Source: Deltaproteobacteria bacterium (lineage in GTDB: Bacteria; Desulfobacterota; GWC2-55-46). From it: a stretch of 64,000 bases of DNA. Within the stretch, counting starts at the first letter, position 1; the number at the start of each line of letters is the position of its first letter. The notes under the pieces were generated by a model, which saw only the letters and a list, made by a program, of their open reading frames with translations, ran no database searches and had not been told where the DNA came from. Made by a program: the position numbers and the translations under genes. The stretch covers positions 1 through 64,000 of the forward strand of contig JACRNL010000004.1 of NCBI GenBank assembly GCA_016234935.1, given 5' to 3'. Shown in pieces: positions 1-64,000 of this stretch.

Positions 1-59
1 CGTTCGACGGCCATCTGCCTAAATGCCTGAGGATGCCGTCCCACTCGTTTCTTTGTCAC
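1..59 (-). mobile_element. 5' end of an IS transposase (OrfA-like, IS3-type helix-turn-helix N-terminus), truncated by window edge
   Basis: Minus strand reads GTG-TKKRVGRHPQAFRQMAVER..., resembling transposase OrfA N-termini; GGAGGTG just upstream could be an RBS. Confidence 0.55.
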
Positions 60-140
60 TTGGACACCTCCGCTCTGTGCCAAGTGTGCCATATTCGAGT
101 GTCTCATTCCAGGGGTTCAGTCCACGGCCTTGGAAATGGC

Positions 141-168
141 AAAAGAGGTTACGGATTGCTCCGTAACC
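141..168 (-). terminator. Rho-independent terminator downstream of tRNA-Lys
   Basis: 8-bp stem GGTTACGG/CCGTAACC followed on minus strand by TCTTTT. Confidence 0.75.
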
Positions 169-180
169 CCTTGATTTACA

Positions 181-256
<76 letters not shown>

Positions 257-278
257 GCGCAAACTGTTAAGAACTAAC

Positions 279-403
279 AGGCTGCTGAAAAAGCTTCATC
301 TACTGCGTTGTCTTCGTCGTTCGTCACTGCGGCGTGCCCAAAAGCACGCCTCATTCCTTACTCCTCGACGCCTTGTATCTGAGGCTTTTTAAGCAGCCTG
401 CAC
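279..403. repeat. Dispersed repeat family A, copy 1 (palindromic ends CAGGCTGCTGAAAAAGC...GGCTTTTTAAGCAGCCTG)
   Basis: Inverted ends plus internal GTTGTCTTCGTCGTTCGTCACTGCGGCGTG shared with copy at 731-856 and, in reverse, the region near 59215-59295. Confidence 0.8.
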
Positions 404-493
404 GAGTATATTAATTTTTCAGCACCCTGCTAAAGCTAAACCGTAAAAATGCCGAACTATATAGAAAACGTGGATAAAACCCTCTTTGGCGGC

Positions 494-569
494 TGGTGCG
501 CCTGAGAGGATTCGAACCTCCGACCCTCGGCTTCGGAGGCCGATGCTCTATCCACTGAGCTACAGGCGC
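494..569 (-). tRNA. tRNA-Arg (anticodon CCG)
   Basis: 76 nt; acceptor GCGCCTG/CAGGCGC, encoded CCA, loop CTCCGAA. Confidence 0.95.
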
Positions 570-730
570 TCAAACATAATCAGCTTAATTTATTAAAAAA
601 AAACGGCTTTGTCAAGAAAGATAATTTCATGAAAGATAATTGCCGCCCGCCTCAGGCCATTTTTAGCGGCCTCGGCGCGGCGTTTTCACAGGACTACTAT
701 TATAATTCAGGCGGTTGTGCTAATATATCA

Positions 731-856
731 GCAGGTTGCTGAAAAAGCCCCATCTGCGTCGTTGTCTTCGTTGCTCGTCACTACGGCGTAATTACCATTA
801 CGCCTTCGTTCCTCGCGCCTCGCCGCCTAGCATCTGGGGCTTTTTGAGCAACCTGC
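731..856. repeat. Dispersed repeat family A, copy 2
   Basis: CAGGTTGCTGAAAAAGCCCCATCTGCGTCGTTGTCTTCGTTGCTCGTCAC...GCATCTGGGGCTTTTTGAGCAACCTG; inverted ends; homologous to copy 1. Confidence 0.8.
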
Positions 857-930
857 ACAATATGGGGAGTCTTTCAGCAGGCTGTTAGAATAAATTGTAT
901 CAGCTCTTAACGGCAGCGCCCCTTTAAAAA

Positions 931-3303
931 ATGTTCAACTTCATTAAAAAAAGCCTGCATTTAAAGATTCTCCTTCTCATGATCGGCATCATGACCCTGG
1001 CCATGGTCATTGCCATCACATGGGAATTGAAGAACCGTGAGAACGCGCTCATTGAGGAAAATATCCGGACGAGCAGATTCATGGCGAAACCTATATTGAG
1101 CGACATATACGATCACATGACCGAGGGGAGGGCCGACCTCGTGCGCTATCTTATAAAATCCCTCGGAAACATGAAGGACATAGATCTGCAGATAGTAAGA
1201 AACAACGGCGTGGAGGAGGCATTCAAAGACCTCAAGACCATACGCGCCGTTGAAAAAGAGTACGGCAGGATACGGCCGGAGTGGCTCGCCGACCACCCTG
1301 ATGAGCAAAACAACAGGGCAAAGGGAGTGGACTCCGCCAAATTTCAGAGCGCCCTCAGGTCATACAGGGAGGACTGGAACCGCGGCCCGACATATTACAT
1401 CGAAAAGGACAAAACAGGAAAAACATCCTTCACCTATCTGCTGCCCATCGAGAAAAATGCCGCATGCAACGGCTGCCACGCAAGCGAAGGGGCGCGCGGC
1501 ATACTCATGATCTCGACGCCGATGGACAGCGCCTACGGCGCGCTTAACCGGACGAGGAACCAGTGGATCGTCTCCGGCATACTCGGCATACTGGCCGGCT
1601 CCCTGCTTCTGTCGCTCCTCATCAGAAGGTCTATCACCGGGCCGGTAAAGAAAAACATGGAGGTAATCAAGCGGATAACCGACGGCAAAGGCGGGATACA
1701 CGAGCGCGTGGAGGCGTCATCTGAGGACGAGATAGGATACCTCGCAAGCGCCTTCAACAACATGCTTGACGCCCTCGAAAAAAGGGAGCAGGAAAACAAG
1801 AAACTCTTTGCAATGGTCGAAAAGAGCAAGGAGGAGTGGGTGGCGACATTTGACGCCATCCATGACCTCATCATGATCCACAGCCCCGACAGAGGGATAT
1901 TAAAGGTCAACAAGACGCTCGCGCTTAAACTGGGGCTTACGCCCGGCGAGCTTATCGGCAAAACATGCTGCGACGTGCTCTACAAGGCGGATAGCCGGCA
2001 CGAAAACTGCCTTGACAGTTTGACCCTCGGGGCGGGAGAGGCCTCCTGCATAGAGGCGGACGACCTCGCGATAGAAGGCACTTACGAAATAACGAGCTTC
2101 CCCGTGCACGACGAGCGCGGCAATATACAGGCTGTCGTGCACATCGCAAGGGACGTCACCAACGAAAAGATCCTGCGCCAGCAGCTCCTTCATTCAGAAA
2201 AAATATCAAGCGTAGGCAAGCTCGTGGCCGGCATAGCGCACGAGCTCAACAACCCGCTGATGGGCATAATGGGGTTCAGCCAGATACTCATAGACATGCC
2301 CGGCGACACGCGGATAGAGGCGGTCAAGGACAAGCTCAGGAAGATCTATCACGAATCGCTGAGGACGTCCAAGATAGTCCAGAACCTGCTCACCTTCGCG
2401 CGCACGAAAAAAACTGAGCGCGAATACAGAAGCGTCAACGACCTGCTTGAACATACCCTCGAACTCAAGGAATATTCGCTGAAGTCCAACAACATCGAGG
2501 TCGTCCGCGCGTTCGAGCCGGACCTGCCCAGGACCATGATAGACATCTATCAGATTCAGCAGGTCTTCATAAACATCCTGAACAACGCCGAAGACGCGAT
2601 GACGGCCCGCGGCGGCAGCGGCAGGATCGAGGTGAAGACGAACAAGGTCAGAAGCCGCATCAGGATGAGTTTTACGGACAACGGCCCGGGCATACCCGAT
2701 CAGATAATCCACAAGGTCTTTGACCCGTTCTTCACGACAAAGGACGTCGGCAAGGGCACCGGCCTCGGCCTTTCCATCACGCACGGCATCGTCACCGAGC
2801 ACGGCGGCTCCATAGAGATAACCTCTCCCGAAGACGGCGGCACGCGAGTCACCGTGGAGCTGCCCATCGTGGAACAGGAGCAGTGGACCGAGATACAGGA
2901 AGCCCTGGAAAACGAAACTCAGCAGGAGAAAATGCCCGGCGAGAAGGTGCTTATCGTTGACGATGAAAAGAACATACGGGAGGCCCTTGCGGACATTCTA
3001 ACGCACAAAGGCTTCCATGTGGAGATAGCGCGTGACGGCCAGGAGGCCCTTGAGCATCTTGAGCGGGTCAAATTCTCCATGCTCCTGACAGACGTCAAGA
3101 TGCCGACATTAAGCGGCATAGACCTCTACGACGCGGTGCAGAGGAAGCACCCTTACCTGAAGGACAGAACCATCATCCTGACCGGCGACGTCTTCAGCCA
3201 GAGCATACGCGAGTTCCTGGACAAGACGGGCTGTCCGTATATCCTGAAGCCCTTTGCAATGAAAGACCTCATGGCTATCATCAACAAGTTATTAAGCAAT
3301 TGA
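931..3303 (+). CDS. Hybrid sensor histidine kinase with DUF3365/Tll0287-like c-heme sensor, HAMP, PAS, HisKA/HATPase and C-terminal receiver
   Basis: CNGCH motif, HAMP region, GIAHELNNPLMGI H-box, GTGLGLS, C-terminal LIVDDEKNIR...LLTDVKMP receiver. Confidence 0.9.
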   Translation: MFNFIKKSLHLKILLLMIGIMTLAMVIAITWELKNRENALIEENIRTSRFMAKPILSDIYDHMTEGRADLVRYLIKSLGNMKDIDLQIVRNNGVEEAFKDLKTIRAVEKEYGRIRPEWLADHPDEQNNRAKGVDSAKFQSALRSYREDWNRGPTYYIEKDKTGKTSFTYLLPIEKNAACNGCHASEGARGILMISTPMDSAYGALNRTRNQWIVSGILGILAGSLLLSLLIRRSITGPVKKNMEVIKRITDGKGGIHERVEASSEDEIGYLASAFNNMLDALEKREQENKKLFAMVEKSKEEWVATFDAIHDLIMIHSPDRGILKVNKTLALKLGLTPGELIGKTCCDVLYKADSRHENCLDSLTLGAGEASCIEADDLAIEGTYEITSFPVHDERGNIQAVVHIARDVTNEKILRQQLLHSEKISSVGKLVAGIAHELNNPLMGIMGFSQILIDMPGDTRIEAVKDKLRKIYHESLRTSKIVQNLLTFARTKKTEREYRSVNDLLEHTLELKEYSLKSNNIEVVRAFEPDLPRTMIDIYQIQQVFINILNNAEDAMTARGGSGRIEVKTNKVRSRIRMSFTDNGPGIPDQIIHKVFDPFFTTKDVGKGTGLGLSITHGIVTEHGGSIEITSPEDGGTRVTVELPIVEQEQWTEIQEALENETQQEKMPGEKVLIVDDEKNIREALADILTHKGFHVEIARDGQEALEHLERVKFSMLLTDVKMPTLSGIDLYDAVQRKHPYLKDRTIILTGDVFSQSIREFLDKTGCPYILKPFAMKDLMAIINKLLSN

Positions 3304-3361
3304 CGGGCATCGCCCCATTACTCTGCCGTTCGTCGTCCATTATCTGCTATAATCAAAGACC

Positions 3362-4027
3362 GTGAAGGTCTCGGTAATAATCCCCGCGCTTAACGAAGAG
3401 GAAAACATCTCCGGCGCAGTCGCGTCCGCCGGCAAAGGCGTCGAGATAATCGTCGCCGACGGCCACAGCACGGATAGTACCGCGCGCGTTGCCCGGGCGC
3501 TCGGCGCGCAGGTCTATCAGGCGGCGCAAGGCCGGGGCGCGCAGATGGACGAGGCGGCGGCAAAGGCGGCGGGAGACGTCTTTGTTTTTCTGCACGCGGA
3601 CACGAGGCTTCCGGAGAGTTGGCTGGAGGCCGTCACCGGAGCGTTAAAGGACGGGCGCGTGGCGGGCGGCGCCTTCCGGCTGTCGATAGATTCCGCGGGC
3701 ATCGGCTTCAGGCTAACCGAAGGCCTCGTTACGCTTCGCTCCACGCTTTTAGGCCTCATCTACGGCGACCAGGTCATTTTCGCGAGAAAAAACGCCTTTT
3801 TAAAAGCGGGCGGCTTCAGGAAACTCCCCTTGATGGAAGACGTTGATTGTGTTAAGAGATTAAGGAGGCAAGGACGGTTCGTCCTTCTTAATCTGCGCGC
3901 AACTACAAGCGCGCGCAGATGGACGGCCAGGGGGATGGTTAAAAACACCCTTGGAAACTGGCTGATGCTCTCGCTCTACATGGCGGGAGTTTCGCCACGG
4001 CGGCTCTGCAGATGGTATTACAGATGA
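3362..4027 (+). CDS. Glycosyltransferase family 2, TIGR04283-like (arsenosugar biosynthesis-associated)
   Basis: VSVIIPALNEEENI...ADGHSTDST...GRGAQMDEAA..VFLHADTRLP. Confidence 0.75.
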   Translation: MKVSVIIPALNEEENISGAVASAGKGVEIIVADGHSTDSTARVARALGAQVYQAAQGRGAQMDEAAAKAAGDVFVFLHADTRLPESWLEAVTGALKDGRVAGGAFRLSIDSAGIGFRLTEGLVTLRSTLLGLIYGDQVIFARKNAFLKAGGFRKLPLMEDVDCVKRLRRQGRFVLLNLRATTSARRWTARGMVKNTLGNWLMLSLYMAGVSPRRLCRWYYR

Positions 4028-4080
4028 ACAAACGCTCACGTTGACGCCGGCATAATGCTATTCATAAAAGGAGGATTTTC

Positions 4081-5424
4081 ATGGAATTCAAATCAGTGGA
4101 TTCGATATATGACTATTTGAGGGGGATTGCAAGGGAAACAACGGACGGCATGCACGTCGTGGGCGAAGACGAGCTCCGGGAAGACTCCATGGAGATTCTC
4201 ATCTACAACGCTGTTTTCAATCCCAAAAAGGACGTTCTCGACAGGACGCGCCTCGTCATAAAACAGCTTGCCGCTAACCTCGGCATAAGGTCCGCTTCCA
4301 TCCAGGGGCTTTACGAGGCGATGGGCAGAGGGGATTGCTCCGGCTTCACGGTTCCGGCGGTCAACATCCGCGGACTCACCTACGATACGGCGCGCGCCCT
4401 CTTCAGGTCGGCTAAAAAACATAACTCAGGCGCATTTATATTTGAAATAGCCAAAAGCGAGATAGGCTACACCGAGCAAAGGCCGGCGGAGTATACCGCG
4501 TGCATCCTTGCGGCGGCCATAAGGGAGGGCTGCAAAGGGCCGGTCTTCATACAGGGAGACCACTTTCAGGTAAACGCAAAAAACTTCGCAAAGGACAAAA
4601 ACGCCGAGATAGACGGCCTTAAAAAGCTCATAAAAGAAGCCGTGGAAGCGGACTTTTTGAACATAGACATCGACTCATCCACGGTCGTTGACCTTTCAAA
4701 GCCGGACGTCGCCTTGCAGCAGAGGCCGAACTTCGAGACAACGGCGATCCTCACGGATTACATCCGCCAAATAGAGCCTAAAGGCGTGACCATTTCCGTG
4801 GGCGGAGAGATCGGCGAGGTCGGCGGGAAGAACTCGACCGAAGAGGAACTGCGGGCCTTCATGGACGGCTACCTTAAAACCCTCGGCAAGGGCAAAAAAG
4901 GCATCAGCAAGATAAGCATCCAGACCGGAACGTCTCACGGCGGCGTGCCCCTGCCGGACGGGACGATCGCGAAGGTTAAGGTCGACTTCGACACCATAGA
5001 GCGGCTTTCGAAGGTCTCCCGCGAGGTCTACGGCATTGCCGGGGTCGTCCAGCACGGGGCGTCCACCCTGCCGGATGACGCCTTTGACATATTCCCCAAA
5101 CGCGCCGCCGCCGAGGTGCACCTGGCAACGGGCTTCCAGAACATGATCTACGACAGCCCCGCCTTCCCGGAAGATCTGAAAATGGAAGTCTACAAGCACC
5201 TCGCCCAAAAGCATTCCGATGAGAGAAAACCCGGCGACACGGAGGAGCAGTTCCTTTACAAGACCCGCAAAAAAGGTTTCGGCCCCTTTAAGCGCCGGAT
5301 GTGGACGATGGACTCAAAGAAAAAAGAGGCTATCGGCAAGGAGCTTGAGGCCCGCTTTGACCTCCTTTTCGACAAGCTCAACTGCAAGGGCAGCGCGGAT
5401 TACGTAAAAAAGTGGATCGCATGA
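4081..5424 (+). CDS. Class II fructose-bisphosphate aldolase family protein
   Basis: FTVPAVNIRG, QGDHFQ, FLNIDIDSS, GEIGEVGG, GTSHGG, VQHGAS motifs. Confidence 0.8.
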   Translation: MEFKSVDSIYDYLRGIARETTDGMHVVGEDELREDSMEILIYNAVFNPKKDVLDRTRLVIKQLAANLGIRSASIQGLYEAMGRGDCSGFTVPAVNIRGLTYDTARALFRSAKKHNSGAFIFEIAKSEIGYTEQRPAEYTACILAAAIREGCKGPVFIQGDHFQVNAKNFAKDKNAEIDGLKKLIKEAVEADFLNIDIDSSTVVDLSKPDVALQQRPNFETTAILTDYIRQIEPKGVTISVGGEIGEVGGKNSTEEELRAFMDGYLKTLGKGKKGISKISIQTGTSHGGVPLPDGTIAKVKVDFDTIERLSKVSREVYGIAGVVQHGASTLPDDAFDIFPKRAAAEVHLATGFQNMIYDSPAFPEDLKMEVYKHLAQKHSDERKPGDTEEQFLYKTRKKGFGPFKRRMWTMDSKKKEAIGKELEARFDLLFDKLNCKGSADYVKKWIA

Positions 5425-5554
5425 ACAAAGCCGCGAAAATATGCAGTTGAAAAATGCTATATTATATGTTATATTTAAAAGCTAAGCTCGGTTTTATCCG
5501 CGGCCACATGGCGCGTCCGAATCGGCAAACATACAAAAGGAGCATCTTCAACTA

Positions 5555-6118
5555 ATGATCCCGGCAACACAGTTAAGGGTCGGCATGACCATACTTTACA
5601 ACAAGGAACCGTACAGGGTGGTGACCGTCCAGCACATAACCCCCGGCAACTGGCGCGGCATGGTGCACACGAAGCTCAAGAACCTCAAGACCGGCGGCAG
5701 CGTCGAGAACAGGTTCCGCTCAGAGGACAAGCTCGAAAGGGCGGCGCTTGAACAGCACGAGATGGAATATCTCTACGACAACGGCTCTGACTACTTCTTC
5801 ATGAACAGCGAAAACTATGAACAGGTCTCCCTCTCAGCCGAAGTCCTCGGGGACAACGTCTACTACCTCAAGCCCAACATCAAGTTCATGATAGAATACT
5901 ACAACGGTCTGCCCGTCGGCGTAGACCCGCCGAAAATCGTCGAACTGAAGATAGTCGCGACGGCGCCGAGCATGAAGAGCGCGACGGTCACGGCGTCCCA
6001 AAAGCCGGCAACGCTTGAGACAGGGCTTGTCGTGAACGTGCCGGGCTTTATCGAGGCGGGCGAAACGATACGGATAGACACCGCCGAATGCAAATACCTG
6101 GAAAGGGCAAAGGGTTAA
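5555..6118 (+). CDS. efp: Elongation factor P
   Basis: KOW/OB protein with VTVQHITPGNWRGMVHTKLKNLKTG and VPGFIEAGETIRIDT. Confidence 0.95.
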   Translation: MIPATQLRVGMTILYNKEPYRVVTVQHITPGNWRGMVHTKLKNLKTGGSVENRFRSEDKLERAALEQHEMEYLYDNGSDYFFMNSENYEQVSLSAEVLGDNVYYLKPNIKFMIEYYNGLPVGVDPPKIVELKIVATAPSMKSATVTASQKPATLETGLVVNVPGFIEAGETIRIDTAECKYLERAKG

Positions 6119-6187
6119 GCGGCCACCTTCAAGGGGTTCGACCCACTTGAAGGGGTTCAACCACTGCCATTTAAGAACGGCGCATCC

Positions 6188-6225
6188 AAGCCCGAACCCT
6201 GAAGTCCGCGGTTCGGGCTTTTTTC
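6188..6225 (+). terminator. Rho-independent terminator after efp
   Basis: AGCCCGAACC/GGTTCGGGCT stem followed by a T-run. Confidence 0.85.
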
Positions 6226-6270
6226 ATTTTATTCCGTTGTTCGTCCGTTCAAGCCAAAAGATAAACCGAC

Positions 6271-8139
6271 ATGAACATCGAAGAAAAATTAAAAACCCTG
6301 CCCGCCTCGCCCGGCGTATACGTCATGAAGGGCATATCAGGCGAAATACTCTACATCGGCAAGGCCAAGAGCCTGCGCTCGCGCGTGCGCTCCTATTTCC
6401 GCAAGGGAGGCGACGAGCGGTATGCCGTCAAGTTCCTCGCCGCGAAGGTAGCCGACATCGGCTTCATCGTCACCGCGAGCGAGAAGGAGGCGCTACTTCT
6501 CGAAGACACCCTCTGTAAACGGCACAGGCCCAAATACAACATCCGCCTCAAGGACTCAAAGACCTACGTCAGCATCAAGCTGACGGTCAACGAACGGTTC
6601 CCGCGCATCTCCGTGACGCGGCATATAAAAAAAGACGGGGCCAGGTACTTCGGCCCATACGTAAGCGCGAGGGACGTGCGCGGCACCATTAAGCTGCTCA
6701 GAAAGGTATTCGCCCTTTGCGCCTGTTCCCCCGCGGTCTTCAGGAACAGGGTCAGGCCGTGCCTCGATTTTCAGCTTGGCCTGTGCTCGGCCCCGGCCGC
6801 GGGACTCATAGGCGAAGCGGCCTACGCCAAACTCGTCAAGGGCGCGGTAATGTTCCTCGAAGGCAGGAACGCCGAGCTTATGAAGGCTTTAAAAGAGCAG
6901 ATGGCCGGCGCGGCAAAGGCCCTTGACTTCGAGGAGGCCGCAAGGCTCCGGGATAAAATCGCGGCCATTGACGAGATGCTCGAAAAACAGCGCGTGGTAT
7001 CGCACAGGGGAGAAGACCAGGACGTATTTGCGATGGCGCGGGGCCCTGCGGCTGACGTTATGCAAACCCTCCTCATACGCGGCGGCCGCCTCGCGGCGAG
7101 CGGCGGTTATTCCTTCAAGGCAACGCACCTCCCTGACGATGAGCTGTTATCCTCATTCATCACCGAGTACTACCGCGGCGGCAGGCATATCCCGGACGCG
7201 GTCATCGTGCCTGTAAGGCTCGACGACGCGCCCCTTATCCGGGAATGGCTCTCGGAAAAGGCCGGAAGGCGCATTGCGCTGATAACGCCCGTTAAAGGGG
7301 ACAAATCAAAACTCCTTGAAATGGCCCGCGTCAACGCCCTTGAGACATTGAAGAAAAAAGAGGCCGCGCCATCAACGGACAATATCCGCGCGTCGTCCAT
7401 CGAGGCCCTTAAGAAACGCCTGCGCCTTAAAAACCCGCCGGAGGTGATAGAGGCGTTTGACATCTCCAACATCGGCGCCGACCTTGCCGCCGGCGCGATG
7501 GTCACCTTTGCCAACGCCGAGCCGGACAAAAGCCGCTACCGGCTTTACAGGATACGGAACGCCGCCGGGCCTGACGACTACGCCATGATGCAGGAGACGC
7601 TCACCCGCCGGTATTCCGGAGGCGGCAACTTGCCGCTGCCCGGCCTTATCCTCATTGACGGCGGCAAGGGCCAGCTGAATATCGCCGTAAAGGTTCTGTC
7701 GGAACTCGGACTCAAGGGAAAGGTCGAGGTGGCGGCGCTGGCAAAGGACAAGGGGGAAGCGCCCCGGTCACCGGAGGAAAGCAAAGGTCTTTTTAAGAAA
7801 CCCGCGGCTAAAGGCGAGCGCATCTACCTGCCCAACGTCAAGGACCCGATACTCCTCAGGGAAGGCTCCGCGCCGGATTTATTGCTGAGGCGCATTCGCG
7901 ACGAAGTCCACAGGTTCGCCGTTTCCTACATCAGGCGTCTTAAATCAAGAACCGGCATCGGCTCTGTCCTTGACAACATCCCCGGCATAGGCCCCAAAAA
8001 GAGAAAAGCCCTTTTTGAAAGGTTCGCCAGCATCGAAGGGATAAGGAACTCAAGCGCCGAGGAGCTGACGGCTGTCGATGGAATAACGGAAAAACTTGCA
8101 AGGGCAATAAAAGAGGGGATTTCAAAAAACCTGCATTAA
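6271..8139 (+). CDS. uvrC: Excinuclease ABC subunit C
   Basis: GIY-YIG start (PGVYVMKGISGEILYIGKAKSLRSRVRSYF), UVR domain, C-terminal HhH (NIPGIGPKKRKALFERF). Confidence 0.97.
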   Translation: MNIEEKLKTLPASPGVYVMKGISGEILYIGKAKSLRSRVRSYFRKGGDERYAVKFLAAKVADIGFIVTASEKEALLLEDTLCKRHRPKYNIRLKDSKTYVSIKLTVNERFPRISVTRHIKKDGARYFGPYVSARDVRGTIKLLRKVFALCACSPAVFRNRVRPCLDFQLGLCSAPAAGLIGEAAYAKLVKGAVMFLEGRNAELMKALKEQMAGAAKALDFEEAARLRDKIAAIDEMLEKQRVVSHRGEDQDVFAMARGPAADVMQTLLIRGGRLAASGGYSFKATHLPDDELLSSFITEYYRGGRHIPDAVIVPVRLDDAPLIREWLSEKAGRRIALITPVKGDKSKLLEMARVNALETLKKKEAAPSTDNIRASSIEALKKRLRLKNPPEVIEAFDISNIGADLAAGAMVTFANAEPDKSRYRLYRIRNAAGPDDYAMMQETLTRRYSGGGNLPLPGLILIDGGKGQLNIAVKVLSELGLKGKVEVAALAKDKGEAPRSPEESKGLFKKPAAKGERIYLPNVKDPILLREGSAPDLLLRRIRDEVHRFAVSYIRRLKSRTGIGSVLDNIPGIGPKKRKALFERFASIEGIRNSSAEELTAVDGITEKLARAIKEGISKNLH

Positions 8140-9578
8140 AAACCGGCCTCTATCTCCGGGCAGGCTTTTTTCATGCAGTCCTTCATGAAGGCCTTTGCCT
8201 TTGATATGAGGGCCTCGTCCGAGGCCTCAAAGCGCATGACGAGCACAGGCTGCGTGTTGGAGGCGCGCACCAGCGCCCATCCGCCTTCGAAGTTCACGCG
8301 GAGGCCGTCTATCCTGATGATGTCCTTAATCTTGAACTCCTCCGTGCCGCCGCCGATGGCGGCGCTTAATTTTTCTATCGCCTGAAACTTGAGATTGTCC
8401 GGGCAATCCACGCGGATCTCCGGCGTGGCGCACGTCCTGGGGATGCCGGAAAGAAGGGCCGAGAATTTAAACGCAGGGTCAGCCGCCCTTTTCCTGGCCA
8501 GTATCTCCACGGCCCTGCACGAGGAATATATCGCGTCGTCGAAGCCGAACCACCTGTCGGCGAAAAAGATGTGCCCGCTCATCTCCCCTGCCAGCGCGGC
8601 CTTTACCTCTTTCATCTTGGCCTTAATGAGGGAGTGGCCGGTCTTCCACATGACCGGGACGCCGCCGCTCTTTTTTATCTCGTCATACATCACCTGAGAG
8701 CTTTTAACCTCGCCCACTATCACCGCGCCGGGCGTTGTCTCGAGTATGTCCTTTGCAAAGAGCAGCATGAGCTTATCGCCCCAGATGACGCCGCCGTTTT
8801 CGTCAACGGCGCCTATCCTGTCGGCGTCTCCGTCGTAGGCTATGCCGAAGTCGGCCTTCTCTTTTTTAACGGCGTCAATGAGCGCGGCAAGGTTTTTCTC
8901 CACGGTAGGGTCCGGATGATGGTTCGGGAAACGCCCGTCGGGCGCGCTGAAAAGCTCCACCACGTCGCAGCCGAGCCGCTTTAAAAGCTGAGGCGCGACC
9001 GGCCCGGCAGTGCCGTTGCCGCAGTCAATGGCGACCTTCACCGGACGCTGAAGTTTGGGCAGCTTGAACTTTCCGGCCACGTAGTCCACGTACCTTGTGA
9101 CGATGTCGAATGTTTCAACGTTGCCGGTGTCGGCGTCCGGAGCCGGTTTCCCGATAACTTCGTTGTTGATGACGTCTTTAAGCCTTTGAATCTCCCGGCC
9201 GTGTATCGTCTCTTTGCCGATGGACACCTTGAAGCCGTTATATTCGGGCGGATTGTGGCTTCCGGTGATCATGACGCCGCCGTCGACGTCAAGCATGTGC
9301 ATGGAAAAATATTGAAGGGGCGTGGGGCACTCGCCTATGTCTATGCAGTTGACGCCGCTTTCGGCAAGCCCTTTTATCAGCGCGTCCCTGAGCGCGCCTG
9401 AGCTGAGCCGCACGTCCCTGCCGACACTGACCGTTATAGGGTCTTTAAGAAGCCCGGTTTTACGCACATAAACCGCGTAGGCCCTGCCGATAAGCTCGGC
9501 GGTCTCCGGCGTCAGGTCCTTCCCGTATTCGCCCCTTATGTCGTACTCCCTGAATATCGCGCCCGATACATTGGTCAT
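8136..9578 (-). CDS. Phosphomannomutase/phosphoglucomutase
   Basis: FREYDIRG, MITGSHNPPEYNG, IAYDGDADRIG, EMSGHIFF motifs. Confidence 0.95.
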   Translation of the reverse strand: MTNVSGAIFREYDIRGEYGKDLTPETAELIGRAYAVYVRKTGLLKDPITVSVGRDVRLSSGALRDALIKGLAESGVNCIDIGECPTPLQYFSMHMLDVDGGVMITGSHNPPEYNGFKVSIGKETIHGREIQRLKDVINNEVIGKPAPDADTGNVETFDIVTRYVDYVAGKFKLPKLQRPVKVAIDCGNGTAGPVAPQLLKRLGCDVVELFSAPDGRFPNHHPDPTVEKNLAALIDAVKKEKADFGIAYDGDADRIGAVDENGGVIWGDKLMLLFAKDILETTPGAVIVGEVKSSQVMYDEIKKSGGVPVMWKTGHSLIKAKMKEVKAALAGEMSGHIFFADRWFGFDDAIYSSCRAVEILARKRAADPAFKFSALLSGIPRTCATPEIRVDCPDNLKFQAIEKLSAAIGGGTEEFKIKDIIRIDGLRVNFEGGWALVRASNTQPVLVMRFEASDEALISKAKAFMKDCMKKACPEIEAGF

Positions 9579-9611
9579 CCTGAAATCCTTTTCAAGTTTT
9601 TTGTCTCCGCC

Positions 9612-10094
9612 TTAAAGCATCTTGCAAGCGGCAGCCTTTTTTCTCTTTCGCAGCGTCCTGAAGAATCCCTTTAAAAGCTCCCCTGCCTCGGCGTCTCCCA
9701 CGCCGTAAAATACCTTCACGCTGTGATTAAGCCGCGCGTCGCTTGAGAGGTCGTAGACCGAGCCGCACGCGCCGGCCTTCGGGTCAAAGGAGGCGAAGAC
9801 AAGGCGCGGTATGCGCGCCTGCAGCACCGCGCCCATGCACATGAGGCATGGCTCAAGCGTGACGTAAAGCGTCGCGTTGCCGAGCCTCCAGCTATTGGCC
9901 TTCTTTGCCGCGCGCCTTATAGCGGACATCTCCGCGTGCAGGGTCGGGTCAGCCCCGCTTTCCTTCGTGTTGTGTCCCCTTGCGATGACCTCGCCTGCGC
10001 GCACGAGAACCGCGCCAACGGGCACCTCCTCTTTTTTAAAGGCCTTTCTCGCCTCTTTGATGGCCTCGGCCATGAAAAAACCGTCTTTGTCCAT
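9612..10094 (-). CDS. tadA: tRNA adenosine(34) deaminase-like protein
   Basis: LHAEMSAI and PCLMCMGAVLQARI zinc deaminase motifs. Confidence 0.9.
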   Translation of the reverse strand: MDKDGFFMAEAIKEARKAFKKEEVPVGAVLVRAGEVIARGHNTKESGADPTLHAEMSAIRRAAKKANSWRLGNATLYVTLEPCLMCMGAVLQARIPRLVFASFDPKAGACGSVYDLSSDARLNHSVKVFYGVGDAEAGELLKGFFRTLRKRKKAAACKML

Positions 10095-10276
10095 GCGCTC
10101 GCGCTAATCGCCCTCCTGCTCAATGTCCCTTGCTGATTGTCTTTAAATTACAATAAAAAGCATTACGCGTCAAGGCGCGTTATCCGCGTAAAAAATGCAT
10201 GGGCTTTAATAATTCTTTAACGTCCCGCGTTGTAGAATGAGGCCGTAGACGATGAATAGGAATCAGGACCGGACTG

Positions 10277-10411
10277 ATGGACAGGACAAAAAAAGGATGG
10301 ACTGACATGACTGACATACCGCACATGATAAAAGCGCTTATCGCGACGGCGATCACGGCCCTTGCCGTATCGAGAATATTAGCCGCGGCCATTTTGAGCG
10401 GCGCGATATAA
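10277..10411 (+). CDS. Candidate 44-aa single-TM microprotein (below ORF-track cutoff)
   Basis: MDRTKKGWTDMTDIPHMIKALIATAITALAVSRILAAAILSGAI*; AGGAATCAGGA upstream of ATG; otherwise unoccupied gap. Confidence 0.4.
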   Translation: MDRTKKGWTDMTDIPHMIKALIATAITALAVSRILAAAILSGAI

Positions 10412-10439
10412 AAAGCCGCTTCTCTTTTTCCGGCAGATA

Positions 10440-11321
10440 CTACCCCGGCCTTTCTATCTCAAGGACTATCCTGCCATTTTTGAATATACGCACGTCCCCG
10501 GTAGAGCCGGAAATCGTTATAGCCGCGGCGTCCGTGACGTCGCTGATGCCCGCGGCGGCCATGTGCCTGCAGCCGAGGCCGGGAAGATGGCGATTCTCGT
10601 CCTTAAGCGCGGCGTCAAGGTGCGCTCCCGCGCTCATTACAACGCCGTCTTCGCGCACAAGAAAGGCCCCGTCCATAAGGGCAAACTCCTTGATGGTCTC
10701 ATGCACGGCTTCATCCAGGATGTTGCGCGCCTGTTCGGGATATCCCTTGAACGGATTCATTATGAGCTGGCGCGATAGTTCATTCACCTTCGCGTAGTCG
10801 CCTATCACGAACGTGGCGCCAAGGGGCTTTCCCTCCCTGCCTTCGCCGGAGAGCTCAAGGGCGAGGCTCAATACGGTCTCCAAAACCTCCGGCCTTACCG
10901 TCTTCAAAAGCCCCTGCATGGCCCCCCTGGTGGTTATCACCTCGGTCTCCTTCGACAGGTCAAGCACGACCATCGCGTCAAGGACGCCGCTGCCGGCCAC
11001 GCCGCCGAGGCAGACCACCCTGTCCGCGTTGCCTATGACCCCTCCGGTCACGCAGGTGATTATGGACAGCTTTATCTGCCCGATGCGCGTAAGCTTGAAC
11101 GGCGGCAGCTTCACCACCGCTCCAAGCTCGTTTTCGTATGGCTTCAGCCCCTCTTCAGTAAAGGCATTCTGCGTCACGATAATGAGCTTCTTTCTATCCT
11201 GCACGCCCTTCCATACATCCCAGTCATCGATAGCGTCAATAAAAAGTATGACCGCCGCGCCGCCGATCTCCCTTAGCGCGCCCAAGGCGTTGCCAAGCAT
11301 TATACCGTTTAAATCCGGCAT
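10440..11321 (-). CDS. DAC (DisA_N) domain protein, putative diadenylate cyclase
   Basis: C-terminal MDGAFLVREDGVVMSAG...GLGCRHMAAAGISDVTDAAAITISGSTGDVRIFKNG; DGA present, RHR replaced by RHM. Confidence 0.75.
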   Translation of the reverse strand: MPDLNGIMLGNALGALREIGGAAVILFIDAIDDWDVWKGVQDRKKLIIVTQNAFTEEGLKPYENELGAVVKLPPFKLTRIGQIKLSIITCVTGGVIGNADRVVCLGGVAGSGVLDAMVVLDLSKETEVITTRGAMQGLLKTVRPEVLETVLSLALELSGEGREGKPLGATFVIGDYAKVNELSRQLIMNPFKGYPEQARNILDEAVHETIKEFALMDGAFLVREDGVVMSAGAHLDAALKDENRHLPGLGCRHMAAAGISDVTDAAAITISGSTGDVRIFKNGRIVLEIERPG

Positions 11322-11382
11322 GTCTTTTCCTTGAATTCAGCGTTATCTTGCCTTGCAGCGCGCTCGGCGCGCTTTAGCGCCG

Positions 11383-12846
11383 TCATCCTTTTATGCAGAC
11401 AAGGGGCCTCAGCCTTGCCACCTTCTGGTTGACGCCCGCCCTGTGCATTATCTCAACGACCCTGTCAACGTCTTTATACGCGCCGGGGGCCTCCTCGGCC
11501 ACGCCGGACTTGCTGCCTGATTTTATGACGATGCCTTGCTCGCCAAGCTCCTTTATCAGCACGCTCCCGCTCCACTGCCTGCTGGACTGCACACGCGACA
11601 TGGCCCGGCCGGCGCCGTGCACGGCGCTCCCGAAACAGTCGGCCATGCCCTTTTGGGTGCCGCGCAGGATATACGACGCCGTGCCCATTGTCCCGCCGAC
11701 AAGGAGCGGCTGGCCGACGCCCCTGTACCTTGCCGGAACCTCTTCTCTGCCCGGCCCGAAGGCCCTTGTCGCGCCCTTTCTGTGGATAAGAAGCTGTTTT
11801 TTAACGCCGTCAATCTCATGCGTTTCTATTTTACATGTGTTATGCGCCACGTCGTAAAGCAGTTTTACATCAGCCGGTTTTATGCCCATAACGCGCGCGA
11901 AGGAACCGCGCGCGAGGTGCGAGATGGCCTGCCTGTTGGCAAAGGCGGAGTTCATGCCCGCGTAGACGGCGCTGAGATACCGCCGCCCCTCCGGGCTTTT
12001 CACGGGCGCGCAGACAAGCTCCCTGTCCCTTATCGGTATGCCGTACTTTCTGCTCGCCTCCTCAAGCGTCTTCAGATAATCCGTGCCTATCTGATGGCCC
12101 AGCGCCCTTGAGCCGCAGTGGATGGCGATGACTATCTGCCCCCTGCGCAGTCCGTAAACGGCCGCGGCCTCGTCATCGTAAATCTCCTCGACCCACTGCA
12201 CCTCAAGGTAGTGGTTGCCGCTGCCGAGCGTTCCCACCTGCTTATACTGCCTTTCTTTTGCCCTGTGGCTGACGCTCTTGGGGTCCGCGCCTTCCATGCA
12301 GCCGTTTTCCTCGGTGTATTCAAGGTCTTCAGGCAGGCCGTAGCCCCTGTCTATGACAAACCTCGACCCAATCACTAAAAGCTCGTCTATCTCGCGCTCA
12401 CCGAGCTTGATGTCTCCTGTGGAGCCTACGCCCGAAGGGACGTCGCGGAAGAGCTGGTTTGCAAGCTGTTCTTTTTTCGGCTCAATTGCCTTTTTATCAA
12501 GCGGCGTCGTCAGAACGCGCACGCCGCAGTTTATATCAAAGCCCACGCCGGCGACGCTTATGACGCCGGTGTCAATGTCAAAGGCCGCCACCCCGCCGAT
12601 GGCAAAGCCGTAGCCCGGATGTATGTCGGCCATCGCGAGCGACGCCTTCTGTATGCCGGGGAGACAGGCCACGTTGGCCACCTGCATGAGCGCAGGGGTA
12701 AACCCTCCACCCTTTTTCGCGTCTACATCCTTTAAAAGCTGGCCGAACGTCTCCTCGTCGGCGTATATTCTTCCGGGCACGAGCATATCCCCGGTCTTTT
12801 CAAGCTCCCATAGGTAATCGGAAATCTTTTTAGTCTTTATCTGCAA
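11383..12846 (-). CDS. rtcB: RNA-splicing ligase RtcB
   Basis: GVGFDINCGVR, LGSGNHYLEVQ, HCGSRALGHQ, AVHGAGRAMSR (catalytic His motif). Confidence 0.97.
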   Translation of the reverse strand: MQIKTKKISDYLWELEKTGDMLVPGRIYADEETFGQLLKDVDAKKGGGFTPALMQVANVACLPGIQKASLAMADIHPGYGFAIGGVAAFDIDTGVISVAGVGFDINCGVRVLTTPLDKKAIEPKKEQLANQLFRDVPSGVGSTGDIKLGEREIDELLVIGSRFVIDRGYGLPEDLEYTEENGCMEGADPKSVSHRAKERQYKQVGTLGSGNHYLEVQWVEEIYDDEAAAVYGLRRGQIVIAIHCGSRALGHQIGTDYLKTLEEASRKYGIPIRDRELVCAPVKSPEGRRYLSAVYAGMNSAFANRQAISHLARGSFARVMGIKPADVKLLYDVAHNTCKIETHEIDGVKKQLLIHRKGATRAFGPGREEVPARYRGVGQPLLVGGTMGTASYILRGTQKGMADCFGSAVHGAGRAMSRVQSSRQWSGSVLIKELGEQGIVIKSGSKSGVAEEAPGAYKDVDRVVEIMHRAGVNQKVARLRPLVCIKG

Positions 12847-12858
12847 ATGCCGCCTCTG

Positions 12859-13287
12859 TCAAACGTCAAGTATGCATTCAAGGCAATGCCTGCCGCCCTC
12901 TCCCTTATAGTAGCGGAGGCCGGAATAGGTCGCGCCTTTGACCTCCGTCCTCACCTCGTGCTTATCGAGGTTTAACTTTTCGCCGTGCGCGATTCCCGTG
13001 AAGATGAACCCTTTGTCCGTCTCTTCAAGCCCGCGCGTTTCAAGCCTTTTAAGCGCCAGACCGTCTCTGCCCTGCATGGACAGCACCTCGTTTATGACCT
13101 CCACGAAAAGAAGGTCTATCTCTCTGGCGCCGGCCTGTATGGCGACCTTCACGCTTTCATCCACAGTATCGAGAACGAACATCACACCCAAAACAGCCTC
13201 CACCCCGCTTTCAAAAGCGGCGGCCAGCGTCTCCCCTTCCGCGTGTATGCCGATGTCAGAGATGTGCTCGATGTAGCTGTATGACAT
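12859..13287 (-). CDS. Archease
   Basis: YIEHISDIGIHAEGETLAAAFE... and adjacency to rtcB. Confidence 0.9.
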   Translation of the reverse strand: MSYSYIEHISDIGIHAEGETLAAAFESGVEAVLGVMFVLDTVDESVKVAIQAGAREIDLLFVEVINEVLSMQGRDGLALKRLETRGLEETDKGFIFTGIAHGEKLNLDKHEVRTEVKGATYSGLRYYKGEGGRHCLECILDV

Positions 13288-13364
13288 AAGGTGATTATAC
13301 CACAGAAAGCGGGCTTGACCGTGTTGCCGCGTTATGATATTTTTTCAGGAGAAGTCCATTTGCC

Positions 13365-14477
13365 GTGCGCGGGGGAATATTTTTGAAAAAGGTCTTTATA
13401 AAGGACTTGAAAGAAAAGGATCAGATCCATGACTCCTTTCTTGTCACAAGAAAGGACACCGGCATAAGCAAGAACGGCAAGCCCTATCTGAACCTCAAGG
13501 TAATAGACTCAAGCGGCGAGATGGACGGCCGCGTATGGGACGACGCCGAGGATATAGCCAAAAAGTTCAATAAAGACGACGTGGTTTTTATAAAAGGCTT
13601 TGCCGTGGCGTATCTCGGCGGCCTGCAGATGAACGTCACCGACGTGCGCAGACTAACGGAGGCTGACTACTCTCTGAAGGATTACCTGCCCTCTTCAAAA
13701 AGGGATTTTAAGGAAATGGCCTCGGAGCTTGACGGGATCATCGCCCGGATGACGGACAGGCGCCTCAGGGGCCTTCTGACATCCATATTCAACGACCCTG
13801 ATATCCGGCCAAAATTTCTCATCGCGCCCGCGGCAAAGGCCATGCACCACCCTTACGTGGGCGGCCTTGTCGAGCACACCCTTTCCATCTGCGGCCTGGT
13901 GGAAAAGATATCCGTCCACTACAACGCGGCGGTCAACAAAGACCTTCTCACGGCGGGCGCGCTTCTTCACGATATCGGCAAGATTCACGAACTTTCCTAC
14001 CAGAGGTCTTTTGACTACACCGACGAGGGCAGGCTCCTTGGGCACATCACCATCGGCGTGGAGCTTGTGGAGGAGAAAATAAGACAGGCCAAGGACTTCC
14101 CGCGCGAGCTCGCCGTGCTTTTAAAGCACATGATACTCAGCCACCACGGGCAGCTTGAATTCGGCTCGCCCAAGAGGCCGAAGACCATCGAGGCCGTGAT
14201 ACTGTCATACCTTGACGACATGGACGCGAAGGTGGCGGCCATCAGCGCCATGTCCGCAAACCCCGCGGATACTGGATCGAACTGGACGGCGTATCAAAAA
14301 TTAGGATTTGAACGCGCCATCTACAAGGGCGGAGCGCCTTCCCCCGCTTCAGACACGCGAGGGCAGGCTGAGGATGACGCCCCGAATGAAGACAACGCCA
14401 GAGACGCCGCAGAAGCGGCAGAGGTAAAAAAAGCCGCAATGAATATAGACCTCGACCTTTTCAAAAAACGCATCTGA
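13365..14477 (+). CDS. OB-fold + HD-domain 3'-5' exoribonuclease, YhaM-like (start may be TTG at 13383)
   Basis: N-terminal OB-fold; HHPYVGGLVEHTLS, GALLHDIGKIHEL, LKHMILSHHGQLEFGSPKRP. Confidence 0.85.
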   Translation: MRGGIFLKKVFIKDLKEKDQIHDSFLVTRKDTGISKNGKPYLNLKVIDSSGEMDGRVWDDAEDIAKKFNKDDVVFIKGFAVAYLGGLQMNVTDVRRLTEADYSLKDYLPSSKRDFKEMASELDGIIARMTDRRLRGLLTSIFNDPDIRPKFLIAPAAKAMHHPYVGGLVEHTLSICGLVEKISVHYNAAVNKDLLTAGALLHDIGKIHELSYQRSFDYTDEGRLLGHITIGVELVEEKIRQAKDFPRELAVLLKHMILSHHGQLEFGSPKRPKTIEAVILSYLDDMDAKVAAISAMSANPADTGSNWTAYQKLGFERAIYKGGAPSPASDTRGQAEDDAPNEDNARDAAEAAEVKKAAMNIDLDLFKKRI

Positions 14478-14498
14478 CGCGCCATCCCTAAAAAAACC

Positions 14499-15077
14499 TT
14501 GAACGCAAACATCCGGCTCGAAAAACTCCAACGGAAAATAGAAGCCGCCTGCAACAGGTCTGAGATGTTTAAAGACTCGGTTGCCGTCCCCGGACAGGGA
14601 CCTGCCCCATGCGGCCTGATGGTCGTCGGCGAGGCCCCCGGCAGGGACGAGACGCGCCTTAAAAGCCCGTTCGCCGGCAAGGCCGGCGCCTTCTTCGTGT
14701 CCATTCTCGAAAAAACGCTGAAGGTTGCGAGAACGGAAGTCCGCATCTCGAACGCCGTCAAGGTCTGGCCGGTCATACGCACGAAACGTCTTAAGACCCG
14801 GCCTCCGTCAAAAGAGGAGCTCGCCTTCTTCCTGCCTTATCTGAAAGAGGAAATCGAGATAGTCGACCCAAAGGTCATCATCGCCGTGGGCAAGACCGCC
14901 TTTCACGCGCTTGCGCCCGGCCATCCCTTCAAGCCCGGAGAGTTCGTAAGCGCGGCAGGCCGCCTGATAATGCCCGTCTACCATCCGGCATACATCCTGA
15001 GAAAACAAAAAAGCCTCAAGGAAAACACCGAAGGGCTGAAGGCCGCGCTCGGAAAAGTGAAGAGAAGCATCTCATGA
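14499..15077 (+). CDS. Uracil-DNA glycosylase family protein (type 4/5-like, degenerate Fe-S ligands)
   Basis: LMVVGEAPGRDETRLKSPFAGKAGAFF, NAVKVWPV, VIIAVGKTAFHAL, PVYHPAYILR. Confidence 0.85.
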   Translation: MNANIRLEKLQRKIEAACNRSEMFKDSVAVPGQGPAPCGLMVVGEAPGRDETRLKSPFAGKAGAFFVSILEKTLKVARTEVRISNAVKVWPVIRTKRLKTRPPSKEELAFFLPYLKEEIEIVDPKVIIAVGKTAFHALAPGHPFKPGEFVSAAGRLIMPVYHPAYILRKQKSLKENTEGLKAALGKVKRSIS

Positions 15078-15192
15078 TTCGCGCCTCCTTACCCCCGTAT
15101 CAGTCCCTTCAAGGGGCAGGCTCCGCCCTCTGACCCGGAACGACAGGAAGGAGCGGCGGCAAGCTGACAGGACTGCGCCGAGGCCGGTTCCA

Positions 15193-16419
<1,227 letters not shown>

Positions 16420-16422
16420 GGC

Positions 16423-16758
16423 CTAAAGCCCGACCTTTTGAGCCGCGTTCTTCATCTGCACGCCGTGGACGAGCGCCGCGCCGCCTTTTATGGCCGCGGC
16501 CACGTGCACCGCCTCCGTCATCTGATTTTCATTGGAGCCTTTTTCAAGGCAGGACTGCGTATACGCGTCTATGCAGTAGGGACACTGCACGGCATGGGCA
16601 ACGGCAAGGGCGATGAGCGCCTTTTCGCGCTCGGTCAGCGCCCCTGCGGCAAAGACCGCGCCGTACCAGTCGTTGAATTTTTTCCACAATTCCGGCGCGC
16701 CGCCGCCGACGGACGGGAATTTTACAAGATCTTCAGGGTTGTAGTAGGTTTCCATCAT
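16423..16758 (-). CDS. Arsenosugar biosynthesis-associated carboxymuconolactone decarboxylase/peroxidase-like protein
   Basis: AHAVQCPYCIDAYTQSCLEKG AhpD-like CxxC; 4 nt upstream of arsS. Confidence 0.85.
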   Translation of the reverse strand: MMETYYNPEDLVKFPSVGGGAPELWKKFNDWYGAVFAAGALTEREKALIALAVAHAVQCPYCIDAYTQSCLEKGSNENQMTEAVHVAAAIKGGAALVHGVQMKNAAQKVGL

Positions 16759-16909
16759 GGCCTCCGCACGGCTTATTTTAAATCAGAGCTTAATATGGGC
16801 GTGATTTTGTGTCAAGTTCCGCCGAGGGGCGGGATACAAACCCGCCCTCTGTTGTTTTCGATTCGGTAACGTCAAGCTTTTTGTGTCAAAAAAATTGAAG
16901 TTCTTTGGT

Positions 16910-16935
16910 CTTACCTTTCTTTCAAGAAAGGTAAG
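16910..16935. repeat. Perfect short hairpin CTTACCTTTCTT/AAGAAAGGTAAG
   Basis: 12-bp arms, 2-nt loop, upstream of the amidase promoter. Confidence 0.7.
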
Positions 16936-16948
16936 CGATTCTGTCCTA

Positions 16949-16977
16949 TTGACATCCGCGCCGCGTAAACTTAGAAT
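16949..16977 (+). promoter_or_regulatory. Sigma-70 promoter for the amidase gene
   Basis: TTGACA - 17 nt - TAGAAT, 7 nt before ATG at 16985. Confidence 0.7.
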
Positions 16978-16984
16978 AGTAGCA

Positions 16985-17827
16985 ATGACGCGTATTTTCA
17001 AGTATGTTGTCCCTGCCCTCTTTTTCCTGACGCTTGCCGTTTCGCAGGACGCCGGGGCCTATATGTCCGGGCCGAACGTGCCGGTGGATATTGCGGCTGA
17101 CGGGCAGTTTACCATTGTCATAGACCCCGGCCACGGCGGCCAGGACAACGGAGCGACAGGCATCAAAGGCGTTGAGGAAAAAGACATAACACTCGCCCTG
17201 GCCAAAAGGCTTAGCCGGACGCTTCGTAAAAGACCCGGCCTGCGCGTCCTGCTGACGAGGCAGCATGACGTCTTCGTGCCGCTCGGCGAGCGCACGGCAT
17301 TTGCCAACAAAAGCCGGGCCGACGTCTTCATCAGTATACATGTGAACTCCGCGCCGAAAAAGGACGTCGGCGGCATTGAGACCTTCTTTTCAAGCATCGA
17401 AGCCACGGACGACGACGCAAGAAGGCTTGCGGCAATGGAAAACGGCGTCGAGGCCCCTGCCGGCACATCCGCCTCCGTCGCCGACGACCTGCGGGAGATA
17501 CTCTCCGACCTGACGCATTCGCTGGCGCACCATGAAAGCGGCGCCCTGGCAGAGGCCGTCCAAACGAGCCTCGTGGCAGGCACGGGCAGGGAAAACAGGG
17601 GCGTGAAGCAGGCCCCGTTCGCCGTCCTTTCAGGGGCCATTATGCCGGCGGCGCTCGTTGAAGTGGGTTTTATATCGAACTCCCTTGAAGCCGGACGGAT
17701 CTCGTCTGATGAAGACCAATTAAAGACCGCGGACTCGATAGCCGACGGGATTGACGGCTTCAGGAAATTAACCGCAAAGGGCAACGGACAAAGTGACCGA
17801 AGACAGGCAAGACAAACGCCCAGATAA
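16985..17827 (+). CDS. N-acetylmuramoyl-L-alanine amidase (Amidase_3), secreted
   Basis: Signal peptide [63 protein letters not shown]-track start at 16883 lies upstream of the promoter. Confidence 0.92.
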
Positions 17828-18536
17828 CAGGGATTTAAGCGACCTGCGCCCGGTGAACATCACGCGCAGGTATCTGAAGTTCGCCGACGGATCCGTCCTC
17901 ATAGAAGCGGGCGACACCAAGGTCATCTGCACGGCCACCATTGAAGACAGGATACCGCCGTTCCTGAAGGGCACCGGCAAGGGCTGGCTGACGGCCGAGT
18001 ACTCCATGCTTCCCGGCTCTTCTGGCAAGAGGATACCGCGCGAGGCCGCCACAGGCCGCGTAGGCGGCAGGACGCACGAGATACAGCGCCTCATCGGCAG
18101 GAGCCTGCGCGCCGCGTTTGACCTCTCAGCCCTCGGCGAAAGGACCGTGACCGTAGACTGCGACGTGGTGCAGGCCGACGGCGGCACGCGGTGCGCGTCC
18201 ATCACAGGGGCCTATATAGCCGTCATGGACGCGCTTTCGACCTTGACGGCCAAAGGCATTTTAAACTCGATACCGGCGGTGGATTCGGTCTGCGCCGTGA
18301 GCGTGGGCATGGTCAAGGGCAGGGCCTGCCTCGACCTCAACTACGCCGAGGATTCCGGCGCCGAGGTTGACATGAACGTCATCATGACCGGCTCCGGCCA
18401 GTTCGTCGAGGTGCAGGGCACAGCCGAGAGCGCGCCGTTTAAAAGGCGCGAGATGGACTCGCTTATCGACCTTGCCGTAAAGGGGTGCGCGGAGCTGACG
18501 CGCCTGCAGACGGCGGCGCTTAATAAACTATTATAA
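17793..18536 (+). CDS. rph: Ribonuclease PH
   Basis: [53 protein letters not shown]. Confidence 0.97.
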
Positions 18537-18557
18537 AAAAAGGAATATGGAACCGGC

Positions 18558-19160
18558 ATGAAGAAGATAATAATCGCAACGAGAAACAGGGCGAAAGCCG
18601 AGGAGATAAGGCAGATACTCGGCCCTGGATTCGAGATAGAAACGCTCCTTGACCATCCGGACATAGCGCTGCGCCCGGAAACAGGCACCACCTTCAAGAT
18701 GAACGCCCTTGCAAAGGCGCGCTACGTCGCATTGAAGACGCGCATTGCCACCATCGCCGACGACTCCGGCCTTGAGGTGGACGCCCTCGGCCTTCGCCCG
18801 GGCATCTTTTCCGCAAGGTTTGCCGGCCCTAACGCCACCGACAAGGAAAATGTCGACAAGCTCCTCCATGAGCTTGAGCGCCTGACCGCGCCCGCGAGGA
18901 GACAGGCGCGCTTCAGGTGCATCATAGCCTACGTAGAGCAGGGGAAGGGCGAAGTGACCTTTGAAGGGAACCTGAAAGGCGCCATAGCCCTTGAACCCAA
19001 AGGCGAAAACGGCTTCGGCTACGACCCGGTATTCCTCCTGCCGGAAAGGGGCAAGACGCTTGCCGAGCTTGCCGCCGAAGAGAAAAACGCCATAAGCCAC
19101 AGGGCCGAGGCGCTAAAAAGACTCAAAAAATGGCTTGAATACGGGTTCAGCGAGGAGTAA
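18558..19160 (+). CDS. rdgB: XTP/dITP pyrophosphatase (RdgB/HAM1)
   Basis: IIIATRNRAKAEEI, ADDSGLEVDALG, GFGYDPVFLLPERGKTLAEL. Confidence 0.95.
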   Translation: MKKIIIATRNRAKAEEIRQILGPGFEIETLLDHPDIALRPETGTTFKMNALAKARYVALKTRIATIADDSGLEVDALGLRPGIFSARFAGPNATDKENVDKLLHELERLTAPARRQARFRCIIAYVEQGKGEVTFEGNLKGAIALEPKGENGFGYDPVFLLPERGKTLAELAAEEKNAISHRAEALKRLKKWLEYGFSEE

Positions 19161-19564
19161 GGAAAAGGATGTAAGATTTTAATCAAGCCCATCATTAATT
19201 TTTTCAACCATTTACTGCCGTGTTCACACAGGGAATTATACCAAACAAATGCCTGCCCGCAAACCACGCCCATGAGCTGATATATATCCCTTTTTCAGAC
19301 ACGGGCTTGGAGCTTGTGCAGCCGGACATGAAGCTCGCCATCAACAAAATCGCCGTTGAATCCTCTTCCAAAAAACGCGGAAATAGACCTTGACATGACA
19401 CGTCTTTTCCATTAAACTTACGCTTGAAATAAGTTGCGGATGGTTTTGTGCGTCAGGCAGACAAGGCGTTCAGTTGAAGTCCCTGAAGGGCACAAAACCC
19501 CTTGAAGGGGCTGAGCCCCATGAAACTTATGAAATAAAATCTGTGAAAAAGGAGGATGTGCGCG

Positions 19565-19765
19565 ATGCCTTCAGGAAAAGTAAAATGGTTTAACGAGTCT
19601 AAGGGGTTTGGATTTATCGAGCAGGATTCCGGTGACGATATTTTTGTCCACTATAGTTCGATTAAGGGTGATGGATTCAAGACCCTGAAAGAAGGCCAGA
19701 GGGTCGATTACGAAGTCACAACGGGCCCCAAAGGGCTCAAGGCCGAAAATGTCATCCCGAGCTGA
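19565..19765 (+). CDS. Cold shock protein, CspA family
   Basis: [33 protein letters not shown]. Confidence 0.97.
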
Positions 19766-19786
19766 AGTTTTCTGAAAAGAGACCAT

Positions 19787-19824
19787 AAAAGGCCTTCATC
19801 CTTGCGGATGGAGGCCTTTTTTTT
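19787..19824 (+). terminator. Rho-independent terminator after csp
   Basis: AAAAGGCCTTCATCC/GGATGGAGGCC then T-run. Confidence 0.85.
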
Positions 19825-19937
19825 CTTTCATGCTTTTTTTAAAAAATAATCAGGCTCGCGCTTGCGCGTCTCTTATATTTAATCTATTTGAAGGGGCTGA
19901 ACCCCTCTCGTGGAAACAGAGTTCAGGAGGCCTGCAC

Positions 19938-21086
19938 ATGGAAGAAAAAATGGTCATGGACGTCGTTCCGGGGCTTGAAGGCATCCCGGCCGCGGAGTCG
20001 GCCATCAGCTTCATAGACGGCGAGGCCGGAAAACTCGAATACCGGGGCATCTCAATAGAAACCCTGGCTGAAAAAAGCACCTTCCTTGAAACGGCCTATC
20101 TTCTCCTTTTCGGGAAACTTCCGGGCAGGGCGGAACTCGCAAGGTGGCAAAACGACATAGTCTTCCACACGAGGCTGAAGCTCAAGATTTTAAGGATGAT
20201 GGAATACCTTCCGGAGGGCGGCCACCCCATGCACTACCTTCAGGCCGTCACGTCCGTGCTCGGCATGTATTACCCGGCAAGGGACACGCTGGACCCGGAG
20301 GCACGCTACTGGTCGGCCGTGCGCCTCATCGCGAAGATGCCGACCATCGCGGCGGCCTGCCACCGCCTGCGCCACGGCGATGCGCCCATAAATCCGAGAA
20401 ACGACCTCTCCTTTGCCGCCAACTTCTACTGGATGCTCTTTGAGGTCGAACCCTCCCCGCTCATTGAAAAAATATTGGACGTTATACTCATCCTTCACGC
20501 CGACCACACCATGAACGCATCCACCTTCAGCGCGCGCGTCGTGGGGTCAACGCTTGCCGACCCCTACACCGTCGTCTCTTCGGCCATCGGCACCCTTTCC
20601 GGCCCGCTGCACGGCGGCGCAAATGAAGAGGTCATGCGCATGATAGGCGAGATAGGCTCAAAGGAAAACGTCCAACCCTACATCGAAGGCAAGCTCGCGA
20701 GAAAAGAGAAGATAATGGGCGTGGGGCACAGGGTATACAGGACAGGCGACCCGCGCGGCGCGGTCTTGAAGACCTACATAAAAAAGCTCTGCGAGACCGG
20801 CAACGTGGACAAAAAGACCATAGATATCTCCGAGGAAATAGAACGGGTAGTCGGCGAAAAACTCGCACAGAAGAAGCTCCATCCGAACGTTGACTTCCAC
20901 TCCGGCATCGTCTTTGACGCCATCTGCATTCCAATTGACCTCTACACGCCGGTCTTCGCTATGGGCCGCGTTGCCGGGTGGCTCGCGCACTGGATGGAAC
21001 AGTTGAAAACCAACCGCATCTACCGTCCCACGCAGAAGTACACGGGACTGAGGGAGCAGCCATATGTGCCGATAGATAAAAGGTGA
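19938..21086 (+). CDS. Citrate synthase
   Basis: LEYRGISIETL, LILHADHTMNASTFSARV, GPLHGGANEEVM, MGVGHRVYRTGDPRG; start moved to ATG 19938. Confidence 0.93.
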   Translation: MEEKMVMDVVPGLEGIPAAESAISFIDGEAGKLEYRGISIETLAEKSTFLETAYLLLFGKLPGRAELARWQNDIVFHTRLKLKILRMMEYLPEGGHPMHYLQAVTSVLGMYYPARDTLDPEARYWSAVRLIAKMPTIAAACHRLRHGDAPINPRNDLSFAANFYWMLFEVEPSPLIEKILDVILILHADHTMNASTFSARVVGSTLADPYTVVSSAIGTLSGPLHGGANEEVMRMIGEIGSKENVQPYIEGKLARKEKIMGVGHRVYRTGDPRGAVLKTYIKKLCETGNVDKKTIDISEEIERVVGEKLAQKKLHPNVDFHSGIVFDAICIPIDLYTPVFAMGRVAGWLAHWMEQLKTNRIYRPTQKYTGLREQPYVPIDKR

Positions 21087-21239
21087 TATTAATAACACCG
21101 GAAGATGTGTTATTTGTGGTTTTAACGCAAGCTCCGGCGCCATCTCAAATTCCCTCAGCCCCTTCAAGGGGATTTCGTAATTGACCTTTTTTCTCATAAG
21201 TAGACCGCCTTCTTATTTTATTATCAAAGGAAAAACACC

Positions 21240-22133
21240 ATTACTAATCTAAAATTTTTCTTTGCCGCGCTCTCGCTTCTTTTTCTCGCAAGCGGCTGCG
21301 TGAGCAGCAGGTACTTACAGGTGCCCGGCATGAAAGAGGTTCTGCTGCCTGAACTCACCGGGCGCATGAAGACCAGGCGCGTCGTCTTCATCGGCGAGGT
21401 GCATTCCAGAAGCTCTCACCACGAGAAGCAGCTCCAGATAATCCAGGCCCTGCACGAGGCCGGCTTCCCCATGGCCATTGGCCTTGAGATGTTTCGCTCA
21501 GGCAGCCAGAAGGATATCGACAAGTGGCTCTCCGGCCAGATGGACGACGACGCGTTTTTAAAGGTCTACTACGATAACTGGCAGATCGAATGGCCGCAAT
21601 ACAGGGCAATCTTCCTTTACGCAAAGCAAAACCAAATACCGCTTGTCGGGCTGAACATCCCCTGGAGCATCATCCGGCAGGTCGTTAAGGGCGGCGTAAA
21701 ATCCTTAAAACCCGAAGACAGCGCCGGACTGGCGGATATTACCTGCAGCGACGCCGATGCCCGCTACCGGCGTCTCATAAAGGACGCCATGGACGAGCAC
21801 GGCAAACACGGAGAGAAGTCCGGCTCCAAAGACTACGTCTTTGATAACTTCTGCGAGGCGCAGATGGTCTGGGACATTTCCATGGCGCGGCGCATCGCCG
21901 GATACCTGAAGGAAAATCCGGATAAAAATATGGTAGTCCTCGCCGGAGGCGCGCATTCATGGAAACGGGGCATTCCCAAACAGCTCTCCCGCATCGCAGA
22001 CACAAGCCTTGACGCCGCATATATCACCCTGATGCCTGAAATGAACGACACCCTAACCACCGGCGACGTTACGCCGGAGGATACGGATTACATATGGACA
22101 GACCCGTGGGGCTGGCTGGACATCGGGGACTGA
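21240..22133 (+). CDS. ChaN/PF04187-like lipoprotein (proposed ATT start)
   Basis: IGEVHSRSSHHEKQLQII, GLEMFRSGSQ; upstream in-frame ITNLKFFFAALSLLFLASGC supplies signal peptide and lipobox missing from the 21300 GTG start. Confidence 0.75.
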   Translation: MTNLKFFFAALSLLFLASGCVSSRYLQVPGMKEVLLPELTGRMKTRRVVFIGEVHSRSSHHEKQLQIIQALHEAGFPMAIGLEMFRSGSQKDIDKWLSGQMDDDAFLKVYYDNWQIEWPQYRAIFLYAKQNQIPLVGLNIPWSIIRQVVKGGVKSLKPEDSAGLADITCSDADARYRRLIKDAMDEHGKHGEKSGSKDYVFDNFCEAQMVWDISMARRIAGYLKENPDKNMVVLAGGAHSWKRGIPKQLSRIADTSLDAAYITLMPEMNDTLTTGDVTPEDTDYIWTDPWGWLDIGD

Positions 22134-22207
22134 CAGGAAAGGACGGACAGTAAAAAGAATATCCTCAACCGATGCTGACATTTGCAAAACATCACAAATC
22201 CCTCAAC

Positions 22208-22249
22208 GCTAAAACGGCCTCTCCCCTTAAGGGGAGAGGCCGTTTTAGC
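22208..22249. terminator. Bidirectional terminator, perfect 42-nt palindrome
   Basis: GCTAAAACGGCCTCTCCCCTTAAGGGGAGAGGCCGTTTTAGC between convergent genes. Confidence 0.85.
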
Positions 22250-22255
22250 AAAGTA

Positions 22256-25168
22256 TTACCTGCTAACCGCCACCGGGAAGTCCGATACCGTGGCGGGTTT
22301 CGTGGTCGTGGGAGTCTGGCTGCCTTTGGTCAGCTCCTTTACCCTTTCAGAGATATACAGGTCGAGCATGTTGACGCTTATCTTGCCCTTTCCCGTGTAG
22401 TCGGCCTTGCCGTTTAACCCCTCTACAAGGGCCTTTGTAAAGGCGCCATTGCCCCAGGCCGCATTTTCAAGAGAGTACTGGTTGCCGGTGGAAGACGCAA
22501 AGACAACGGCGCCGTTTTCCGCGCTTGACAGCTCGTTGACAACGGCGTTTATGTCGGCTATGCCCCTTCTCGTGCCCATGATGTTGCCTGAGTGGCATGT
22601 GTCAACGAAAAGGACGGTCTTGCCGGCAAGCGACGCCACCGTGTTCTTTATGTCGGAGAAGGCGACGGCCGTGCGCTTCAGCTTGTCCGTCTGCACGCCT
22701 ACCGGCAGATAGTAATATACGCCGCTTGAGTCGTTCACGCCGTGGCCTGATAAAAAGACCATTGCAACGTCTTTGCTGGTGGTCTCGCGCTGTATCCATT
22801 CAAGGCCGTCAAGTATCTCGTCCTTCGTGGCGGTTTCGTCCGTAAGAACCTTTACAGCTACGTCGCGGTATATGCCGTCCTTCTGCCTTGAAAGCGCGTC
22901 GGCAAAATCCTGGGCGTCCTTGGAGGCAAGGACAAGGGTCAGATTCTTGTCGTGATATTTGCTGACCCCGATGGCAAGGACGTATAACTTTGGCTTTATG
23001 ATGAAATCATCACCGCTCGCCGTGCCTGACCATTTGATCCGCACTGTGGCGGGCTCGCTTGAGGTGAAGCGGTTTTCAGCTATTATGGATATCTCCGAGT
23101 CCTTATCCGGCAGGGCGACCTGCATCTCCCTGACGTCTTTATCTTTATCCCTGGCAACTACCTGAACGCCCTTTTGCATGGCAACCGGCCTGCCGTCAAC
23201 AAGGGCCTTTACGCCCGTGACAGGCTCGCCCGAAGGAGACCTGACGGCATACCTTACGGTTATGACTTTTGAAGATACCGCCTGAGAGTCCCTCGGCTCA
23301 AGAATGGTCACAATGGGCGGAAGCGCCTTTTCAATGGAGACCTGCTGAGTCCGTTTCCCTGATTCTTCGTTGGCAAGCCTTATGGCCGCGGCTTCGTCAA
23401 GCGTCGTCAATACCTTTGCAACCACGTCGGCCCTGTAGAAGGTCGACCTGAACCTTCCGGCCGGGAAGAAGTCGGCGGCCTGGTCTTTGCCGTTGTTGAT
23501 ATGCCAGCCGATGAGGTCGTCAGCGCCGGAGGATGCGTCGTAGTAGCCGGACGGAGTCCACACGACCCATCTCTTCCTGTCGCCGTGCGGGAAAAAGGAC
23601 AACATCTCCTTCCCGTCGGTCATCCTGTACCATCTTATGGTGCCGTCCCCGAAGGCGGCCACAGCCGCCTTGCCGTTTCCGGAGATGTTCACAGCCCACG
23701 CCGCGCTCGGCGTGTCGGCCTCCCATCTCTGGGCGCCGCTCCTGTCAAACAGGCGGACCCGCCATTCCGTGCCGAGCAAAAACGACTGGCCGTCCTGCGC
23801 GACGGCAAGGCTCCTTGAGCGGTCGTTCGCCTCGACGTCTAATTTGCGTCCGTTAAGTTCGGGGCCGAGAACGTTCTTCCAGTTAGTGACGTTTATGCCG
23901 TCCGCGTATGCCAATGGCTGAGAAAGCGTCTCGGCAGGCGGCGTGCCCGCGTCCGTGAGGACGCGATCCTTAATGGAAAAACGCGCCTGCGATTCGCCCC
24001 ACAACTCATAGCCGAACTGCACGGTCATGCCGTCGTTTGACAGCATCAGCCCTTTTTTGTTCTCCCTGTAATCCGCGATGAAGGGGGGCTGATAGACAAC
24101 CCTTTTGCCGCTTGCGTCATAGACGCCGAAGGCCGGGTCATAGGAACCATAGGCTATGCCTCCGTTATTAAGGCCGACGATGTGTCTGATGGAATTTTCA
24201 GCGGCGCTCAGGTCCGTATGGCTTCTCCTGCCCGCGTCCGCCCATTTGCGGATGATGAACCAGCCCCACAGCGCTTTGCCGGCGTAGAGATGCCGCCCGT
24301 CCGCGGACCATGCAGTCACGGCCAGATTGCCGTTGGTTAAGTCGGACGTGTCCGGCGAGTAGAGATGCGAGAGGTCCTTTCCTGAAAGGACGTTGACCTT
24401 GAGACTGTCGTTGAAACCAACCGAGATCTTGCTGCCGTCAGGGGAAAAAGCCGTTGAAAAAACCTGCCCGGCGTCAGGAGGCTTTACCTTTATAATGAGT
24501 TTTAATGCCGGATAAGCAGACTCGTCGATTTCATAAAGCCGCACATAGCCGTCATAGCAGGCGGTGACCAGACGGTTATTGGCGTCGAAGTCTGCCCAGC
24601 TGCTCCGTTCATCATAAGCAGTGTCCTCGCCCACGAGCTTGTAATCAACCGCGCGCCACACCTTGACGCCGTAGCTGCCGAGGGAGGCCGCCAGATACCT
24701 GCCGTCTTTTGAATAAACAAGGTTGAATGTCACGTTGGGAAGCCCGGCTATTCTCTTTATAAGCGCTCCGGTTTCCCTGTCGAAGAAATAAATATAGCTT
24801 TTACCTTCCCAATCCCATCCGGTCCAGCCGCCTGCGGCTATCGTTCGGCCGTCGGGCGAGATGGCCGCGGAGTACAGCTTTCCTTCGTTGCCCTCGCCAA
24901 GCGGCGGCCTTATTATCTTCAAGAGCTTCCCCGTGGGGAGGTCCCACACCCTTATGGTCTTGTCGTCGGATGCGGTCACGAGGAAACGGTTCATGGAATC
25001 AACGCCTATCCTCGAAATGGTGGCTGTGTGCATGCCGGTCTCTATGCGAAGGACAGGCTCAGCCGGAGGCTCCCCTGCCCCTGCCGCCATCGGCCAGGCG
25101 GCCAGGGCAATAAAAAAGGCAACCCATAGGAAAATTTGTCTTGCAAAAAAAGACGCCGCCTTATTCAT
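22256..25168 (-). CDS. Secreted WD40-repeat protein with C-terminal caspase-like (peptidase C14) domain
   Basis: Signal peptide; WD-type repeats (ASDDKTIRVWDLPTGKLL); catalytic FLSGHGVN and LFVDTCHSGN. Confidence 0.9.
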   Translation of the reverse strand: MNKAASFFARQIFLWVAFFIALAAWPMAAGAGEPPAEPVLRIETGMHTATISRIGVDSMNRFLVTASDDKTIRVWDLPTGKLLKIIRPPLGEGNEGKLYSAAISPDGRTIAAGGWTGWDWEGKSYIYFFDRETGALIKRIAGLPNVTFNLVYSKDGRYLAASLGSYGVKVWRAVDYKLVGEDTAYDERSSWADFDANNRLVTACYDGYVRLYEIDESAYPALKLIIKVKPPDAGQVFSTAFSPDGSKISVGFNDSLKVNVLSGKDLSHLYSPDTSDLTNGNLAVTAWSADGRHLYAGKALWGWFIIRKWADAGRRSHTDLSAAENSIRHIVGLNNGGIAYGSYDPAFGVYDASGKRVVYQPPFIADYRENKKGLMLSNDGMTVQFGYELWGESQARFSIKDRVLTDAGTPPAETLSQPLAYADGINVTNWKNVLGPELNGRKLDVEANDRSRSLAVAQDGQSFLLGTEWRVRLFDRSGAQRWEADTPSAAWAVNISGNGKAAVAAFGDGTIRWYRMTDGKEMLSFFPHGDRKRWVVWTPSGYYDASSGADDLIGWHINNGKDQAADFFPAGRFRSTFYRADVVAKVLTTLDEAAAIRLANEESGKRTQQVSIEKALPPIVTILEPRDSQAVSSKVITVRYAVRSPSGEPVTGVKALVDGRPVAMQKGVQVVARDKDKDVREMQVALPDKDSEISIIAENRFTSSEPATVRIKWSGTASGDDFIIKPKLYVLAIGVSKYHDKNLTLVLASKDAQDFADALSRQKDGIYRDVAVKVLTDETATKDEILDGLEWIQRETTSKDVAMVFLSGHGVNDSSGVYYYLPVGVQTDKLKRTAVAFSDIKNTVASLAGKTVLFVDTCHSGNIMGTRRGIADINAVVNELSSAENGAVVFASSTGNQYSLENAAWGNGAFTKALVEGLNGKADYTGKGKISVNMLDLYISERVKELTKGSQTPTTTKPATVSDFPVAVSR

Positions 25169-25204
25169 GGCATTCTCCTTGTTTTAAACTGCCCGGCCGG
25201 CCCG

Positions 25205-26092
25205 TTACCGCTTTTCAGTCTTTACCGCGGACTTTTCCTCGACAAACTCGGACGCCTGCGCCTTTCCTCCGGCGGTCTTTTCCAGTATCTTCACGCCGCG
25301 CGTCCTTGCGCCTATGTCCTTTGACTCGGTCAGGACTTCGTATACGCCGGCAACAGGCTTCAGGGCAAGCTCGCCCAGAGGGGCCGAGCTTGCGTAGAGC
25401 GTTACCTCCTCGGAGCCGAACGGCGGGGTCACTTCAAGGGTGAACCTGTCATTGCCTGACGGTACCTCGTAGACAACGCCGCCGTTAAAGTAGTTGTCGC
25501 TCCTGAACGGGTTGGGAAGCAGCTGAATGACGTTGCCGCCGGCGTCTTTATAGATTATGCGCGCGTAAAAGGGCTTGTTGCCCTTTATGTAGACCTTTAC
25601 ATCCTGCCCCTGGCCGTATTCCTTTTTGTCCGTCCAGAGCCGGACGGTCAGCGGGGCCAGGGGGTCGTCAATGAACCCTTGGGCCTTTGGATTTTGAGAG
25701 ACGCTTACCGCCTTTTCGTCGGGGATGACCTCTGCCTTTACCTTGACACGGTAACACTCGCCGAGGGTATCGTCCCTGTACCAGCCCTTTTCAAGCTCAT
25801 TTAATATCCTGACCGACGCGCTGGCGTAGGCGTCCACAAGGTCTTTTTCAATGGCGTAGTTCTTTACGCTGGTTTCGGTCTTTATGTATGTAAGTGCGGA
25901 TTCTGCGGCCTTCCTCTTGGCGTCGGCAACGGCGATATCTTCCGTTTGTTTCCGTGATTTGTCGTCGCCCATACAGGCGTAGCCGCTTGCCACGACGATG
26001 CTCGATTGCGCCGCGTGAAGGGCCGTGCCCCCGAGCAAAAGAACGCATATCGCTTGCAGGAATATTTTCACATGGAATACGCGGGATGTCAT
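25205..26092 (-). CDS. Secreted DUF4384-like domain protein
   Basis: Signal peptide; RLWTDKKEYGQGQDVKVYIKGNKPFYARIIYKDAGGNVIQLLPNPF. Confidence 0.8.
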   Translation of the reverse strand: MTSRVFHVKIFLQAICVLLLGGTALHAAQSSIVVASGYACMGDDKSRKQTEDIAVADAKRKAAESALTYIKTETSVKNYAIEKDLVDAYASASVRILNELEKGWYRDDTLGECYRVKVKAEVIPDEKAVSVSQNPKAQGFIDDPLAPLTVRLWTDKKEYGQGQDVKVYIKGNKPFYARIIYKDAGGNVIQLLPNPFRSDNYFNGGVVYEVPSGNDRFTLEVTPPFGSEEVTLYASSAPLGELALKPVAGVYEVLTESKDIGARTRGVKILEKTAGGKAQASEFVEEKSAVKTEKR

Positions 26093-26165
26093 CTTTGCGC
26101 CTCCTTTCCTCGATAGAGACCCCCGATAAAAGCATTCGAGGGCAGGCTATTCGAGGACATGTTAT

Positions 26166-27302
26166 TTAAACCGCGGCTCCGTCATGCCGCTCCTCGCCGT
26201 CACGGTTTTCATCGAACAGCCTTCTGAACTCATCGGCGCAGTTCTCAAAGGCCTTGTATATGACCGGGTCGTGCCGGTCTTTTTCCTCCGCGATCATCCC
26301 GCACGCCGCGGCGTGGTCAATCGCCGCCTTATAGGGGCGTTTGCTTCTAAGGGCGTCGTAGATGTCGACTATATGGACTATGCGCCCCGTCATCGGGATA
26401 TCCTCCCCTTTAAGCCCTTGCGGATAGCCTTTGCCGTCCCATGACTCATGATGGGTCAGCGCGACCTCCTGGGCGGCCTTGAGTATCTCGGAATCGGAGT
26501 CCCGCAAAATCCCGGCGCCGATGGTCGTATGCGTTTTCATGATATCCATCTCCTCCGGCGTAAGCCTGCCCTGCTTGAGCAGGACAGCGTCGGGTATGCC
26601 TATCTTGCCCACGTCGTGCATGGGGCTTGCGAAGAATATCGCCTCCACCTGCGATTCCGTCAGGCCCAGATACCTCGCGAGGAGCTGTGAATAAAGGCTT
26701 ATCCTCTTTATGTGGCCGCCGGTTTCCTTGTCCCTGTATTCCGCCGCGAGGGTCAGGCGGTAGACCGTCTCGGTGTAGCCGTATTTTATCTTTTCAAAGG
26801 CCTTCTCAAGCTGGAGCGTCTTGCTTTCCACCTCGTGCTCGAGGGTCGCGCCGTGCTCAAGCAGATAGTCCTCGAACTTCTTGACCTTTAGAAGATTTTT
26901 CACCCTGACGTTGAACTCGGTCTCGTCCACGGGCTTGTTTAAAAGCTCGTCCGCGCCGCACTCAAGGCCCTTCACCTTGGAGGCCCTGTCCAGAAGCGAG
27001 GTGACGATAAGCACCGGTATATGCAGCGTCAGAGGATCGGCCTTCAGTCTCCTTGTGACCTCAAAGCCGTCCATGCCCGGCATGAGAACGTCGGTTATTA
27101 TAATATCGGGCCGGTATTTTGGCGCCTTTTCAATAGCCTCAAGGCCGTTGTTTACAAGGAGGCAGTCATACCCGGCTTCCTTTATGAGGTCGGCGTAGAC
27201 GGCAAGCATGAACTTGTCGTCGTCGGCCACAAGCACCCTGGGCTTTGACTTCTCGGCGGCATCCGCCGCCTTGTGTAAAATATCTTCTCTGTTTTTTTCC
27301 AT
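26166..27302 (-). CDS. Response regulator with HD-GYP phosphodiesterase domain
   Basis: LVADDDKFMLAVYADLIK...DVLMPGMDGFEVT; MHDVGKIGIPD; HHESWDGKGYPQGLKGEDIP. Confidence 0.95.
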   Translation of the reverse strand: MEKNREDILHKAADAAEKSKPRVLVADDDKFMLAVYADLIKEAGYDCLLVNNGLEAIEKAPKYRPDIIITDVLMPGMDGFEVTRRLKADPLTLHIPVLIVTSLLDRASKVKGLECGADELLNKPVDETEFNVRVKNLLKVKKFEDYLLEHGATLEHEVESKTLQLEKAFEKIKYGYTETVYRLTLAAEYRDKETGGHIKRISLYSQLLARYLGLTESQVEAIFFASPMHDVGKIGIPDAVLLKQGRLTPEEMDIMKTHTTIGAGILRDSDSEILKAAQEVALTHHESWDGKGYPQGLKGEDIPMTGRIVHIVDIYDALRSKRPYKAAIDHAAACGMIAEEKDRHDPVIYKAFENCADEFRRLFDENRDGEERHDGAAV

Positions 27303-27494
27303 AGCCCTGCCTGGCGGATATTTAAATGCCGCGTGTCAGCGCGCAAATCAAGGTCATGCCTTAGATTATTACGAAGGATGCAATATGTCAAGAACGTGAT
27401 ATTTGTTACCGCCAATGAACGGGAGGATGAATTATGCTGTATCCAGCCTGCGCAGAACGCCGCCAATTGCTTGACACAAAGGGATTCTTTGACT

Positions 27495-28868
27495 ATGATA
27501 AAAGAAATTTTAAAAGAGGTTAAGAATCATTTGAAAGAGATTTCAGATAATCAAACACGCGGCGCCGGACTGACGCGTCCGATACTTCTTGCCGTGCTCG
27601 TCGGCATCTCCATTTTTTTCACGGTTTTTTTCATTCTAAGCCCCAAGGCATTCTCTCAAAAAGAGACCGGCAACGCCCGGGGTATCGCTCCTCAGGATAC
27701 CGGGGGGCCTGGGCCTGCGGCCCTCGCTGAGCCGGCGCCCGCCCTTTCACGCAGATACGACTTCAGGCTCTCTGATGCCGACACATTTTACAGAATACTT
27801 TCCTATTTCAACCTGTCCGGCGTCCAGACGCAGGAGATCATACAAAAGACGAAAGCGGTCTATGACCTGCGCGCCCTCAAAAAAGGGGAAGTGCTTCGCG
27901 TTTACGCCGAGGGTAACCGCATAGACGCCATCGAGTACAGGATCAGCGACTTCGAGATGCTCAATATCACACGCGACGCCTCGGCGCCTGAAGGTTTCAA
28001 GGCCGCCAGGGTGGAACTGCCTCATGAGATGAGAACGATGACCGTTTCAGGGACCATCCAAAACTCCCTCTACGAAGACGGAATAAAGGCCGGGGCCGAC
28101 GCCCAGGGCATAATGAACTTTTCAGACATATTCGCGTGGGACGTTGACTTTGCCGCGGACATAAGAAAGGGCGACACGTTCAAGATATATTATGAAACGC
28201 ATTACGTGGACGGCAAGTATCTAAAGACCGGCAAGATACTCGGCGCGGAGATAGTCTCAGGCGGCAGGCGGGTCGCGGCCGTTTACTTCGAGGGCGGCGA
28301 CGGAAAGGCCGGCTACTATGACGAAGACGGAAAATCATTAAGGAGGATGCTGCTTAAATCCCCATTGAGGTTTTCGCGCATATCGAGCAGGTTCACAACC
28401 AGCAGGTTTCATCCCATACTGAAGATGTACAGGCCGCACCACGGGATAGACTACGCCGCGCCAACGGGCACGCCCGTTGAGGCCTCCGGCAGCGGCAGGG
28501 TGGTGTCTGCCGGATGGAAAAGCGGCTACGGCAACTTTATCGAATTAAAGCACCCTAACGGCTATGTCACCGGCTATGGCCATCTTTCGAGGATAGGAAA
28601 GGGCGTATCGCCGGGAAGGGCCGTTGAGCAGGGCGAGGTCATCGGCTACGTCGGCTCTACCGGCATCTCCACCGGGCCTCACCTGCATTACGAGATAAAG
28701 GTCAACGGCTCGCTTATAAATCCGCAGCGCATAAAGGCGCAGCCCAACAAGTCGGTTGCCAAAAACGACATGCGCCGCTTTGCCTCGGCAAGGGATGAGA
28801 TAATGAAAAAACTGGCCGCGGACACGATAGCCGTCGCATCGCGCGGCAATGTAAGCGCGAGGAATTAG
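27495..28868 (+). CDS. M23 family metallopeptidase, membrane-anchored
   Basis: TM near N-terminus; SRFTTSRFHPILKMYRPHHGIDYAAPTGTPV, GPHLHYEIKVNG. Confidence 0.9.
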   Translation: MIKEILKEVKNHLKEISDNQTRGAGLTRPILLAVLVGISIFFTVFFILSPKAFSQKETGNARGIAPQDTGGPGPAALAEPAPALSRRYDFRLSDADTFYRILSYFNLSGVQTQEIIQKTKAVYDLRALKKGEVLRVYAEGNRIDAIEYRISDFEMLNITRDASAPEGFKAARVELPHEMRTMTVSGTIQNSLYEDGIKAGADAQGIMNFSDIFAWDVDFAADIRKGDTFKIYYETHYVDGKYLKTGKILGAEIVSGGRRVAAVYFEGGDGKAGYYDEDGKSLRRMLLKSPLRFSRISSRFTTSRFHPILKMYRPHHGIDYAAPTGTPVEASGSGRVVSAGWKSGYGNFIELKHPNGYVTGYGHLSRIGKGVSPGRAVEQGEVIGYVGSTGISTGPHLHYEIKVNGSLINPQRIKAQPNKSVAKNDMRRFASARDEIMKKLAADTIAVASRGNVSARN

Positions 28869-28933
28869 TTAGCCGCGCTACCCGGAAAGATGGTACGGGA
28901 ATCTGGTTTTATAATTTGATGAAGTAAGACCAT

Positions 28934-29052
28934 ATCCCCGATAGAAGTCCTCGGGGATGACAGCAGGGCGGCATACGGGGAACGAATCCGGTTTTACGGG
29001 AATGACAATATTTAACTTTTTTTTGTCATCCCCGAATGTTTCTATCGGGGAT
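28934..29052. repeat. Dispersed repeat family E, inverted pair (ATCCCCGATAGAA..TCGGGGATGACA)
   Basis: Arms 28934-28962 and 29024-29052, near-perfect inverted copies; related sequence at ~35255-35358. Confidence 0.75.
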
Positions 29053-29071
29053 CTGATTTTACGGTATCTGC

Positions 29072-29491
29072 TTATTTTATCAAAATCGGCCCCTTCCACT
29101 TCCTCATTCCGCCCATCACGTTGTAGACCTTCTTGTAGCCGTTTGCCGTGAGCATCGCCCCAAGCTCATCGCCCATCGGCCCGCCGTGGCAGATAAATAC
29201 GATAGTGTCCTTCGGGGACAGCTCCTTTAAGATTCTCTGCTTTGCGCCGTCGTACGGGATGTTTACGGCGCCCGGCACATGTCCGTCCTTGAAAAGCTCC
29301 GGCTCCCTCAGGTCAACGATGACGAGCTTTTGTCCGCTTTTCATCATCTTCTCAAGCTCCGGCCCGTCTATCCTCATGTGGCCCGCGGCAAAGGCCGCCC
29401 GGCAGGCGATGAAGATAAAAGCGAGCAGCAAGGCTGATGCCCGCATCCATGTCACCGCGGGCTTTAAGCGGGGATTCGCATGCTTTTTCAT
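29072..29491 (-). CDS. Rhodanese-like domain protein, exported
   Basis: Signal peptide; LVIVDLREPELFKDGHVPGAVNIPYD; active-site FICHGG. Confidence 0.88.
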   Translation of the reverse strand: MKKHANPRLKPAVTWMRASALLLAFIFIACRAAFAAGHMRIDGPELEKMMKSGQKLVIVDLREPELFKDGHVPGAVNIPYDGAKQRILKELSPKDTIVFICHGGPMGDELGAMLTANGYKKVYNVMGGMRKWKGPILIK

Positions 29492-29587
29492 TTTTAAAGA
29501 CCTCCTTTTTCTGAATCATATTTGCAATCGAAAAATATCAGAACAGCCTTTGACTTTAAACGCGGATATGTCTTATCCTTCATGTAA

Positions 29588-30103
29588 ATGAAAAGACCGA
29601 CCGCCAATCAGCCTATTTGGTTCAGCCGCTATGAGTCGCCCCTTGGGGTCATATTCGCGGCCGCTGCGGCCGATGGCGTCGCGGAGCTTTCCATCGGAGC
29701 GGATGAGGCCTCTTTTCTAACGAAGATGCGCGCTAAATACGGCTATCAGATAATCGAGATGCGCCGCCCGTTCTTCGGGCTTTTTGAAAAACTTGACGTC
29801 TACTTCGACGGCCTGCCGGTTGACTTCGCAATTCCGGTCATGCTTTCCGGCACCGCATTTGAAACGGCCGTCTGGAATGCCTTGAGGACCATCCCGTGGG
29901 GCCATACCGCGAGCTACGCCGAGGTTGCCTTGATGATAAGCCGTCCAAATGCCGCAAGGGCGGTCGGCGGCGCCTGCGGCAGAAACCCCCTGCCTATCGT
30001 CATACCATGCCACAGGGTCTTAAACGCGGATGGAAGGCTCGGCGGCTACACTGGCGGCGTGGAGATAAAAATAGCGCTTCTTAAGATAGAAGGCGTTTTA
30101 TGA
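29588..30103 (+). CDS. Methylated-DNA--protein-cysteine S-methyltransferase
   Basis: PLPIVIPCHRVLNADGRLGGYTGG. Confidence 0.93.
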   Translation: MKRPTANQPIWFSRYESPLGVIFAAAAADGVAELSIGADEASFLTKMRAKYGYQIIEMRRPFFGLFEKLDVYFDGLPVDFAIPVMLSGTAFETAVWNALRTIPWGHTASYAEVALMISRPNAARAVGGACGRNPLPIVIPCHRVLNADGRLGGYTGGVEIKIALLKIEGVL

Positions 30104-30127
30104 ACTGCCCGGCCGCAAAAACGCCTA

Positions 30128-30613
30128 TCAGAAAATCTGCAACCCGTGCGCGACAAACACCCCTGCGGTCGCCGCCACAAGAGAAATAAAGACCATTACC
30201 CAGTGGACGACGCCGAGCCGTTTAAATATGGCGTCTATGTCTAACTTCGTGCCGCCCTTGGCCATCTGGTCGAGCATCTTTCTGATGATTAGCGGCTCAA
30301 GACCGAAGAGCATCACGAACCAGAATACCCAGATAAGGGTCATGACGGTCAGCGCAAGCCCGGCCATCGTGAAAAGAAGCCTGTGCCAGTCGGTAAGGAA
30401 TATCATGGCAAAGCCGCTTATGCCGGTGATGATGACATATATGCGCGCGACCTTTGCGAACCTGTGCTCAATCCTCTGGAATAGCAGCACCTTCTGGAGC
30501 GCGTCCGGCGTCCTGATGGCCATTGGCAGGACTATGCTTGTCACAAAGGCAAGCCCGCCTATCCATAGAATTACCGTCAATACATGCACTATGTGCATCA
30601 AATAAAAAAGCAT
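30128..30613 (-). CDS. Integral membrane protein, CopD-like
   Basis: Four predicted hydrophobic segments; LMHIVHVLTVILWIGGLAFVT. Confidence 0.55.
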   Translation of the reverse strand: MLFYLMHIVHVLTVILWIGGLAFVTSIVLPMAIRTPDALQKVLLFQRIEHRFAKVARIYVIITGISGFAMIFLTDWHRLLFTMAGLALTVMTLIWVFWFVMLFGLEPLIIRKMLDQMAKGGTKLDIDAIFKRLGVVHWVMVFISLVAATAGVFVAHGLQIF

Positions 30614-30866
30614 TTTCAGACCTCCGCTTCAGTTGTATATCGTTAATGTTTCTCAAACATACTTGTCGGCCTAAATAAGCGTGAGACGTATTTTTTCATA
30701 AAATCTCACGCAAATCAAATTTTTAAAATGACAAAAGTCATGGGCGGGCCGATGACGAGTTTTTATTTACCGCTCCCGCGCTCCAACATCCCGCACCAAT
30801 TGACAGCCATTTGACAGCCATCTCCAACCGCTGCCATTAATGCGCACAAAACGCGAAAAAAAACAG

Positions 30867-30894
30867 TTGACATATTTTTCATTTTTACTATAAT
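30867..30894 (+). promoter_or_regulatory. Consensus sigma-70 promoter of the fur/perR-like gene
   Basis: TTGACA - 16 nt - TATAAT. Confidence 0.8.
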
Positions 30895-30900
30895 AGAATT

Positions 30901-30931
30901 ATTCCAAGATGATAAGTGTTCTAATTGGAAT
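30901..30931. promoter_or_regulatory. Candidate autoregulatory operator palindrome ATTCCAA-N17-TTGGAAT
   Basis: Perfect 7-bp inverted repeat spanning the expected transcription start of the regulator gene. Confidence 0.45.
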
Positions 30932-30958
30932 ACGGAATACTTTAATAACGAGGCGTTT

Positions 30959-31390
30959 ATGGAAAACATAATAAAAAAATACCGTGAATTAGGCTTCAAG
31001 CTCACGCCGCAAAGGCTTGGCATACTTCAGTACCTTGACGGCAACACCAGCCACCCGACGGCGGAAGATATCTTTTACAGCATAAGGAAAACATATCCGA
31101 CCATATCCTTCGCAACGGTCTATAATACCGTCCAGGCGCTGAGGGACAGGGGCGAGATAGTTGAAATAACCATAGACCCGGCCAAAAAGCACTTTGACCC
31201 CAACACCTATCCGCACCATCACATCATGTGCGATACGTGCAGGAAGGTGGAAGATGTCTTTGCGGATTACTCCGCGGCGCTAAAGCTGCCCGCCGAGGTG
31301 TCAAGCCGTTTTACCGTGACCGGCAACCATGTTGACTTCTACGGCATCTGCGCCCGTTGCAGGGACAAAGGCGGCTCTGAAAAGATTTAA
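30959..31390 (+). CDS. Fur family transcriptional regulator, PerR-like
   Basis: FKLTPQRLGILQYL, HPTAEDIFYSIRKTYPTISFATVYNTVQ, HHHIMCDTCRKV; next to peroxiredoxin. Confidence 0.92.
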   Translation: MENIIKKYRELGFKLTPQRLGILQYLDGNTSHPTAEDIFYSIRKTYPTISFATVYNTVQALRDRGEIVEITIDPAKKHFDPNTYPHHHIMCDTCRKVEDVFADYSAALKLPAEVSSRFTVTGNHVDFYGICARCRDKGGSEKI

Positions 31391-31424
31391 ACCGCATTTC
31401 ATCCGGAATCAGGAGATTAATTTT

Positions 31425-31655
31425 ATGAAAAACACCGAACTTGAACATGAAGTCAATGAATTCCGGGAAAAGGTTGCAAGGGTCTCAGACGCCGGCAACG
31501 CCGAGAGGCTTTTTAACGAAGGCGGCGATATTCTTAAGAAATTCATACTTGGCAAAGAGGTAAATACCCTCCTCTACGAGGAGTTTGCCGATCTCCGCTA
31601 CATAGTCTACAACAAGAAAAAGCGCGCCGCGTCCGGCAGAAAGGCCGGCAGCTGA
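31425..31655 (+). CDS. Small conserved-looking protein of unknown function between perR-like gene and peroxiredoxin
   Basis: GGAGATTAATTTTATG start; 76 aa. Confidence 0.6.
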   Translation: MKNTELEHEVNEFREKVARVSDAGNAERLFNEGGDILKKFILGKEVNTLLYEEFADLRYIVYNKKKRAASGRKAGS

Positions 31656-31749
31656 ATTTTTATGCCGAGCGCGCGTCAATCGTCAGGTCATACTGACCAG
31701 AAAAAGTTTATTTTGAATAATCCGATAAAAATGGAGGGAGAAAACAACA

Positions 31750-32343
31750 ATGAGTGAAGCAATCGTTCAAAAAGAGGCGCCGGAGTTCACGGCGCAGGCG
31801 GTCATGCATGATGGAAGCATAAAGGATCTGAAGCTCTCGGATTACAGGGGGAAATACGTCGTGCTGTTCTTCTATCCCCTTGACTTCACATTTGTCTGCC
31901 CGACGGAGATAATTTCCCTTAGCGACAGGCTGGGCGAGTTCACCAAAAGAGACGCGGCCGTCATAGGCGTGTCTGTTGACAGCCACTTTTCACACATCGC
32001 GTGGAGGAACACCTCCAGGAAAAAGGGCGGCATCGGCGACATAAGCTACCCCCTAGTGTCGGACCTTGACAAATCCATCAGCAGACAATACGGCGTCCTT
32101 ATTGAAAAGCCGGGCATAGCCTTAAGGGGTCTTTTCATAATAGACAAGGCCGGAAAGCTCCGCCACATTACCATCAACGACCTGCCGCTGGGCAGAAACG
32201 TGGATGAAATGCTCAGGACGCTCGACGCCATACAGTTCAATGAAAAGAACGGCGAGGTCTGCCCCATGAACTGGAAAAAGGGAGACTCGGGCATGAAGCC
32301 GACACAGGACGGTCTGAAAGACTACGCTGAGAAGCATTTTTAA
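31750..32343 (+). CDS. Peroxiredoxin, AhpC/2-Cys type
   Basis: [34 protein letters not shown]. Confidence 0.95.
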
Positions 32344-32510
32344 GGGAATCGCAGGGGCGGGCGCTAAACCCGCCTTTGTATGTTAGACAGCGCCCTATTG
32401 CGTAATTTTTAAATCTTTTTTTCTCCTATCCCCTCGCGGGAGAGGAAATATGGAAGTGTTCATCGACCCGCCCTTCCGGCAACCGCGAATCGTACCGATA
32501 AGGAGGCATT

Positions 32511-33464
32511 GTGAAAAATGATGTCGCCGTCCATAAAAATGTAATAAACATGCTCAAAGCCTCCCGTTTGAACGACGAAGAACCGGGCGGATTGGATGCG
32601 CGCAGGGAAAGCGCCGATAACGGCTGCCATGCCCATGCAAACGACGCGGTAAGCGTCTACTTCAGCAACATAAAAAGGTTCCCGCTCCTTTCCGCAAAGG
32701 AGGAGATAGGTCTGTCCAGGAAGATACGCTCCGGAGATGCCGGGGCGAGACGCAAGATGATCGAATCGAACCTGCGTCTTGTGGTAAGCATGGCAAAGCG
32801 CTCCATAAACAAGGGTCTGCCGCTGGCCGACCTCATCGAGGAGGGCAATATCGGCCTGATAAAGGCCGTGGAGCGCTTCCAGACCTCCAAGGGCTGCCGC
32901 TTCTCCACATACGCGAGCTACTGGATAAAACAGGCGGTTGACAGGGCCGTAATGAACCAGGCGTCCACCGTGAGGCTTCCCATACACGTGACAAACGACC
33001 TGTCAAAAATCACGCGCGCCATGCGCGAGCTTGAAAGGACGCAGGGCAGAGAGCCGAGCATACCGGAGATAGCCGGCAAGACGGGGCTCTCCGGCAGGTA
33101 CGTCAAAAAGCTCCACGCCATAAACAGGAAGACCTGTTCGCTGGAGTCCGCCCCTAACGACAACAGCGACAAGCCGCTCATGGAACGGCTTGCGGACGAG
33201 GCCTCCCCCTCCCCGCTGGAGGCCTTTGACAGGGAGACGCGGACAAGGATGGTCAGGCAGTGGACCATCATGCTCAGCGATACCGAGCGCGACATCATCT
33301 CCAAGAGGTTCGGCCTTGACGGCGATGAACCGGAAACCCTTGAAAACATCGGAGCGCGCTTCGGCATCACAAGGGAACGCGTCAGACAGATAGAACTTAA
33401 GGCAATATACAGGCTGAGGAAGATAGTCGAAGCGGCGCACATCCAATTTTCAGACGTCGTTTGA
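32511..33464 (+). CDS. Group 2 sigma-70 factor (RpoD/RpoS family)
   Basis: SNLRLVVSMAKRSINKGLPLADLIEEGNIGLIKAVERFQ, FSTYASYWIKQAVDRA, RFGITRERVRQIE. Confidence 0.93.
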   Translation: MKNDVAVHKNVINMLKASRLNDEEPGGLDARRESADNGCHAHANDAVSVYFSNIKRFPLLSAKEEIGLSRKIRSGDAGARRKMIESNLRLVVSMAKRSINKGLPLADLIEEGNIGLIKAVERFQTSKGCRFSTYASYWIKQAVDRAVMNQASTVRLPIHVTNDLSKITRAMRELERTQGREPSIPEIAGKTGLSGRYVKKLHAINRKTCSLESAPNDNSDKPLMERLADEASPSPLEAFDRETRTRMVRQWTIMLSDTERDIISKRFGLDGDEPETLENIGARFGITRERVRQIELKAIYRLRKIVEAAHIQFSDVV

Positions 33465-33467
33465 TTA

Positions 33468-33513
33468 AAAACGGCCTTTTGGGGAATTTTAACTCCCCCG
33501 GAAGGCCGTTTTC
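33468..33513. terminator. Bidirectional terminator
   Basis: AAAACGGCCTTTTGGGG...CCCCCGGAAGGCCGTTTT. Confidence 0.8.
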
Positions 33514-33715
33514 AATCGCCCCGCACCGGCCCGGCAGGGACGGGTTTAGAACCCGCTTTTTTGCCCCCTTACCAGTCAAATCCAACCCCCCTTTTTACGG
33601 CCATTTTCTCTTGACTCAGGCTTATAAATACGCTAATGTCTAATATTCTGAATTCCGGCGCGTTAACTTATGGATTTAACGGCGAAAATGTCAGTATGCC
33701 GCAGCGACGAAGATT

Positions 33716-35245
33716 ATGATAATTTTTAAGGGGCCTGACGTGGAACAGAAGATATTAGAACAAAAAACTGTGGAACAGAGGAGCGGGGAGTTCGAGCAGA
33801 GGCTGGAAAAACTTAAAGGTTTAAGGGCAGCCGGCGTCGAGCCTTACCCCAACGACTTCAAGCCGGGCACGACCGCCGGCGCGGTCTCAGGGGAGTTCTC
33901 CTCCCTTTCAAAGGAAGAGCTTGCGGCAAACCCAAGGACTGTTTCCGTCGCCGGCAGGATAATGGCGCACCGCGACTTCGGCAAAGCATCCTTCGTGCGC
34001 ATACAGGACAGGAGCGGCTCCATACAGGCGTATATTAAAAAAGACATCCTCGGAGACGCCGCCTTCAACGTATTCAGGCTCTGCGACGTGGGCGACATTA
34101 TCGGCGTCGAGGGGCCGCTCTTCAGGACGCGCACGGATGAGCTGACCATCGAAGCAAAAAATCTGCGCCTTCTATCAAAAGGCCTCAGCCCCCTGCCGGA
34201 GAAGTGGCACGGCCTCAAGGACGTTGAGGCGAGATACCGCCAGAGGTACCTTGACCTGATGGTCAACCCGGAGGTCAAAGACGTTTTCCTGAAACGTTCC
34301 CGGATAGTCCGCTTCATTCGCGAATTTCTCGTCTCAAGGGATTACATAGAAGTCGAGACGCCCATGCTCCATCCCATAGCCGGCGGGGCGGCGGCAAAGC
34401 CCTTTAAGACCCGCCACAACGCCCTTGACATGGACATGTACATGCGCATCGCGCCTGAACTCTACCTTAAACGGCTTATAGTCGCGGGCCTTGAGCGCGT
34501 CTTCGAGATAAACAGGAACTTCAGGAACGAAGGCGTCTCCACGCAGCACAACCCGGAGTTCACGATGCTCGAGTTCTACGAGGCATACGCCACGTTCGAA
34601 GACCTCATTAACCTAACCGAAGAGATGATAAGCAAACTCGTCCTTGAACTCTGCGGCTCCATGAAGATTGCATATCAGAGAACAGAAATTGACTTCACGC
34701 CCCCCTGGACGCGGATAAGCGTCAAGGACGCCATCCTGAAATATTCAAACGCAAGCGGGGATATCTTCACAAACAAGGAAAAGGCAATGCAGTTTGCCCA
34801 AGGTCTCGGCCTTCAGATACCCAAGGAGTTGAGCCACGGCAAGGTCATCACGGAGATATTCGAAAAAACGGCCGAGCACATGTTCATCCAGCCGACCTTC
34901 TGCACGCACTACCCGATAGAGGTCTCCCCCCTTGCGAGAAAGAACGCGCAAAACCCGGAGATAGTTGACAGGTTCGAGCTTCTCGTCATGGGCAAGGAAA
35001 TAGCCAACGCATTCTCCGAGCTTAACGACCCTGTTGACCAGAAGGAACGGTTTTTGAAGCAGCAGGAAGAAAGGGCGCACGGCGACCTTGAGGCCCACGA
35101 GATGGACGAAGACTACGTCCGCGCCCTTGAATACGGCATGCCGCCAACGGCGGGCCAGGGTATCGGCATAGACCGCCTTGTGATGCTGTTAACGGATTCG
35201 CCGTCAATACGCGACGTAATCCTCTTCCCTGCGTTAAGGAGATAA
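33716..35245 (+). CDS. lysS: Lysyl-tRNA synthetase, class II
   Basis: RYRQRYLDLMVNPEVKDVF, FKTRHNALDMDMYMRIAPELYLKRL, GIGIDRLVMLLTDSPSIRDVILFP. Confidence 0.96.
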   Translation: MIIFKGPDVEQKILEQKTVEQRSGEFEQRLEKLKGLRAAGVEPYPNDFKPGTTAGAVSGEFSSLSKEELAANPRTVSVAGRIMAHRDFGKASFVRIQDRSGSIQAYIKKDILGDAAFNVFRLCDVGDIIGVEGPLFRTRTDELTIEAKNLRLLSKGLSPLPEKWHGLKDVEARYRQRYLDLMVNPEVKDVFLKRSRIVRFIREFLVSRDYIEVETPMLHPIAGGAAAKPFKTRHNALDMDMYMRIAPELYLKRLIVAGLERVFEINRNFRNEGVSTQHNPEFTMLEFYEAYATFEDLINLTEEMISKLVLELCGSMKIAYQRTEIDFTPPWTRISVKDAILKYSNASGDIFTNKEKAMQFAQGLGLQIPKELSHGKVITEIFEKTAEHMFIQPTFCTHYPIEVSPLARKNAQNPEIVDRFELLVMGKEIANAFSELNDPVDQKERFLKQQEERAHGDLEAHEMDEDYVRALEYGMPPTAGQGIGIDRLVMLLTDSPSIRDVILFPALRR

Positions 35246-35362
35246 TCAGTTTCTGTCATCCCCGAATGCCTCTGTCGTGGATCTGGTTTTAATTTATCAA
35301 AACAGATTCCCGATTAAAACCTCCTCCGCTTAAAACACGCGGGGGCAGGCGGGAATGACAAT

Positions 35363-36655
35363 ATGGAAAAACCTTTAAAAAACATGTCTTACGAACTTTT
35401 CATAGGTCTCAGATATCTGCGCGCGAAAAGGAAGCAGACCTTCATCTCCGTGATAAGCCTTATTTCCGTCCTCGGCATCACGGTGGGGGTCACCGCCCTT
35501 ATCATCGTCCTTTCGGTCATGACCGGTTTTGAGGACACGATGAAGGAGAAGATACTCGGCGTTAACGCGCACGTGGTCGTGGTGAGCTTCGGCGGCGGGG
35601 TCGCGAACTACGACAAAGTGACGGATAACGTCAAGACCGTCAAAGGCGTGGTCGGCGCAAGCCCTTTTACGTATAATCAGGCGATGATCTCATCCGGCGC
35701 AAGCGTGACCGGCGCCGTGATACGCGGCCTTGACACAAAGACGGCCGGCACGGTGACCATCCTGCCTGAGCGCGTGAAGCAGGGCTCACTGGACGGCGTA
35801 AACGTCCCGTTAGGCGGAGGCGCGGGCGCGAAGGGAGAGCTTCCGGGGATAGTCCTCGGCAATGAACTTTCCCGCAACATCAGCGCGCACGTGGGCGACA
35901 CGGTAAACGTCATATCTCCCCTTGGAACCATGACCCCGGCCGGGCCGGTCCCAAGGCTGGCCGCCTTCAAGGTGACAGGCATCTTCGAAATAGGCATGTA
36001 CGAGTACGACTCCAACATCGCCTTCATTTCCGTCCCGAACGCGCAAAAGTTCTTCCGCCTCGGCGACACCGTCACGGGCGTGGAGGTTAAGATAGCCGAC
36101 ATCTATCAGGCTGACCAAACGGCAAACGCAATCATGGAAAAGCTCGGAGGCCGTTACTGGACGCGCACGTGGATGGAGATGAACCGGAACCTCTTCTCGG
36201 CGCTAAAGCTTGAAAAGGTGGCCATGTTCATCATACTGACGCTTATAATTCTTGTAGCCGCCCTGAACATCATAAGCACGCTGATAATGGTCGTCATGGA
36301 AAAGAACAAAGACATCGCCATACTTAAGAGCCTGGGCGCGACAAGGGCGGGCATCATGAAGATATTCATGATCGAAGGCATCGTCATAGGCGTGGTCGGA
36401 ACGTTCAGCGGCGCGGCAATCGGCATTGCGGCGGCGCTTAACCTTGAGAGAGTCGTCGGCCTGATAGAAAGGATCTTTCACTTCAAGGTGCTGCCTCCGT
36501 CCATATATTACATTGACAGGCTGCCCTCAAAAGTCGAGCCTATGGTCGTGGCGGTAATAATCATAATATCCCTGGGCATAAGCTTTCTCGCGACTATTTA
36601 TCCTTCATGGCAGGCATCCCGGCTTCACCCGGCGGAAAGCCTGCGCTATGAATAA
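35363..36655 (+). CDS. Lipoprotein-releasing ABC transporter permease LolC/LolE
   Basis: FIGLRYLRAKRKQTFISVISLISVLGITVGV; C-terminal ATIYPSWQASRLHPAESLRYE. Confidence 0.95.
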   Translation: MEKPLKNMSYELFIGLRYLRAKRKQTFISVISLISVLGITVGVTALIIVLSVMTGFEDTMKEKILGVNAHVVVVSFGGGVANYDKVTDNVKTVKGVVGASPFTYNQAMISSGASVTGAVIRGLDTKTAGTVTILPERVKQGSLDGVNVPLGGGAGAKGELPGIVLGNELSRNISAHVGDTVNVISPLGTMTPAGPVPRLAAFKVTGIFEIGMYEYDSNIAFISVPNAQKFFRLGDTVTGVEVKIADIYQADQTANAIMEKLGGRYWTRTWMEMNRNLFSALKLEKVAMFIILTLIILVAALNIISTLIMVVMEKNKDIAILKSLGATRAGIMKIFMIEGIVIGVVGTFSGAAIGIAAALNLERVVGLIERIFHFKVLPPSIYYIDRLPSKVEPMVVAVIIIISLGISFLATIYPSWQASRLHPAESLRYE

Positions 36656-36661
36656 CGGCAT

Positions 36662-37897
36662 ATGAGCAACGTTAACCCGCAAACAGCCGTAGCCGCAAAG
36701 GACAAGGCCGAAGACCTTTTTGTAAAAGGACGGTTAAGGGAGGCCTTTGAGACCTACGAGCAGGTGAAGGCATACGGAGAAAAGGACCCCCGCATATTCA
36801 TCCGCATGGGCGACATCGCGCGCAAGCAGGGCAACGCCTCGGTGGCGGTGGACTGCTACAGGGACGCGGTAAAGACATTCGTAAAACAGGGCTTCCTCAT
36901 AAAGGCCATTGCCGTCTGCAAGCTCATCATCAGCATAGACCCCTCGCAGGAGGATATCCAGAAGAAGCTGGCTGAGCTGGCCGCCAAGGGCGCCGCTCCG
37001 ATGATAACCCCTGCCCATGCGGCAGCGCTAAAATCGGAGGCAGGGGCAGGTTCTAAACCTGCCCCTGTAGAGCTAAAGAGGCTTCCCAAGGTGCCGCTCT
37101 TTTCGGACTTCAACGAGGAGGAGTTCCATGCCATCGTCAGGATCGTAAAAGCCCGTGATATCGCCGCGGGCGACTATCTTTTTCGCGAGGGCGACAGCGG
37201 GGACTCCTTGTTTTTCATCTCCGAGGGAGACGTCGAGGTGATCGGGCGCGCGAAGGACGGCCATGAGATTTCTTTCGCGCGCCTCAGGGAAGGCGACGTG
37301 TTCGGAGAGTTCGGCTTTTTCTCCGACGCAGTGAGGCTCACCGGCATAAAGGCGGCGAGCCGCACATCGGTTCTCGAGCTTACAAAAAAAGACCTGGATG
37401 AAATAATACAACATCATAAAAGGGTCGGCGAAATACTCATAAACTTCTACAAGGAACGGGTCGTTGACAGGCTTATGGCTTTGTCCGACGTATTCCAGCC
37501 GCTTTCCGCTCTCGACAGGAAGGAGATTTTAAAGCGCCTGTCCATCGTAAGCTGCCAAAAAGGCAGCATTATAGCAAGGGAAGGCGAACCCGGCGACACC
37601 ATGTACCTCATAAAATCGGGAAGCATCGCAGTGTCGGTCAAGGGCAAGGCCGGACAGGAGACCAAACTCGCGGAAATGAAAGAAGGCGACTTCTTCGGAG
37701 AGATCGCCCTAGCCACGAACAAGCCCCGCATGGCTACGATAACGGCCCTTACGGACGTGAGCCTTGTTGAATTCTCAAGACCGCTCATAAAGGACATCCT
37801 CGGCAAATACCCGGCGGTAAAGTCCATACTGGAGCGCGTAATCAAGGAGCGCGCCTCCGCCGTGATAACTGCGAGGGAGAGCGGGGCGCTCACATAA
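36662..37897 (+). CDS. TPR-like N-terminus plus two cyclic-nucleotide-binding (CNB/CAP-ED) domains
   Basis: Two CNB cores: GDYLFREGDSGDSLFFISEGDVEV...GDVFGEFGFFSDAVRLT and GSIIAREGEPGDTMYLIKSGSIAVSV...GDFFGEIALATNKPRMATI. Confidence 0.88.
   Translation: MSNVNPQTAVAAKDKAEDLFVKGRLREAFETYEQVKAYGEKDPRIFIRMGDIARKQGNASVAVDCYRDAVKTFVKQGFLIKAIAVCKLIISIDPSQEDIQKKLAELAAKGAAPMITPAHAAALKSEAGAGSKPAPVELKRLPKVPLFSDFNEEEFHAIVRIVKARDIAAGDYLFREGDSGDSLFFISEGDVEVIGRAKDGHEISFARLREGDVFGEFGFFSDAVRLTGIKAASRTSVLELTKKDLDEIIQHHKRVGEILINFYKERVVDRLMALSDVFQPLSALDRKEILKRLSIVSCQKGSIIAREGEPGDTMYLIKSGSIAVSVKGKAGQETKLAEMKEGDFFGEIALATNKPRMATITALTDVSLVEFSRPLIKDILGKYPAVKSILERVIKERASAVITARESGALT
37041..37067. repeat. REP-like palindrome inside CDS: CAGGGGCAGGTT-CTA-AACCTGCCCCTG
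   Basis: 12-bp perfect arms; related palindromes near 16829, 32349 and 33538. Confidence 0.8.
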
Positions 37898-37951
37898 TCT
37901 CCCCCTTTAGAAAAGGGGGTTGAACCCCTTCAAGGGGCCGGGGGGATTTGA

Positions 37952-38635
37952 ATGGACTTTATAATACTTAAAGACCTCCGCAAGACCTACGGCAACGCCA
38001 AAAAAAAGGTCGACGTCCTGCAGGGCATAAACCTGACGGTAAAAAGGGGCGAGACCGTGGCGGTGCTTGGCGCGTCCGGCGTGGGCAAGTCAACGATGCT
38101 CAATATCATCGGCGCTCTCGACAGGCCGACGAGCGGTGACGTTTTCTTCGGGGGCGAGCCTCTTTCGCGCCTTGACGACAAAAGGCTTGCGGCCTTCAGG
38201 AACAGATTCATAGGTTTTGTATTCCAGTTTCACCACCTCCTGCCGGAGTTCACGGCGCTTGAAAACGTCATGCTTCCCGCCCTTATCGGCGGGATGGATC
38301 CCGGCGCGGCGCGCTCTCGCGCCCAGGAGCTCCTCGGCGAAGTCGGCCTCGGGGAAAGGCTCGACCACAAGCCCGGAGAGCTGTCGGGCGGCGAGCAGCA
38401 GAGAGCGGCAATCGTGCGGGCCATCATACAGGATCCGCAGCTGATCCTGGCGGATGAGCCAACCGGCAACCTGGACACGCGGACTGCCGACGAGGTCTTT
38501 GAAGTGCTTATGTCTCTGAACAAAAAGAAAAACACGACGATGATAATCGTAACGCATAATGAACGGCTGGCCGCAAGGATGTCCAGACGCATAAAAATGG
38601 TTGACGGCTGCATAGTCGAGCATGGACAGGATTAG
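37952..38635 (+). CDS. lolD: Lipoprotein-releasing system ATP-binding protein LolD
   Basis: [47 protein letters not shown]. Confidence 0.95.
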
Positions 38636-38644
38636 AACCTGCCC

Positions 38645-41386
38645 ATGCGGGATTTGCGGACCGGCCATCGGATTGGCCATAGCGAAAGAAAAGGGGCGCT
38701 TCATAGATTGAGGTTTATTTACCGCTGTTTGGCAATCATAGCATTTCTGACGGCATTTCCATTCGCGGCTCGCGCAGAGCAGACGCATCTAAAGGTGCTT
38801 ATGCTGCCTTTTGACATGCACAGCAAAGAGGACATCTCCTCCGTCAGAAAGGCCGTAATGGAGCTGCTCGCCTCCGAGCTTCACAGGCGCGGCGTTGAGA
38901 TAACCGGCATACCGGCCCTCAAGGAGCTGATGCTGAAGGAGGGCGTAAAAAAGTTCGACGACGCCTCGGCCTTCAGGATAGCCGCTTTAGCGCCGTCGGA
39001 TTATGCCGTCTCCGGCTCCGTCACGCGCATAGGCCGGCACACGAACGTTGATTTCCGCATACTCGATATCGCGGACAGGAGCGTCGTGGCCTTCTATTTC
39101 AAGTCGGCAGGGTCTGACGCCGAATTGATGCAGAGGCTTAAAGAGGCGGTCCCGTCCATGCAGGAAAAGATGTCCGCCGGCCTCAAGGCGCGCCCCTCCG
39201 TGAAATCGGGCATAATAGACGGCATAATGATAGCCGGCAACAGGCGGGTCGACACCGCGGCGATAATGAAAAAACTTGCGTCAAAGGCCGGCGAGCCCTT
39301 TTCGCCCGACAACGTCAAGGATGACCTGCGCGCGGTCTACGCCACCGGTTTTTTCGAGGACGTCTCGGCTGACCTTACGGACAGCGCCTCCGGCAAGGTG
39401 CTCACCTTCATCGTCAAGGAGATGCCCTTCGTCAAGAAGATAGCGCTCAGCGGCAACTCCGCGTTGAAGGAGGACAGGATCCGCGAGGCGCTTACCTTAA
39501 AGGAAAACACCGCCCTCGACAGCGTGTCGCTCGGCGAAAACGCGGCGAAAATAAAGGGGCTTTACGCCGAGGAGGGCTTTTATCTGGCCAGGATCACCCT
39601 TGAGATATCCTCCGACGGCGTTGAGGCCACCGTCACCTTCAAGATAGACGAGGGCCCGGAGGTAAGGGTAAAGCGCGTTACGTTCATAGGGAACAGACGC
39701 TTCTCAAAAGACAGCCTTCTCGGCCTGATGAAGACCTCCGAGGTCGGCTGGTGGTCGTTCGTGACGCAGTCGGGCAAGTTCAGCGAGTTCATATTCCAGA
39801 ACGACCTCGCATCCATTTTGAGCGAATACTATGACAACGGCTATGTCACCGCGGACATAACAGACCACCGGGTGCTCCTCAGCGAGGACAAGAAGTGGTT
39901 TTACATAACCGTCGCGCTCAGCGAGGGCGAGCAGTACCGGATAGGCAACATAGACATAAAGGGCGACTTCCTCACGACGAAGGCCGACCTCTTTGAAAAG
40001 TTGAAGATAAAAAAGGGCGAGATATTCAGCAGGGCGAAGCTCTCCAGGGACATCGAGGCCGTCTCCGACGTCTACGGGGACAAGGGATACGCCTACGCTG
40101 ACATAAGGCCGCAGACGAGCCTCGATCCTAAGGAAAAGACCATTGACATAACGATCGACATCCGCAAAAACGAGCTGGTTTACGTTGAGAGGATCGATAT
40201 GACCGGCAACGTCCGCACGCGCGACAAGGTCTTGAGAAGAGAGCTCGAACTGGAAGAAGGAAAGCTTTTCTCCTCCACCGACGCAAAGCTCAGCAGGAAC
40301 AACCTCAAGCGGCTCGGCTACTTCGAGGACGTGTCGATAAACCAGACCAGAGGAAGCGCCGACGACAAGATGAAGGTGGACATCAATGTGAAGGAAAGGC
40401 CGACGGGCTCCATCTCGGTAGGAATGGGCTACTCGTCGGTAGACAAGCTCATAGGCACGGCGTCCATCTCTCAGAGCAACTTCATGGGCACCGGCATAAG
40501 GCTCGATCTGACCGGAACGCTCTCCGCGAGCAGTTCGCGCTACTCCCTCGGCGTCACCGAGCCGTGGCTTTTCGACAAGCCCATCTCCGCCGGCTTTGAC
40601 GTCTACAACGCGGACAAGACATATCCCGACTTCAACCAAAGGACTACCGGCTTTGACGTCAGGCTGGGCTTCCCGATAACCAAGAGATACACGCGGGGCT
40701 TTATCACCTACAGGCTGGAAGACGTGCATATCTCCAAAGTGGCGGACACGGCTTCGAGCCTCATCAAGAAACAGCTCGGCGCATCCACGATGAGCAGCAT
40801 CAAGGGCGCCATCAGGCGCGACACGCGGGACGACGCCTTCTTCCCGCGCGAAGGCTCCGTGCAGATAGCCTCCGCGGAATTTGCCGGCGGCCCGCTCGGC
40901 GGGACGAACTACTTCATCAAATACGAAGGCGACGCCGTAAAATACCTCCCCGTCTCATGGGGAGACACGGCGTTTTCCGTGCACGGCGGCGCCGGCTACG
41001 TGCAGAGCTACGGCGGCAAGACATCGCCGGTGTATGAAAGGTACTACCTTGGCGGCATAAATTCGGTGCGCGGCTTCAAAACAAGGTCGCTGGGCCCCAA
41101 AGACGCGATTACCCGCGACCTTGTCGGCGGCGACACGATGATCGTCTTTAACGGAGAGTTCCTCTTCCCCATTTCAAAGCAGAGCCTGCGCGGGGTAGTC
41201 TTCTACGACGCGGGCAACGCATTCAGGGGGGCCATCAGACTTGATCAGCTCAGGACCGCTGCGGGCTTTGGCGTAAGGTGGTATTCGCCGATAGGGCCTC
41301 TAAGGCTTGAGCTCGGCTTCAACCTCGATCCCAAGCCGGGCGAGGCCAAGCAGCAGTTCGACTTCACCATTGGCACGCTTTTTTAA
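38645..41386 (+). CDS. bamA: Outer membrane assembly factor BamA with extra N-terminal domain before POTRA repeats
   Basis: POTRA repeats, C-terminal barrel, RYYLGGINSVRGF lid/VRGF motif; ~150-aa non-POTRA N-terminus. Confidence 0.95.
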   Translation: MRDLRTGHRIGHSERKGALHRLRFIYRCLAIIAFLTAFPFAARAEQTHLKVLMLPFDMHSKEDISSVRKAVMELLASELHRRGVEITGIPALKELMLKEGVKKFDDASAFRIAALAPSDYAVSGSVTRIGRHTNVDFRILDIADRSVVAFYFKSAGSDAELMQRLKEAVPSMQEKMSAGLKARPSVKSGIIDGIMIAGNRRVDTAAIMKKLASKAGEPFSPDNVKDDLRAVYATGFFEDVSADLTDSASGKVLTFIVKEMPFVKKIALSGNSALKEDRIREALTLKENTALDSVSLGENAAKIKGLYAEEGFYLARITLEISSDGVEATVTFKIDEGPEVRVKRVTFIGNRRFSKDSLLGLMKTSEVGWWSFVTQSGKFSEFIFQNDLASILSEYYDNGYVTADITDHRVLLSEDKKWFYITVALSEGEQYRIGNIDIKGDFLTTKADLFEKLKIKKGEIFSRAKLSRDIEAVSDVYGDKGYAYADIRPQTSLDPKEKTIDITIDIRKNELVYVERIDMTGNVRTRDKVLRRELELEEGKLFSSTDAKLSRNNLKRLGYFEDVSINQTRGSADDKMKVDINVKERPTGSISVGMGYSSVDKLIGTASISQSNFMGTGIRLDLTGTLSASSSRYSLGVTEPWLFDKPISAGFDVYNADKTYPDFNQRTTGFDVRLGFPITKRYTRGFITYRLEDVHISKVADTASSLIKKQLGASTMSSIKGAIRRDTRDDAFFPREGSVQIASAEFAGGPLGGTNYFIKYEGDAVKYLPVSWGDTAFSVHGGAGYVQSYGGKTSPVYERYYLGGINSVRGFKTRSLGPKDAITRDLVGGDTMIVFNGEFLFPISKQSLRGVVFYDAGNAFRGAIRLDQLRTAAGFGVRWYSPIGPLRLELGFNLDPKPGEAKQQFDFTIGTLF

Positions 41387-41425
41387 ACCCTTGATGCAGC
41401 CTAAATAAAAGAAAAGGAGCCATAA

Positions 41426-41968
41426 ATGAAAAAAATAAAATTGCTATGTATGTTTTTCGCGGCGCTTTTGATCCTCTCTCACCCCGCGCTGGCAAAGGAA
41501 AAGGATAAGCAGCTCATCGGCTTTGCGAACCTCCAGAGGGCGTTGAACGAGTGCGACGCCGGAAAAAAGGCGCTCGACACCCTCAAGGAAGAGGCCAAGA
41601 AGCTCGAGGACACCCTGAATGAAAAGCAGGAAGAGCTTAAAAAGATGAAGGACGAGCTGGACAAGAAGAGCAGCGTCTGGAACAAGGAAACCCTGGAAAC
41701 CAAGGACAGGGAATTCAAGGCCAAGAGCATGGAGTTTCAGAAGATGTTCACGGATTACAACGACCAGCTCAACAAGAAGAAGCAGGAAAGGGAAGAGATG
41801 ATAATCGACGAGCTTCGCGAAATCGTGGATGAAATCGCAAAGCAGAAGGGTTATTCATACATATTCGAAAGGTCGGTCGGCGGCATACTTTACGCCCCTC
41901 CTGAGGCCGACATCACGGATGAGGTCATAAAGACGCACAACAAGCGTTCTAGGGCAAAGAAGGATTGA
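41426..41968 (+). CDS. OmpH/Skp family periplasmic chaperone
   Basis: Signal peptide; coiled-coil; position between bamA and lpxD. Confidence 0.92.
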   Translation: MKKIKLLCMFFAALLILSHPALAKEKDKQLIGFANLQRALNECDAGKKALDTLKEEAKKLEDTLNEKQEELKKMKDELDKKSSVWNKETLETKDREFKAKSMEFQKMFTDYNDQLNKKKQEREEMIIDELREIVDEIAKQKGYSYIFERSVGGILYAPPEADITDEVIKTHNKRSRAKKD

Positions 41969-41977
41969 GGTCCCGCG

Positions 41978-43033
41978 ATGACGGCGCGCAAAAGTCTTGA
42001 TGAACTTGCCTCTCTGACGGGCGGACGCGTGCAGGGGGACGGCGGAGCGGTCATCACCGGCATACTCCCGGTGGAAGAGGCGCGCCCCGGCGACATCGCG
42101 TTCATCGCCGGAAAAAGGCAGTTGAAGCTCCTGAAAGACTGCCGCGCCTCAGCCCTGATAGTAAAGGACGGAGAATTTGCCGAAGGCTCTTTCCCTGCCG
42201 GGGTCAATCTGCTGCTTGTTAAAAACCCCTACCTTGCGTTCGCCAAATGCCTGGAGGTCTTGCGGCCTCAAAGCGCCAAAGAGCCGGGGATACATGAAAG
42301 GGCCGTGGTCCATCCGGGCGCGGCCATCGGGAAGGCAGTTTCGATACAGGCCTGCGCGGTCATCGAAGAAGGCGCCGTTGTCGGCGACCGCGCGGTTATC
42401 TACCCAGGCGCATACGTCGCAAGGGGCGCGGTCATCGGCGAAGATGCCGTCATTTACTCCGGCGTTACCGTCAGGGAGGACTGCATTATAGGGAAACGTG
42501 TTATTATACACTCAAACTCCGTCATCGGCAGCGACGGCTTCGGCTACGCAAGGGACGGGGCAAAGTATTACAAAATCCCGCAGACGGGCGTCGTCCGGAT
42601 AGAAGACGACGTCGAGATAGGCGCGTGCTGCGCCGTGGACAGGGCAACGCTTGGCGAGACGGTCATAGGCAGGGGCACAAAAATAGACAACCTCGTTCAG
42701 ATAGCACACAACGTGAAGGTCGGACAGGACACCGTGATAGTAGCGCAGGTTGGCGTGGCCGGCTCCGCTACGATAGGGAGCAGGGTGCAGATAGGCGGAC
42801 AGGCCGGAATCGCCGGACACATCGAGCTGGGCGACGAAGCGATGATAGGCGCGCAGGCCGGAGTGGCAGGAGACGTCCCAAAAGGCTCCGTGATGTCGGG
42901 CTACCCCGCTATCCCGCACGGCGATTGGCTCAGGGCGTCTACCGTTTTCACAAAACTGCCTGAGATGAAAAAAAAACTCGCCGAGCTTGAAAAACTCATC
43001 AGGGAGATTGAAGGCTCTAAAAAAGAGCCTTGA
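41978..43033 (+). CDS. lpxD: UDP-3-O-(3-hydroxyacyl)glucosamine N-acyltransferase
   Basis: Hexapeptide repeats; [22 protein letters not shown]. Confidence 0.96.
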
Positions 43034-43149
43034 CCGAAGGCCGCGCGCAGCCTGAGCGCCCCCGCCCTACCCTCCCCCATCAAGGGGGAGAAGATAAGGA
43101 AGGGGCTGAGCCCCCTCAGGGGGTCATCCCAAAACGTCAAGGAGACGTC

Positions 43150-43578
43150 ATGATAGACATTAAGGAGATAGAAAGCATCCTCCCGCACCGCTATCCTTTT
43201 CTCCTCATCGACAGGATAGTCGAGCTGGAAGCAGGCAAATTCGCAAAGGGCATCAAGAACGTAACCATAAACGAGCCGTTCTTCCAGGGCCACTTCCCCG
43301 GACACCCGATAATGCCGGGGGTGCTCCTTATCGAAGCCATGGCGCAGGTCGGAGGCGTCCTTGCCTTCAAGTCCGCCTCAGTCGCCAACAAGGTCGTCTA
43401 CTTCATGGGCATAGACAAGGCAAGATTCCGCAAACCCGTATTCCCCGGCGACACCGTGGAACTCCACGTAAACGTCCTGAAATGCAGGGGCACGATATGG
43501 ATATTCAAGGCAGAGGCGTTCGTCGCCGGCAACCTCGTCGCAGAAGCCGAGCTTATGGCGACGATAATGGAAAAATGA
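43150..43578 (+). CDS. fabZ: 3-hydroxyacyl-ACP dehydratase FabZ
   Basis: [37 protein letters not shown]. Confidence 0.97.
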
Positions 43579-43620
43579 CTTTTACACAGCCATACCACCG
43601 ATAGGAAGGCAACGCTATTT

Positions 43621-44472
43621 ATGAATAAAACGAATCCAAAAGAGGTCACGATAGACCCGACCGCCATTGTGCACCCGTCGGCCCAGCTCGATACGAGCGT
43701 AAAAGTCGGCCCGTTCGCCGTCATCGGCGAGGACGTTCGCATAGGCAAAAACACCGTCATAGATTCCCACGTCGTGATAGACAAATGGACGACCATCGGG
43801 GCCCGCTGCTCCATCTTCCCGTTCGTGTCCATAGGCGCGGCGCCGCAGGATCTTGGCTATAAGGGCGAAAAGACCGAGGTCATAATAGGCGACAACAACG
43901 TCATAAGGGAGTTCGTCACCATACACAGGGCCACAACCAAGGAACAGAGAAAGACCGTGTGCGGAAGCTCCAACCTCCTCATGAACTACGTCCACATCGC
44001 CCACGACTGCCGCATCGGCTCAAACATCATCATGGCGAACGCCGCCACGCTCGCCGGACACGTGAGCATAGACGACTACGCCATAATCGGCGGCCTTGTC
44101 GCCATCCACCAGTTCGTGAGGATCGGCGCATACTGCATCATCGGCGGCGCCTCGGCGGTGAGTAAAGACATCCCGCCCTACGTCATGGCCGTCGGCAACA
44201 GGGCGAAACTCTACGGCCTTAACGCCGTGGGCCTTCGCAGAAAGGGTTTTTCCAGGCAGGAACTCGACGAAATAAAGCGGGCATACCATATAGTCTTCAG
44301 GTCTTCCCTCGGCATACAGGAGGCCGCGGATTTGCTCAAAAAGGAGCTGCCGGACTCGCTTCACGCGAGCCGCTTTGCCGCATTTTTGCATGACTCAAAA
44401 AGAGGACTGGCCCGCGAAAGGGTCAAGAGAAAGGGCGAACAGCCCGATGGCGGGAACGATGAAGAGGGTTAA
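43621..44472 (+). CDS. lpxA: Acyl-ACP--UDP-N-acetylglucosamine O-acyltransferase
   Basis: Hexapeptide repeats; VTIHRATTKEQRKTVCGSSNLLMNYVHIAHDC. Confidence 0.95.
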   Translation: MNKTNPKEVTIDPTAIVHPSAQLDTSVKVGPFAVIGEDVRIGKNTVIDSHVVIDKWTTIGARCSIFPFVSIGAAPQDLGYKGEKTEVIIGDNNVIREFVTIHRATTKEQRKTVCGSSNLLMNYVHIAHDCRIGSNIIMANAATLAGHVSIDDYAIIGGLVAIHQFVRIGAYCIIGGASAVSKDIPPYVMAVGNRAKLYGLNAVGLRRKGFSRQELDEIKRAYHIVFRSSLGIQEAADLLKKELPDSLHASRFAAFLHDSKRGLARERVKRKGEQPDGGNDEEG

Positions 44473-45412
44473 GACGGCCGTCATAGGCGTAGGCCATCTC
44501 GGCAGGTTTCACGCGCAAAAATACGCGATCCTGCCCGAAGCCGAGCTTGTCGGCGTAGCGGACGCCAGCTTTGAAAGGGCCGCCGCGGTCGCCGCGGAGA
44601 CAGGGACAAAGGCGTTTACGTCATACAGGGATCTTTTCAGCCTTGTCGACGCGGTAAGCGTCGCCACGCCGACAGACAGCCATTTTTCCATCGGCATGGA
44701 CTTCTTGTCAAGGGGCGTAGACGTCCTGATGGAAAAGCCCGTCACGAGCGCCGCCAAAGAGGCGCGCCTCCTCATCGAAGAGGCGGACAAACACAAGGCC
44801 ATCCTTCAAGTCGGCCACATCGAGAGGTTTAACCCCGCGATAACGGCCCTTGAAGGCAGGCTTAAAGACCCGGTCTACATAGAATGCGCGCGCGAATCCG
44901 TCTTTCCGAACAGGAGCTCCGACGTTGACGTCATTCTAGATCTGATGATACACGACATAGACGTCGTGCTGAGCCTCGTAAAGTCGGAGATAACGGAAGT
45001 CCAAGCGGCGGGCGTTGCCGTGCTGACCGACAGGGCGGACGTCGCCAGCGCGAGGCTTTGCTTCAGGAACGGCTGCGTGGCGGTCTTTGCCGCCAACAGG
45101 GCCGCGAAGGACCGCGTTAGAAAGATCGCCATATATCAAAAGGACGGCTACTTCTCAGCCGACTACGCAAGCCAGCTGCTTGCGTTTTCCAGAGTGGCGC
45201 GCTCCGCCGGCGCCTCTTTTGGCGCGCTGGTCCGCGCGGATATACCCATCGAAAAAAAGGACACCCTTCTTGAAGAGATCAGGTCCTTTGTAAAATGCTC
45301 CGCCCAAAGGTCTGTTCCGGTCGTCTCAGGGGCCGACGCCCTCAGGGCGCTTGAGGCCGCCGGGCGCATACAGGAGGCAATGGCCTTCCATCATGGGCCG
45401 GAGCGGCTTTAA
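44459..45412 (+). CDS. Gfo/Idh/MocA family oxidoreductase in lpxA-lpxB interval
   Basis: VKTAVIGVGHLGRFHAQKY; DVLMEKPVTSAAKEARLL; overlaps lpxA 3' end. Confidence 0.9.
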   Translation: MKRVKTAVIGVGHLGRFHAQKYAILPEAELVGVADASFERAAAVAAETGTKAFTSYRDLFSLVDAVSVATPTDSHFSIGMDFLSRGVDVLMEKPVTSAAKEARLLIEEADKHKAILQVGHIERFNPAITALEGRLKDPVYIECARESVFPNRSSDVDVILDLMIHDIDVVLSLVKSEITEVQAAGVAVLTDRADVASARLCFRNGCVAVFAANRAAKDRVRKIAIYQKDGYFSADYASQLLAFSRVARSAGASFGALVRADIPIEKKDTLLEEIRSFVKCSAQRSVPVVSGADALRALEAAGRIQEAMAFHHGPERL

Positions 45413-45573
45413 AAGCCGCATTCAACCTCAAAGCGCAGCTAATTCCGGAAACCGCATGCATACCCTTTCCCTTGCGGCAGCCGGGGCTTCTTGCTTGAAT
45501 TTTACCGATACGAAAACGATTTACCGCAACCTCAAGCCAGTCTCTGACTTTTCGTCCCCGGAATGACTAAAAA

Positions 45574-46743
45574 ATGACTAAAAACATCTTCATAGTGAGC
45601 GGAGAGGCGTCCGGCGACCTGCACGGCGCGTCGCTTATGCGCGCCCTACAAAGGCTGATGCCCGGCATCAAGGCCGCCGGCATGGGCGGCCCAAGGATGC
45701 GGGAGGCCGGCCTTACCGGCCTTGACTCAAAAGAGGTCTCGGTTGTCGGCATCACAGAGGTCGTCGCAAAGCTGCCGCAGCTGTTAAGGGCGTTCAGGGA
45801 ACTGAAAAAGCTGCTCATGAACGGCAGATTCGACGCCGTCATCCTCATAGACTTCCCGGACTTCAACCTGCGCTTTGCCAGGGCCGCCAAGAAAACCGGC
45901 GTCCCTATAATATATTACATAAGCCCGCAGGTCTGGGCGTGGAGAAGGGGCCGGGTCAGGAAGATAGCCGCCCTTGTTGACAAAATGCTCGTGGTCTTTC
46001 CGTTCGAGGAGGATATATACAGGCAGGCAGGCGTTGACGTCGAATACGTCGGCCACCCGCTCTACGCCGCCGCCGTATGTCCGCTCACAAAGGGCGAGGC
46101 GCGCGCAAAGCTCGGCCTGGCCGGCGAGGAAACCGTCATCGCGCTTCTGCCCGGAAGCAGGACGGCTGAGATACGACGCCTCCTGCCCCTGATGCTGGAA
46201 GCGGCCCCTCTCATCGAAAAACGGCTGGGCAGAAAAACGGCGTTCATCCTTCCCGCGGCGGACTCTGCGGAAGACGCGCTCCTTGACGACATCTTAAAGG
46301 CATCTCCCGTTCCCGTGAAGGTGCTCAAAAAAGAGACATACACCGCCCTGAGGGCGTCGGACGCGGCTGTGACAGCCTCAGGCACGGCTACGCTTGAAAC
46401 CGCGCTCATAGGGACGCCGATGGTCATCGTCTACAAGATATCCCCTCTCACATACGCGATAGCGCGGATGCTGATAAGCATTAAGGACATGGGCCTGCCG
46501 AATATCGTCGCGGGGAGACGCGTGGTAAGGGAACTCGTGCAGGACACTGTGACCCCTGTGAATATCGCCGGGGAGATCGCCGATATATTGACCGATTCCA
46601 CGAAAAAAAATGGTATAATTAAAGATTACGGCGAGATACGCGGGAAGCTTGCGGCCTCCGGGCCGGGCATTGCCGTTGACAGGGCCGCGGCCGCCGTATT
46701 CAAGGTGATAAACAGACATGGAACAGATAAAAGACAGCGCTGA
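45574..46743 (+). CDS. lpxB: Lipid-A-disaccharide synthase
   Basis: IFIVSGEASGDLHGASLMRAL, YYISPQVWAWRRGRVRKI, LLPGSRTAEI. Confidence 0.96.
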   Translation: MTKNIFIVSGEASGDLHGASLMRALQRLMPGIKAAGMGGPRMREAGLTGLDSKEVSVVGITEVVAKLPQLLRAFRELKKLLMNGRFDAVILIDFPDFNLRFARAAKKTGVPIIYYISPQVWAWRRGRVRKIAALVDKMLVVFPFEEDIYRQAGVDVEYVGHPLYAAAVCPLTKGEARAKLGLAGEETVIALLPGSRTAEIRRLLPLMLEAAPLIEKRLGRKTAFILPAADSAEDALLDDILKASPVPVKVLKKETYTALRASDAAVTASGTATLETALIGTPMVIVYKISPLTYAIARMLISIKDMGLPNIVAGRRVVRELVQDTVTPVNIAGEIADILTDSTKKNGIIKDYGEIRGKLAASGPGIAVDRAAAAVFKVINRHGTDKRQR

Positions 46744-47098
46744 AAAACCAAAGAGGCCGCTGATCATCTCTATCATATGCATACTTAACTTCATCTCCTT
46801 GCCGTTTTACTTCGCCATGCTCACGAACCCTGAGACCAAGGCGGCCCTTGAGAAGGACTACGGCTCCGCCTACGTGCCGACGGCCTTCGTTCTGGCCGCC
46901 TTCAGCACGGTGGCCATCATGGGGCTCTGGCGGATGAAAAGGTGGGGGGTCTGCGTCTTTACCGCCGCGGGGATAATCGGGCTGCTATACGACCTCTTTT
47001 ACATCGCGTCAGATAAAACGCCGACGAACCTGCTCAGCTATCTTTTTGAGATATTGTTTATAACCATCATTATCGCGCATTACAAAAAAATGACATGA
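46718..47098 (+). CDS. Small polytopic membrane protein of unknown function between lpxB and msbA
   Basis: Several hydrophobic segments; overlaps both neighbours by a few nt. Confidence 0.6.
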   Translation: MEQIKDSAEKPKRPLIISIICILNFISLPFYFAMLTNPETKAALEKDYGSAYVPTAFVLAAFSTVAIMGLWRMKRWGVCVFTAAGIIGLLYDLFYIASDKTPTNLLSYLFEILFITIIIAHYKKMT

Positions 47099-48876
47099 AC
47101 CTCTACATCCGCCTTTTAAAACTCCTGCCGCCATACAGGGGGCAGTTCATCCTCGCCTTCATAAGCATGATCGGTTTTGCCGTGTCAAACGGCGCCATGG
47201 CCTATCTTATCGGCCCGGTCATGCAGTTCCTCTTCTCCGGCAAGGCCGGAGCCGAAGAGCCGGTAAAACTCATCCCGTTTGAGATCTTTTCCATACCCAA
47301 AGACAGGATGATGGTCGCCATCCCGATAGCCATCATAGTCGTGGCGCTCGTAAAGGGCCTCAGCTCATACGGGCAGTCCTACTTCATGGGCTGTGTCGGG
47401 TACGGGGTGGTGCGCGACATAAGAAATAAGCTCCACAACCACATCCTTGAGCTGCCTATAAATTTTTTCAGCAATACGCCCACCGGCGTCCTGATGTCGC
47501 GCCTGACGAACGACGTGAACCTCATCCAGTCCGCCACGAGCGAAGCCGTCTCCACGGTCTTGAAGCAGAGCCTCACCATCATCGTCCTTGCCGGCGTGGT
47601 CATAAGCCTTGACTGGAAGCTCGCCCTTGCCGCGTCCGTCGCCCTTCCCCTTTCGGCATATCCCATGAGAAGGCTGGGCAAGCGCATGAAGAAGATATCC
47701 ACGCAGGGGCAGGTGACCATGGGCGCGATGACGGCCCTTTTGCATGAGGCCATCGCCGGCATAAGAATAGTAAAGGCATTCTGCATGGAAGGATATGAGT
47801 CCCTGAGGTTTCAAAAGGAAAACGAGAGCTTCAGGAAAAACCAGATCAAGACGCTGAAGGTCCGCGCCGTCTCGTCGCCCCTCATGGAGACCTTCGGCGC
47901 GGTGGGCTTTGCCGTGACCATCTGGTACGCGGCATACAGGATAAGCCACGGCACGCTGAGGCCCGAGACGTTCATATCCTTTTTCGCCTCTGTAATCATG
48001 TTCTACCAGCCCATAAAGGCCCTTAACGGCGTGAACCTCAACATCCAGCAGGGCCTTGCCGCGGCCGCGCGCGTCTTTGACGTCATAGACATTGAAAAAG
48101 AAGCGGCCGCCCCTGACGGCGCGGCAACGGGCGGGAAGGAGCTTGCCGGCATCAACGATTCCATAGAATTCAGGGACGTATCCTTCCGCTACGGCGGCGA
48201 TTACGTGCTCGCCGGCGTCAACCTCAAGGTCAGGCGCGGCGAGGTCATAGCCATAGTCGGAAGCTCAGGGGCCGGGAAGACCACCTTCGTCAACCTCCTT
48301 CCGAGGTTCTACGACGTAACCGGCGGGAGCATCCTTTTTGACGGCGCGGACGCCAGGGAATTTACGCTTAAATCGCTGAGATCGCAGATAGCCATAGTCT
48401 CCCAGCACGTGGTGCTTTTCAACGACAGCGTGAAAAGAAACATCGCCTACGGCGACTACCGGAGGACGGACGCGGAGATAATCGCCGCGGCAAAGGCGGC
48501 AAACGCGCATGAGTTTATCTTGAGGCTCCCGGCGGGTTATGATACGCTCATCGGCGAAGGCGGCGTCAGGCTCTCCGGCGGCGAAAGGCAGCGCCTTTCC
48601 ATAGCGCGGGCCATCCTCAAAAACGCGCCAGTACTCATACTGGACGAAGCTACGTCATCGCTTGACACGGAGAGCGAACACGAGGTGCAAACCGGGCTTG
48701 GCAACCTCATGGAAGGCCGCACTACCTTTGTCATCGCCCACCGCCTCTCTACCGTGAGGAACGCCGACCGCATCATCGTCTTTTCAGGCGGCGGCATAAA
48801 GGAGACGGGCAGGCACGAAGAGCTTCTAACGCGCGAAGGCGAATACCACAGGCTCTATTCAATGCAGTTCAAATAA
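47095..48876 (+). CDS. msbA: Lipid A export ABC transporter (MsbA-like)
   Basis: Fused TMD-NBD; VGSSGAGKTTFVNLLPRFYD; RLSGGERQRLSIARAILKNAPVLILDEATSSLD. Confidence 0.93.
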   Translation: MNLYIRLLKLLPPYRGQFILAFISMIGFAVSNGAMAYLIGPVMQFLFSGKAGAEEPVKLIPFEIFSIPKDRMMVAIPIAIIVVALVKGLSSYGQSYFMGCVGYGVVRDIRNKLHNHILELPINFFSNTPTGVLMSRLTNDVNLIQSATSEAVSTVLKQSLTIIVLAGVVISLDWKLALAASVALPLSAYPMRRLGKRMKKISTQGQVTMGAMTALLHEAIAGIRIVKAFCMEGYESLRFQKENESFRKNQIKTLKVRAVSSPLMETFGAVGFAVTIWYAAYRISHGTLRPETFISFFASVIMFYQPIKALNGVNLNIQQGLAAAARVFDVIDIEKEAAAPDGAATGGKELAGINDSIEFRDVSFRYGGDYVLAGVNLKVRRGEVIAIVGSSGAGKTTFVNLLPRFYDVTGGSILFDGADAREFTLKSLRSQIAIVSQHVVLFNDSVKRNIAYGDYRRTDAEIIAAAKAANAHEFILRLPAGYDTLIGEGGVRLSGGERQRLSIARAILKNAPVLILDEATSSLDTESEHEVQTGLGNLMEGRTTFVIAHRLSTVRNADRIIVFSGGGIKETGRHEELLTREGEYHRLYSMQFK

Positions 48877-48888
48877 GGCAGGCGGACG

Positions 48889-49550
48889 ATGCTTAAAAAA
48901 ATATCCGGCGCCGCCGGCGCCGCGCTTATCCCGGTTATCGCGAGCGGCCTCATAAGGCTCATCGCCGCGACCATGCGCATCAGCTGCGTCCATTTCGACG
49001 AATACCGGAGCGCGCTCAAGCAGGGCCGCCAGCACATCCTGACCTTCTGGCATGGAAGGCTCATGATGATGCCGCACGCGTACCGCGGCGGCAAGGGCAT
49101 CACAATCCTCGTCAGCCAGAGCAGGGACGGGGAGCTTGTCTCAAGGACGGTCAGGCGGCTTGGCATCGAGTCCGTGCGCGGCTCATCCACCCGCGGATGG
49201 CTCGGCGGGATCAAGGGACTTTTAAAGGCCGCGCAAAGCGGACGCGACCTCGCCATAACTCCGGACGGCCCAAAGGGGCCGCGCTATAAGGCGCAGATGG
49301 GCGTTATCCAGATAGCGCGCGCAACCGGCCTTCCCGTCTTCCCCCTGGCCTTCGGCGCTTCAAAAAAAAAACATTCGGCAGCTGGGATTCCTTTATAATG
49401 CCATACCCCTTTTCCAGGGGGGTCTTTATAGCCGCTCCGCCGATAAGCGTGCGCGCTCAAGCAACGCCGGAAGAAATGGAAGAAGCGCGCTCGGCGCTTG
49501 AACGGACGCTTAACGCGATAACGGCAGAGGCGGACAACTATTTTTCATAA
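48889..49550 (+). pseudogene. DUF374 lysophospholipid acyltransferase-like gene; ORF interrupted at an A10 tract (frame break at ~49371); may be frameshifted, phase-variable or assembly error
   Basis: Frame 1: LTFWHGRLMMMPHAY...ITPDGPKGPRYKAQMGVIQIARATGLPVFPLAFGASKKK; -1 frame continues TFGSWDSFIMPYPFSRGVFIAAPPISVRAQ...ADNYFS* to 49550. Confidence 0.8.
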
Positions 49551-49588
49551 ACGGGACGCCGCGTCAAGCCGCGGCCTGATATCTATAA

Positions 49589-50869
49589 ATGAAATATGTC
49601 CTCTACGACGTCATCCTTCACGTCTCCCTTTTAGTCACGCTCCCCTATTTTTTTATCAAGATGCTCACCGCGCGCAAGTACCGCGAAGGCATCACGGAGC
49701 GTCTCGGTTTCATACGCGCCCAAAAGCTGAAAGGTCTTTCAGGCGGCCCCGTGCTTTGGGCGCATGCAGTGTCCGTCGGCGAGACGCGGGCCGTAATGCC
49801 GCTTCTCAGGCTCTTCAAGCAGCGGCATCCCGCGGTGAAGATCGCCTTTTCCACGGTCACGCAGACCGGCAACAGGGTGGCCGCCAAGGAAGGCGCGGGC
49901 ATCATTGACGCCCTTTTTTACTTCCCCTTCGACCTTTCGTGGACGGTAAAGGGCGCAATAAAAAAAACAAGGCCCAAGGTCTTTTTAACCGTTGAAAAGG
50001 AGATCTGGCCTAATCTTTTCCTCCATTTAAACCGGTTAAAAACGCCGGTCATCATGGTGAACGGCACCATTTCCGAGAGGTCATGCAGGAGGTTCATCCG
50101 TTTCGGCTTTTTCTTCCGGGGGGTTTTCGGCATGATGCAGGCATTTTGCGCCCGGACGCCGGAGGATATGAAGCGGGCCGTAAATGCCGGCGTGAAAAAA
50201 GACAGCGCCTTTTTGACGGGCAATATAAAGTTCGACATCAGGCCGCCGGAGGTCAATGCCTCCTCGCTGGACGCGCTTAAAAAAGCGCTGGGCCTGAAGG
50301 CCGGCGACAGGGTGATAGTGGCCGGAAGCACGCACCGGGGAGAGGAAGAAATTATCCTGTCCGCGTTCAAGGCGCTCTCAGCTGAATTAAAGGGATTAAA
50401 ACTCATCCTCGCGCCGAGACATCCGGAAAGATTCAACGAGGCCGAGGCCGTTGTCAAAAAGAGCGGCCTGTCCTGGGCAAGGCGCAGCAGCGGGACCGGC
50501 GCCGACGTCGTCATCCTTGACACCATCGGAGAGCTGATGACGGTCTATTCCTTCGCGGACGCGGCCATCGTCGGAGGCAGCTTCGTGGAAGGCATAGGCG
50601 GACATAACCTGCTTGAGCCCGCCCTGCTTGGCAAGCCCGTCGTCTGCGGCCCTTATCTGACGACGTATCTCAACATGGCGGAAATGCTCGAAGCGGCGGG
50701 CGGGGGTTTGCGGACAGAGGCAACCGGCCCGGCCATAGCCGGCGCGCTCAGGAAACTTTTAAACGACGAACAGCTCAGGCTGAGGACAGGCAATGCCGCC
50801 AGCGCGGCGGTCAAGGCGAACAGGGGCGCGGTTCAAAAAACGCTGGATGTGATTGAACGGTATTTTTAG
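49589..50869 (+). CDS. waaA: 3-deoxy-D-manno-octulosonic acid transferase
   Basis: VLWAHAVSVGETRAVMPLL, FFPFDLSWTVKGAIKKTRP, GGSFVEGIGGHNLLEPA. Confidence 0.95.
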   Translation: MKYVLYDVILHVSLLVTLPYFFIKMLTARKYREGITERLGFIRAQKLKGLSGGPVLWAHAVSVGETRAVMPLLRLFKQRHPAVKIAFSTVTQTGNRVAAKEGAGIIDALFYFPFDLSWTVKGAIKKTRPKVFLTVEKEIWPNLFLHLNRLKTPVIMVNGTISERSCRRFIRFGFFFRGVFGMMQAFCARTPEDMKRAVNAGVKKDSAFLTGNIKFDIRPPEVNASSLDALKKALGLKAGDRVIVAGSTHRGEEEIILSAFKALSAELKGLKLILAPRHPERFNEAEAVVKKSGLSWARRSSGTGADVVILDTIGELMTVYSFADAAIVGGSFVEGIGGHNLLEPALLGKPVVCGPYLTTYLNMAEMLEAAGGGLRTEATGPAIAGALRKLLNDEQLRLRTGNAASAAVKANRGAVQKTLDVIERYF

Positions 50870-50919
50870 AGCGCGGAGCCGGGCTTTAGCCTTGCCATGC
50901 GTTTCAAACTATCAGGCAT

Positions 50920-52002
50920 ATGGCATCTTTCCTGCAAAAAAATATCAAGCGATGGATGAGCGAGCCGGGCCGGGGGGGGCTTGCTCACATCATACTTTAC
51001 TGCCTTTCCCTTGCTTACGGCCTCGCCGTCTCCGTCAGGCTAAGGCTATACGGCCTCGGTATATTGAGCACCAAAAGGCTTCCATGCAAGGTAATCTCCA
51101 TCGGCAACATCACGGCCGGAGGCAGCGGCAAGACGCCGATGGCCATCCACGTTGCCGGACTTCTGAAAAAGCGGGGAGAGCGCGTTACGGTTTTAAGCAG
51201 GGGCTATGGCCGCGCCAGCTCAGGCGTTTTAACGGTTTCAGACGGTAAGAATATTCTCCTTGGGCCGCGGGAGGCCGGGGATGAGCCGTATCTAATGGCA
51301 ACGCGCCTCAAAGGCGTGCCGGTGGTTGTCGGTGAAGACCGCGCAGAGGCCGGCCTATTCGCCATCCGGAAGTTTAATCCTGCGTGCATTATCCTCGATG
51401 ACGGCTTTCAGCATTTGAGGCTTGAACGGGACCTTAATATTCTGCTCGTTGACGCTCAGGCCGGCTTTGGCAACGGCTTTTTACTGCCGCGCGGGATACT
51501 GCGCGAACCGTTGTCCGCCGTAAAAAGGGCGTCAATTACCATGGTGAAAGGCAGTGGTCTTGGAGACAACACCGCTGATATCATACACCGGTCTGGCAAG
51601 TCTGTCGTTAAATTCAACTATAAACCAAACTGCCTTACGCATCTAAGCGGCAATCAGACGCTGCCCCTTACGAGCCTTAAGGGCAAGCGCGTTATTGCGA
51701 TTGCAGGCATTGCCAACCCGGAATCTTTCTTTTCGACGCTCAGGAGGCTGAATGCCGAAATTGTTAAAACCATCATTTTCCCTGACCATCACGCATATTC
51801 AAAAGCCGATATTCTCAAAATCGAAGCGCTGAAAAAGGCCGCACCTGACGCGGATATTATCATCACAACCGAAAAGGACGGGGTCAAGCTGAAGGGCCTT
51901 GTTGACAGGAGGCTTGGAATTTACGCCCTCTCCATTGATGTCTGGATCGAGGACAGGATGGAATTTGAAAAAGCCTTCTCCTTTCTAAAGGAAGACCGGT
52001 GA
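50920..52002 (+). CDS. lpxK: Tetraacyldisaccharide 4'-kinase
   Basis: VISIGNITAGGSGKTPMAIHVAGLLKKRGERVTVLSRGYGR, IILDDGFQHLRLERDLNILLVDA. Confidence 0.95.
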   Translation: MASFLQKNIKRWMSEPGRGGLAHIILYCLSLAYGLAVSVRLRLYGLGILSTKRLPCKVISIGNITAGGSGKTPMAIHVAGLLKKRGERVTVLSRGYGRASSGVLTVSDGKNILLGPREAGDEPYLMATRLKGVPVVVGEDRAEAGLFAIRKFNPACIILDDGFQHLRLERDLNILLVDAQAGFGNGFLLPRGILREPLSAVKRASITMVKGSGLGDNTADIIHRSGKSVVKFNYKPNCLTHLSGNQTLPLTSLKGKRVIAIAGIANPESFFSTLRRLNAEIVKTIIFPDHHAYSKADILKIEALKKAAPDADIIITTEKDGVKLKGLVDRRLGIYALSIDVWIEDRMEFEKAFSFLKEDR

Positions 52003-52883
52003 CGCTCGCGATGCTTAAAATAACCGCGTTTTTATTCGGCCATCTGCCGCTTTCGATACCGGCCTTATTGGGCAGAATATTCGGCCTTCTTATTTACAGA
52101 CTCGACAAAAAGCACAGGGACATCGCGAAGGATAACCTCAGGCGCGCCTTTGGAGCTGACAAATCCGGGAAGGAAATTGAACGGATAACCAAAAAAGTAT
52201 TTCAAAACCTTGCCGCGGTCTTTTTCGAGTTCATGCGTATTCCGTGGCTTACCGCCAAAAAGCTCGACAACCGCGTCCGGTGCGACGGCATGGAAAACCT
52301 TCAGAACGCGCTAAAAAAAGGCAAAGGCGTTATCTTCATCACAGCTCACTTCGGCAACTGGGAGCTGATGGCCGCGTATTACGGCCTTAAAGGCCTGCCC
52401 GTTGACATCGTCGCCAGGGAGCTTGACAACCCGGCGCTTGAGGAGTTCGTAAAATGGACGAGGCAGCGGAGCGGCAACAGGATAGTCTCAAAGAGCCGCG
52501 CCATGCGCAGGCTCTTAAAGACGCTTGCCTCAAACGGCATCGCGGGCATACTCCTTGACCAGAACGTCGCTGCTGCGGAAGGGGTGTTCGTTGACTTCTT
52601 CGGGACGCCGGCCTGCACGAACAAAGGCCCTGCCATGCTCGCCGCCATAAGCGGCGCGGCCATTATCCCGACATTCATATTGCGCGAAGGCAAAAAACAC
52701 AGGATAATAATAGGCAGGGAAGTCGAGCGCGTCAACACGGGCGACAAAAACCGCGACGCTTTGGTGAACACGGCGCGGATGACAAAGGTTATAGAGGATA
52801 TCATCAGAAAACACCCTGAACAGTGGTTCTGGGTGCACAGGAGATGGAAGACGAGGCCGCCTGAGGAAACGAAGACTAAATAA
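51999..52883 (+). CDS. Lysophospholipid acyltransferase (LpxL/HtrB family)
   Basis: VIFITAHFGNWELMAAYYGLKG, ILLDQNVAAAEGVFVDFFGTPACTNKGPAML, WFWVHRRWKTRPP. Confidence 0.93.
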   Translation: MTLAMLKITAFLFGHLPLSIPALLGRIFGLLIYRLDKKHRDIAKDNLRRAFGADKSGKEIERITKKVFQNLAAVFFEFMRIPWLTAKKLDNRVRCDGMENLQNALKKGKGVIFITAHFGNWELMAAYYGLKGLPVDIVARELDNPALEEFVKWTRQRSGNRIVSKSRAMRRLLKTLASNGIAGILLDQNVAAAEGVFVDFFGTPACTNKGPAMLAAISGAAIIPTFILREGKKHRIIIGREVERVNTGDKNRDALVNTARMTKVIEDIIRKHPEQWFWVHRRWKTRPPEETKTK

Positions 52884-52892
52884 AAAGGTTAT

Positions 52893-53000
52893 CGGTTATC
52901 CGTCATCGGTTATCGGTGAAGGTAAAAAATAATATCCTTAAACTGATAACGGATAACCGTTCACCGATAACCGTCTTTGATAACGGATAACTGAAAACCG
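52893..53000. repeat. Degenerate repeat cluster of CGGTTATC(C/G)G units in both orientations
   Basis: CGGTTATCGGTGAA (52907-52920) and perfect inverse TTCACCGATAACCG (52960-52973), plus further GATAACGGATAAC units. Confidence 0.75.
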
Positions 53001-53019
53001 ATCACTGGGGCCATCCGCC

Positions 53020-53481
53020 ATGAAAAAAACATTCCTTTTTATATCGCTTGCCCTAAGCCTTTCGGCCTGCACCACCCTGCACCCGTTTGAAAAGAGCAAG
53101 CTCGCCGAAATCGAGTACAGGGGGATAACCGTTCCGCATGAGCGGGTCAAAGCGCCCTTTACCGCCGGGGCGCTCAATGTTCTGCCTGGCTTCGGGAACT
53201 TCTATCTCGCGTGGGGCACGAGCGAGACGGAGCAGTGGCTCTACGGCTTTGCAAACCTCCTCCTCTGGCCTTATTCCATTGCATGGGGCGTGCCTGAGGC
53301 ATACATTGACGCAGGCACCATAAACAAAAGGAACACCATCTACTACTACACCTTCGGCCCCGGGGCCAGAGAGCTCGGACAGGAGCCGCAGAGGATGTTC
53401 CCGCTTGCGCCTGAGCCGAAAAAAGAGCCTGATGCCAAGCCAGAAGGGCCAAAACCCGCACAGGAGGCGCTGCCCATTTAA
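53020..53481 (+). CDS. Putative lipoprotein of unknown function
   Basis: MKKTFLFISLALSLSACTTLHP signal peptide and lipobox. Confidence 0.7.
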   Translation: MKKTFLFISLALSLSACTTLHPFEKSKLAEIEYRGITVPHERVKAPFTAGALNVLPGFGNFYLAWGTSETEQWLYGFANLLLWPYSIAWGVPEAYIDAGTINKRNTIYYYTFGPGARELGQEPQRMFPLAPEPKKEPDAKPEGPKPAQEALPI

Positions 53482-53496
53482 AAAAAGCCGTGTTAG

Positions 53497-53505
53497 TGGT
53501 ATAAT
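53497..53505 (+). promoter_or_regulatory. Extended -10 promoter of 6S RNA (TGGTATAAT)
   Basis: TGG-TATAAT, identical context GTGGTATAATATAAGT at 53831. Confidence 0.7.
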
Positions 53506-53511
53506 ATAAGT

Positions 53512-53690
53512 GAAGGGTATATCGGGTTAAATGGAGATTTGGAACAGGTTACAGTTTGGGGCCCCTCCGGAACGCGGTGTGCAAGCCGACTGGCCCTTAG
53601 GGAGCCAATGCCGGAAGCCTGAAACGTTCTCCCGGGCCGCCACCTGCGCATAAAGCCTCTTCTTCAAATCCTGACATACCCTTATTTTTA
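53512..53690 (+). ncRNA. ssrS: Probable 6S RNA
   Basis: ~179 nt; closing stem AAGGGTAT/ATACCCTT then ATTTTT; internal CCGGAAGCCTGAAACGTT resembles E. coli 6S CCGAGAAGCCTTAAAACTG; CGCGGTGTGCAAGCC and GCCACCTGCG segments. Confidence 0.75.
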
Positions 53691-53692
53691 GC

Positions 53693-53804
53693 AGCGCAAG
53701 CCCAGCACCACTTTCCGCTGCCAATGCCTGCCCTCGCGTGTCTAACGCGGGGGTTTGTTTTACCATGAACTCTTGACAATAGAAAGTGGTGCTGGGCTTG
53801 CGCT
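53693..53804. repeat. Palindromic element family B, copy 1
   Basis: Perfect 23-bp inverted arms AGCGCAAGCCCAGCACCACTTTC / GAAAGTGGTGCTGGGCTTGCGCT; shared loop segment CATGAACTCTTG. Confidence 0.9.
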
Positions 53805-53831
53805 ACAAGTTGCTCCAAGACACGCAAAATG

Positions 53832-53840
53832 TGGTATAAT
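53832..53840 (+). promoter_or_regulatory. Extended -10 promoter of unassigned ncRNA (TGGTATAAT)
   Basis: GTGGTATAATATAAGT duplicated from the 6S promoter. Confidence 0.65.
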
Positions 53841-53846
53841 ATAAGT

Positions 53847-54050
53847 AGAGAGATGGTTTGCAGGCATTGCTTGGATTAACGCCAGTTGGCGTAAAACTCA
53901 TCCGCAGGGTGCGTTAGACCACCTTAGGAGGTTTTCATCAGGGGGCTTTTTCCCGAAGGGGCTGGGAGTCCGGTCTGGAGGAACTGATACCCTGAAAAAG
54001 GAAAACCGGCGGATTAGAGAAAAGCTATCCGACTAATGCCTGTTTTTTTG
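53847..54050 (+). ncRNA. Unassigned structured ncRNA candidate between 6S RNA and tRNA-Sec
   Basis: Promoter; closing stem CAGGCATT(53861)/AATGCCTG(54035) then T7; nested ATCCGC/GCGGAT, CAGGGT/ACCCTG, AGACC/GGTCT helices; hairpins ACGCC-AGTT-GGCGT and GGATTAG/CTATCC. Confidence 0.6.
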
Positions 54051-54095
54051 TCTGGATGCGGCTTTCCGAACCAAAATCTTACCAAAGCAAAAACT

Positions 54096-54191
54096 GGAAG
54101 GGGCAAGGGCCCGGCGGCCCTGCAGGTCTTCAAAACCTGTTTATCACCTTTTACGGAGATGGGTGGGTTCGACTCCCGCCCCCTTCCGCCA
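54096..54191 (+). tRNA. selC: tRNA-Sec (anticodon TCA)
   Basis: 96 nt; 8-bp acceptor GGAAGGGG/CCCCTTCC, anticodon loop CTTCAAA, long variable arm, encoded CCA. Confidence 0.93.
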
Positions 54192-54193
54192 TA

Positions 54194-54285
54194 AATACAA
54201 GAAGCCCGGCATCACTTTCCATCGCCAAGAGTTCATGCGTAATACAAACGTTGGCGACGGAAAGTGATGCCGGGCTTCTTGTATT
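54194..54285. repeat. Palindromic element family B, copy 2, 3 nt downstream of tRNA-Sec
   Basis: Perfect 27-bp arms AATACAAGAAGCCCGGCATCACTTTCC / GGAAAGTGATGCCGGGCTTCTTGTATT; loop GAGTTCATGCGTAATACAAACG. Confidence 0.92.
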
Positions 54286-54299
54286 CAATCCGCGACAAC

Positions 54300-54692
54300 T
54301 CAGAACTTATAAGCAAACAGCCCGACGCTGGTCGCCGTCTCTTTGGCGTCCACGGTCTTGTCCCGCATTGCGCTTACCTTGATAGTGGGCACGTGCATTG
54401 AGAACTTGCCGTTTTCAATCTCGCTGAAGGATTTGGAGCTTGACGCGGTCGTAATGCCGTAGATCGCACCGGCTATCATGCCTAAGCCTGCCCCTGTGGG
54501 GATGTAGTCCAGATGATCGCCGGGCTTGTCGGCCAGAAGCACGAACGCGGAGCCGATGAGCGCTCCGATGATGCCGCCGTAGGCCGTATCCTTAAGCGTG
54601 ACTTCCATTGCGTCCGCGGCAAGGGCGCGGCCGGAGAAAACGAAGAAGGTAAAGATGAGAAAAACTGCCGTAATTTTTTTGATGGATATCAT
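54300..54692 (-). CDS. Hypothetical exported/membrane protein with glycine-rich TM segment
   Basis: Signal peptide; YGGIIGALIGSAFVLLADKPGDH. Confidence 0.6.
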   Translation of the reverse strand: MISIKKITAVFLIFTFFVFSGRALAADAMEVTLKDTAYGGIIGALIGSAFVLLADKPGDHLDYIPTGAGLGMIAGAIYGITTASSSKSFSEIENGKFSMHVPTIKVSAMRDKTVDAKETATSVGLFAYKF

Positions 54693-54817
54693 TGCGCCGA
54701 TGCCCCCTTCTATATTATATTTTTATAAAAAACAGTATCCGGGATTTATAATTTTATAGCATCTATCCGAAGGCGTTGTCAAGAAAAAGCATTTAAATTC
54801 GCGCAGCTACGCCTTAC

Positions 54818-54845
54818 TTGACAGGCCGGGATAAAGGGCTATACT
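54818..54845 (+). promoter_or_regulatory. Sigma-70 promoter upstream of 54868 gene
   Basis: TTGACA - 16 nt - TATACT. Confidence 0.65.
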
Positions 54846-54867
54846 AAAAACAGAGGGGAAAAAAGAT

Positions 54868-55248
54868 ATGTCCTACAACGTTTATGAAATTGCGGCGCTC
54901 ATGGCGGCCATATCGGTATCAGCGCTTGCAATAGCCGCGATACCGGCTGTTTTACAGATTAAAAGAACCATCAGGGCGGTAGAGGATCTCTCGCTTGAGA
55001 CGAAAAAATCGGTGGAGACATTGAACGGCATCTTAAAAAGGATTGACTGCGGCGTGGCCGTCTTTGAAGAAACAGCGGCAAGGTTTAAGCAGACCGGAGA
55101 ACGCATAAGCGATGTTATTGATTCATTCATGGAGAACATAAAAAAGCCGATAGCGGTGGTGGCAGGCGTGCTTTCTTCAATTGAATACGCATTCAAACTT
55201 TTCTTCGGAAAAGAGCGTAAAAAAGGAGGTGTTCAAAATGACGAATAG
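54868..55248 (+). CDS. DUF948-like small membrane-anchored protein
   Basis: N-terminal TM followed by coiled-coil; adjacent to YtxH-like gene. Confidence 0.6.
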   Translation: MSYNVYEIAALMAAISVSALAIAAIPAVLQIKRTIRAVEDLSLETKKSVETLNGILKRIDCGVAVFEETAARFKQTGERISDVIDSFMENIKKPIAVVAGVLSSIEYAFKLFFGKERKKGGVQNDE

Positions 55249-55516
55249 GGGATATACGGTTCTCGCATTTGTGCTTGGCGGCGTTGTAGGCGCGGGAGTT
55301 GCCCTTCTGTTCGCCCCGGCATCCGGCGAAGTTACCAGAAAACGGATAAGAGACGGAGCCACTGATGCGGCTGACAGGTTAACCGAAAAGTATGAAGATG
55401 TAAAGGAGACCGTCGCCGAAAACGCGGGCAAGGTAAAACAAATGTTCGAGGACAAAAAAGAGGAGCTTAAAGCGGTGTACGAAGCAGGACGCGAGGCCTA
55501 CATTAAAGGGAAATAA
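55238..55516 (+). CDS. YtxH domain-containing protein
   Basis: GYTVLAFVLGGVVGAGVALLFAPASGEVTRKRIRDG; AGGAGGT RBS. Confidence 0.85.
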   Translation: MTNRGYTVLAFVLGGVVGAGVALLFAPASGEVTRKRIRDGATDAADRLTEKYEDVKETVAENAGKVKQMFEDKKEELKAVYEAGREAYIKGK

Positions 55517-55623
55517 CCCTTGGCACGGCAGCGTGAGGATGTGAAAAACAATAGTGCATCAGCCATGCGGCACGATAAGCTGCGTGGCTGTGGCTTTCCT
55601 GAGGGGCGCATTGAAATGATTCA

Positions 55624-56799
55624 ATGCCAAAACGCATCTTACGGGGTTATCGCTTGCCTGAAAAAGATTCCAAACAGACCTTGAGCGTTATTACCGCCGA
55701 TGTCGGCGGTTTTATAGGCCATGTCAGTTCCCACCCGGAGATACTCGACACCGCCAAGGAGCGTCTTTTCAACGCCAGGGGAAAAGGCGTTATCACCGAC
55801 TTTCATGTTTTGAGGTGCGGCGACGACATAGCCCTCGCCTTGCTTCACGAAAACGGCCCGGCCAGCGGCAGCGTCAGCGGCCTCGTCTGGAATACCCTCA
55901 ACGCCTGCACGGACGCGGCCAGCAGGATGAAGCTGTACCGTCATGAAGATTTCATCGCCGCCGGAGACAAGGGCTCCGCGGCGAAGGCCGGCGTATCCAA
56001 AGGCGCAAAAGGCCCGACATTGGCAGAGATGGAATTCGCGGAAAGGCAGAGCGAGCCTGTCATCGTCTTCATGGCCAACAAGTCGGCCTATGGTTCGTGG
56101 AACCTGCCTCTATATAAGATATACGCCGACCCCTTCAACACGGCAGGGCTTATCATGAACCCGCGGATGGCTGAAGGTTTCACCTTCACCGTGCTTGACG
56201 TAAAGGATGGCACGGAGATCACCCTTTCAACCCCGGCGGACGCCTATCTGCTTCTTTCCATTATCGGGATAACGTCGAGATACGTCGTAACGTCCGTCCA
56301 CGGCAACCGGAAACAGGATATTACCGCGGCCGTTGCCGCGCAAAAACTCGCCGCCCCCGGCGAAACAGGGCCCTTCACCGTAAGCAGAGACAACCCCGTG
56401 CTTATCCTGCGCTGTCAGTCCGACTTCCCAGCGGTGGGAGAGGCCCTTGAGCCTTTTTCCCTGCCGCACCTCGTAAGGGGATGGATGAGGGCCGCGCACA
56501 ACGGGCCTCTCATGCCCGTGCCGTTCTACGAGGCAAACCCCTCGCGTTTTGACGGCCCGGCGCGCCTGATCGGCGCGGGCTTCCAGATTTCCAATGGACG
56601 GTTCATCGGCCCGCACGACATGTTTGACGACCCCAGCTTTGACGAGGCACGCAGGCTCGCAAACCGGATTACCGATTACATGAGGCGCCACGGCCCTTTT
56701 GAGCCGCACCGTATGCCCGCGACCGAACTGGAGCAGGCTGGAATATCCGCGCTGTTCGATAAAGCAAAGGATAGAATAAAAGATAAGCTCAGCCGTTAG
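55624..56799 (+). CDS. Fructose-1,6-bisphosphate aldolase/phosphatase (archaeal type)
   Basis: LSVITADVGGFIGHVSSHPE..., MANKSAYGSWNLPLYKIYADPFNTAGLI, VRGWMRAAHNGPLMPV. Confidence 0.93.
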   Translation: MPKRILRGYRLPEKDSKQTLSVITADVGGFIGHVSSHPEILDTAKERLFNARGKGVITDFHVLRCGDDIALALLHENGPASGSVSGLVWNTLNACTDAASRMKLYRHEDFIAAGDKGSAAKAGVSKGAKGPTLAEMEFAERQSEPVIVFMANKSAYGSWNLPLYKIYADPFNTAGLIMNPRMAEGFTFTVLDVKDGTEITLSTPADAYLLLSIIGITSRYVVTSVHGNRKQDITAAVAAQKLAAPGETGPFTVSRDNPVLILRCQSDFPAVGEALEPFSLPHLVRGWMRAAHNGPLMPVPFYEANPSRFDGPARLIGAGFQISNGRFIGPHDMFDDPSFDEARRLANRITDYMRRHGPFEPHRMPATELEQAGISALFDKAKDRIKDKLSR

Positions 56800-56901
56800 A
56801 AAATGCCCGCTCAACCGGCATCAATGCAGCCTCTGGGCAGCCTCTGGGCAGCCTCAATGTTTTTCGCCTGGCAATAAAATTACAATGGGAGGTAGTCACC
56901 T

Positions 56902-57423
56902 GTGAAAAGCATGAAAGGCCCGCGCATAGTCAAAAAAAAATCAATAAACTCCGAGAAAGACCCGTATCTTCTGGATATCGCCCCGGGCGACAGGGCCGTA
57001 TGCAAAAAGTGCGGCGCCGTATACCACAACAAACGATGGAGCTTCAACAAAAAAACCATCACCCTTCCGGCAGCCGCGAAAAAGATCTCGGTCATCTGCG
57101 CGGCCTGCCAGAAGATACGGGACAAATTCGCGGAAGGGTACGTCACCCTGCATGGAACCTTCCTCAAAGCGCACAAAGACGAAATCATCAGCCTTGTCCG
57201 CAACAAGGAAGCTCACGCCATGCACTTTAACCCCCTTGACCGCATCATCGAAATAAAGGCTCGAAAAAGCCTGATAGAGATAACCACCACGACGGAAAAA
57301 TTGGCCCAGCGCATAGGCCAGATGCTCAAAAAGGCCTTCGACGGAGAGGTGGAATACAAATGGAGCGCAGGCGTCAAGCTCGCGCGTATAGTCTGGACAA
57401 GGGAAGAAGGCGCCCCGGCATGA
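56902..57423 (+). CDS. Zinc-ribbon protein of unknown function
   Basis: Two CxxC pairs (CKKC, CAAC). Confidence 0.6.
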   Translation: MKSMKGPRIVKKKSINSEKDPYLLDIAPGDRAVCKKCGAVYHNKRWSFNKKTITLPAAAKKISVICAACQKIRDKFAEGYVTLHGTFLKAHKDEIISLVRNKEAHAMHFNPLDRIIEIKARKSLIEITTTTEKLAQRIGQMLKKAFDGEVEYKWSAGVKLARIVWTREEGAPA

Positions 57424-57517
57424 GGCGGCTGCCGCCATTAAAGGGTCAAAGGGCTTTCCTGGAACAATTCACCTGAATATACATTTCCGGATAGAGAGAA
57501 TTTTTCAGATAAGCCCT

Positions 57518-57652
57518 GAAACGCTCTTTAACCGGCATTACGTCCGCGCAGCCAGCCAATACACATCATGAGAGGATTTTTCGTGGAAGCTCTAAAACAC
57601 TCTTTAACAGGCATTATATCCGCGCCGCCTGCAACTTCACGTCATTGAGAGA
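57518..57652 (+). repeat. Degenerate ~58-bp direct duplication upstream of the radical SAM gene
   Basis: AAACGCTCTTTAACCGGCATTACGTCCGCGC... (57519) and AAACACTCTTTAACAGGCATTATATCCGCGC... (57595). Confidence 0.65.
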
Positions 57653-57655
57653 ATC

Positions 57656-58666
57656 ATGAGAGAGGCTCAACTCTATAAGCCCGCCAAAGGCGGCTATGTT
57701 GACTGCTTTCTTTGCTCGTTCAGATGCCACATAGCGGACGGCAAGTTCGGGGTGTGCGGCGTCAGGGAGAACGTAGGCGGCATGCTCTACACGCTTGTCT
57801 ACGGCAAGCTCATAGCGGCGCACCTTGACCCGGTCGAAAAAAAACCTCTCTTTCATTTCCAGCCCGGATCGCACTCATACTCCATAGCCACCGTGGGGTG
57901 CAACTTCAGGTGCCTGCACTGCCAAAACTCCGAGATATCGCAGATGCCAAAGGATCAAAAGCGGATAATCGGCGAAGAGACCAGCCCTGAAGAGGTCGTC
58001 GGGGAGGCGGAAAAATCCGGGGCATCGAGCATATCCTACACCTACACGGAGCCTACGATTTTTTTCGAATTCGCAAAGGACATCAGCGATCTTGCGAGGC
58101 GGAAAAACCTTAAAAATATCTTCGTCACCAACGGTTACATGACGAAGGAATGCCTTGATGAATTGAAGGACGTCCTCGACGCGGCGAACGTCGACATTAA
58201 GGGCTTTACGGAGCCGTTTTACAGGAAAATCTGCGGCGCGCGCCTTGCGCCGGTGCTCGAGTCCATCGAATACATGCGCTCGCTCGGCGTCTGGGTTGAA
58301 TTGACGACACTTGTCATACCGGGCCAGAACGATTCCGAGGAAGAACTGCGCGCCATAGCAAAGTGGATAGCAAAGACCGACAGGACAATGCCCTGGCACC
58401 TCAGCGCGTTCCACCCTGCCTATAAGCTGGCAAACCTTCCCGTCACGCCGGCCGAGACCATCGAAAGGGCAAGGGAAATAGGCCTTGAAGAAGGCCTGCG
58501 CTACGTCTACACCGGCAACGTCCCCGGCATGAAGGGAGAGTCCACCTTCTGCTGGAACTGCAAAAAGATGCTGATAGAAAGACACGGCTTTACCGTTAAG
58601 AAAAACGTCGTCGAAGACTCGAAGTGTCCGCACTGCAAGACAGTCATTGACGGCGTTGATTTATAG
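57656..58666 (+). CDS. amrS: AmmeMemoRadiSam system radical SAM enzyme (AmrS/PflA-like)
   Basis: VGCNFRCLHCQNSEISQ; SYTYTEPTIFFEFAKD; MPWHLSAFHPAYKL. Confidence 0.93.
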   Translation: MREAQLYKPAKGGYVDCFLCSFRCHIADGKFGVCGVRENVGGMLYTLVYGKLIAAHLDPVEKKPLFHFQPGSHSYSIATVGCNFRCLHCQNSEISQMPKDQKRIIGEETSPEEVVGEAEKSGASSISYTYTEPTIFFEFAKDISDLARRKNLKNIFVTNGYMTKECLDELKDVLDAANVDIKGFTEPFYRKICGARLAPVLESIEYMRSLGVWVELTTLVIPGQNDSEEELRAIAKWIAKTDRTMPWHLSAFHPAYKLANLPVTPAETIERAREIGLEEGLRYVYTGNVPGMKGESTFCWNCKKMLIERHGFTVKKNVVEDSKCPHCKTVIDGVDL

Positions 58667-58733
58667 ACGAAACGGATTATTCATAACCTTAAGCCTGCCC
58701 TCGAAGGTTTCTATCGAGGGATGGAGGGACGAG

Positions 58734-59042
58734 ATGCTTGTCGAATTCAGCATTATTCCAATAGGCACAGGGGAGAGTTTAGGTGACGCGATAGCCGGCG
58801 TATTGAAGCTCGTCGATGAAAGCATGCTCCCCTACAAGGCGAACGCGATGGGAACCGTCATAGAAGGCAGCTGGGACGATTGCATGGGACTCATCAAGAA
58901 ATGCCACGAAGAGGTCATGAAAACGGCTCCGCGGCTTGTCTCGAATATTTCGATAGACCTGAGACCGGGTAAACCCCAGGACCGTCTGAACGAAAAGCTG
59001 AAATCAATCGAAAAGAGGCTCGGAAAGAAGTTAAAGGGTTAG
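58734..59042 (+). CDS. MTH1187 family (YkoF-like, thiamine-binding) protein
   Basis: MLVEFSIIPIGTGESLGDAIAGVLKLVDESMLPYKANAMGTVIEG. Confidence 0.9.
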   Translation: MLVEFSIIPIGTGESLGDAIAGVLKLVDESMLPYKANAMGTVIEGSWDDCMGLIKKCHEEVMKTAPRLVSNISIDLRPGKPQDRLNEKLKSIEKRLGKKLKG

Positions 59043-59297
59043 CAGGTTGCGGAAAAACTCAAAATCTGGTCAGACTGCTCAAATCTTCCCATTGCAATAA
59101 TAAAGACGCAATGGGAACCCAGCCAGATGCAAGGCGTCAAGCCCAGCACCACTTTCCGTTGCCAACGCTTGTATTATGCATGAACTCTTGGCGATGGAAA
59201 GTGGTGCTGGGGAGGAACGAGGCGCACTTTGTTGTGCGCCGTTCGTTCCGAACGACGAAGACAACGCCGCAGATGGGGTTTTTTCAGCAGCCTGATA
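59041..59297. repeat. Composite repeat: family A element (reverse orientation) carrying family B palindrome
   Basis: Family A ends CAGGTTGCGGAAAAACTC ... TTTTTTCAGCAGCCTG with family B copy 3 inside. Confidence 0.8.
59142..59211. repeat. Palindromic element family B, copy 3
   Basis: 16-bp perfect arms CCCAGCACCACTTTCC/GGAAAGTGGTGCTGGG; loop is the reverse complement of copy 2 loop with few changes. Confidence 0.9.
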
Positions 59298-59320
59298 GGC
59301 GTTAAACAGGTGCTCACGTC

Positions 59321-60445
59321 ATGTCAAGAGGCATAAAACTTTTCACAATAGCCGGGATACGCATCTCCCTTGACTACACCTGGTTTATTGTTTTCACGCT
59401 TTTTGCGTGGAGCCTTGCCTTCGGATATTTTCCGTTTCGCTACCCCGGCTTCGCAAAAGCCACATACGTTTCAATGGGTCTTGTCTCCTCATTCCTCCTT
59501 TTCGCGTGCGTCCTCATACACGAGATGTCGCATTCGATAACGGCCAACCGCCTGGGACTGGACATCCACGAAATAACGCTGTTCATCTTCGGCGGCATGG
59601 CGGAGCTTACCAGGGAGCCTGACGACCCCTCGGTGGAGTTGAAAATAGCCCTTGCGGGCCCGGCGGCGAGCGCGGCGCTTGCCCTGTTTTTCTGGCTGAT
59701 ATCCATGATGGTCTCCTTCACGGATTTTCCGGTAGTCCATGCCGTCATCTCGTATCTTGCGATGATAAACGCGATGCTCCTTGTCTTCAACATGATCCCC
59801 GGCTTTCCGCTCGACGGCGGACGCGTGCTCCGTGCCATATGGTGGCTGAAGACCGGCGACATGCCGCGCGCCACAATGGTGGCCAGCAGGATAGGCAGGG
59901 GCTTTGCCATGCTTCTTATCATCTCAGGGGTGCTTCAGATAGCAACGGGCAACTTCACCGGCGGCCTCTGGTCTGTCTTCATCGGCTTTTTCCTCCAGAG
60001 CGCGGCCGAGAGCGGGTATCAGGACATGCTCATGAAGCGCGCCCTCAAGGGCGTGCGCGTGAAGGACATCATGAGCGCCGGCGTTGTGACGATTGACGAG
60101 AAAGTCACCGTTGCCGAAGCGGTTGACAAATACTTTCTGACCCGCCACCACGCCTCATTCCCGATTACCGCCTCCGGGCAGGTCATCGGCATATTGAGCC
60201 TCAGACATGTCCGGGAACTCGGCAAAGACCGGTGGCCGACGACGCAGGTCAAAGACCTGATGACGAGGCTTACACCGGAGACGACCCTGTCGCCTGAAGA
60301 AAGCGCCCTCGGCGCCATCGGCAGGCTCGCGGCAGGCACGGTCGGCAGATGCCCGGTGCTTGACCCGGCAGGGCGGCTCGTTGGCATAGTTTCCAAAAGC
60401 GATATCATCAAGGTGTTGGAGCTTAAATCAGAGCTGCGTAAATGA
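59321..60445 (+). CDS. Site-2 protease family (M50) zinc metalloprotease with CBS domains
   Basis: [22 protein letters not shown]-terminal CBS pair. Confidence 0.95.
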
Positions 60446-60527
60446 ATTTAAAAAAGCTCATCAGAAACAGTCCTTGCCAAGAGCCTGCACGCCATTTGGC
60501 ATATTGACATTCGACTTGCAAATGCAA

Positions 60528-60563
60528 AAAGGCCCCTTGCGGACATTCCGCAAAGGGCCTTTA
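60528..60563. terminator. Bidirectional terminator between convergent genes
   Basis: AAAGGCCCCTTGCGGA/TCCGCAAAGGGCCTTT. Confidence 0.8.
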
Positions 60564-60584
60564 AACTTACACGCTGGAAAAAAT

Positions 60585-61385
60585 CTACTTCGCCGCGGCG
60601 GCTGCGGCCTTTACTTTTATCGTCCTGCCGTTAAGCGGCTGAACCGGCCTGTTGTTGTTGCGGAATATCTTCTTGAACGCGGCTATCTGCTTCTTGGACA
60701 TCTGTATCGGGGTCTTCAAGACTATCCAGGTCACTATCTCAGAGCACGGCGGGGTCGTCAAAGAGCCGGCATAGGTGTAAAACGCCCTGTCCTTTGGCAG
60801 AAGGTCGTCGGCAATGACCGTCACGTCAAGCTCCTTTTTTTCATTCGCCTTTTTGGGGAGATTCGCGAATACGCCCTTGTATGCCGCGTTTTCAGCGCCT
60901 GCTTCTATAAGCACGCCTATGACCGCGAGCTTGCCGTCCGCGTTCTTGTGCACGAGGTGGTTCTCCATGGCAAAGGACTTTCCGCCGACCGTGTGCTCGC
61001 TGGGGTCGTGGAAGTGAAACTGCACAAGCTCATAATCAACGCCGTCTACCTTTATTCCACTGCCCTTGTCGTAGTTCACCTGTATGGTGTGGCCGTTGTT
61101 TATAATATTAAGCTTTGAAGGCTTGTAGCTGAAGGAGATGTCCGCGAGAGGCGCCTCCGACGTCCCTTCGATGTTTATCGGCGACTGGCTCTTGCCTTTG
61201 CACGCTTCGTTGTCTTTTGAAATATCGCCCCAGTGCGACGGGCCTGCCTCGCCCTCATAGCCCCAGTGCGGGGCATGACCGTGCTCGCCGGCTACGGCCC
61301 CGGCTGCGCCGCAAAATGAGATGCCCAGAGTCAGCGCCGCCGCTAAAAGCCCGCGCTTTGATGCCGCTATCTTTCCGATTATCAT
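60585..61385 (-). CDS. Alpha-class carbonic anhydrase, exported
   Basis: HWGYEGEAGPSHWGD, SQSPINI, YELVQFHFHDPSEHTVGGK, LTTPPCSEIVTWIVL. Confidence 0.95.
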   Translation of the reverse strand: MIIGKIAASKRGLLAAALTLGISFCGAAGAVAGEHGHAPHWGYEGEAGPSHWGDISKDNEACKGKSQSPINIEGTSEAPLADISFSYKPSKLNIINNGHTIQVNYDKGSGIKVDGVDYELVQFHFHDPSEHTVGGKSFAMENHLVHKNADGKLAVIGVLIEAGAENAAYKGVFANLPKKANEKKELDVTVIADDLLPKDRAFYTYAGSLTTPPCSEIVTWIVLKTPIQMSKKQIAAFKKIFRNNNRPVQPLNGRTIKVKAAAAAAK

Positions 61386-61534
61386 GTTGACTGCTCCTTT
61401 TTTGCTTTTTTTTTAGAGTTAATTTTAAAAACAAAACAGGCAATGCGCCCCCTGCTCCCGCACTGTACGCAAGGCTAAAGCCTTGCCCTGCAACACCCAT
61501 GCTCCCGCGGCCTTACAGCTTACTGCCCGGCCTG

Positions 61535-62026
61535 CTACCTGTCCGGTTTTCTGAAGAACAGGTCGTGGAGAGTGTAGACCTCCTTGACGACATATTCCTT
61601 AACGCCGGTCGGCAGGTTTATTACGACATCTTCATCCGGCTTTTTATTAAGAAGTCCCTTGCCTATGGGGGAGTTTACGGAAATCCTGCCGTTACGCGGG
61701 TCAACCTCTTCAGGCGTGACGAGTTCGTAGACGACTTCAAGGCCGGTGCTCTGGTCTTCAAGATGCACGCGGGAGCCAAAACCAACGGCGTCCTTCGGGA
61801 TATTGTCAAGCTTCAGGGAGACAAGGGAGTTCACCCTTGCCGTGAGGTGCGCCACACGCGCCTGCAGGAAAGACTGGCGCTGCTTGGCGGCCTCATATTC
61901 GGAATTCTCGCGGAAGTCCCCGTGGGCCGCGGCCTTTCGAAGCTCCTTGGGCACGTCAAAGCGCAGCTCCTTGTCGACCTTCAAGAGCTCTTCCCTTAAC
62001 TGTTTTACTATCGGCAACTCGTCCAT
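61535..62026 (-). CDS. GreA/GreB family transcription elongation factor
   Basis: MDELPIVKQLREELLKVDKELRFDVPKELRKAAAHGDFRENSEYEAAKQRQ; start at 62026 rather than the ORF-track 62287. Confidence 0.93.
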   Translation of the reverse strand: MDELPIVKQLREELLKVDKELRFDVPKELRKAAAHGDFRENSEYEAAKQRQSFLQARVAHLTARVNSLVSLKLDNIPKDAVGFGSRVHLEDQSTGLEVVYELVTPEEVDPRNGRISVNSPIGKGLLNKKPDEDVVINLPTGVKEYVVKEVYTLHDLFFRKPDR

Positions 62027-62040
62027 AAATTCTCCGTTTT

Positions 62041-62109
62041 TCCGGCAGGCTGCAACTGGGGCTTCCCCGCTAAAAGCTCGCGGGGACATGTTTTGAGCAG
62101 CCTGCCGGA
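62041..62109. repeat. Inverted repeat in greA leader, 13-bp arms TCCGGCAGGCTGC/GCAGCCTGCCGGA
   Basis: Perfect arms plus internal CCCCGC...GCGGGG stem. Confidence 0.75.
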
Positions 62110-62154
62110 CATTTTCAGCAACCCGCTCAATCAACGCCGCGAGCCGGACAGACA

Positions 62155-63471
62155 TTACTGTTCCATGACAACCACGCATTCCATGTGATATGTCTGCGGG
62201 AACATGTCGAAAAGGCAGGCATTGAACTTCCGGTAGCCGTGCTCGGCGAATACCGCGAGGTCCCTTGCGAGCGTCGGGGGACTGCACGAAACATATACTA
62301 TTTTTTTAGGCTTCAATTGCGCAAGGGACGTCGAAACGTCCAGATCGCCGCCGCGCGGAGGGTCTAATACTACCACATCGGCGGGATGTTTTTCAATTCT
62401 TTTCATGTTTGATTTAATCCACTCCAGCGCGTCCGCGCGCATGAATCGGGCATTAACTATGGAATTTAACATGGCGTTGTCCGCGCCGTTTTTTACGGCC
62501 TCCTTGCCCGCTTCAACTCCGACAGCCTCTTTGGCGAGCCTTGCCGCAGGCAGCGTGATGTTGCCTGCCCCGGCGAAAAGATCGACCACCCTTTCACCGC
62601 CATGCAGTCCGGCATACTCAAGGGCCTTCCTGACAAGGGCCGGGTTCAGAGACTGATTGGCCTGCGAAAATACGCTTATGCCGGAGGAGTAGGCCACGCC
62701 GCACGAATCATGCAAAAGCCGGGTGTCGCCGAGGGAGACGATGCGCTTGCCTCCTCCTGCCCCGCTATGGATGCCGCCAAAGACACCAGCGGACGGCCGG
62801 AGCCAGACCTCAATGCCCTTTATCGCGTCCACAGCCTTTAAAACCCTTTCCCAATCAAACCCGCAGGCGCGCGAAATGCCTAAAGATGCCACGACCTTGC
62901 CGTCCCTGCGGCTAAGGCCGGCTTCCACCGAGCAAAGCGCGGGCGGAACGCCGGCCTCTTTCATAAAAAATGTCTTTATCCGCTTATAAGCGGCGTTCAC
63001 GAGCGGGTCTGCGAGGGAACATTCGTCAACGTCGACTATCCTGCTGGATGCATGCTCGAAAAACCCCCAGCTCAGCCCCTTTACCTGAAACCGCACCTTT
63101 GCCCTGTAATTGAACTCATCCGGCGAACCGGCCGGCGGCTGGAATGTTATGTCCTCTATCTTCCCGATCCTTTTAACGGTCTCTTCGAATATCTTTTCCT
63201 TCCACAAGAGCTGCTGGGAATATTTTATGTGCTGGAGCTGACAGCCGCCGCAGATGCCGTAGACCGGACATGGCGGGTCTTTCCTGACGGGAGAGGCCGT
63301 AAGGAGTTCCAGCAAAACGGCCTCTGAAAAACCCTTTTTTTCAGCGGTCACGCGCACCCTTGCCGTGTCGCCCGGGGCCGTGAGTGGGACAAAGACGACC
63401 TTGCCGTCTATCCTGCCTATGCCCTTCCCGCCGTAGGCAAGCCCGGTTATTTCAACGACCGCTTCCGTCAT
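62155..63471 (-). CDS. 23S rRNA (uracil-5-)-methyltransferase, RlmD/RumA family
   Basis: TRAM domain, CPVYGICGGCQLQHIKYSQQL, VVDLFAGAGNITLPAAR, VVLDPPRGG, YVSCSPPTLARDL. Confidence 0.95.
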   Translation of the reverse strand: MTEAVVEITGLAYGGKGIGRIDGKVVFVPLTAPGDTARVRVTAEKKGFSEAVLLELLTASPVRKDPPCPVYGICGGCQLQHIKYSQQLLWKEKIFEETVKRIGKIEDITFQPPAGSPDEFNYRAKVRFQVKGLSWGFFEHASSRIVDVDECSLADPLVNAAYKRIKTFFMKEAGVPPALCSVEAGLSRRDGKVVASLGISRACGFDWERVLKAVDAIKGIEVWLRPSAGVFGGIHSGAGGGKRIVSLGDTRLLHDSCGVAYSSGISVFSQANQSLNPALVRKALEYAGLHGGERVVDLFAGAGNITLPAARLAKEAVGVEAGKEAVKNGADNAMLNSIVNARFMRADALEWIKSNMKRIEKHPADVVVLDPPRGGDLDVSTSLAQLKPKKIVYVSCSPPTLARDLAVFAEHGYRKFNACLFDMFPQTYHMECVVVMEQ

Positions 63472-64000
63472 GGCAGCATCTCCCGTATTTTTTTCCAGAC
63501 CATGACCTTGCCAGTGCCCTTGGTCGCGGAAAAAGGAACCGGCGCGGCGGCGATATGCAAATCTCTTTTAAGCCGGGCCATGTTCGAGGCCAGCTCGTTG
63601 CTTGAGAGCTTGTCGGCCTTGGTGAATACCGTTACTACCGGAATATTAAACCGCCCTATCCAATCGTAGAGCAGTTCTTCAGCCTCTCCGGTCTCCCTTC
63701 TGGCGTCAAGGATGACCAGCGCGCCGCCGACGGAAGGCCTGTCTTCAAGGTATCCGTCTATCATCTTTTCCCATGAACGTTTTTCCTCGCGCGACACGGC
63801 GGCATAGCCGAAGCCGGGGAGGTCAACGAGATAGAACTCGCCGTTGACGCGGTAAAAGTTAATCGTCCTTGTCTTTCCGGGCTGCGACGACGTATGCGCA
63901 AGACCCTTGCGGTTGACAAGCGTGTTTATAAGCGACGACTTGCCGACGTTGCTCCTGCCTATGAGCGCTATCTCCGGCAGACGGTCCTTTGGAAATGATC
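63468..64000 (-). CDS. engB: Ribosome biogenesis GTP-binding protein YihA/YsxC (EngB), N-terminus cut by window edge
   Basis: Minus strand: LPEIALIGRSNVGKSSLINTLVNRKGLAHTSSQPGKTRTINFYRVNGEFYLVDLPGFGYA, joins the ORF-track segment. Confidence 0.93.
   Translation of the reverse strand, partial: SFPKDRLPEIALIGRSNVGKSSLINTLVNRKGLAHTSSQPGKTRTINFYRVNGEFYLVDLPGFGYAAVSREEKRSWEKMIDGYLEDRPSVGGALVILDARRETGEAEELLYDWIGRFNIPVVTVFTKADKLSSNELASNMARLKRDLHIAAAPVPFSATKGTGKVMVWKKIREMLP

Follow-up and report, generated by a model that had tools for sequence, protein, structure and literature searches.

The site at 59041-59297 of the window, the whole 64,000-nucleotide stretch of DNA analysed here, holds a composite repeat in which a palindrome of one family (B) lies inside a copy of another (A) (Table 1). 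Its coordinates and letters match the first-pass annotation, which had read a palindrome of about 75 nt nested in A; the nesting stands, but the palindrome measures 70 bp. Its two inverted arms, 59142-59165 and 59188-59211, are 24 nt each and 92% complementary and enclose a 22-nt spacer. The fold of the 257-nt stretch reaches z = -7.0 against dinucleotide shuffles, and within this fold the B site in A falls in an internal loop rather than at a tip. Family A copy 1, with which the site had been compared, does read CAGATACAAGGCGTCGAG-GAGTAAGGAATGAGGCG with no interruption. An extra hairpin (module C), described at first as absent from copies 1 and 2, is real and is missing from these two window copies, but it proved to be a common module of A that also occurs in nine B-free copies.

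Table 1 Features of the composite repeat, of further B copies in the window and of B-bearing RNase P RNA genes in relatives
Feature	Position	Strand	Remarks
Family A repeat, composite filled copy	59043-59294	+	ends CAGGTTGCGGAAAAAC...GTTTTTTCAGCAGCCTG; flanks TTAG / ATAG
Hairpin module C of A	59088-59115	+	CCCATTGC...GCAATGGG; elsewhere a short AAAGTT stretch instead
AAG, left flank of B	59139-59141	+	GAG in other filled copies
Family B palindrome, nested element	59142-59211	.	70 bp
GAG, right flank of B	59212-59214	+	possibly a 3-nt repeat of the left flank, or a remnant of GAGGAGTGAG
Central hairpin of family A	59215-59249	+	GGAACGAGGCGCAC...GTGCGCCGTTCGTTCC; from the fold
Third B copy in the window	53698-53799	+	E1 hairpin in loop; complementary flanks AGCGCAAG / CTTGCGCT
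E1 in the loop of the third B copy	53727-53753	+	
Second B copy in the window	54205-54277	.	about 18 nt downstream of the tRNA-Sec gene (54096-54187); flanks AATACAAGAAG / CTTCTTGTATT, 11 perfectly complementary bases
RNase P RNA gene of a relative, B-capped helices (L165)	1501-2045		
RNase P RNA gene of a relative, B-capped helices (L156)	1501-2031		
RNase P RNA gene of a relative, B-capped helices (L158)	1501-1935		
RNase P RNA gene of a relative, B-capped helices (L167)		-	B inside B

Copies of A were gathered from the source genome (2.15 Mb in 15 contigs) both by a search with the 59041-59297 stretch, which gave 89 matching pieces, and from fetched stretches. Comparison of empty and filled sites across this genome, as the first-pass annotation had proposed, yielded five filled and 29 uninterrupted junctions. 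Nine of the 29 junctions without B, in a scan of the fetched loci, belong to copies with the C hairpin, so the palindrome is not an integral part of every A copy of this subtype; in one such copy (L005) the junction runs continuously as GGCGTCGAG-GAGTGAGGAACGAGG. The filled junctions are those of the window, L002, L003 and L004, together with L013, which holds another B subtype and has a slightly different left edge. The filled form can be written GTC(G/A)AG[B, CCC...GGG]GAGGAACGAGG and the empty form GTCGAGGAGTGAGGAACGAGG, the commonest empty junction being GTCGAG-GAGT-GAGGAACGAGG. Read from these alignments, the junction would reflect either a 3-nt GAG repeat around B or four nucleotides (GAGT) lost or replaced by B; no clean target-site duplication is readable at the site.

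Relative to A, B lies in opposite orientations in L002 and L004 and in L001 and L003, and L002 and L003 carry an identical B core despite this difference, which points to two separate uses of the junction or to an inversion of the loop between its arms. Near-identical left halves are common to three filled A copies, and A+B units were probably copied together; since the A copies themselves spread, these units may stem from fewer insertions than there are copies. Several other A copies are flanked, as read by eye, by TTAG/TTAG, TTAA/TTAA or CTAA/CTAA, a pattern resembling a target duplication of 4 bp (YTAR), and A itself is for this reason probably a separate MITE-like element. An IS4/IS5-type transposase was considered as the partner of A and rejected, as PF01609 is missing from 23 of 24 genomes, including this one. 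The A copy at L004 has a further hairpin (GACCCATCCGAAGGATGGGTG) to the left of the C hairpin, not present in the other A copies seen.

Outside A, B leads an existence of its own. A covariance model built from 51 copies gave 104 strand-wise matches in the source genome, corresponding to about 52 copies, of which about 45 lie outside A. Across the order, B occurs in eight of 48 genomes (the source genome and seven others), which represent two families and seven genera, and 40 genomes have none; seven B-rich genomes carry 15 to at least 53 copies each (counts for G003 and G006 being lower bounds), and the eighth, G013, a single one. A scan of 85,000 species' genomes for the exact arms matched only groundwater Deltaproteobacteria metagenome-assembled genomes (JACRNO, JACRCM, JACRCI and JACRCC), with isolate names all tagged Pr3, and the same exact pattern, sought as a sign of a phage vehicle, had no match in viral contigs. 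All 51 aligned arms start with (C/T)CC(A/G/C)GC, and their flanks differ between sites. The stem shows compensatory change, 15 of its 22 pairs being altered on both sides where shuffles give 8.2 ± 1.4, a signal that is lost when the partner is slid; the arm sequence, beyond structure alone, is also conserved across genera. Taken by comparison, these data establish B as an independent, patchy, multi-copy element with empty and filled sites. The original proposal that B was inserted into a pre-existing A and that it moves is borne out by the 29 paralogous empty junctions and the copies outside A, and is further backed by empty/filled comparisons at other loci.

These other loci show B at the tips of hairpins. 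Outside CCC...GGG, the flanks of B copies in the source genome form complementary runs with a mean of 2.43, against 0.80 ± 0.23 for re-paired flanks, and excluding the A copies and a second host repeat gives 2.50 against 0.73 ± 0.16; in this reduced set, six runs of at least 5 were found where 0.28 were expected. The second and third window copies have such flanks (Table 1), and another extreme pair is CGGCTTG[B]CAAGCCG. Among the relatives, there is no rise in the average flush run (P = 0.15), but a stem somewhere in the flanks is raised to a level that 0 of 1000 shuffles reached. The pattern can be read from the second host repeat. Two empty copies in the source genome read CCTACCCTCC-TTTTCTAAA-GGAGGAATAAA and CCTACCCTCC-TTTTCCAAA-GGAGGGATAAA, forming the hairpins CCTCC-TTTTCTAAA-GGAGG and CCTCC-TTTTCCAAA-GGAGG, and six filled copies read CCTCC-[B]-GGAGG (GGACG in one) with B of at least three subtypes; the host loop is missing exactly and the base of the stem is retained.

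The RNase P RNA genes (rnpB) of relatives show the same arrangement. B occupies helices P3, P12 and P19 in G006 and likewise in G039, which belongs to a different family, and P12 in G010; in G038, the loop of the B in P3 encloses another B, which has CACG on either side. The helix positions of the insertions come from the Rfam RF00010 alignment, and the naming of P3, P12 and P19 also presumes the bacterial type A RNase P structure. In B-free relatives, the native hairpin of the P12 stretch spans 20-46 nt and that of the P19 stretch 19-34 nt, the one exception being G032; its 75-nt P19 hairpin was considered as another mobile family and rejected, as it is single-copy in that genome. Compared in this way, intergenic stems and P3, P12 and P19 of RNase P RNA show that B occupies the tips of other hairpins, with the host stem base kept and the loop replaced. 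In G039, the cores of the P12 and P19 copies agree to 97%, and the P3 copy comes closest (86%) to a copy lying between genes of the same genome, so its rnpB copies have at least two sources. Three B copies in one 400-nt gene are more than even landing over intergenic DNA would give, by our own estimate about 0.1 or less (taking intergenic DNA as a tenth of the genome and 25 to 53 copies per genome). This clustering would reflect either a choice of target or the survival of tolerated insertions, and selection alone could account for the restriction of B in rnpB to tolerated hairpin tips.

The rnpB of the source genome has no B. In the rnpB of G003 (L168), everything between P3 and P12 is missing and a single B sits at the join; as this would leave the catalytic core incomplete, the gene is read as a probable assembly error in which two B copies were misjoined. 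Among other structural RNAs, a cobalamin riboswitch of the source genome (L026, 1371-1631) carries B in one hairpin arm, directly upstream of an open reading frame that, as read by eye, resembles a cobalamin-synthesis gene. As a possible target of B, the tmRNA is of normal length (349-355 nt) in the source genome, G003 and G010, and the search returned no tmRNA above the cut-off in G006, G018, G038 and G039.

Altogether, B has not simply been inserted at random: its tendency is to take the place of a hairpin tip already there, and it belongs to a set of several hairpin families that nest in each other. That B moves is demonstrated in the comparative sense, movement being deduced by comparison among mostly draft genomes of many contigs in which short repeats are prone to misjoins. 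Our preferred reading, to which we assign a probability of roughly 0.7, is that a non-autonomous mobile hairpin, B, moved at the window site into an A repeat that was older and spread separately, and that B would spread at the DNA level by hairpin-tip replacement, a mode of spread that we infer from the sites above. The tip of a host hairpin would be exposed or cut, after which repair or renewed copying would draw on a B hairpin at another locus, by cut-hairpin repair or template switching, with joining through the CC(C)/GG(G) ends common to B and many host stems; alternatively, an enzyme that recognises hairpins could bring about the same exchange. The resulting DNA would fold back on itself, so that it would be tolerated in terminators, riboswitches and ribozymes. 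Among candidate movers, three enzyme families were searched in the source genome (G000), with no Y1_Tnp (PF01797, 0 matches), DDE_Tnp_1 (PF01609) or RVT_1 gene found. Counter to tip replacement, the 4-bp CACG repeat at the nested B of G038 and the possible 3-bp repeat in A are a better fit to plain insertion, and the internal-loop position of the site in A also counts against it.

Plain insertion with a short target duplication is what would be seen if B were a MITE or REPIN-like element mobilised in trans by a classical hairpin-preferring transposase, the loss of loops being secondary. Besides the repeats around B in G038 and in A, the terminal inverted repeats of B, its all-or-none distribution and an excess of 4-nt direct repeats (4 against 0.57 expected, three of the four also palindromic) speak for such a transposase. 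We nevertheless think it rather unlikely, because the source genome lacks both transposase families and Y1_Tnp is also missing from the B-rich G006, G018 and G039, because the sites have no common duplication length or target word, and because precisely the loop is absent from filled copies of the second host repeat. A RAYT-driven REP was rejected on the absence of Y1_Tnp from the source genome and the lack of association with B across 40 genomes. We regard as improbable that B is not mobile but a transcription terminator, or a hairpin with some other function, whose copies selection has multiplied: one copy does lie about 18 nt past tRNA-Sec and some (L062, L036) have a T run on one side, but conservation of arm sequence across genera goes beyond structure, copies are embedded in rnpB, in a riboswitch, in other repeats and in another B, and 40 related genomes do without it. 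Structural RNA genes among the targets would suit copying through RNA, in which a B transcript is inserted and then reverse transcribed; with RVT_1 absent from the source genome and six other B-rich genomes, and five RVT_1-bearing genomes devoid of B, this is very improbable. Least credible is that B is integral to an A subtype and was lost from the uninterrupted copies, since, for all the near-identical left halves that suggest joint copying of A+B, there are 29 continuous junctions, nine of them in the same subtype, some 45 B copies outside A, and another B subtype in L013.

How small palindromic repeats move without a transposase is a long-standing question. The small dispersed repeats of cyanobacteria are very short, palindromic, mobile and nested, and have been reported also in structured RNA genes; we know of no transposase for them. 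They belong to unrelated organisms, and their likeness to B is one of general description; they are named in PMC3116915. REP and REPIN sequences with RAYTs (PMC3116915, PMC3733652) resemble B in having two inverted arms in one hairpin, in being mostly intergenic and non-autonomous, and in being sometimes inserted mutually. The inverted arms of B do form one hairpin (a 22-pair stem with covariation), and the source genome has no Y1_Tnp and the 51 aligned arms no GTAG/CGTC tag at their foot. Of the features of a classical MITE, B has the terminal inverted repeats; a target duplication of constant length was found neither by the direct-repeat test nor in the empty/filled pairs, which show loop loss and one 4-bp repeat. 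For a partner transposon with matching ends, the search covered DDE_Tnp_1 and Y1_Tnp, and the source genome has neither.

Mobile hairpins are known from mitochondria, in the form of yeast GC clusters, fungal double-hairpin elements and sponge repetitive hairpin-forming elements (PMC4478555, PMC2800124). Like B, these are short, sporadic and present in many copies, have conserved stems and variable loops, and merge together, and their insertions in rRNA genes stay in the transcript. B differs in being bacterial and 70 bp long, in replacing tips, and in lying in RNase P RNA and a riboswitch; moreover, the abundant yeast GC clusters have AG or ACT repeats at their flanks (PMC4478555, PMC2800124), whereas B has no common duplication. 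B is itself dispersed, with conserved stems and variable loops, and lies inside structural RNA genes, and by analogy it may be regarded as a mobile hairpin repeat that would work like the mitochondrial ones; we place it as a member of none of these families. Empty and filled sites exist both among paralogous hairpins and among RNase P RNA orthologues, and they lead to a testable rule, in which the tip is replaced and the base kept. Should this rule hold, it would explain how the length-variable helices of an essential ribozyme grow in one step while its core is kept.

A further member of this nested set is E1, a 27-bp hairpin (CCTGCCCTCGCRTGYCTRAAGCGGGGG) with 127 matches in the source genome at no more than 3 mismatches, against 0 for the reversed control. 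At least six B copies have E1 in their loop; two A copies carry it between GACGAAG and ACAACG, with nothing lost; and it lies inside a second small hairpin, E2, whose loops hold it at L002 and L020. It also occurs in frame within genes: at 14341-14367, inside the gene of an HD-domain-like protein (13365-14477); in a RimO gene (L004), where its nine residues fall in a segment that RimO 4JC0 lacks; and in a heptosyltransferase-like gene (L013). No in-frame copy of B came to notice. Rickettsia palindromic elements (PMC10969869), compared here by description, likewise comprise several bacterial palindromic families found in frame in genes, but are about 150 bp long and peptide-encoding, as against the hairpin-seeking B of 70 bp and E1 of 27 bp. 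Among 40 genomes searched, E1 is present in all seven B-rich genomes and one other and is absent from G013, with its single B (co-occurrence table 7/1/1/31; one-sided Fisher P ~3e-6, calculated by hand). The co-occurrence of E1 and B could reflect shared machinery, shared horizontal transfer or a shared sampling site, and it may hint at common machinery or at exchange among the bacteria of a single groundwater community. More tentatively, and with more doubt than confidence, we propose that DNA in these bacteria is mobilised by a process not described before, in which the tips of hairpins are recognised and exchanged for hairpin repeats. It would serve at least two families, B and E1, found in the same genomes, and would have remodelled a riboswitch and, more than once, outer helices of RNase P RNA. 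As for E2 (like ACATGTCCCCGCAGGCTTTAAGCGGGGA), copies are present in the window at 62063-62091, inside an A-like repeat, and at 29447-29474.
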